Shown one piece after another: positions 1 through 27,087 of a DNA stretch of 27,087 nucleotides. The translations under genes were made by a program, and so were the position numbers. Every line of letters starts with the position of its first letter. The first letter of the stretch is position 1. The notes below the pieces were generated by a model, which made no database searches, was not told the DNA's origin, and saw only the letters and a program-made list of their open reading frames with translations. The DNA comes from a virus. The stretch is from IMG/VR virus record IMGVR_UViG_3300042673_001038, positions 1-27,087 of that record, one strand, 5' to 3'.

Positions 1-307
1 CCAGTGCAAAAGATCTTACGAACTTTCTTCCTGCGATGCCTTTATGAACTACCTCTGCATCTGTTACTTCTACAATCTCACCCTTAATAATTAGTGTTCC
101 ATTATCTACGGATACATCAATATCTTCTTTTGAAAAACCAGCAATAGCCAGCGAGATCTGATATGTGTCTTCATCTAGTTTAAGAAGATCATACGGAGGA
201 TATGACTGTGAGTTTGTTTTGTGTGCAGTATTTAGGCGATTTAACTCTCTGTTAAAGCCAATAAAAAAAGGATCATTAAATAGATCCATAGCGTACTTTG
301 TTACCAT
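1..307 (-). CDS. Small heat shock protein, Hsp20/IbpA family (3' end beyond window)
   Basis: Reading the minus strand from ATG at 307 gives 102 residues that run off the left edge without a stop. The visible part matches the class A small heat shock pattern: an N-terminal arm, then YPPYDLLKLDED (36-47), then the start of the alpha-crystallin domain with ISLAIAGFSKEDIDVSV (51-67), LIIKGE and HKGIAGRKFVRSFAL. E. coli IbpA carries the closely similar YPPY and GIAERNFERKF elements. The family holds unfolding proteins in a refoldable state as oligomers. The start is chosen because AAAGGGG lies at ribosome-binding distance before ATG 307. The gene has its own promoter (364-392) and is separated from the long upstream operon by a terminator. 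Phage-borne Hsp20 genes are known from cyanophages. Family confidence is high; the C-terminal half is not visible. Confidence 0.9.
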   Translation of the reverse strand, partial: MVTKYAMDLFNDPFFIGFNRELNRLNTAHKTNSQSYPPYDLLKLDEDTYQISLAIAGFSKEDIDVSVDNGTLIIKGEIVEVTDAEVVHKGIAGRKFVRSFAL

Positions 308-363
308 GTTATTCCCCTTTCAAGCGAATAAGTTAATTCCCCCCATATTGGGCAGGTATAAAT

Positions 364-392
364 ATTATAGCATAGAAAAGCAGGCCTGTCAA
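364..392 (-). promoter_or_regulatory. Consensus sigma-70-type promoter for the Hsp20 gene
   Basis: On the minus strand TTGACA (392-387) is followed by a 17-base spacer and TATAAT (369-364), with an extended -10 TG one base before the TATAAT. All twelve hexamer bases match the consensus. The predicted start is near 357, leaving a leader of about 50 bases before the Hsp20 ATG at 307. The -35 hexamer lies in the loop and 3' arm of the terminator hairpin at 380-405. Confidence 0.85.
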
Positions 393-405
393 ATAACAAG
401 CCTGC
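376..405 (-). terminator. Rho-independent terminator closing the long operon
   Basis: A ten-base-pair stem (arms 396-405 and 380-389, one G-U pair) with a six-base loop is followed on the minus strand by four T residues and C. It lies 16 bases downstream of the stop codon at 421, at the end of the run of genes that starts with the endolysin. The stem overlaps the -35 box of the Hsp20 promoter. Confidence 0.8.
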
Positions 406-420
406 CAGTCTATAGTAAAA

Positions 421-720
421 TTACTTTACTTGATTGGTTGTCTTTCCTCCGCCAGACGACTTCTTTGCAGGAGCCTTCTTTGCGGTCTTCTTTACAACCT
501 TAGCAGTCTTAACTGCCTTGTCTACCTCATCTACTGATGGCATCTTGCCGAATGCAGGATCGTTAGGGTTGGCTGCTCTCAATACAACGGGCACAAGTGC
601 TCCAAGTAGTGAGTATGCTAGTGTCTTAGGGTCAGTTACACCAGAAGCATACATTGCTGTTGCTGCTCCAAGTACTGATCTTCCGTATGACGCCAGTGCG
701 TTTTTGATTTGTTGATTCAT
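421..720 (-). CDS. Small membrane protein with basic Lys/Ala/Gly tail, holin candidate
   Basis: 99 residues. Residues about 10-50 form one or two hydrophobic stretches (YGRSVLGAATAMYASG and LAYSLLGALVPVVLRA), followed by NPNDPAFG and a strongly basic tail (KKTAKKAPAKKSSGGGK). Similar short SYGRS...NPNDPAFG proteins are, as I recall, common in actinobacteriophages and sometimes called holins or membrane proteins; I cannot confirm that here. The tail resembles the end of the endolysin at 10216, which suggests a shared localisation signal or a functional link in lysis. It is the last gene of the operon; its AGGAGG overlaps the stop of the XapX gene. A minor structural protein is an alternative. 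Confidence 0.6.
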   Translation of the reverse strand: MNQQIKNALASYGRSVLGAATAMYASGVTDPKTLAYSLLGALVPVVLRAANPNDPAFGKMPSVDEVDKAVKTAKVVKKTAKKAPAKKSSGGGKTTNQVK

Positions 721-730
721 AATTTTCCTC

Positions 731-889
731 CTAGGATATTATTTTTGTTAGTACTGTAAAACCAATCCATAGACCAATAATTCCTGCGACTCCCGCAAAA
801 ACTGGTGGTGCTGGGACTGGCAATTTGAATGCAGCAAATACTACACCACATCCAAAACCTGTTAATACTGATAGTATCACATCTTTCAT
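731..889 (-). CDS. XapX domain small membrane protein
   Basis: A 52-residue ORF: MKDVILSVLTGFGCGVVFAA, then FKLPVPAPPVFAGVAGIIG and a final hydrophobic segment. The pattern of two membrane helices joined by a loop ending in P-x-PAPP, then AGV-GI-G, is the XapX domain (DUF1427), a short inner-membrane family of unknown biochemical role found near transporters and in many bacteria. Its ATG overlaps the TGA of the upstream monooxygenase gene (ATGA), so translation is probably coupled. Its stop lies within the Shine-Dalgarno region of the next gene. The length matches the usual 50-60 residues of the family. Confidence 0.8.
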   Translation of the reverse strand: MKDVILSVLTGFGCGVVFAAFKLPVPAPPVFAGVAGIIGLWIGFTVLTKIIS

Positions 890-1767
890 TTTTTATTTTC
901 CTCTACATATTGTTTAATAAATGGAACTATTACGCTTACTTCTTCTGAAGGTACCGCATTAATAAGCATATGGGTTATGCCTCTACTTTCAAGAGTCTTT
1001 ACAAGATCATCAAACTGTTCGTATGTAAAATAAGCAGCATCAAGCACGGGTTGCGGAACCTCTCCCTTTTTCCATACTGGTCTAACTACATGGTTTGTTA
1101 ATAGGTCAAGTTCTTCTTCTGTTTTTCTAATAATAGGTGTAATTGCAATCATTATCTCCATACCCTCCAACTCAAGAGGAATTGATACAGAAGAGCCTTC
1201 TACTAAATCAGACCATCCTCTACGAGCATAAATATGATAAGGCAAAATAATCTTATGACCATATTTTTTTGCTGCTTCAAAGACGTAACTATTCGTTGTT
1301 GATACATATATGTCTAACTTGTTTCTATGGTTTGGATCACGCCAATATCCTGGAGACTCTTTGTCTTGGTCCATTTCATTTAACACTTTAAGAAACTCTA
1401 TCATGTAGTTTGATCTGTCAAGGGCACTGGAATTATCATTAATATCTCCAACAACACCACCAACTCCGTCTTCATGGTCTTTTATGTATCCAGAAATTAA
1501 ATTAATCTGAAGCCTGCCTCTATCTATCCTGTCCATAGATCTATTTATCATAGAAAGATATTGAGGAGATATTGTATATGGGCGGATTGCAACTAAGTAT
1601 TTAATATCTTCATCTTGCTTTATATCTTTTGCTGTCTTTACAAACATGTCTCCTTCTGGGATATCATGTGTAAACATTACTCCAGAAAAGTTATGGTCAT
1701 TTAAATTGGATGGATTTTTTGGATCTCCAGGGTTTCCCATCACTCCGCCAAAATAATAAAATTTCAC
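886..1767 (-). CDS. Luciferase-like flavin-dependent monooxygenase (LLM), copy 1
   Basis: 293 residues, starting with GTG in a GTGA overlap with the preceding gene. The core YLVAIRPYTISPQYLSM (57-73) followed by DRIDRGRLQINLISGY (79-94) is the TIM-barrel signature of the SsuD/bacterial-luciferase family, whose SsuD members have AVRP, LDRLSNGRLLINLVTG at the same places. Known members use reduced flavin (usually FMNH2) and oxygen to oxidise alkanesulfonates, aldehydes, nitriloacetate or specialised metabolites; the substrate here cannot be read from sequence. It is paralogous to the gene at 8628-9467 but has diverged widely, notably at the N-terminus (GNPGDPKNPSNLNDHNF) and in the middle. No flavin reductase partner is visible in the window, so reduced flavin would have to come from the host. 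Confidence 0.82.
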   Translation of the reverse strand: MKFYYFGGVMGNPGDPKNPSNLNDHNFSGVMFTHDIPEGDMFVKTAKDIKQDEDIKYLVAIRPYTISPQYLSMINRSMDRIDRGRLQINLISGYIKDHEDGVGGVVGDINDNSSALDRSNYMIEFLKVLNEMDQDKESPGYWRDPNHRNKLDIYVSTTNSYVFEAAKKYGHKIILPYHIYARRGWSDLVEGSSVSIPLELEGMEIMIAITPIIRKTEEELDLLTNHVVRPVWKKGEVPQPVLDAAYFTYEQFDDLVKTLESRGITHMLINAVPSEEVSVIVPFIKQYVEENKK

Positions 1768-2177
1768 TCTACTATTCTATCATAATCTTCTGGCAGCAGT
1801 TTTTTTAACTTTTCAAATTCTGAAGAGATTTTCTTTAAAGTAAAATCATGAGGAGCAATCATCCCATCAACTGCTGAGCCATACTTATTGTAGTAGTCAA
1901 TCTGTGGACCAACCTCGTCAATGAATAACTTCAATCCAGACTGGACTTCTTCGATATATTGATAAGCCCAATCACGAGAATCTGAAACAAATTTTAAAAA
2001 GTCTTCATTAGATTTTTCTTTATCTGTTTTTCTTTGCTCTTGCTGGCTCTCTTGTAGCATAAAAAATTCAATTGTCTGAGCAATTATTTGTATATTTTTT
2101 TTCTTTTGAATGTAAAAAAGAAAAGCAAATACTGTTGATAAGACTGATAGTATAACTAACAATATTGTCTGAATCAT
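1764..2177 (-). CDS. Hypothetical protein with N-terminal membrane anchor
   Basis: 137 residues. Residues about 2-23 form one hydrophobic helix (IQTILLVILSVLSTVFAFLF) followed by the basic stretch IQKKKN, which predicts a single-pass protein with its bulk in the cytoplasm. The rest is charged and helix-rich (for example EESQQEQ-type and SSEFEKLKKLLPEDYD segments). I recognise no family. It overlaps both neighbours by four bases (ATGA at 2174-2177, GTGA at 1764-1767), so it is translated as part of the operon. Confidence 0.7.
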   Translation of the reverse strand: MIQTILLVILSVLSTVFAFLFYIQKKKNIQIIAQTIEFFMLQESQQEQRKTDKEKSNEDFLKFVSDSRDWAYQYIEEVQSGLKLFIDEVGPQIDYYNKYGSAVDGMIAPHDFTLKKISSEFEKLKKLLPEDYDRIVE

Positions 2178-2413
2178 AATTCTTTTCCGCCTTCTCTAAC
2201 AAGAAGAACTATTGCTCCATTATCTTCAAGAGCCTTCTTTACACGAATCATATACTCTATTGCCTCTCTTTTAAGTTCAACAGTTTCAAGAGACATAAAG
2301 TCTTTTTCTTTAGCCTTTACAGTTAAGAAGTTATCGTTATCTACAATCTGCAAAGAAAAATTTTTAGGAGCAGTAAGTGATCTAAACGCTCTTTTCATTT
2401 GGTCTGTGTACAT
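2174..2413 (-). CDS. Hypothetical small protein (79 aa)
   Basis: 79 residues with mixed alpha/beta character (FSLQIVDNDNFLTVKAKEKDF, then a helix around ETVELKREAIEYMIRVKKAL and an end strand GAIVLLVREGG). I do not recognise the family. It lies one base after the WhiB gene and overlaps the next gene by four bases, so it belongs to the operon. Confidence 0.65.
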   Translation of the reverse strand: MYTDQMKRAFRSLTAPKNFSLQIVDNDNFLTVKAKEKDFMSLETVELKREAIEYMIRVKKALEDNGAIVLLVREGGKEL

Positions 2414-2414
2414 A

Positions 2415-2696
2415 TTACTCCAAAGTTAAGGATTGCCATGTTATTCCCCAATCATTTTTTGTCTTGTGGCTAGAAAACTCTTTTGATATTTCCCCATTTT
2501 CCAAATATACTCCACCCCAGACACCCCATTCTTTTCCAGAAATTCCCACAGAAAAACAATCTTTTCTTACAGGACATGCTGAGCACATTAAGTCTACGGC
2601 AGGTCTTAATAGTTCATCTTCTTCATACTTATCAAAAAATACATTTGTATCATAATCAAGGCATGCAGCATTGTCTTTCCATTTAAACTTATTCAT
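2415..2696 (-). CDS. whiB: WhiB-like iron-sulfur transcription regulator
   Basis: 93 residues with the four cysteines of the WhiB family: C12, C38, C41 and C47 in C-x25-C-x2-C-x5-C spacing, followed by the G(V/I)WGG turn (GVWGGV, 58-63). WhiB-like proteins bind a [4Fe-4S] cluster and act with the principal sigma factor to change transcription. They occur in Actinobacteria and their phages, which makes this the best host marker in the window. Mycobacteriophage TM4 WhiB is a known case of a phage WhiB that alters host gene expression. The C-terminus is short and has no clear AT-hook, so DNA binding would depend on partner proteins. It is inside the operon, one base upstream of the next gene. 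Confidence 0.93.
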   Translation of the reverse strand: MNKFKWKDNAACLDYDTNVFFDKYEEDELLRPAVDLMCSACPVRKDCFSVGISGKEWGVWGGVYLENGEISKEFSSHKTKNDWGITWQSLTLE

Positions 2697-2697
2697 G

Positions 2698-2910
2698 TTA
2701 TCTTACATACTTGTCAGGTATTTCCCATCCAGTTCTAGAAACGACAAAGATCTTTTTTAAGTGCCAAGCATTATTTTTTAATGCTCCCTGCTTTGACGTA
2801 AAGGCCTTATCTGACCTTGTCATCTCTACAACATCCCATCCATCCCAGGACAGGTTGCTGTTCTCGGAAACAATCGCTTCCATTTTTTCAAGAGAACTAA
2901 TTGATATCAT
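2698..2910 (-). CDS. Hypothetical small protein (70 aa)
   Basis: 70 residues, hydrophilic, with a conserved-looking core of alternating aromatic and basic residues (NLSWDGWDVVEMTRSDKAF and WHLKKIFVVSRTGWEIPDKY). The two beta-rich blocks suggest a small compact fold. The start ATG at 2910 is preceded by AAGGAG at a slightly long spacing. I do not recognise the family. Confidence 0.65.
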   Translation of the reverse strand: MISISSLEKMEAIVSENSNLSWDGWDVVEMTRSDKAFTSKQGALKNNAWHLKKIFVVSRTGWEIPDKYVR

Positions 2911-2922
2911 TGTATATACTCC

Positions 2923-3273
2923 TTAAAAATTGTATACGTTAGTGTTTATGTTTTTTGATTTTGATAAGTTAACTATATTAGAAACTTTTTCTTTTGGATT
3001 TGATACAAAAGCAAAGTGGTTAAAACTATTTATATTTTCTTCAATCCATTCAGGTGTGACCCTAAACAATTTTATTGACTTACCTCTAGACTTCATACCT
3101 CTTTCAGATAAATTTACAAACTCCATTGCCATCTCACTAATATTCCCTGGACCAGCAGAGTACAAGTAAAATTCTTTTTCTTCATTTGTCAATTCAGACA
3201 AAGCAACAGCCATTGCCCTAAGAAAAACGTTGTAGTTATTAAAACTACTAGTCCCCTGAACTCCTACTATCAT
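2923..3273 (-). CDS. Hypothetical protein, possibly SLOG/YspA-like nucleotide-binding fold
   Basis: 116 residues from ATG 3273. A TTG two codons upstream also opens the frame, but AAGGA is correctly spaced only for the ATG. The N-terminal strand MIVGVQGTSSFNNYNVFLRA, a middle SAGPGNISEMAMEFV and an end segment with FAFVSNPKEKVSNIVN resemble the Rossmann-like layout of SLOG or DUF2493/YspA proteins (first strand plus loop, glycine-rich GPG turn, helix). This is a fold-level guess without a diagnostic motif. The start overlaps the upstream gene by 26 bases. Confidence 0.6.
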   Translation of the reverse strand: MIVGVQGTSSFNNYNVFLRAMAVALSELTNEEKEFYLYSAGPGNISEMAMEFVNLSERGMKSRGKSIKLFRVTPEWIEENINSFNHFAFVSNPKEKVSNIVNLSKSKNINTNVYNF

Positions 3274-3664
3274 CTTCAATTCCTTCTCTTAGTTTATCCA
3301 TTATAAAAAGCATCTGTTCTAATTGTACCTTATCCATGCTTATCGTGTCAACTTGTTGAGCCAACTCATTGTCTATGTGCTCGTTAATCATTGGTGCTGT
3401 ATAAAAAATATTGTCCTTAACCCAGTAGGCATTTTCATCAACAATGATTACTTTAATATTCATTTTTTCGTGATATTTTCTTGATTGTGTTTTAATTTTA
3501 AGGTTTTTCCCATATTGTTTGTTTTGAACATATCTGTGAAGAATCATAGATTGGCTAACAATAAAAGTTTCTTCATTGTCTTGAGTCCTATTGCGTACAA
3601 GGTAAACAAACAAAAACAGCAAGACGCACAGAGTTATGCCAGCAGCACCGAAAATGTTATTCAT
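3248..3664 (-). CDS. Hypothetical single-pass membrane protein
   Basis: 138 residues from ATG 3664. A TTG five codons upstream extends the frame, but GGAGG sits four bases before the ATG, so the ATG is chosen. Residues about 4-24 are a membrane helix (IFGAAGITLCVLLFLFVYLV) followed by RNRTQ, giving an N-out, C-in topology. The remaining about 110 residues are charged and end in EDDSRSSGD. No family recognised. It follows the tandem paralogue pair within the operon. Confidence 0.65.
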   Translation of the reverse strand: MNNIFGAAGITLCVLLFLFVYLVRNRTQDNEETFIVSQSMILHRYVQNKQYGKNLKIKTQSRKYHEKMNIKVIIVDENAYWVKDNIFYTAPMINEHIDNELAQQVDTISMDKVQLEQMLFIMDKLREGIEDDSRSSGD

Positions 3665-3687
3665 ATGGCCTCCAGACAATCATTGTA

Positions 3688-4020
3688 TCACTTTTTTCCT
3701 GAAATAATTCTGCAGATTTCTTCAAAAACCTTTTTTTGATTTTTTTCTAACAGATTAACAGCATCTAAATCTAAGGCTTTAGGGCCTAGTTTTACTAATG
3801 GATTTGAAGATGTTATATCCATGTCAATAAACCCATGACTCCAGAGATACATTGTTTCAGTATAGAAATACGAAGAAATGTCTTTGTAAAGTTCTGGATT
3901 TACTTCGGCAAGTTTATCTGTAAAGGTATACAAAAACTCTCCAGTTTCTGAATCTAAACCTGATGGCTCAAGTGCTCCAAGAAGTATAAGTCTTTCTATC
4001 TCTTCATCTTCGTAACTCAA
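3688..4020 (-). CDS. Hypothetical protein, tandem paralogue 1 (TTG start)
   Basis: 110 residues. The N-terminal half (EEIERLILLGALEPSGLDSETGEFLYTFTDKLAEVNPELY) aligns residue for residue with the preceding gene at 4017-4241 (LEHLMLQGAVEFQGIDEITGEMMYSITDKLKEVSPEIY), so the two arose by tandem duplication. The start is TTG in a TTGA overlap with the previous stop, supported by GGAGGG seven bases upstream. The extra C-terminal 35 residues are helical and basic. The shared GxDxxTGE-x(2)-Y-x(2)-TDKL-x-EV block is a compact unit of unknown function. Confidence 0.7.
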   Translation of the reverse strand: MSYEDEEIERLILLGALEPSGLDSETGEFLYTFTDKLAEVNPELYKDISSYFYTETMYLWSHGFIDMDITSSNPLVKLGPKALDLDAVNLLEKNQKKVFEEICRIISGKK

Positions 4021-4241
4021 ACTCTAACCCTCCAAGTCATCCTTGTTGGGCCCTGATCAATTAGTTGAAACATGTGATGCTCGTATTGATCTTTTAGTTG
4101 ATCGTAGATTTCTGGACTTACTTCTTTTAGTTTATCTGTTATGCTATACATCATTTCACCAGTTATCTCATCGATACCCTGAAATTCTACAGCACCTTGA
4201 AGCATTAGGTGTTCAAGCATTGCTTCTTCTTGAAGTCCCAT
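4017..4241 (-). CDS. Hypothetical protein, tandem paralogue 2
   Basis: 74 residues. It shares the GIDEITGE...YSITDKLKEVSPEIY block with the next gene downstream (3688-4020), but ends sooner, after a helical segment DQLKDQYEHHMFQLI. It begins one base after the nuclease gene. Function unknown; the pair may interact with each other or with one partner. Confidence 0.7.
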   Translation of the reverse strand: MGLQEEAMLEHLMLQGAVEFQGIDEITGEMMYSITDKLKEVSPEIYDQLKDQYEHHMFQLIDQGPTRMTWRVRV

Positions 4242-4242
4242 T

Positions 4243-4650
4243 TTATTTTCCCGACTTTGCTCTTGCCTTCTTCAAAGCGTCAAAATCTTTGACCTTTGTT
4301 TCTCCCATGTATCCCCAGGCATGACCATCATTAATCATCTTATCATTAATAGAAACGGTATCTCCATCAAGATAAACCCAACCAAGAATACGACCAAACT
4401 TTTCAGATGAGTTCATCTTCTCAGTCTTAATTACAACAGACTTAGCACTGTCGATAGCAGCCTTCAAATAAGCCTTTGCTTCCAGTCCTAAAGCCTTTTC
4501 AGCCTTGTCTGTAGTGCGAGACTCAGGCGTGTCGATACCAGCCAGTCTAACTCTTGAACTAAAAGAAATGTCAAACCCTAAATCAATATCGACATCAATG
4601 GTATCTCCATCAACGACCTTTGTTACTTTCTTTACATAATATTCAAACAT
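4243..4650 (-). CDS. Staphylococcal-nuclease-like (thermonuclease) protein
   Basis: 135 residues from ATG 4650, chosen over an upstream TTG because AGGGGGG lies six bases before it. The SNase-like fold is clear: KVVDGDTIDV (11-20), VRLAGIDTPE (34-43) and KFGRILGWVYLDG (84-96). Residues equivalent to the catalytic R35, D40, E43 and R87 of staphylococcal nuclease are all present. The family cuts DNA and RNA with calcium. No signal peptide is visible, so it probably acts in the cytoplasm, for example on host nucleic acids. An internal promoter candidate lies just upstream (4678-4706). Confidence 0.88.
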   Translation of the reverse strand: MFEYYVKKVTKVVDGDTIDVDIDLGFDISFSSRVRLAGIDTPESRTTDKAEKALGLEAKAYLKAAIDSAKSVVIKTEKMNSSEKFGRILGWVYLDGDTVSINDKMINDGHAWGYMGETKVKDFDALKKARAKSGK

Positions 4651-4661
4651 TTGTGCCCCCC

Positions 4662-4946
4662 TTAGACCCAATACTTAATTATAGCAGTTGCTGCAAGAAT
4701 TGACCAGATTATATTAAACCAAATAATTGTTGGTAATGTTTTTACTGTTGATGACCAAATTAAAGATAAACTGGTTATTAGTGCAAAGATGTATAGCCAC
4801 CAAAACTGTACACCAAAAATAAGACCTGGAATAATAATTGCTGCCTTGGTCATAAAAGCAAAGAACTCTACCGTATTTGGGAGGTTCCAATAAGATTTAT
4901 GCCTCATTGTCTTTAGAGCATTAATCCACTCTGTTCTAAATTTCAT
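4662..4946 (-). CDS. Hypothetical multi-pass membrane protein (94 aa)
   Basis: 94 residues from ATG 4946, which overlaps the halogenase TGA (ATGA) and follows GGAGGG at six bases; a longer frame starting at 4982 lacks such a site. Three or so hydrophobic segments are visible: AAIIIPGLIFGVQFWWLYIF, then ALITSLSLIW, and IIWFNIIWSILAATAII near the end. The N-terminus is cytoplasm-like (EWINALKTMRHKSYW). No family recognised. Its place directly after the halogenase and before the nuclease suggests co-translation with the halogenase. Confidence 0.68.
   Translation of the reverse strand: MKFRTEWINALKTMRHKSYWNLPNTVEFFAFMTKAAIIIPGLIFGVQFWWLYIFALITSLSLIWSSTVKTLPTIIWFNIIWSILAATAIIKYWV
4678..4706 (-). 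promoter_or_regulatory. Candidate internal promoter upstream of the nuclease gene
   Basis: TGCTATAAT at 4686-4678 is a perfect extended -10. Seventeen bases upstream TGGTCA (4706-4701) matches the -35 consensus at four of six positions. It lies inside the end of the preceding coding region and 28 bases before the nuclease ATG, so chance occurrence in an AT-rich coding sequence is possible. Confidence 0.45.
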
Positions 4947-6487
4947 TTTAATCCCTCCAAAAATTGCCTGTGATCTACACATTCTGACACTTTGTAGTCT
5001 TGATATTTTTTGTAATAGTCATACATATCAACACCCTTTTTATAATCTGCAGAATTTTCTATATATGCTTTTGCAATATCTTTATTAATTGTGTTGTGTG
5101 CAGAGCCTACAAAGGTCCAACTATTTGATGACCAGTGCTCTCCAGAGTCAAACTTGTTTGGAAGTCTGACCTTCCACTTGCTAATTTTTTCTTGCAGATC
5201 TTTTGGTGCATTCTCATATGAAAACTTTTTCCAAAACTCTGTATCATTTCTTAAAGTCATATAATGAAAATATATAAATTCAGAAATATTATTGTTCATA
5301 CTAACTATGTTCTTGTTAAACTCTTGTCTTATCTCTTTTGAGTTTTCAAATAGCCATAGGGGATTGTCAAATATTTGTGTCAACTCTACAATGCTAACCC
5401 AGATCGATGTTGCTTCTAGTGGCTCAACAAAGTTTGCTGCAAGACCTACTGCCACACAGTTATTAATCCAAGGTTCTTCGTAGCATCCAGCATTGAACTT
5501 AAACCCACCCTTATCTTTTCTTGGATAGGTTGGCTCATACCCTAAAAATTCTTCTATCTCTTTAACTGCTTCTTCTTCAGAGATAAGTGATGAGTCGTAT
5601 ACATACCCGCAACCAAACCTATTCTGTAGTGGGATCTTCCAGATCCACCCGTATTTCATGGCAATTGCTTCTGTGTAGGATGGAATCTTGTCTGTCATCT
5701 CAACAAAAAATGGAAGAGCAGAATCTACTGGAAGGAAATCTTTATAACTTTTCCATTTAGCGTCATATACTTTTCCAATTATTAGTCTGTGAAATCCGCT
5801 ACAATCAAAAACAAAATCACAGATAATCTTTTCATCATTTTCTAAAGTTAAACTATTTACATAGTTATCTTTATCTAGTGAAACATTTTTTATTGTGCCA
5901 TCAACTACTTTAATTCCTCTTTTTATTCCTATTTCTTTAAGTCTATTCGCTAGTTTGGTAGCATTAAAATGTATAGAAACATTTCCTATTTTTTTATAAT
6001 CATCTATGGGATCTTTTTTAGATACAAATCCAAAATCTCTCTTGTTTGCTTCCAAAGTGAATGGGACCTTGTTGGCCTCTGAAATTTTTTCTGTGAAGTC
6101 TATCTTCTTTACACTATCATTTAAAGCAATACTTGCTGCAATAAGAGGGCTATTAGAAAGATACCTGTCGTACACAGCATCAAAGCCAAGGGACCTATCT
6201 GTTGTAGAAAAACCATGGTAATAAAACTCTCCATCATTATTCCAATTTGTAAACTTGATTCCATTTTTAATAGTTGCATCACAATTTTTTATTAGGTCAG
6301 ATAAAGGAATATTTAAATGGTCAAAGAAGTCTGCAAGGTATGGGGTAGACCCTTCTCCTGCTCCCAAGATTCCTATTTCTGTTGACTCTATAACTGTTAT
6401 GTTTAGATCTGGGTATGACCTTTGTGCTTTGAGGGCAGTAAGCCAACCAGCACTTCCGCCACCGACAATAACTATATTCTTTGTCAT
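4943..6487 (-). CDS. Flavin-dependent tryptophan-type halogenase
   Basis: 514 residues from ATG 6487. A further ATG at 6502 would add five residues, but GGGGAAG precedes 6487 at good spacing and 6487 forms a TAATG overlap with the upstream stop. All family hallmarks are visible: the FAD-binding VGGGSAGW near the N-terminus, IGILGAGEGSTP, the active-site lysine in ATIKNGIKFTNW (K74; K79 in the longer form, aligned with PrnA K79), the WxWxIP signature (WIWKIP, about 281-286) and FVEPLE (about 353-358). This family uses FADH2, O2 and halide to make HOCl or HOBr, which the lysine passes to an aromatic carbon. Members act on free tryptophan, indoles, pyrroles or phenols. A phage homologue, the cyanophage enzyme VirX1, is known to halogenate many small aromatics. 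The substrate here is not readable. No dedicated flavin reductase is visible. Confidence 0.93.
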   Translation of the reverse strand: MTKNIVIVGGGSAGWLTALKAQRSYPDLNITVIESTEIGILGAGEGSTPYLADFFDHLNIPLSDLIKNCDATIKNGIKFTNWNNDGEFYYHGFSTTDRSLGFDAVYDRYLSNSPLIAASIALNDSVKKIDFTEKISEANKVPFTLEANKRDFGFVSKKDPIDDYKKIGNVSIHFNATKLANRLKEIGIKRGIKVVDGTIKNVSLDKDNYVNSLTLENDEKIICDFVFDCSGFHRLIIGKVYDAKWKSYKDFLPVDSALPFFVEMTDKIPSYTEAIAMKYGWIWKIPLQNRFGCGYVYDSSLISEEEAVKEIEEFLGYEPTYPRKDKGGFKFNAGCYEEPWINNCVAVGLAANFVEPLEATSIWVSIVELTQIFDNPLWLFENSKEIRQEFNKNIVSMNNNISEFIYFHYMTLRNDTEFWKKFSYENAPKDLQEKISKWKVRLPNKFDSGEHWSSNSWTFVGSAHNTINKDIAKAYIENSADYKKGVDMYDYYKKYQDYKVSECVDHRQFLEGLK

Positions 6488-6690
6488 TATTTTCTTCCCC
6501 ATTTAACTTTGTTCCAACCACGCTCATGGAAGTAATAAAGGATTGTTTTTGTAACTACCTCGAAACTTGCGATTGCACCTGCTGTAACTGGTTCTTTAGT
6601 TATGATCCAGGATATAATAAATGTATCTGCTGTTCCAATTATACGCCAGGTAATAGCCTTTAGTGCTGATCTTGCTTTGGTTACTGTCAT
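6487..6690 (-). CDS. DUF2061 membrane protein, copy 1
   Basis: 67 residues from ATG 6690; an upstream GTG exists, but GGAG is correctly spaced only for the ATG. The sequence SALKAITWRIIGTADTFIIS, ending TKTILYYFHERGWNKVKWGR, is the DUF2061 pattern: a basic start, two membrane segments and a HER-W...WG end. DUF2061 genes are, as I recall, often next to sulfate-activation genes such as cysC; here the upstream neighbour is in fact an APS-kinase fusion 45 bases away. The stop overlaps the halogenase ATG. Biochemical role unknown. Confidence 0.85.
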   Translation of the reverse strand: MTVTKARSALKAITWRIIGTADTFIISWIITKEPVTAGAIASFEVVTKTILYYFHERGWNKVKWGRK

Positions 6691-6735
6691 GATGGCCACT
6701 CCATATTATTTTCTTTAGTGGTCCAGTTCCAGACC

Positions 6736-7497
6736 TTAGATACCCATCTCTTTACGTTTTTGCGTAGCCGATATAGCATGAATGTCTGCCCCCAAATCTA
6801 CTTGTTCAATTTTATATCCTACATCTCTACCATAAACAATGTTGGTAATGTTAGGTAGTCTTAATACTAATGCGCCATCCATAAAATCGTCTTTGGCAAT
6901 ATATTCTTTTACCTGATCGAACTTAAGAGGATCTTTTTCGCTTGTATTGTAGGTATTGCGGACTCCAAGAAGAACTTGGTCAGTTCTCTTGCCAGCCTCC
7001 TTGTAAAGGGCGTGGTGCCCCTCGTGCCATGGCTGGTACCTACCCAGCATAAGAGTTGTAGGTGCAGACCAGTCATGTAGTTTAAACTGATTAATGATTA
7101 CCGATGCCTTTTCATTTGCATCCCATTCATGGCTTATAAAAGCAATGTCATAGTTTGTTGGCATTTCAAACATCTTGTTGGTGTCTTCAAATCTTCCTTC
7201 TTCAATTGTGTTCATGAATACCAAAATATCTGGCTTGCCAAACGCAGCACGAGTTAAATCTGTTGGACATACAAAATCTACAATTACTGGTGCTACACCC
7301 TGCTTAGCAATAAGTCTTGCCATATCACCCATGCGTCGTGCTTGCTCAATCCTGTCTTCAGGGCTAAACCCTAAATCTGAATTTACGGTTGCACGAACCT
7401 CATCTGCATTTAGATGAATAGCATTAATTCTTTCTTTGAGTGCCTTGGCTAACTCTGTCTTTCCTGAACCTGGAAGACCTATAATCTGAATAATCAT
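6736..7497 (-). CDS. APS-kinase-like / HxGH nucleotidyltransferase fusion
   Basis: 253 residues with two domains. Residues 1-140 resemble adenylylsulfate kinase (CysC): P-loop GLPGSGKT (7-14), LNADEVR (29-35) and DLGFSPEDRIEQARRMG (41-57), the CysC hallmark. Residues about 146-253 are a nucleotidyltransferase of the NadM/NadR/cytidylyltransferase type, with GRYQPWHEGHHALY (HxGH at 158-161) and ISATQKR (242-248). APS kinase makes PAPS, the donor for sulfotransferases, one of which lies two genes upstream. The second domain may adenylylate or cytidylylate a small molecule; it does not carry the QxRNPxHxxH motif typical of ATP sulfurylase. A kinase acting on another substrate remains possible. 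It overlaps the oxygenase gene by four bases. Confidence 0.85.
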   Translation of the reverse strand: MIIQIIGLPGSGKTELAKALKERINAIHLNADEVRATVNSDLGFSPEDRIEQARRMGDMARLIAKQGVAPVIVDFVCPTDLTRAAFGKPDILVFMNTIEEGRFEDTNKMFEMPTNYDIAFISHEWDANEKASVIINQFKLHDWSAPTTLMLGRYQPWHEGHHALYKEAGKRTDQVLLGVRNTYNTSEKDPLKFDQVKEYIAKDDFMDGALVLRLPNITNIVYGRDVGYKIEQVDLGADIHAISATQKRKEMGI

Positions 7498-8057
7498 TTT
7501 TCACCTATCTCTGTGTTTGGCATAATGTCAATTAACAAATGCACTCTGTCTATTTCACTACCATTATTTACATAGTGGGTTCTTGAGTTGTTTATTTCCC
7601 AACATTCTCCAGCACCCATCTTAACCCTATCGTCCCCTACACCAAAGAATACCCTATCCGAAGTAACTACTGGGATATGGTTTCTTCTTGAAAGCATAAG
7701 GTAGTCTCCTGCATCATGATGATGTGCTATATCTTGACCTGCTTTTAACTTAATCAAAAGTACCATACCTCTGACACCCTTGTGGATTCTTTCAAGGTCT
7801 GAGATTATTGGCTCAAGAATTTCAAGCAGTCCAGTGTCATTAGATGTTTTCTGAGTATAAAATTTTTCTCCTTCTTTCCACATAAGATCTGCGGTATAGA
7901 CAAAGTATGAGTTAGTATCCTTATGAACATAGTAGTTGTCTTGTCGTGATGTATTAATAAACCACTCGTCAGAAAAACTATCTATATATTTTCTGATGGG
8001 TTCAACATCATACCTACTGTGTTGCTTAAAATTAAAGTCTTCCAGTGTCTTTCTCAT
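7494..8057 (-). CDS. Aspartyl/asparaginyl beta-hydroxylase-like 2-oxoglutarate/Fe(II) oxygenase
   Basis: 187 residues. The double-stranded beta-helix markers are in the right order: AHHHDAGDYL (111-120), RRNHIPVVTSDRVFFGVG (124-141), GECWEINNSRTHYVNN (150-165) and DRVHLLIDI (170-178). The pattern H-x-D near 113-115, H161 and R171 fits iron and 2-oxoglutarate ligands of the AspH/asparaginyl hydroxylase family. Such enzymes hydroxylate amino-acid side chains in proteins, free amino acids or peptide intermediates. Overlaps of four bases with both neighbours tie it to the APS-kinase fusion and the sulfotransferase. Substrate unknown. Confidence 0.85.
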   Translation of the reverse strand: MRKTLEDFNFKQHSRYDVEPIRKYIDSFSDEWFINTSRQDNYYVHKDTNSYFVYTADLMWKEGEKFYTQKTSNDTGLLEILEPIISDLERIHKGVRGMVLLIKLKAGQDIAHHHDAGDYLMLSRRNHIPVVTSDRVFFGVGDDRVKMGAGECWEINNSRTHYVNNGSEIDRVHLLIDIMPNTEIGEK

Positions 8058-8638
8058 CTTGCCTCCAGGGTCTGATTAAAATCTTTAGAATATCCAAAGT
8101 TAATAAAGTCAGAACTGTAAAAGTCCTGAACCATATTTATTTCTTTATCAGTATAGTCTTCTATATACGATTCTACCACATAGTTGCCTACATTGTAAAA
8201 TCCAAGTTCCCAGCCAAGTTCATCCTCTAACTCTTTTAGGTTTTCAAACTTATAAAGTCTTTCAACCTGGAGATTATCTTGGTCCATAATATAAAAAGAT
8301 TGGGGTATGTGAAGCAGTGGGCTTATTGTAGATATTTTCCCCTGCTTAATATTATCTAAGTACTGTGAAAAAGAGATGTCTGTTTGATTAGTTTTATTGT
8401 ATTGCTTATAGCAACTGTAGGTTCTTGTGTAGGGGTTTCTTACAACAGAAAAAGAGAAGACTCTATCGTCTATTATGTTTGCTTCTTTTAAATACGAGTA
8501 TGGATCATGATGCCTTGGCCATTCTCTTTTCCAGTTGTCTAAATTATTTTCATCTAATATTTTAGAAATTGAAGATCCTGCAGTCTTTGGTATATGAACA
8601 AATAGTATTGAGTTATAATCTTTTTGATTAATTATCAT
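8054..8638 (-). CDS. PAPS-dependent sulfotransferase (Sulfotransfer_2-like)
   Basis: 194 residues from ATG 8638; an upstream GTG lacks a Shine-Dalgarno sequence, while GAGG precedes the ATG. The 5'-phosphosulfate loop is FVHIPKTAGSSI (13-24) and the 3'-phosphate-binding segment is VVRNPYTRTYSCY (65-77). KFENLKELEDELG and the end segment DFINFGYSKDF are also typical. The family moves sulfate from PAPS to hydroxyl or amino groups of sugars, lipids or small molecules. It is rather short but retains both cofactor motifs. No signal peptide or membrane anchor is seen, so the target should be cytoplasmic. It sits next to the oxygenase and two genes before the APS-kinase fusion, a coherent sulfation set. 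Confidence 0.85.
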   Translation of the reverse strand: MIINQKDYNSILFVHIPKTAGSSISKILDENNLDNWKREWPRHHDPYSYLKEANIIDDRVFSFSVVRNPYTRTYSCYKQYNKTNQTDISFSQYLDNIKQGKISTISPLLHIPQSFYIMDQDNLQVERLYKFENLKELEDELGWELGFYNVGNYVVESYIEDYTDKEINMVQDFYSSDFINFGYSKDFNQTLEAR

Positions 8639-9467
8639 GATGTTCAGCCTCACTGTTTATTTCTTTAACAAGTTTATGAACCATCATGTCATTATTTTGG
8701 TTCCATGCTGTGTCCAGATTAGTAGTATTGGTGAATATTAGTAGGTCAGTTATCCCTTCATCCTTGAGATCAAATATTTGTTGTTTTACTTTTTGATAGT
8801 TTCCAACTATTGACCAACCCAAGAACCTAGGATTAAATACAGAGGTCTTTTCTTTATACTCTTTAATCTCTTCATCTGATTCTAAGATAGTTACATTGGC
8901 ACTAACCATTCGATTTTTAATACCATCAAACTTTTCTGGATTTTCTCTGTAGGTATCTAGCATACACAAGGACGTTCCATTAAACATTCTTACAGTCTCT
9001 AGAGAATAGTCAGAAAAACCACTAAAGACCATTGGTGGTCTTGCTTTTGTTGGACAATACAATTTGTACATGTTTACAAAATTTCTTAAGTAGGTGGTTC
9101 TTTTTTGAATGCTATCTACTGATTCTGATTCTCCAAAAATATCAAATTCTAAATCTGGCTCATCTTCTCTTTGATGAAAATCTCCAGCAACCCAATTAAA
9201 TACAAGCCTATTACTGTCTATTTGATCATATCCTATAGTCATCATTGCAGCATACTGAGCACTTACGTGATATGGTCTTAAAGCAATCATATACTTTAGT
9301 TTATGGCCTGGAGTAAGTGCAGCAGCAGACTTTATAAAATAGTCTGCTTGTGCTGAATGAAAGGTAAGTAATACTGAATCATATCCAGAGTCTTCTAGCC
9401 TATGAGAAAGATCTTTTAGTCCCTTTACATCCTTATGTTGATCTCTCAACATATAGTGAATCTTCAT
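8628..9467 (-). CDS. Luciferase-like flavin-dependent monooxygenase (LLM), copy 2
   Basis: 279 residues. The family core is KYMIALRPYHVSAQYAAMM (58-76), then DQIDSNRLVFNWVAGDF (81-97), matching the SsuD/luciferase pattern and copy 1 at 886-1767. The N-terminus MKIHYMLRDQHKDVKGLKDL and the mid-part RLEDSGYDSVLLTF fit a complete TIM barrel start. The end segment DEGITDLLIFTN corresponds to the C-terminal strand and helix near the active site. It lies two bases after the DUF7455 gene and overlaps the sulfotransferase start by 11 bases. It needs reduced flavin from the host. Substrate unknown. Confidence 0.84.
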   Translation of the reverse strand: MKIHYMLRDQHKDVKGLKDLSHRLEDSGYDSVLLTFHSAQADYFIKSAAALTPGHKLKYMIALRPYHVSAQYAAMMTIGYDQIDSNRLVFNWVAGDFHQREDEPDLEFDIFGESESVDSIQKRTTYLRNFVNMYKLYCPTKARPPMVFSGFSDYSLETVRMFNGTSLCMLDTYRENPEKFDGIKNRMVSANVTILESDEEIKEYKEKTSVFNPRFLGWSIVGNYQKVKQQIFDLKDEGITDLLIFTNTTNLDTAWNQNNDMMVHKLVKEINSEAEHHDN

Positions 9468-9469
9468 TA

Positions 9470-9697
9470 CTAGGCTAGTTTTTCTCGCTCATCAATGACA
9501 CTGATCATAAATGACATCATGCTATTGTATCCATCTGGTATAGACATAATCTTGTTGTAATGGTGACCACAAAATAACAATTCTCCGCTAATTCCAGTCA
9601 CTTTAACTAACGCTTCAGCGTTGCAACGATCACATCTATCTAAAGGCGTAAGAGTCCATTCTTTTTCTTCTACCTTTTCCTTGGTCATACCAAACAT
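9470..9697 (-). CDS. DUF7455-like zinc-ribbon protein
   Basis: 75 residues from ATG 9697, just after the FmdB stop; a GTG at 9736 would extend it by 13 residues into the previous gene. The core LTPLDRCDRCNAEALVKV...LLFCGHHYNK, with C22, C25, C43, H45 and H46, is the small zinc-binding pattern that I associate with DUF7455, common in Actinobacteria and their phages. Function unknown. Confidence 0.72.
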   Translation of the reverse strand: MFGMTKEKVEEKEWTLTPLDRCDRCNAEALVKVTGISGELLFCGHHYNKIMSIPDGYNSMMSFMISVIDEREKLA

Positions 9698-9701
9698 TAT
9701 A

Positions 9702-9887
9702 CTACCGCTTTCTGTTATCAGTGGAATAAAATCCACTACCGTTGAATACTGCTCCTACATTAGAGTATACACGAACTAGCGTGTGATTGCAAGTCTCGCA
9801 TGTATATCCAGGATCATTTTCTTTAATAGAACGTTCCTTGATATATCTTTGTGCACATGGCATACAATCATATTCGTACAGTGCCAT
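9702..9887 (-). CDS. FmdB-type CxxC zinc-ribbon protein
   Basis: 61 residues: MALYEYDCMPC at the start, C8/C11 and C30/C33 as two CxxC pairs, and an end segment FNGSGFYSTDNRK. This is the classical FmdB/CxxC_CxxC_SSSS layout (MPLYEYRC..C...C..C...GSGFY.TD), a small protein sometimes called a regulator, with no settled function. Common in Actinobacteria and phages. Family length is normal. Confidence 0.85.
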   Translation of the reverse strand: MALYEYDCMPCAQRYIKERSIKENDPGYTCETCNHTLVRVYSNVGAVFNGSGFYSTDNRKR

Positions 9888-9890
9888 AGA

Positions 9891-9998
9891 TTACTTCTTC
9901 TTTTTTGCTTTTACTGTCCAGACTGGTGCATTGAGATTGTCTCCGCCCCACTCATATCCAAGTGTTTTAACAACAAACCTAATAAATTTAATACGCAT
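9891..9998 (-). CDS. Hypothetical micro-protein (35 aa)
   Basis: A 35-residue ORF, MRIKFIRFVVKTLGYEWGGD, then NLNAPVWTVKAKKKK. Its ATG overlaps the stop of the DUF2061 gene (TAATG) and AAGG lies upstream, which supports translation. It is basic and may associate with membrane or nucleic acid. Unrecognised. Confidence 0.55.
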   Translation of the reverse strand: MRIKFIRFVVKTLGYEWGGDNLNAPVWTVKAKKKK

Positions 9999-10216
9999 TA
10001 TTTTACCTTGTGTCCAAACTTTGCCCAGACTCTCTCATGTAGGTAATAGAATGTCATTTCTAATGCCATGTATGAAAGTGCATATAGTCCAACATACTCC
10101 CACTCAGCCTCACCATAAATTATATGGCTTGCTGCAAATAAAATTCCAGCAACAAAAGTAAAATGTACAAATGGCCAACTGATTGTTTTTAGTACTGATT
10201 TCTTTTTAGATTCCAT
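9998..10216 (-). CDS. DUF2061-like membrane protein, copy 2
   Basis: 72 residues: SVLKTISWPFVHFTFVAGIL, a second hydrophobic segment VGLYALSYMALEMTFYYLHE, and RVWAKFGHK at the end. The basic N-terminus, two helices and HER-W...G ending match DUF2061 and the copy at 6487-6690, although the GT-x-DTF element is replaced. It is joined to the endolysin by TAATG overlap. A role in lysis (for example as a holin partner) is possible from its place, but nothing in the sequence proves it. Confidence 0.72.
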   Translation of the reverse strand: MESKKKSVLKTISWPFVHFTFVAGILFAASHIIYGEAEWEYVGLYALSYMALEMTFYYLHERVWAKFGHKVK

Positions 10217-10854
10217 TATAGTGCTACCTGAGCCTTTCCTCCGCCACCAGATGACTTCTTTGCAGCAGGCTTTGCAGCCTTCTTTGGTGCTGGTGTTGAT
10301 GTCTTTGCAGATTCAACTATCTTGTTAAGTAGTGGAGCATTCTCTTCACCAGTATAAACTGGACGACCCCAGCCGACTACAGCGTTGACCAACTTCTTCT
10401 TGTTGTTCTTTACATATGCACGAGTCTTCTCTACGCACATTCCGCCGTTGCGCTGATCTCCCTTTGCAGTTCCTGAAGTGTTTCCTTCAATAACTTGGAT
10501 CGTTCCATCTCCGTTGTTCTTAATGCAAAGACCAACATGTGAAATACGATTTACACCATCGTCTGGGAAATCAAAATAGATCCAGTCTCCTGGAGTTGGA
10601 TCATCATTGCGAGCATCTGACCAACGCTCATTCTTCTTAAACCAATCTGCTGCTTGAACTGTTGATGCAGACTTAGGGAATGACTTTACTCCCGCAGTAA
10701 ATGCTGTCCAAGAAACGAATGACTGGCACCATGGTTGAAAATTAACCTTGATCCATGCGCCGTACTTTGTTTCGTTATCTTTAGGGCCTTCTATTGTCCC
10801 TACTTCTTTCTTTGCAACCTCAATGATTGCTTCTACTGATCCTTTTGCTGCCAT
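10216..10854 (-). CDS. Endolysin with CHAP domain
   Basis: 212 residues from ATG 10854; AAGGAGG lies six bases upstream. The ATG at 10875 would place that site inside the gene and would coincide with the predicted transcription start. The CHAP domain spans about 8-165: PWCQSFVSW with the nucleophile C43, GDWIYFDF, SHVGLCI with H106, and VIEGNT with E123/N125. CHAP enzymes cut amide bonds in peptidoglycan. The C-terminal about 35 residues form a Lys/Ala/Pro tail ending in AAKKSSGGGGKAQVAL, similar to the tail of the membrane protein at 421-720, and may bind the cell wall or another lysis component. No signal peptide is seen, so release depends on a holin. It is the first gene of the long operon. 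Confidence 0.9.
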   Translation of the reverse strand: MAAKGSVEAIIEVAKKEVGTIEGPKDNETKYGAWIKVNFQPWCQSFVSWTAFTAGVKSFPKSASTVQAADWFKKNERWSDARNDDPTPGDWIYFDFPDDGVNRISHVGLCIKNNGDGTIQVIEGNTSGTAKGDQRNGGMCVEKTRAYVKNNKKKLVNAVVGWGRPVYTGEENAPLLNKIVESAKTSTPAPKKAAKPAAKKSSGGGGKAQVAL

Positions 10855-10883
10855 GATATGCCTCCTTGTTGACATGTACTTCT

Positions 10884-10892
10884 ATTATATCA
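10884..10892 (-). promoter_or_regulatory. Extended -10 promoter of the endolysin operon
   Basis: TGATATAAT at 10892-10884 is a full extended -10 element; no convincing -35 hexamer is found 17 bases upstream, which would lie in the tRNA gene. The start would be near 10877, about 22 bases before the endolysin ATG. The element begins right after the 3' end of the tRNA. Confidence 0.6.
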
Positions 10893-10894
10893 CG

Positions 10895-10967
10895 CTGTCC
10901 CACCTGGCCTCGATCCAGGGACATCCGAATTAACAGTTCGGCACTCTACCATCTGAGTTATAGGACA
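10895..10967 (-). tRNA. tRNA-Asn (anticodon GTT)
   Basis: A full cloverleaf reads on the minus strand from 10967: acceptor TGTCCTA paired with TGGGACA (one T-G pair), D stem ACTC/GAGT with AGATGGTA loop, anticodon stem CCGAA/TTCGG with loop CTGTTAA, variable ATGTC, T stem CCTGG/CCAGG. The anticodon GTT reads AAC and AAU, so it is tRNA-Asn; the discriminator base is G, as usual for Asn. The T loop is ATCGAGG, with A instead of T at position 54, and CCA is not encoded. Asparagine codons are common in this AT-rich genome. Confidence 0.92.
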
Positions 10968-11002
10968 ATGGGGCAGTTTTAAGTCATGCCTAGGACTATT
11001 TT

Positions 11003-11896
11003 TTAGTTACGAATATATGATGCTGTACCAATTAAAATCTTTGGAAGAGATGCTAAGTACTCTCCAAAAGTTTTAAAGGTGTTGCGGTTTACATATGATG
11101 CTGCTGATACTACTGTTGCTACAGAACTTCCAGCAGTCTTCAGTTCTGACCCGTTATACTTTGTAATCTTTACCAAACCAGGGGCAACCATATCAAGTCC
11201 AGGACCTGTATTGGTAACGCCTTCAAGTTGTGTTTCATTTCCTAGCGCACCTACACCGATTACTCCTGGGATACATGCTGGGAACCCAACGAATGTTTGC
11301 TTATCATTACCAGTTGCAATAAATGTAGGAACATTGATCATGTTTAATTGTGATACCTGATTTGTAAATGCACCAGATGAATCTCTGCAACCAGGGTGAG
11401 GAGACTTAGCCTTTGTTTTTAGATCTGTGTGAATACCAGACTGACTCACTGAAACTGCGTCAATACTGTACTTTGATGCATTTGCAGTTACCCATTCTAA
11501 ACCCTTAAGAATAGTTTCTCCATTGCTTGGTGTTGATGAGTTTCCTAAAGATGTAACATTGTGGATTCTGATAAAAACAATTTTAATGTTTGGATTAGTT
11601 ACCAATGCAGCCTTAACCATCTGATCACCGTGATAAGTTCCATTGTTTAACCAAGTTTGACCAGTAGTTGGCCATGGCGCAGATGCTGCACCTGGACCTT
11701 CCATGAATTGCTGTCCGTTAGGGCAAGCCATATTCTTCACTGTTGTAAAACAAACCTCGTGAATAATTGATGAAAAGTTCTTAGAGTTAATGGCTGTGTC
11801 AAGAATTGCCAAAACCTTTTGATCTTGTGCCTGTGCTGGTGCAAGTGCTGTAAATGCAATTGCGATTGATAGTAGTGCTAGTAGTGTCTTCTTCAT
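11003..11896 (-). CDS. Secreted subtilisin-like (S8) serine protease
   Basis: 297 residues from ATG 11896 with AAGGAG upstream; a longer frame to 11968 is not supported. Residues 1-24 are a signal peptide (MKKTLLALLSIAIAFTALAP, then AQAQ). The catalytic triad is readable: AILDTA with D33, YHGDQMVKAAL with H89, and GSSVAT with S258, in the usual order; ATGND provides the oxyanion-hole Asn. It lacks a clear long propeptide between the signal and D33. The family cuts proteins outside the cell. In a phage it could process or degrade surface proteins or assist release. It follows the acidic gene at 11917 by 20 bases and is the last gene before the tRNA. Confidence 0.88.
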   Translation of the reverse strand: MKKTLLALLSIAIAFTALAPAQAQDQKVLAILDTAINSKNFSSIIHEVCFTTVKNMACPNGQQFMEGPGAASAPWPTTGQTWLNNGTYHGDQMVKAALVTNPNIKIVFIRIHNVTSLGNSSTPSNGETILKGLEWVTANASKYSIDAVSVSQSGIHTDLKTKAKSPHPGCRDSSGAFTNQVSQLNMINVPTFIATGNDKQTFVGFPACIPGVIGVGALGNETQLEGVTNTGPGLDMVAPGLVKITKYNGSELKTAGSSVATVVSAASYVNRNTFKTFGEYLASLPKILIGTASYIRN

Positions 11897-11916
11897 TGTG
11901 TTCTCCTTGTTGTTGT

Positions 11917-12135
11917 TTATTGTTTGATTTTTAAAACTACTTGGCAAGGGTCTCCGCCCTCTTCCCATTCTTGTTGTTCTTCATCTGTCATATAGGGATC
12001 TCCCTCATGAGTATTGCAGAACGGCTCTGTTACCCATCCCCGCTCAATTCCGTTTTCAAGCCAGATCTCAAACTCATCAAAGTCTGACTCTATATTCTGA
12101 ATGTCCTTTAGGATCTCTTCAAATTCTTCGCTCAT
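11917..12135 (-). CDS. Acidic hypothetical protein (72 aa)
   Basis: 72 residues, very acidic at the N-terminus (MSEEFEEILKDIQNIESDFD) and in TDEEQQEWEEGGDPC. The core GWVTEPFCNTHEGDPY contains Cys and His that could bind metal; a second Cys lies in GDPCQVV. Short acidic proteins with this core occur, as I recall, in actinobacteriophages without assigned function. A GGAG lies rather far (12 bases) upstream of the ATG. Confidence 0.65.
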   Translation of the reverse strand: MSEEFEEILKDIQNIESDFDEFEIWLENGIERGWVTEPFCNTHEGDPYMTDEEQQEWEEGGDPCQVVLKIKQ

Positions 12136-12150
12136 ATATTTAGTATACTC

Positions 12151-12675
12151 CTAAAGACTGACAATGTCAACTGGACCCATGCAGGATGGGTTAAATTTAA
12201 TAGCAGCATTTACTGCTTGCATTACTCTGTTCCTTGCATTTTTCTGCTTATCTGTTGCATACAAAACCCCATAAGCATACTCTGCGCCAGAGCCCATGGC
12301 AAGATATGGAAGTGTGTACTTAGATAAAGACATATCTCCAGAACTGTGTTCATAGATGTTTCCACGAACTGCAATAATTAAACCAAGGTCTCCATCTTTA
12401 GATGTGTCTACCCAGAACTCATTATAGAATTCACGCAGTTCTTTAATAAACCTTGTCTGCATAAACCTATCTGTATCTTTAATGTTAGGCGCAGTTGGTT
12501 TAAAGTTGTAACGGATTCTTTCTCCGTCCATTGATCCAGCATATCCAATTAAGTATGGACCTATCTTCCAAACCTTTGGTGCTTCAAGTGCGAGAATGGT
12601 ACCATCATCTGATGCTCCACGATCTCCAGCCATATAAATTTTATCTTCATGGCGTACAACTGCAATACAGGTCAT
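12151..12675 (-). CDS. HslV/proteasome-beta-like Ntn hydrolase
   Basis: 174 residues. The N-terminus MTCIAVVRHEDKIYMAGDRG is the HslV/proteasome beta pattern: Met removal exposes Thr as nucleophile; D18 and K34 or K37 correspond to the catalytic Asp and Lys, and LIGYAGSMDG to the conserved G-x-AG loop. Known members form ring-shaped peptidases driven by an ATPase such as HslU; no such ATPase is visible here. Phages also carry HslV-like proteins of unclear role, for example as prohead-like or proteolytic partners. Its ribosome binding site GGAGAGGG lies in a 12-bp stem (see 12676-12734), which implies controlled translation. Confidence 0.83.
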   Translation of the reverse strand: MTCIAVVRHEDKIYMAGDRGASDDGTILALEAPKVWKIGPYLIGYAGSMDGERIRYNFKPTAPNIKDTDRFMQTRFIKELREFYNEFWVDTSKDGDLGLIIAVRGNIYEHSSGDMSLSKYTLPYLAMGSGAEYAYGVLYATDKQKNARNRVMQAVNAAIKFNPSCMGPVDIVSL

Positions 12676-12734
12676 GACAGAGCCCTCTCCAGATATGTGA
12701 TACTCAAGTATACCATTACCCAGAGAGGGCTGTC
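12676..12734 (-). promoter_or_regulatory. Long hairpin that would hide the Shine-Dalgarno site of the HslV-like gene
   Basis: The left and right arms pair perfectly: 12676-12680 with 12730-12734 (5 bp) and 12683-12689 with 12723-12729 (7 bp), with a two-base bulge on one side. The Shine-Dalgarno GGAGAGGG (12690-12683), seven bases before ATG 12675, is almost wholly inside the stem. The promoter at 12707-12736 starts transcription in the loop, so its own mRNA lacks the pairing arm. There is no T-tract after the stem, so it is not a classical terminator. Confidence 0.7.
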
Positions 12735-12736
12735 AA
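12707..12736 (-). promoter_or_regulatory. Promoter of the HslV-like gene
   Basis: TTGACA (12736-12731), an 18-base spacer, then TGGTATACT with TATACT at 12712-12707 (extended -10, one mismatch). The predicted start is close to 12700, inside the loop of the hairpin at 12676-12734, giving a short leader of about 25 bases. Confidence 0.7.
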
Positions 12737-12752
12737 CTACCGTCAATAATGA

Positions 12753-13037
12753 CTAATTAGCCTTTTTGTCTACCGTCTTAAACGCATCATTGATCTCTGC
12801 CAATGTGAGTTTTCCATCGTCCAAAAAAGCCCTTGCCAGTCTTTCAATGACTGTTGCTACGCCTAATAGTCCTGCTAAGAATACTGCCTGAACTGTGTCA
12901 ATTCCTACTACTGCTCCAGCACCAAGTACTGATAGACCAGATGCTGCAAAGACTGCTACGATTCTCATCAAGATATTAGTGATTGCCTTTTGTGGGTGTT
13001 CTTTCTTTGGGGGTTCTACTATTTTTTTAGTTGCCAT
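12753..13037 (-). CDS. Small two-pass membrane protein, holin candidate
   Basis: 94 residues. A cationic N-terminus (MATKKIVEPPKKEHPQK) is followed by two membrane helices (ILMRIVAVFAASGLSVLGAG and VQAVFLAGLLGVATVIERL) and a charged tail DDGKLTLAEINDAF. This layout fits a class II holin (two helices, both ends in the cytoplasm), but also other small phage membrane proteins. AAGGAG lies before the ATG, which overlaps the stop of the preceding gene (TAATG). It is one of three neighbouring membrane genes. Confidence 0.68.
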   Translation of the reverse strand: MATKKIVEPPKKEHPQKAITNILMRIVAVFAASGLSVLGAGAVVGIDTVQAVFLAGLLGVATVIERLARAFLDDGKLTLAEINDAFKTVDKKAN

Positions 13038-13249
13038 TATTTTTCTCCTTTTCCTGCAAAGTATCCACCAATAATTCCTATTAGTCCTACTAGTGCATTT
13101 TGTACTAAGGCAATTGCATCTGAGTTAGTTGAAAACTTTTCTCCTGATGTTGCCTGTTGCATTAACATTGAAGAGTATTCTCCAATAACTACAAGGCCTA
13201 TAAAGCCTAATATTCCTAGGGTAATTACCCACATTAGTTTATCTTTCAT
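13037..13249 (-). CDS. Small two-pass membrane protein
   Basis: 70 residues: helix 1 LMWVITLGILGFIGLVVIGE, an exposed loop SSMLMQQATSGEKFSTNSDA, helix 2 LVQNALVGLIGIIGGYFAG and KGEK. Class II holin-like topology. The start overlaps the preceding TGA (ATGA). Family unknown; it is a holin or antiholin candidate beside 12753-13037. Confidence 0.66.
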   Translation of the reverse strand: MKDKLMWVITLGILGFIGLVVIGEYSSMLMQQATSGEKFSTNSDAIALVQNALVGLIGIIGGYFAGKGEK

Positions 13250-13419
13250 TCGTCATCATCTCTATTTCTAATCGGATAAGTTATTGCCCAAACAATTAAT
13301 GTACCTATAATTGCATAGCCCACTATCGTCTTTGCGGAACCGTCTAGGACTACCCAGGCAATAAACATACCTAAAAGTGTCCACAATTGATCTATCATAT
13401 CTCTTACTATTTTCATCAT
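13246..13419 (-). CDS. Small membrane protein (57 aa)
   Basis: 57 residues: MMKIVRDMIDQLWTLLGMFI, then AWVVLDGSAKTIVGYAIIGT and LIVWAITYPIRNRDDDE. Two hydrophobic segments and a charged acidic end are seen. AAGGAG precedes the first of two adjacent ATG codons, so the first (13419) is chosen. It overlaps both neighbours by four bases (ATGA), which strongly supports translation. No family recognised. Confidence 0.68.
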   Translation of the reverse strand: MMKIVRDMIDQLWTLLGMFIAWVVLDGSAKTIVGYAIIGTLIVWAITYPIRNRDDDE

Positions 13420-16091
13420 GGTCTTCTCCTTACTCCCCTGGAATCGCCAACGGCTCCTCCTCCACCTGATCCTCCACCAGAACTTCCTCCTGATGTAGAT
13501 CCTCCAGTGGATCCTGCTGCTGCAGCAACAGCATTAATTGCTGCTCCTGCTGCGACAACTGTTGCAACAACCATATCTGTTGCTTCTTCTCTTTCTCCTT
13601 CAGTCATATCTGCACCAATACTTCCAATTGCAGCAAGTGCTGCTCCTGGGTCTGTAAATGCTGCTTCTAATAATGCTCCAGGATCTGTAACTAATTCTAC
13701 ATTTGCAGCAACTTCTGCAGTAATGACAAGGGCTTCTCCGCTTTCAGATGTTCTAACTTCAACAGGAGTTTCTTTTGGAAGATCTTTATACTCAATTCCA
13801 GCATTTTGAATTTGTTCTGCTGTAACATTTTCTCCAGAAGATATTGCTGCTGCTACAACTACTGTTGCAATTAAATCTTTTTGCTCAGAGGTGAGTGGTT
13901 CATCTGATTTTTTAATTGCATCTACAATATTTTTAACTTCTTCTTGAGTTACTTTTCCATCTGAATTAACATTGTCTAAAACCTTCTTAGCATCTTCTGC
14001 TGTAATTTTTCCACTTGCTAAAGCCTTTTCTTCTGCAGCCTTAGCATCTGCTTCTGCTTTAAGTCTTGCAGCCTCAGCCTCTTTAGCCTTTTGCTCTGCT
14101 AATAGTTTTGCTTCAAGCGCAGCCTTATCTTTAGCAATCTGCTCTAATCTTTCTTTTTCTGCCTTAGACTTTGCTTCTTCAGCAGCAATTCTTTCTCTTT
14201 CAATACGAGCATCCTCTTCTGCTTTTGCTTTAGCCTCTGCTTCTGCTTTTAATCGTGCTTCTTCTGCAAGTCTATCTTTTTCTCTTTGTTCTTCCGCTGC
14301 TTTTTCAGCAGCAATTCTTTCTGCTTCAAGTCTTGCCTCTTCTTCAGCCTTTGCTTTGGCTTCTGCTTCTGCCTTGAGTCTGGCTTCTTCAGCAAGTCTT
14401 GCATCTTCTTCCGCTTTTAGTCTAGCCTCTTCCGCTGCCTTTGCTTCTGCTTCTGCCTTCAGACGAGCCTCTTCTGCTGCTTTGGCCTCTGCTTCTGCTT
14501 TAGCCTTTGCAATTTCTGCTGCTACTCTTTCTTCCTCTGCTTTCTTTGCAGCCAACTCAGCAGCAACTCTTTCCTCTTCAGCCTTCTTTGCTGCAGCCTC
14601 TGCTGCTAAACGATCTGCTTCCGCCTTGGCTGCTGCTAATGCAGCAAGCCTATCTTTTTCTGCTTGTTCTGCTGCTGCCTTTTCTGCAGCAATGCGATCT
14701 GCTTCTGCTTTGGCTGCGGCTTCCGCAGCAAGGCGATCTTGTTCTGCTTTAATTGTAGCCTGACGCTCTGCTTCAACTCTTGCTGCTTCAGCAATTGCTG
14801 CTAATCTTGCAGCCTCTGCTGCTAACGCAGCCTGTCTTGCTGCTTCTTGTTCTGCAGCAATTCTTTCTTGCTCAGCAATTGCTGCTAATCTTGCAGCCTC
14901 TGCTGCTAACGCAGCCTGTCTTGCTGCTTCTTGTTCTGCAGCAATTCTTGCATTCTCTGCTGCAAGTGCTGCTAATCTTTCTGCTTCAACTCTTGCTGCT
15001 TCCTGTTGCGCTGCTAACAACGCTGCTGCTTCTGCTTCAAGCCTAGCAACTTCTGCCAATCTAGCAACTTCTGCTAGTCTAGCAATCTCTGCAAGCCTTG
15101 CCACTTCTGCTAGTCTTGCTATTTCTGCTAACCTTGCTTCTTCTGCAGCAATAGCAGCGAGTCTTGCGTTCTCTGCATCAATAGCAGCCTGTGCTGCTGC
15201 TTGCTCTGCTGCAATTTCCTCTGCAGTCTTTCCAATTTTTAATGTAACAACATTTGAGTTTTCAGAGTATAGTGCTAATGTATCATTGTCTGATCTAATA
15301 TGAAATGACCATACAGTCCCGCTTGGCATCAAACTTTCAAGTAGAGAGTGATCAATTGTTATTGTTGTATTTAAAGAATTAGGTCCACCAACATTTCCAG
15401 TTGCAATTCCCCATCCGTTACAGCCAGAACAATTAAAACTTATTGCATATCTTTCTGGCTGAGTGTTACCAGTATCTGGGGCTTCCCAAGTCAGAGTTGT
15501 TGTAGTTGCGCCATCTACTACCGTAAGGTTTCTTGGAGCACCTATTGTTTTTACTACTGGGGCTGCTTGTGAAGTAAAGGCTGATGATGGGATGATACCC
15601 ATAGATCCAGATTGATCCCAATATAAGAATACGTTTGCTCCCCCACCATTTTCATAGTACATTAATTCTATGGTTTTTGGAACTCCTGCTGTAAAAGATA
15701 CTGGAGCAGAGGTTGATCCTCCACCACCCTTGTCAACCCAGTCATCTGTTATTAATGCTCCATCAATGTAGAGCCTGGTACCGTCATCTCCTGTAGCCAT
15801 AAAGGATATGTTTTGAGTAGAATCGCTTCTGATTGAGCCCGTAAAACGTACAATAACGTCCTCTGCTGGGCCACCTAAGACACTACCGCTACCCCATTGG
15901 AAGTCAATATTGGGGACAGTGGTCGTAACGACTGGAGAAGCACCCTGTGGGATATATGGAGAAGCATTTTGTCCCAGGACATTATAGACTTGAGCAGTTA
16001 ATCCTTCTGCTGCGTGAGCCTTGTCAACCCCTACAAGCAGGGGAAATAGAGCAAATGATAGTACCAGTACTATGCGTAATAATTTTTTAAT
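13416..16091 (-). CDS. Secreted PA14 - Fn3 - coiled-coil surface or adhesion protein (ATT start proposed)
   Basis: The first ATG (15800) would give 794 residues and cut a PA14 domain. Reading on upstream without a stop to an ATT at 16091 gives 891 residues and a signal peptide (KKLLRIVLVLSFALFPLLV...KAHAA, 1-28). AGGGGG lies before the ATT. Domains: PA14 about 30-175 (SFMATGDDGTRLYIDG, NVFLYWD), Fn3 about 184-286 (APRNLTV, YAISFNCSG, LYSENSNVVTL), an Ala/Glu/Arg coiled coil 288-692, an EF-hand/dockerin-like loop NVNSDGKVTQEE near 708-719, and a Gly/Ser-rich tail ending SRGVRRRP. PA14 and Fn3 usually bind sugars or proteins; the coiled coil makes a long rod. It could be a virion fibre, or be secreted to alter the host surface. 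The coiled-coil DNA carries exact repeats. Confidence 0.8.
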   Translation of the reverse strand: MKKLLRIVLVLSFALFPLLVGVDKAHAAEGLTAQVYNVLGQNASPYIPQGASPVVTTTVPNIDFQWGSGSVLGGPAEDVIVRFTGSIRSDSTQNISFMATGDDGTRLYIDGALITDDWVDKGGGGSTSAPVSFTAGVPKTIELMYYENGGGANVFLYWDQSGSMGIIPSSAFTSQAAPVVKTIGAPRNLTVVDGATTTTLTWEAPDTGNTQPERYAISFNCSGCNGWGIATGNVGGPNSLNTTITIDHSLLESLMPSGTVWSFHIRSDNDTLALYSENSNVVTLKIGKTAEEIAAEQAAAQAAIDAENARLAAIAAEEARLAEIARLAEVARLAEIARLAEVARLAEVARLEAEAAALLAAQQEAARVEAERLAALAAENARIAAEQEAARQAALAAEAARLAAIAEQERIAAEQEAARQAALAAEAARLAAIAEAARVEAERQATIKAEQDRLAAEAAAKAEADRIAAEKAAAEQAEKDRLAALAAAKAEADRLAAEAAAKKAEEERVAAELAAKKAEEERVAAEIAKAKAEAEAKAAEEARLKAEAEAKAAEEARLKAEEDARLAEEARLKAEAEAKAKAEEEARLEAERIAAEKAAEEQREKDRLAEEARLKAEAEAKAKAEEDARIERERIAAEEAKSKAEKERLEQIAKDKAALEAKLLAEQKAKEAEAARLKAEADAKAAEEKALASGKITAEDAKKVLDNVNSDGKVTQEEVKNIVDAIKKSDEPLTSEQKDLIATVVVAAAISSGENVTAEQIQNAGIEYKDLPKETPVEVRTSESGEALVITAEVAANVELVTDPGALLEAAFTDPGAALAAIGSIGADMTEGEREEATDMVVATVVAAGAAINAVAAAAGSTGGSTSGGSSGGGSGGGGAVGDSRGVRRRP
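14789..14949 (-). repeat. Two exact 77-bp repeats spaced 84 bp in the coiled-coil region
   Basis: Bases 14789-14865 are repeated without change at 14873-14949, an offset of 84 bases or 28 codons. They encode two copies of AAEQEAARQAALAAEAARL. Because synonymous positions are also identical, the duplication is recent or maintained by recombination. It keeps the heptad frame of the coiled coil. Confidence 0.9.
15043..15132 (-). repeat. Five 18-bp units encoding RLAE(V/I)A repeats
   Basis: Five consecutive 18-base units similar to ctagcaacttctgctagt cover 15043-15132. Each encodes six residues of the type ARLAEV or ARLAEI. The codons vary slightly between units. The six-residue step is not the heptad of a normal coiled coil, so this stretch may form a different helix surface. 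Confidence 0.85.
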
Positions 16092-16129
16092 ACCTCTTCC
16101 CCCTCATTTAGACTATGTCTAATAAGGTT

Positions 16130-16138
16130 AGTATATCA
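16130..16138 (-). promoter_or_regulatory. Extended -10 promoter of the PA14 protein gene
   Basis: TGATATACT (16138-16130) is an extended -10 with one mismatch. The -35 region falls near the T-tract of the terminator and is weak. The start would be near 16122, 30 bases before the proposed ATT start. It follows directly after the terminator at 16147-16180. Confidence 0.55.
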
Positions 16139-16146
16139 TTTTATTT

Positions 16147-16180
16147 AAAAAGAAAGGGGGCTGGCACTTGGCCAACCCCC
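16147..16180 (-). terminator. Strong rho-independent terminator
   Basis: A 10-bp stem with five G-C pairs at its base (GGGGG at 16156-16160 on the plus strand, CCCCC at 16176-16180) and a five-base loop is followed on the minus strand by TTTCTTTTT. It lies 17 bases after the stop of the secreted 468-residue protein and separates it from the next gene. Confidence 0.92.
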
Positions 16181-16197
16181 TAACTTATGAAGTTAAA

Positions 16198-17604
16198 TTA
16201 CTTCTTTAGTGCAACCTTAGCCTTTGGATTAGCCTTGTTCCACTTTGCAGCCAACTTGTTATAGTCAGCCTTTAACTTTGCTGCTGCAAGGTCATTTTTT
16301 GCCTTGACTGATGCTGCTGTTGCATCTGATAGTGTCTTAGCATCTGCAAGAGCCTTATCTGAAGCAACCTTTGCATCTGCAAGTGTCTTAGCATGTGATG
16401 CGATAGCATCTGCAAGAGCCTTATCAGAAGAAACCTTTAGATCAGCAAGTGCCTTAGCAGATGAAGCCTTTAGATCTTCAAGCAACTTTGTTGTTGCTGC
16501 TTGTTCTGCCTTGCTCTTTGCAAGTTCTACCTTAAGATCAGCAAGGATTCTTTCTGTAGCAGCCTGTGCATCTGTAAGACCCTTAATTGCTGCATCGGCA
16601 GCCTTCTTAGCATCTGCTGCTTCAGCAATAGCCATAGCAATCTGTACATTTGCGTTTGCAAGGGCAGCCGAGAAATCATCTCTTGACTTATTTGCTGCAG
16701 CGACTGCTGCTGCTAGTGCTGACTTATCTGCAACTAATGCTGCATTTGCAGCAGAAAGAGATGCCTTGTCTGTGTTGGCAACTGCAAGATCTGCCTTTAG
16801 TCCCGTAATAATTCCTGCAAGATCAGAAACTGTAAACTTTGCAATAGCAGACTTTACTGGAGCAGCAAGGCCAGTTACGGCTGTTACTGATGAAAGTCCT
16901 GTTGCAACTACTGTAACATCGCCAGCAACTGCTGTTGCAAGTGCTGCTGTGACTGTTCCAAGAACAGCGCCAGTTGAAGTGTTTGTTGCTGCTGCTGTAG
17001 TTAGAGACTTAGAAACAGAGGCATCAGCAAATGTTGAACCAATCAAAGTCACTGTTGCTGTATCTGAAACTGAGTTTCCAAATACATCTGTTGTTGTAAG
17101 AGCAATTGTAGGTACTGTGCCAACTGCTGTTGCAGAAGGAACTGTTAGTCCTAGGTTATATGCTGATCCAGCAATACCAGAAATGTAAACAATTGTTGAG
17201 TATGATCCGTTTGTTATGGTTACTGTTCCAACTGCTGTAGTTGTTGTGTATGCATATACAGTCAATGCTGTACCAGCAGACGTAATTGAGAGTGTTGAAA
17301 CTCCTGATGCAACTGTCTTTGGTGCATCGGTTGTGTGTAGTGCTGTTACCAACTTAACTGTTGATGAAGCAACAAAAGAAACGATTGTTCCTGTATCTGC
17401 TGTTGCAGCAAGTGCTACAGATGTACCAGATGTTATCTGGTTTGCAGATGGTACTGCAACTGTTGCAGGTGCTGCTGCTGTTGTTGCGTTAGTAACTGTT
17501 GCAACCGTAACGGCTAGAGGTGCTGCCGAAGAAGGTGCTACAGAAAGTCCAACGATTGCTAGGGCTGCAGCAGTAGCAATTGAGATTTTCTTAAATGAAT
17601 TCAT
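16198..17604 (-). CDS. Secreted beta-rich and coiled-coil protein, host surface-protein-like
   Basis: 468 residues. Residues 1-28 are a signal peptide (ATAAALAIVGLSVAPSSA, then A). About 30-265 is rich in Thr, Val, Ala and Ser with beta-strand repeats (for example IALTTTDVFGNSVSDTATV), like Ig-type filamin or invasin domains. About 265-450 is a long Ala/Lys/Asp coiled coil with repeats of the type (A/V)SSDKALADAK. The end YNKLAAKWNKANPKAKVALK resembles, as I recall, the ends of many secreted proteins in freshwater Actinobacteria. It may have been acquired from a host surface-layer-like gene and could serve as decoration, decoy or receptor mask. AAAGGA precedes the ATG. Its own promoter and terminator make it a single-gene unit. 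Confidence 0.75.
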   Translation of the reverse strand: MNSFKKISIATAAALAIVGLSVAPSSAAPLAVTVATVTNATTAAAPATVAVPSANQITSGTSVALAATADTGTIVSFVASSTVKLVTALHTTDAPKTVASGVSTLSITSAGTALTVYAYTTTTAVGTVTITNGSYSTIVYISGIAGSAYNLGLTVPSATAVGTVPTIALTTTDVFGNSVSDTATVTLIGSTFADASVSKSLTTAAATNTSTGAVLGTVTAALATAVAGDVTVVATGLSSVTAVTGLAAPVKSAIAKFTVSDLAGIITGLKADLAVANTDKASLSAANAALVADKSALAAAVAAANKSRDDFSAALANANVQIAMAIAEAADAKKAADAAIKGLTDAQAATERILADLKVELAKSKAEQAATTKLLEDLKASSAKALADLKVSSDKALADAIASHAKTLADAKVASDKALADAKTLSDATAASVKAKNDLAAAKLKADYNKLAAKWNKANPKAKVALKK

Positions 17605-17618
17605 TTTATTCCTTTTCT

Positions 17619-17624
17619 ATTATA
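17619..17624 (-). promoter_or_regulatory. Candidate -10 box for the secreted 468-residue protein
   Basis: TATAAT (17624-17619) lies 15 bases before the ATG at 17604, inside the end of the terminase gene. There is no TG extension and no good -35, so the leader would be very short. It is plausible because the gene has its own terminator, but evidence is modest. Confidence 0.4.
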
Positions 17625-19416
17625 GTGTTTTTAGTCCATCCAAATAGTCTTGTATTTCTGCTATTTGGCTAGGTTTATATTGTATCACATTGCGACTTTC
17701 CAGGTCAAATTGCTCCTCTGGAGTCTTTGGTCTGTCTTTAAAGGTGTGAACCTCTACTTCAGTGTCTATATTTTTTGGGGTATGTGATATTGCCCCAAAT
17801 ATTGCCCCACACACAGCATCAGCCAAGTCCTTTGACTTTTTGCGTGGGTGGTCAACTCTATCATTTTTCATTATTTTTAACTGGGTTAGTTCATCAAATA
17901 ATAAATCAATTGCAGGCATAGCAAGTCTTTCTTCATATACAAGCATAGCCATATCCTCATAATGTTTTTTAGCAACAGAAACAGTATCAGTCTTCATTCC
18001 TACTTGCTTTAATTCATTTTGAATATCAAACGACTGCCAACGGTCAAAGGAAACCATTCCAATATCAAACCCAAGTCTTCTAAGGTTCTGAATCCATTGC
18101 TTTACTTCAGATAGATTAACAGGGCCCTCAACTTTTGGCTCCCACCATGCTACTGCATCTACTACTACAATTGGTGCTACTTGTTCGTAGTTATTAATTA
18201 CTTGTATGTTTACCCATTTTTCTACATGTGCAATTGCTACCGCACACTTATCGTGCTTCTGTGCAAGGTCAGCGTGAACATAATACTTCTTTGTTGGGTC
18301 TGGCTTAAATGATTCGTCAAACCTTTTAAATGTATCTACTGGGTTTCTTAATGTCATGCAGGCTCTTACTTTGTCTGCCTGCTTAAAGAATGCATCAGAA
18401 GCAAATGTTGGTACACATGCAAAGCGCATCATTGCATCTCCAAGGTCCGTCATGAATGCAATCATGAAGTCATCTATCTTGCGTGTAGGGTTTACTTCCC
18501 ATGTAGGTCTTTTTAATGCGAACACTCCTGGATACTTGTATGAAAGTATCTGATCTTCATCCCAGGAAATTTCAAATGAGTTGTCTGGGCTATCTTCTGG
18601 AAGCAGTGGGTTGATAGTAAACTTGTGTGTTCTTTCAATAACCTCTTTCTCAGCAATAACATCATCATACTTTTCTGAGATAAAGTCTCCTGGATATCTT
18701 GGAAAAGAAAGAAGAACAACCTTGCCCAAGTCAGGGAAACGAGAGTCTACAGAACCACGGAAAGCCTTGTAGATATTATCAGCAGTCTTTCCTTGTTCAT
18801 TTCCTGTTCCAACCTCAGATGCAAAACCAGAAATCTCATCAAGAACTGCAAGAAGCAAGTTCAAGCCCTCATGTGACTCACGCTCAGAGTGACCAGAGTA
18901 AACTGTAATAGACTTGTCAAACTCAACTGAATCTGCTTTAGCATTGTACTTTCCTGCAAACCAAGGTGATCTTTCAATCTTTGATTTAAAACCTTTAAAG
19001 AAAACATTCTTGGCCTGTTGTGCGTTAATAGCAACGTTGATTAGGTCAATAGCATCTCCAGAGGGCTTACCAAAATACTTTGCTGGATCTTTAAGGCATA
19101 GAAGTTTGTATACAATGTATGAGCATGCTACGGTTGATGTGAAGTCTTTTCCAGATCCCTTGCCAAGTTGCAGAATGATTTCATTCTTTGTGTACTTGTC
19201 GTAGTACCTAATTCCTTGTTCTTCCCCCATAATATTTATCAAATCTTCTTTGCGGTAGATCTGACTCATGGCTTCTACGATGTCGTACTGAATATCAGAC
19301 AGTGGAGGCTGTCCAAGGTAGGCTTCACCCTCTACAAATGTTCTTGCATCTACTGGAGTTTCTTCGAAATGATCATCTTGAAGTGCCTCAAGAAACTCAT
19401 TGAACATCGTGGACAA
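17620..19416 (-). CDS. terL: Terminase large subunit
   Basis: 598 residues, TTG start at 19416 with GAGGTG seven bases upstream (an ATG three codons later lacks a spaced site). ATPase part: Walker A LGKGSGKD (84-91) with Walker B LLLAVLDE (187-194). Nuclease part, RNase H-like: YYVHADLAQKHDK with D383, VSFDRWQ near 455-461 and KDLADAVCGAIF near 529-540 providing the other acidic metal ligands. The protein cuts and pumps phage DNA into the prohead. The gene overlaps the small-subunit gene by 20 bases. Length is normal for the family. GKGSGKD in place of the common arginine-containing P-loop is seen in other phage terminases of this type. Confidence 0.93.
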   Translation of the reverse strand: MSTMFNEFLEALQDDHFEETPVDARTFVEGEAYLGQPPLSDIQYDIVEAMSQIYRKEDLINIMGEEQGIRYYDKYTKNEIILQLGKGSGKDFTSTVACSYIVYKLLCLKDPAKYFGKPSGDAIDLINVAINAQQAKNVFFKGFKSKIERSPWFAGKYNAKADSVEFDKSITVYSGHSERESHEGLNLLLAVLDEISGFASEVGTGNEQGKTADNIYKAFRGSVDSRFPDLGKVVLLSFPRYPGDFISEKYDDVIAEKEVIERTHKFTINPLLPEDSPDNSFEISWDEDQILSYKYPGVFALKRPTWEVNPTRKIDDFMIAFMTDLGDAMMRFACVPTFASDAFFKQADKVRACMTLRNPVDTFKRFDESFKPDPTKKYYVHADLAQKHDKCAVAIAHVEKWVNIQVINNYEQVAPIVVVDAVAWWEPKVEGPVNLSEVKQWIQNLRRLGFDIGMVSFDRWQSFDIQNELKQVGMKTDTVSVAKKHYEDMAMLVYEERLAMPAIDLLFDELTQLKIMKNDRVDHPRKKSKDLADAVCGAIFGAISHTPKNIDTEVEVHTFKDRPKTPEEQFDLESRNVIQYKPSQIAEIQDYLDGLKTL

Positions 19417-19933
19417 CTGTAATCACCTCGTTGTCTTTTGCAAATGAAGAAAGCCTACGCATAATCTCATCACGAACCTGTGGGTACTCTGAAGCAATGT
19501 CTTTTAGTATTAAAACAAGCACTTCTTGTCTTCTTTCAATCTCCATCATCTCTTCTGCTAATTCTTTATTTTCAAGTAGACCAGCCTTTTGTAGCATATC
19601 AATACGCTTAGACTCAATGTCCATTACAAGTTTAATAGCAGCAGTCTTTGCGCTAAGATTATTTGTCATTGATGCTTCATCAATAACTTCGTATGTACGA
19701 GAGACCAACTTGCTGTAGTGTGTGTCAGCAGCAGCGAGTGCTTCTTTAGCACGAGCACGAATAGCATCGTTTGCAGATGCCATAACTTTCCACTCATTAA
19801 TAAGGGTTACTACTCTTTGTCTTGGTATTGATAGTTGTTTGGAGATTACTGTTGGGTCATTGCCCTTTAAGTATTCTTCTACTACTTGATTTACTTGATC
19901 AAGGTGCTTAACTAGATCATCTTCAGTTGACAT
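19397..19933 (-). CDS. terS: Probable terminase small subunit
   Basis: 178 residues. Residues about 14-50 (VEEYLKGNDPTVISKQLSIP, then RQRVVTLINEWK) form a helix-turn-helix, as in DNA-recognising small terminase subunits. The rest is helical: an ARAKEALAAADTHYSKL segment and a region with RIDMLQKAG. Position directly before terL supports the call; without a search another HTH protein cannot be excluded. AGAGGG precedes the ATG. Confidence 0.75.
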   Translation of the reverse strand: MSTEDDLVKHLDQVNQVVEEYLKGNDPTVISKQLSIPRQRVVTLINEWKVMASANDAIRARAKEALAAADTHYSKLVSRTYEVIDEASMTNNLSAKTAAIKLVMDIESKRIDMLQKAGLLENKELAEEMMEIERRQEVLVLILKDIASEYPQVRDEIMRRLSSFAKDNEVITVVHDVQ

Positions 19934-20165
19934 ATTTTCCCTCTAGTCTATTGATTTCATCCTTGATATAAAAAATTGCTTTCTCAAGATCTTGTATTGT
20001 TTTTGCCTCATCTTTAAGTCCTGCTCTCCACAAATACTTGAAGGCATTACCAATATTAAAATTACGATGACGAGTTATCTCAATGCACTCAATGCCAGAT
20101 GGATCTGATGTGTAGTGCAGTGGATTATTTACTTGGTCAACGGTTATGTTTAGATTATCACTCAT
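19923..20165 (-). CDS. DUF3310 protein
   Basis: 80 residues from ATG 20165 with GAGGA upstream; a longer frame starting at 20195 overlaps more of the previous gene. The pattern VNNPLHYTSD, then IECIEITRH, GNAFKYLWRAGLKD and DLEKAIFYIKDEI is DUF3310, a small helical family of tailed phages, sometimes called nucleotide kinase-like without proof. Often found in replication or nucleotide gene clusters. The function is unknown. Confidence 0.85.
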   Translation of the reverse strand: MSDNLNITVDQVNNPLHYTSDPSGIECIEITRHRNFNIGNAFKYLWRAGLKDEAKTIQDLEKAIFYIKDEINRLEGKYVN

Positions 20166-20292
20166 AAGATTCCTCTTCATCAGATTCCCAATCAAATGTT
20201 TCTGGAATTCCTTTTAGTGCAGCAAATGCAAACGCAAAACCAACGCTACCTGCTACAGCAAGCGCTACCAATGCCTTCTCAACTTTGTTCAT
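20158..20292 (-). CDS. Small membrane protein (44 aa)
   Basis: 44 residues: MNKVEKALVALAVAGSVGFA, then FAFAALKGIPETFDWESDEE and ESYE. One hydrophobic helix at residues 7-25 and an acidic end. The ATG overlaps the stop of the HTH gene (ATGA), and the stop overlaps the DUF3310 start, which supports translation. GGAGG lies close before the ATG. Unrecognised. Confidence 0.6.
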   Translation of the reverse strand: MNKVEKALVALAVAGSVGFAFAFAALKGIPETFDWESDEEESYE

Positions 20293-20444
20293 CTTTTCGA
20301 CCTCCTCAATCCAAACTTAGCAAGGTATACGTAGATAGTCTCTAGGCTCACTCCGCACTCCTTTGCAATTTCTTCTGGAGTCTTCTTGTCCATAAGATAT
20401 CTCTTACGCATAAAGACTTCTGATGTATATAGTTTAGCAGCCAT
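20289..20444 (-). CDS. Small helix-turn-helix protein (51 aa)
   Basis: 51 residues from ATG 20444. The core KKTPEEIAKECGVSLETIYV, YLAKFGLRR is a resolvase/sigma-like HTH: helix PEEIAKECG, turn VS, recognition helix LETIYVYLAKFG. Only the HTH is present, so it likely acts as a small DNA-binding regulator or terminase accessory. No good Shine-Dalgarno sequence precedes ATG 20444; a start at the internal ATG 20411 (40 residues) is possible and fits a candidate promoter (TTGACA at 20458-20453, spacer 17, TAAACT). It lies between the resolvase and terminase regions. Confidence 0.65.
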   Translation of the reverse strand: MAAKLYTSEVFMRKRYLMDKKTPEEIAKECGVSLETIYVYLAKFGLRRSKR

Positions 20445-20448
20445 GGTG

Positions 20449-21039
20449 CTATTTGTCAACTCCAATTGCTTTCCCCCAGTTTTTTATAGCCCAGTGGCCA
20501 ATGCCACACGCATCAGCAACATCGTTATCAGTAATAGTTCTATCATATATAGTGTTAATAAATTTTATAGTTCTTTCTTTACGAAGATTTCTTTCGTAAG
20601 TTTTATACCAAGAAACTGACTTACCAGGATGCTGTGAACGAATAAAAAGTTGTTCGTCTTTAGATATCTTCTTATTTCCTATATAGTTTTGCCAAGTGAT
20701 TGGTGAAACAGTTCCTATTACTCTAGTTCCAGTTTGACCAGCAGCACCAAGGATTGCTCCCTGAACCAAGGCAAGATCTGCAGCAGTCTTTGGACTGTTC
20801 ATGAATACTGTGTGCTCGATAACTATTGCCTCAAACCCACCATATATATCAAAAAATCCTTTTACTTTTTTGCCTGCGTCCATTACTTTTTCGTATGTAT
20901 TGTTTCCTTCAAAAGTAATCTTGCCAACTGACTCAAGATCTTCTCCAGAAAATAAAGAAAAAGCAAGGCTATTAGTACTAGCGTCAATAGCACAAATCTT
21001 ATGTGGCTTGACCTCTATACCCCATTTATTTTTTGCCAT
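20449..21039 (-). CDS. RuvC-like Holliday junction resolvase
   Basis: 196 residues with the RNase H fold of RuvC: ICAIDASTNSLAFSLF with D19, AIVIEHTVF with E75, and ITDNDVADACGIGHWA with acidic residues at 171, 173 and 176. These would bind two metal ions and cut four-way DNA junctions symmetrically. Phages use such enzymes to debranch replicated DNA before packaging, which fits its place upstream of the terminase. It overlaps the zinc protein gene by 14 bases. A role as a terminase-like nuclease is less likely, because the ATPase part is absent. Confidence 0.85.
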   Translation of the reverse strand: MAKNKWGIEVKPHKICAIDASTNSLAFSLFSGEDLESVGKITFEGNNTYEKVMDAGKKVKGFFDIYGGFEAIVIEHTVFMNSPKTAADLALVQGAILGAAGQTGTRVIGTVSPITWQNYIGNKKISKDEQLFIRSQHPGKSVSWYKTYERNLRKERTIKFINTIYDRTITDNDVADACGIGHWAIKNWGKAIGVDK

Positions 21040-21310
21040 TTGTTTTATCCTTAATTGCCTTAATTGCTTTACTTACCGCATCTGGATTTACCGAACAAGA
21101 TGAGCACACGGGGTGATCATTATATATTGATAGTGGTAAAGAACAAGATTTGCACAATCTTATTTTGCCTTTTCTTTTTAATCTTTTTGATTGTATATAC
21201 CTTGCAGCAATTTTTTCTTTTGTTGCAAGTTCTCTACACTCAACAGAGCAATATATTTGGTAAGATACAGACTGCTGAAATTGTTTATCGCAAAAGTTAC
21301 AATGTCTCAC
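21026..21310 (-). CDS. Zinc-ribbon protein (94 aa, GTG start)
   Basis: 94 residues starting with GTG at 21310, with GGAG about eight bases upstream. Eight cysteines in four pairs: C4/C7, C21/C25, C53/C56 and C69/C72 form two zinc ribbons (CNFCDKQF...YCSVEC; CKSCSLPL...CSSC), separated by the basic segment SKRLKRKGKIR. Likely binds nucleic acid or another protein. Similar small HNF-like zinc proteins occur in actinobacteriophages. The gene overlaps both neighbours slightly. Confidence 0.75.
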   Translation of the reverse strand: MRHCNFCDKQFQQSVSYQIYCSVECRELATKEKIAARYIQSKRLKRKGKIRLCKSCSLPLSIYNDHPVCSSCSVNPDAVSKAIKAIKDKTNGKK

Positions 21311-22112
21311 TCAGGATCTCCAGGGGTGCTATTTTTAACACGCCTGGACCTGCAGACTCACATGCTTTTTTAATTGGGCATGACTTGCATATCTTGGAGT
21401 TTGATCTATAGTTTTTGTTTGGCAGGGTTCTATCTTCCCATGTCTTTCTAACTAATCTCATCCAATCAAATGCCTGGTCTACCCACCGACGGTAATGATC
21501 GTTTACATCTACAGGTATCAAAAGAAGTTCATGATTATTTTTATTTTCATAAATCATGACACCTGTTGGCTTCTTTAAGATCTTCATATAGATAAGTAGT
21601 TGCATCAAGTGACCAGTCTTGGCCTTTCCAGATGCCTTTCTATATTCAAACCCTTCGTTCATCATTGTTTTAATTTCACCAATGAGTTCTTCTCCTTGCC
21701 AATTAAACATGACATCCCCATACCCAAAGATAGGAGGATCTTCATTTATAATCTTAAACTCTGTTGTTGCTTCATTATTTTCATCACGGAAAACCTTAAC
21801 AATACCAGCATTTAGCATTGCGTTTTGAATTCTTGCATGTGATAGAGTTCCAGCAGTCATATTTGCTGATGCGTATGCGTCTGCATTATCTTCAAAAATC
21901 TGACCATCAAATGCAAGGTACCAGTATCTTGCACACTCTCCATGGCCATAAGCAATGGTTGATGGTGCAAAAGTTTTCTTTGTTGTATGCTTGTCTACAC
22001 GAGTAATCGTATAGCCTTCTTTAATCTTTGCCTCAAGTCCCGCTATATCCATGCGGTGAATCGGCTTTTCTTCTGGCTTTATCATTACAGTGTGCAGTAA
22101 ATTCTTCGTCAT
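21297..22112 (-). CDS. Cas4/RecB-like PD-(D/E)XK exonuclease with Fe-S cluster
   Basis: 271 residues. Cas4-type features: an N-terminal cysteine (C60 in GHGECARYWYL), H92 in LSHARIQ, D133 in IFGYGDVMF, E146-I-K148 in LIGEIKTM, Q171 in HLMQLLIYM, and three C-terminal cysteines C242, C245 and C251 in KICKSCPIKKAC. The four cysteines would hold a [4Fe-4S] cluster as in Cas4 and AddB. Such enzymes degrade one DNA strand from an end. Its place with RecA and the resolvase suggests a recombination or end-processing role; no CRISPR array or other Cas gene is present. It has its own extended -10 element upstream. Confidence 0.86.
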   Translation of the reverse strand: MTKNLLHTVMIKPEEKPIHRMDIAGLEAKIKEGYTITRVDKHTTKKTFAPSTIAYGHGECARYWYLAFDGQIFEDNADAYASANMTAGTLSHARIQNAMLNAGIVKVFRDENNEATTEFKIINEDPPIFGYGDVMFNWQGEELIGEIKTMMNEGFEYRKASGKAKTGHLMQLLIYMKILKKPTGVMIYENKNNHELLLIPVDVNDHYRRWVDQAFDWMRLVRKTWEDRTLPNKNYRSNSKICKSCPIKKACESAGPGVLKIAPLEILSETL

Positions 22113-22135
22113 CGTTTCTCGTTTCTATTAGTATA

Positions 22136-22144
22136 AGTATAGCA
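22136..22144 (-). promoter_or_regulatory. Extended -10 promoter of the Cas4-like gene
   Basis: TGCTATACT at 22144-22136, followed at once by a second TATACT (22135-22130). The start would be near 22128, 16 bases before the ATG. No clear -35 hexamer. It lies in the short gap between two genes, which supports a real promoter. Confidence 0.55.
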
Positions 22145-22146
22145 GA

Positions 22147-22452
22147 TTAGCGTGTAATATATTTGAGTGCAGACACTAAATTATTAAGCGACTCTGCTGC
22201 CGTATAATAAAGATTCTTCTTGCCACGATCTGACTTGTCCACATTGGCCATCCATGTAGCCTTAAAAGCCATCTTTGCTGCAATTGCTTGAAGCCTTACG
22301 ATCTCTACGTGAGCAACATTGATTGGAATATCTGGCTTTATAATTAATTTAGCAATCATTGTTAGTGCCACCGTAAGTTCTTCGTCTTGCATATAGTCTG
22401 CTATCTCAGCCAAACCATTGACCATATCTATTGTTGTTCCTTGTTGTTCCAT
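22147..22452 (-). CDS. Hypothetical helical protein (101 aa)
   Basis: 101 residues, almost wholly helical: VNGLAEIADYMQDEELTVAL, TMIAKLIIKPDIPINVAHVE, IVRLQAIAAKMAFKATWM and a basic part DKSDRGKKN. No recognised family; similar four-helix proteins are found in actinobacteriophage replication regions, as I recall. The ATG overlaps the preceding stop (TAATG). Confidence 0.65.
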   Translation of the reverse strand: MEQQGTTIDMVNGLAEIADYMQDEELTVALTMIAKLIIKPDIPINVAHVEIVRLQAIAAKMAFKATWMANVDKSDRGKKNLYYTAAESLNNLVSALKYITR

Positions 22453-22733
22453 TATTCCTCCACCATGTCTTCTAGAATACTCATCTCAATTATAGCAAGT
22501 CTGACCTTAGAGTTACCCTCGCCTATTACGACTACTATGGCTGGGTCCTTGCCATTCTTCATAGCATCTGTAGTAGCCTTAGCCCAAACCTCTTTATTTA
22601 AAGTAAAGGATTTGCCAACCTCTTTAAAGTCTACGACAAAGTTTTTCCAGGAAGCATCTCCCTTTTGGGTATTACGACCAGAGTTCTTGTGCTGCTTAGC
22701 ACCAATCCTTTTAGACTCACTCTTCTCCGTCAT
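22452..22733 (-). CDS. Predicted PD-(D/E)XK-type nuclease, Holliday-junction-resolvase-like
   Basis: 93 residues from ATG 22733 (AAGGA six bases before it; a TTG one codon upstream is less likely). The sequence GAKQHKNSGRNTQKGDASW, followed by FVVDFKEVGKSFTLNKEVW and PAIVVVIGEG, has the pattern of small Hjc/RecU-like nucleases: S/G-R, an acidic residue before a D-x-K core and a K-S-F strand. The first acidic ligand is D26 or nearby and the core is V-D-F-K. This assignment is tentative. Neighbours are recA and the zinc protein. Confidence 0.6.
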   Translation of the reverse strand: MTEKSESKRIGAKQHKNSGRNTQKGDASWKNFVVDFKEVGKSFTLNKEVWAKATTDAMKNGKDPAIVVVIGEGNSKVRLAIIEMSILEDMVEE

Positions 22734-22896
22734 CAAAATCCTTCTTCTTTCTTCTGCCCAGATATACAGTGGTTAGATGCTTATCTTTGCACATCCAAGT
22801 TAATGTTTTTGTTTCAGCATAGCATCTCAATGTTGGAACTATTGCTTTGCATGTGTGGCAAACCCACTGACCCTGATAAACAGTATAACTAGCCAT
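22717..22896 (-). CDS. Small zinc-binding protein (59 aa)
   Basis: 59 residues: MASYTVYQGQWVCHTCKAIV, then PTLRCYAETKTLTWMCKDKH and LTTVYLGRRKKKDFDDGEE. C13, C16, C25, C36, H40 could bind zinc. A basic stretch RRKKK follows. The ATG overlaps the recA stop region by eight bases and the stop overlaps the next gene by 17 bases. Function unknown. Confidence 0.65.
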   Translation of the reverse strand: MASYTVYQGQWVCHTCKAIVPTLRCYAETKTLTWMCKDKHLTTVYLGRRKKKDFDDGEE

Positions 22897-23899
22897 TTAG
22901 TTTAGCCTTGATTGATTCTTGCAAATCAAGATCCTCCCTTACACGATTAACGAATGCTTCTTTGCCTTGCACCTTTGTTCCGTCAGGAAGGATATACCAG
23001 GCACCTGTTCGTTCTACAATGCCGTTTAGTTCTGCGGTAGTAACCAGATCACCGATGGTATCAAGACCAATATCGTCACCTCTAAAATAAAAATCATACT
23101 CACCAGACTGGAACCCTGGAGAGGTTTTTGAGAACTGGAGTTCCCACTTAATAGTTCTACCAATTTTTTCTTCAATTAGTTTATCTCCTACCTTGATCTT
23201 GCCCTTAATCGCTTGATTGTCTGACTCTGAAGAAAAGAGTTTAACAATACATGAGGAATAAAACTTAGTAGCCTGACCACCAGAAGGCTGCTGGCTAGTA
23301 TACATAGCATTAATATTGTTACGAGACTGAGAAATAAGAACAAGCAGAGTTGGCTTAACTTTATTGTTTGCATAGTTAAGCATTTTCCATGCGTTACTAA
23401 AGTCACGGGATTCGGCTCCAATCTGTTTAGTGTTTTCTAATGCCTTCATTTCATCTGTATCTTTTTCAAAATAGATTGCTGGAAGCATTGATGTAATAGA
23501 GTCTACCACAATTAGGTCTACGCCAGCGTTCATTAACCCAACACCTACGTCTACCATGTCGCTAATAGTTCTTGCTTGTGAGTAGATTAATTTTTCTGGA
23601 TCTACCCCCAAAGTTCTTGCCCAGTCTTCTGAGTATGACATCTCAGAGTCAATCCATGCACACAACTTACCCTCTGCTTGGGCTAGAGCAATCATCTGAA
23701 GGCACATAGAAGACTTTGCAGAAGACTTTGAGCCCCAGATAAGAACTTGTCTGCCATAGGGTAGACCACCTCCCAGAGCACGGTTTAAGCCAAAACTAGG
23801 AGTAGGTTGATACTCATAGTTGACACCTACCCCACTGCCCAATCTCTTTCTCAACTTAGGGTCAAGTTGTGCTAATGCTTCTTCTATACTAACTGACAT
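22889..23899 (-). CDS. recA: RecA-type recombinase
   Basis: 336 residues from ATG 23899; GGAGG is six bases before it, while the ATG at 23905 would touch that site. RecA core: Walker A position 56-63 reads GSKSSAKS, Walker B is DLIVVDSITS (128-137), and LVLISQSRNN with SGGQATKFYSS corresponds to the L1/L2 DNA-binding region. The conserved glycine before the catalytic lysine is replaced by alanine (A61), an unusual P-loop. The protein pairs homologous strands; in phages it drives recombination-dependent replication and repair. It overlaps dnaE by 11 bases. Confidence 0.9.
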   Translation of the reverse strand: MSVSIEEALAQLDPKLRKRLGSGVGVNYEYQPTPSFGLNRALGGGLPYGRQVLIWGSKSSAKSSMCLQMIALAQAEGKLCAWIDSEMSYSEDWARTLGVDPEKLIYSQARTISDMVDVGVGLMNAGVDLIVVDSITSMLPAIYFEKDTDEMKALENTKQIGAESRDFSNAWKMLNYANNKVKPTLLVLISQSRNNINAMYTSQQPSGGQATKFYSSCIVKLFSSESDNQAIKGKIKVGDKLIEEKIGRTIKWELQFSKTSPGFQSGEYDFYFRGDDIGLDTIGDLVTTAELNGIVERTGAWYILPDGTKVQGKEAFVNRVREDLDLQESIKAKLNG

Positions 23900-26800
23900 G
23901 TACATCCTCCAATGTTACTGTTCCGTCTTTAGTCTTGCCAAAATCAAACTTGTATGACTTTCCTTCTTCAATATGCATATATGCTTTTGCAAAAGATGTA
24001 GGGAAAACTGTAATAGAGTGCAAATCTCTACTTGTGTCTGCAAGTGTAAGAGATGCCATCTTCTTTCCAGCCTTCGTAATCCTTGGTTTAAATGAAACCA
24101 CAAACATCTCATCATCCTTGTAAGGTAACTGCTTGTAACTTAAGAATTTTACAAGAGCATGTGATGATTCTTTTATCTCATCTGAAGGTATGAAAGAAAC
24201 AATCCTGTTATCATTACACAAGACAAGATAAGAACGACCTGTCTCAATAGTTGTATTTTCATCGTCAAATATACCGACACTGCCAGTTTTGTCCAAAATT
24301 TCAACTCGTGACCATCCTGTTCCTCGTTTAATTGATTTTACCATACCCATAAATATGTATGATCCTTTTTCTTCAAAGTCAACAATGTCCTGAATGAATG
24401 CATAATAATGAGAAGGTATTGTTATATTAAACTCTGGAAGGTTTAAATACTCATACAAATTCTCTTTAATCTCTTGATCATTTCTAGGATTGTCATTAAA
24501 TGTTGCAGCGCCTATTGCTCTTAGTGCCTGTAGTGCACGACTGTTTACTCCGTTGCCCTTGGTAAATGTAAATTCTTCAAGTTCTTTGTACGAATTGAAT
24601 GGTCGTGCTGATATGTATCGCTCACCAATCTTGTCAGATATGAACTTGATAGAACTGAGTCCAAACCGAATGCCTTTACCCTCAATTTTAAAATCAATAT
24701 CCGAATCGTTAATGTGAGGTAACTTAACGCTAATGCCCATTCTTTTTGCTTCAATAAGATATTCAGTTCTCGCATCTTTGTCCTTTTCATTTTTTAGCAC
24801 TGAGTACATAAACTCAAGTGGATAATAATACTTTAGCCATGCTGTCCAATAGGATAGTGTTGAATATGCTACTGCGTGTGACTTGTTGAATGAGTACCCT
24901 GCGTGAGCCTCAAAGTCATGCCATAGGTCACGAGCAAGGTTTGGAGAAATAAACTTAGAGGCACCCTCTACGAACTTCTCTTTAAACTGATCAAATTCTT
25001 TAGCATCTTTTTTCTTGCCAATGATCTTTCTAACTTTATCTGCTTCCGACATGGACATACCGCCAAGGTGTACGCATGCTTGCATAACTTGTTCCTGGTA
25101 AAGAATACAGCCATAGGTGTCCTCCGTAAATTGTTTTAGTACTTGGTGTGTATAAGAAATATTTTGACGACCATGCTTACGATCAACATAGTCCTTACCA
25201 ATAGTATTCATTGCACCTGGACGGACAAGTGCGTTTGATGCTGCAAGTTCGTTTAGATTCTTGACACCCATCTTAACAAGAAGGTTTGTGTATGGTGCTG
25301 CTTCACACTGAAACACACCCTTAGTATATCCATCTGACAACATTTGATATACATTTGCATCGTCCATCTTAATCTTAAGAAGGTCGATCTTTTTACCATC
25401 TCGCTCTTTGATTATATCAATTGTATTCTTAAGAACAGATAAAGTCTTAAGACCAAGAGCATCAATCTTAATCAAACCAATTCTTTCAGCCTCTTCCATG
25501 TCAACACCTACAACAGGAATTCTTTCATCTGATCCTGTAGATGATCTTGTTTCGAGTGGTGCGTATCTAAAGATTGGTTCCTTACTTGTTACTACCCCTG
25601 CTGCGTGAATACCAGTACCACGAATACGGCCACGAAGTTGTTCTCCATAGATCTCTACTTCTGGATACTTCTCACGAAACTCATATGTTGATTTTGATGT
25701 ACAGAAATCATCCCATGAGTCTACAGTCTTCAAAACTTTATTTACATCTGATAGAGGAATATTTAATACTCGTGCAACATCTCTAACAATTCCCTTGCCA
25801 GTAAACTCAAGGAAGGTAGCAATAGATGCAACATGTCGATACTGTCTAACAAGATAGTCTTTTACTTCTTCACGACGAGTATCCTGAATATCTGTATCAA
25901 TATCTGGAAAGTCATTACGCTCTGGATTAATAAAACGGAAGAACAAAAGATTGTGCTCAATAGGATCAATGTCTGTAATCTTTAGTGCATAGCAAACAAG
26001 AGAACCAGCAGAAGAACCACGACCTGGACCTACCATAATCTCTTCCTTCTTTGCCCAGTTGATCATGTTACTTACAACAAGGAAGTATGGAGCAAACTTC
26101 TTATCTTTAATAATCTTTAACTCTTCATCAAGCCTATCAAGATACTCTTGGTTTTCTGACAAACCACGCTCTACCAAACCTTCTAATGCAACCTTGGCAA
26201 GTTCTTTGTCTGGGCTCTTGTACTGTACTGGTAGAAGGTTTAGACCTTCTTGAATTCCATAGTCTCCTACTGTGTCTGCTAATAGGAGTGTGTTTGAGTA
26301 TATGTCAGGTCTATCAATACCCTGCGATTCCATGGCTGCCTTCATCTCTTCATATGATAGCAGGTGGATATCAAACTTATTAAATGTAATCTGACGGTCT
26401 TCGCCATAAAGGTAGTCAAGGCGTTCCATCATGCTGCCCTTTTTCTTTGACTTTTCATATGTTGCATCTTTTACAAACTTACCGTGGGTGTTCATAAGCA
26501 ACTTAAATTCTTGAACTTCTTTTTGTGACGAGTCTACATGGTGGCAGTCTGGTGTTACAACAACCTTAATTCCAAACTCATCTGCAAGTTCAATTAAATA
26601 TTTATTAATATGTGCTTCGTTGTGAGGCATGACTTCAATATAGTAGTCATCTTCAAAGCGTTCCTTAAACCAAGATATATATTTCTTAGCAAGAGCAAAC
26701 TCTTCTTCTTCAAGTGCTTTAACTAAAACGCTACTTGGGCATGCAGAGGTTACGATAATTCCTTCTTTATATTTTTCCAAAATAGTAAAATCAAATCGTG

Positions 26801-27087
26801 GCTTCTTAAAGAAACCATCTGTCCAAGATAGTTCACTAATCTTGTTTAGGTTTTCTAAACCAATTTGATTCTTGGCTAGAAGGATAATGTGGTTGTAGAC
26901 AAGATCTTGTTGACCTTCTCTTTCAGACTTATCTCGTGTATCAGATATGTCTGCACACATGTATCCCTCTAGCCCAAGAATTGGCTTTATGCCCTTTGCT
27001 TTTGCAATACGGTGCAGTTCCCTATGCCCAGATAAAGTACCGTGGTCAGTGATGGCAATTGCTGGCATCCCTAACTCAACTGCACGG
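23889..27087 (-). CDS. dnaE: DNA polymerase III alpha subunit (DnaE-type), 5' end outside window
   Basis: 1065 complete codons are visible and the frame is open at the right edge (RAVELG before MPAIAITDHG), so the ATG at 27068 is internal. Counting from that Met: PHP-domain part (ITDHG, ILGLEGY, VVTPDCHHVD), GPGRGSSAGSLVCYALKI (348-364), the catalytic PDIDTD (388-393) with D389 and D391, and the third Asp D536 in KIDALGL. GVFQCE, LYQEQVMQ and FNKSHAVAYS further confirm family C. The end carries an OB-fold-like part. It replicates phage DNA; a phage with its own DnaE-type replicase needs or supplies a clamp and loader, not seen here. The PHP His motif near the N-terminus lies beyond the edge. 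Confidence 0.93.
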   Translation of the reverse strand, partial: RAVELGMPAIAITDHGTLSGHRELHRIAKAKGIKPILGLEGYMCADISDTRDKSEREGQQDLVYNHIILLAKNQIGLENLNKISELSWTDGFFKKPRFDFTILEKYKEGIIVTSACPSSVLVKALEEEEFALAKKYISWFKERFEDDYYIEVMPHNEAHINKYLIELADEFGIKVVVTPDCHHVDSSQKEVQEFKLLMNTHGKFVKDATYEKSKKKGSMMERLDYLYGEDRQITFNKFDIHLLSYEEMKAAMESQGIDRPDIYSNTLLLADTVGDYGIQEGLNLLPVQYKSPDKELAKVALEGLVERGLSENQEYLDRLDEELKIIKDKKFAPYFLVVSNMINWAKKEEIMVGPGRGSSAGSLVCYALKITDIDPIEHNLLFFRFINPERNDFPDIDTDIQDTRREEVKDYLVRQYRHVASIATFLEFTGKGIVRDVARVLNIPLSDVNKVLKTVDSWDDFCTSKSTYEFREKYPEVEIYGEQLRGRIRGTGIHAAGVVTSKEPIFRYAPLETRSSTGSDERIPVVGVDMEEAERIGLIKIDALGLKTLSVLKNTIDIIKERDGKKIDLLKIKMDDANVYQMLSDGYTKGVFQCEAAPYTNLLVKMGVKNLNELAASNALVRPGAMNTIGKDYVDRKHGRQNISYTHQVLKQFTEDTYGCILYQEQVMQACVHLGGMSMSEADKVRKIIGKKKDAKEFDQFKEKFVEGASKFISPNLARDLWHDFEAHAGYSFNKSHAVAYSTLSYWTAWLKYYYPLEFMYSVLKNEKDKDARTEYLIEAKRMGISVKLPHINDSDIDFKIEGKGIRFGLSSIKFISDKIGERYISARPFNSYKELEEFTFTKGNGVNSRALQALRAIGAATFNDNPRNDQEIKENLYEYLNLPEFNITIPSHYYAFIQDIVDFEEKGSYIFMGMVKSIKRGTGWSRVEILDKTGSVGIFDDENTTIETGRSYLVLCNDNRIVSFIPSDEIKESSHALVKFLSYKQLPYKDDEMFVVSFKPRITKAGKKMASLTLADTSRDLHSITVFPTSFAKAYMHIEEGKSYKFDFGKTKDGTVTLEDVHVS

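Follow-up and report, generated by a model that had tools for sequence, protein, structure and literature searches.

The window analysed here is the whole 27,087-base stretch of a viral record. On its minus strand, an open reading frame (ORF) at 6736-7497 encodes a protein of 253 amino acids in which a kinase domain is fused to a nucleotidyltransferase (NTase) with an HxGH motif. The protein, its sequence features and its neighbours are listed by position, with the evidence for each in parentheses.

4943-6502, minus strand: tryptophan halogenase-like protein, flavin-dependent (Pfam 4.6e-101)
6487-6699, minus strand: DUF2061 small membrane protein, downstream of the kinase-NTase gene (Pfam 5.2e-23)
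6736-7497, minus strand: kinase-NTase protein, 253 amino acids
6739-7077, minus strand: HxGH nucleotidyltransferase domain, residues 141-253 (NadM-type by hhalign; a separate gene in other genomes)
6754-6774, minus strand: ISATxxR motif of HxGH adenylyltransferases, residues 242-248 (family alignments)
6814-6834, minus strand: signature YGR-x-VGY/W, residues 222-228, in place of a longer NadM segment (family alignments)
7015-7026, minus strand: HxGH catalytic motif, H158-H161, within GRYQPWHEGH (invariant positions)
7078-7497, minus strand: APS-kinase-like P-loop domain, residues 1-140 (Pfam, PDB profile matches, Foldseek)
7342-7404, minus strand: APS-contact block D32..R35..F44..R49..Q52 (PAPSS1 alignment, family alignment, residue check)
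7456-7479, minus strand: Walker A motif GLPGSGKT, residues 7-14 (invariant in alignment A1 except for the last position, T/S)
7494-8057, minus strand: Fe(II)/2OG oxygenase like aspartyl/asparaginyl hydroxylases, also termed Asp/Arg-hydroxylase-like (Pfam 3.7e-12)
8054-8653, minus strand: PAPS-type sulfotransferase (motifs VHIPKTAGSS and SVVRNPYTRTYS; Sulfotransfer_2 1e-6; PHROG 3347 1.2e-12)
8628-9467, minus strand: LLM flavoprotein, luciferase-like (Pfam 3.5e-3, below cut-off)

The sequence-only reading of this DNA had described a CysC-like kinase (GLPGSGKT, DLGFSPEDRIE) fused to an HxGH nucleotidyltransferase, with a sulfotransferase two genes away and the oxygenase as the sole gene between them. 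Both motifs are present, domain matches agree with both halves (APS_kinase, E 3e-15; CTP_transf_like, just below cut-off, at residues 150-187 with the HxGH motif), and the gene order across 6736-8653 on the minus strand agrees. The sulfotransferase and oxygenase ORFs overlap by 4 bases, as do those of the oxygenase and the kinase.

Relatives of the fused protein occur in about 600 IMG/VR stretches, and full-length homologs are found in isolate phages (39-44% identity) and in bacteria (36-49% identity); the ORF is therefore not a chance one. Over its whole length the protein matches PHROG 10255 (E 3e-63), which is the same family and carries only the label 'kinase', with no substrate.

Neighbours in phage genomes

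Conservation around the gene was read from the best 80 IMG/VR loci, which are 87-100% identical and so not independent, with varied surroundings. In a motif scan, DUF2061 lies directly downstream of the kinase-NTase gene in 68 of these 80 close relatives. A sulfotransferase is found within 3 kb in only seven of the 80. Its adjacency, considered as the main argument for a sulfate-activating enzyme, was therefore dropped as weak when taken alone. The oxygenase is a variable accessory gene across related viral loci, and no CysH was found near the gene in the viral loci. Distant marine phages encode the two halves separately, in one case (L241) with DUF2061 between them. In four Casjensviridae phages (L082-L085) a NADAR gene lies directly upstream of the kinase start and overlaps it (Pfam 4e-26 in L083).

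Several other features of the window were recorded. A second, more divergent DUF2061 gene lies at 9998-10216 (minus strand; Pfam 5.7e-7), and luciferase-like-monooxygenase-like proteins are encoded on the minus strand at 886-1767 and 8628-9467 (1.2e-4 and 3.5e-3, both below the Pfam cut-off). The Trp-halogenase-like gene is an accessory in about 15 related viral loci. At 2415-2696 (minus strand) a Cys-rich protein that looks WhiB-like by eye suggests an actinobacterial host, and at 13416-15800 (minus strand) a protein of 794 amino acids has a long, repetitive middle rich in Ala, Glu and Arg. The same freshwater phage gene block appears at 90% identity on a contig of a Chitinophagaceae metagenome-assembled genome (MAG; L162), which is probably a viral contig binned into the MAG.

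An APS-kinase-like half and a NadM-like half

The N-terminal half is APS-kinase-like by domain, fold and residues. Pfam APS_kinase (PF01583) matches residues 2-85 with 57 bits against a cut-off of 21.1, and APS kinases are the top matches when the kinase half is searched by profile against PDB sequences. The AlphaFold model, built from a 42-sequence alignment (A2), has a mean pLDDT of 91.3 and a pTM of 0.84; all of its top 50 Foldseek matches in the PDB are structures with an APS kinase or APS-kinase-like domain. The possible loss of CysC substrate residues, raised in the sequence-only reading, was addressed by alignment. D32, R35, F44, R49 and Q52 align with D89, R92, F101, R106 and N109 of human PAPSS1 at identical spacing (3, 9, 5, 3), positions that we take to be APS contacts from what is known of APS kinases generally. 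The change from N to Q at Q52 is the only one among them, and 17 aligned representatives from phages and bacteria keep all five residues as in the phage protein, with few exceptions. The mobile lid (KGLYKKAR) is absent from all 17 of these kinases. The phage kinase thus has the P-loop, the D-x2-R-x8-F-x4-R block, the FxxP motif and the fold in common with CysC. It differs from CysC in the one substituted contact, in the missing lid and in its score against the CysC equivalog TIGR00455, which at 59.6 bits lies far below the cut-off of 138.7.

The C-terminal half was said to look like NadM or NadR rather than ATP sulfurylase, and profile comparison bears this out: hhalign gives 99.4% against archaeal NadM and 4.3% against five canonical ATP sulfurylases. 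Direct homology to ATP sulfurylase, an idea drawn from the GRD-x-x-G found in both, was rejected on the latter value, and the 253-residue protein has no Pfam match to the ATP-sulfurylase domain PF01747. The NTase domain spans about 110 residues with near-invariant GR[YFW]QPxHxGH, NP, PN[IV], YGRxVG[YW] and ISAT..R motifs. Its Pfam match to CTP_transf_like, at the HxGH motif, reaches 19.1 bits, slightly below the cut-off of 21. With NadM-type NMN adenylyltransferases it has in common the GRFQPxHxGH, NPF and ISxTxxR motifs. A model of a stand-alone NTase from SAR11 bacteria (pLDDT 85) was considered as a clue to the substrate and set aside, as Foldseek returned only PPAT-, NMNAT- and PanC-like matches, mostly over the first 75 or so residues and with E of at least 2.5e-3. 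Given this NadM-like profile and these weak fold matches, family membership says only 'NadM-like', and the substrate has to be read from the gene contexts of relatives.

The similarity to NadM, together with the NADAR gene upstream in the four Casjensviridae phages, makes NAD salvage the main rival explanation. Under this explanation, the HxGH domain would be an adenylyltransferase for NMN (or another nucleotide or sugar phosphate) and its partner a nucleoside kinase acting, for example, on nicotinamide riboside, as in NadR with the domains reversed. NMNATs are among the best PDB profile matches of the NTase half, the NADAR gene points to NAD or ADP-ribose chemistry, and phages are known to carry NMNAT-type genes (PHROG 3462). 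NadR likewise joins a kinase and an HxGH adenylyltransferase on one chain. However, NadR has its NMNAT first and its ribosylnicotinamide kinase (RNK) second, the opposite of the phage order, and the phage kinase keeps the APS-contact residues and is CysC-like rather than RNK-like. The NTase is also shorter than NadM (about 110 rather than about 170 residues): about 30 of the NadM residues that lie between strand 4 and ISxT, the ARWLAYL..YSGND segment among them, are missing from the hhalign alignment, and the phage family has YGRxVGY instead. Scores against NMNAT models are far below their cut-offs (TIGR01527, 20.6 of 181.2 bits; PRK01153, 25.3 of 127 bits). NAD salvage would moreover leave unexplained the sulfur contexts described below, namely cysHI, aprMBA and sulfotransferase genes, and we regard it as unlikely.

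Sulfur genes beside cellular relatives

A scan for relatives with one genome per species turned up full-length ones in bacteria that include SAR11, Rhizobium and a planctomycete. Five genomes of marine alphaproteobacteria (L177-L181) encode the kinase and the NTase as two genes side by side, within the gene order cysG (tetrapyrrole methylase), cysI (sulfite reductase), cysH (PAPS/APS reductase), DUF2061, kinase, NTase; gene identities were confirmed with Pfam and NCBIfam for L177. The two genes occupy the places in this operon where cysC and ATP sulfurylase genes are expected. PF01747 was not seen in four of the five genomes, and CysN did not score above cut-off in any of them. The fifth, G012, does have a canonical ATP sulfurylase gene, which adjoins a full pyruvate kinase on a different contig (L283, G012:C19). 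The idea that DUF2061 marks sulfate assimilation in general was also considered and dropped. Of 18 cellular loci examined, that of G276 (CysI-CysH-CysC-DUF2061) is the only one that fits; the 18 include the 11 loci whose DUF2061 is closest, and in only one of these does DUF2061 adjoin cys genes. Since DUF2061 is seldom near cys genes outside the kinase-NTase family, its presence supports a link between the phage genes and the operon, not sulfur metabolism as such.

A second context is found in SAR11. Earlier work reported that P. ubique has aprBA and lacks sat and cysDNCHIJ (PMC5069961), and that ATP sulfurylase is missing from most SAR11 (PMC10356861). Among 247 Pelagibacterales genomes, the kinase-NTase family is present in 196, mostly as a kinase gene adjoining an NTase gene, aprA in 198 and a canonical ATP sulfurylase above cut-off in 12. 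The NTase family occurs in 180 of the 197 scorable aprA-positive SAR11 genomes and a canonical ATP sulfurylase in 10; Fisher's test on the SAR11 tallies gives P 3e-17, uncorrected for phylogeny. The order NTase-aprM-aprB-aprA, with no kinase, was seen in five of 40 SAR11 loci read (aprM-like; aprB 3.6e-56; aprA 1.8e-299), and in at least 14 SAR11 genomes the coordinates put the NTase some 1.4 kb from aprA, with both genes on one strand. Most genomes behind these contexts are incomplete MAGs or single-amplified genomes (SAGs). Running backwards, an HxGH enzyme able to link AMP and sulfate would supply the step reported as missing in SAR11, and the NTase relatives likely include the 'missing' ATP sulfurylase of these ocean bacteria.

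The apr operon also bears on a second alternative, in which the kinase alone belongs to the pathway, as an APS kinase using APS from the host, while the HxGH domain would produce some other AMP conjugate or have a regulatory role. The kinase assignment is indeed much stronger than that of the NTase, and phage and virome records are labelled merely cysC or kinase (PMC9611531). The view of the NTase as an unrelated passenger of an APS kinase is nonetheless contradicted by its standing without a kinase in the SAR11 apr operon. The HxGH and ISAT motifs are conserved, and in most genomes checked the NTase replaces, rather than accompanies, canonical sat or cysDN. A role for the kinase alone is accordingly quite improbable.

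Other SAR11 observations concern the surroundings of the kinase-NTase pair. In many other loci (for example L309 and L296) the pair has genes nearby that resemble two other sulfur genes, DddP (DMSP lyase) and MtoX (methanethiol oxidase), with scores under the respective equivalog cut-offs; a Rieske oxygenase and an enoyl-CoA hydratase are encoded there as well. A pyruvate-kinase barrel protein of about 320-355 amino acids lies beside or near the kinase-NTase in L167 and L169-L174 (PF00224, 1.9e-44 in L170), a pairing with pyruvate kinase that recurs in G012 at the canonical ATP sulfurylase. In L174 the fused copy has a second, stand-alone NTase paralog (13110-13517) a few genes away.

The third context is that of sulfotransferases. 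Rhizobium sp. BK376 (L163) encodes Sulfotransfer_2, APS_kinase and NTase domains in a single ORF of 555 amino acids. A sulfotransferase is the next gene in L164, L182 and the SAR11 locus L167, and the divergent neighbour in L434 is a TPR-sulfotransferase. Across ten non-SAR11 genomes that carry the family, two Pfam models count 14 sulfotransferases, of which four, spread over four of the ten genomes, are fused to the family gene or within 2 kb of it, against 0.02 expected within 2 kb (Poisson P 6e-9). In three genomes (G001, G017 and G904) the near or fused sulfotransferase is the only match to the two models.

CysC-like kinases may act on other substrates; the kinase of the Campylobacter CDP-phosphoramidate pathway, for instance, uses a different nucleotide. 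By analogy, the fusion might be a bifunctional enzyme for some other sulfated or phosphorylated nucleotide or glycan precursor, and several SAR11 copies do sit in polysaccharide loci. Recurring neighbours of the CTP-transferase type were not found, however, and those that do recur use APS or PAPS, which makes such a precursor very improbable.

A candidate minimal PAPS synthetase

The cysHI, aprMBA and sulfotransferase contexts have APS or PAPS in common, and it is on this ground that we propose ATP sulfurylase activity for the HxGH domain. With good confidence, the protein is interpreted as a minimal two-domain PAPS synthetase in which a lidless kinase serves as the APS kinase; the phage would thus most likely encode a very small enzyme, unrecognised so far, for converting sulfate to PAPS. 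The sequence-only reading had wavered between a minimal phage supply of PAPS and action on another nucleotide. The former is favoured by the cys, apr and sulfotransferase contexts of distant relatives, while the phage's own sulfotransferase neighbourhood, with its seven loci in 80, adds little.

From the domains, fold, residues and contexts we infer the activities, their direction and their consumers as follows. At the C-terminal HxGH site, ATP and sulfate would give APS and PPi; at the N-terminal P-loop site, the 3'-OH of APS would then be phosphorylated by ATP, yielding PAPS and ADP. Fusion with the kinase would pull the unfavourable sulfurylase step forward. The sulfotransferase two genes upstream is likely a consumer of PAPS, and would probably be the one using it in this phage. 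The stand-alone SAR11 NTase beside aprMBA is proposed to act in the reverse direction, from APS and PPi to ATP and sulfate.

Canonical PAPS synthetases (PAPSS1/2 and bacterial Sat-CysC fusions) likewise combine an APS kinase with an NTase of the HxGH superfamily, and PAPSS1 shares the kinase-first order. They are about 550-630 amino acids long rather than 253, their second domain is of the PF01747 type rather than NadM-like (hhalign 4% for the phage domain against ATP sulfurylases), and the phage kinase differs from theirs in having no lid. The heterodimeric ATP sulfurylase CysDN would have the proposed reaction in common with the HxGH enzyme, which is unrelated to it and has no GTPase or PP-loop domain. 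Two types of ATP sulfurylase are known, Sat/Met3 and CysDN, and we know of no PAPS synthetase architecture smaller than this fusion. On the whole, it is likely that the family represents a third, non-orthologous and NadM-like class of ATP sulfurylase. On its own, in SAR11, this class would complete the oxidation of sulfite through AprBA; paired with a lidless APS kinase, it would replace cysDN or sat and cysC in marine alphaproteobacteria; and in fused form it would be the smallest PAPS synthetase known, present in hundreds of freshwater and marine phages.

Viral 'cysC' has already been listed in earlier work (PMC9611531), and a search of the open literature found no report of an NTase partner to viral cysC or of a third type of ATP sulfurylase. 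If our interpretation holds, what is new is the enzyme class, unrecognised until now, that carries out an already known step of the pathway. The candidate SAR11 protein of about 126 amino acids makes the gap of an APS reductase without an ATP sulfurylase (PMC5069961, PMC10356861) directly testable. If correct, a third ATP sulfurylase would change how sulfate activation is annotated in some of the ocean's most abundant bacteria and would offer enzymology a compact PAPS synthetase. The common phage annotation 'cysC/kinase' would then stand for complete sulfate activation, independent of the host pathway.
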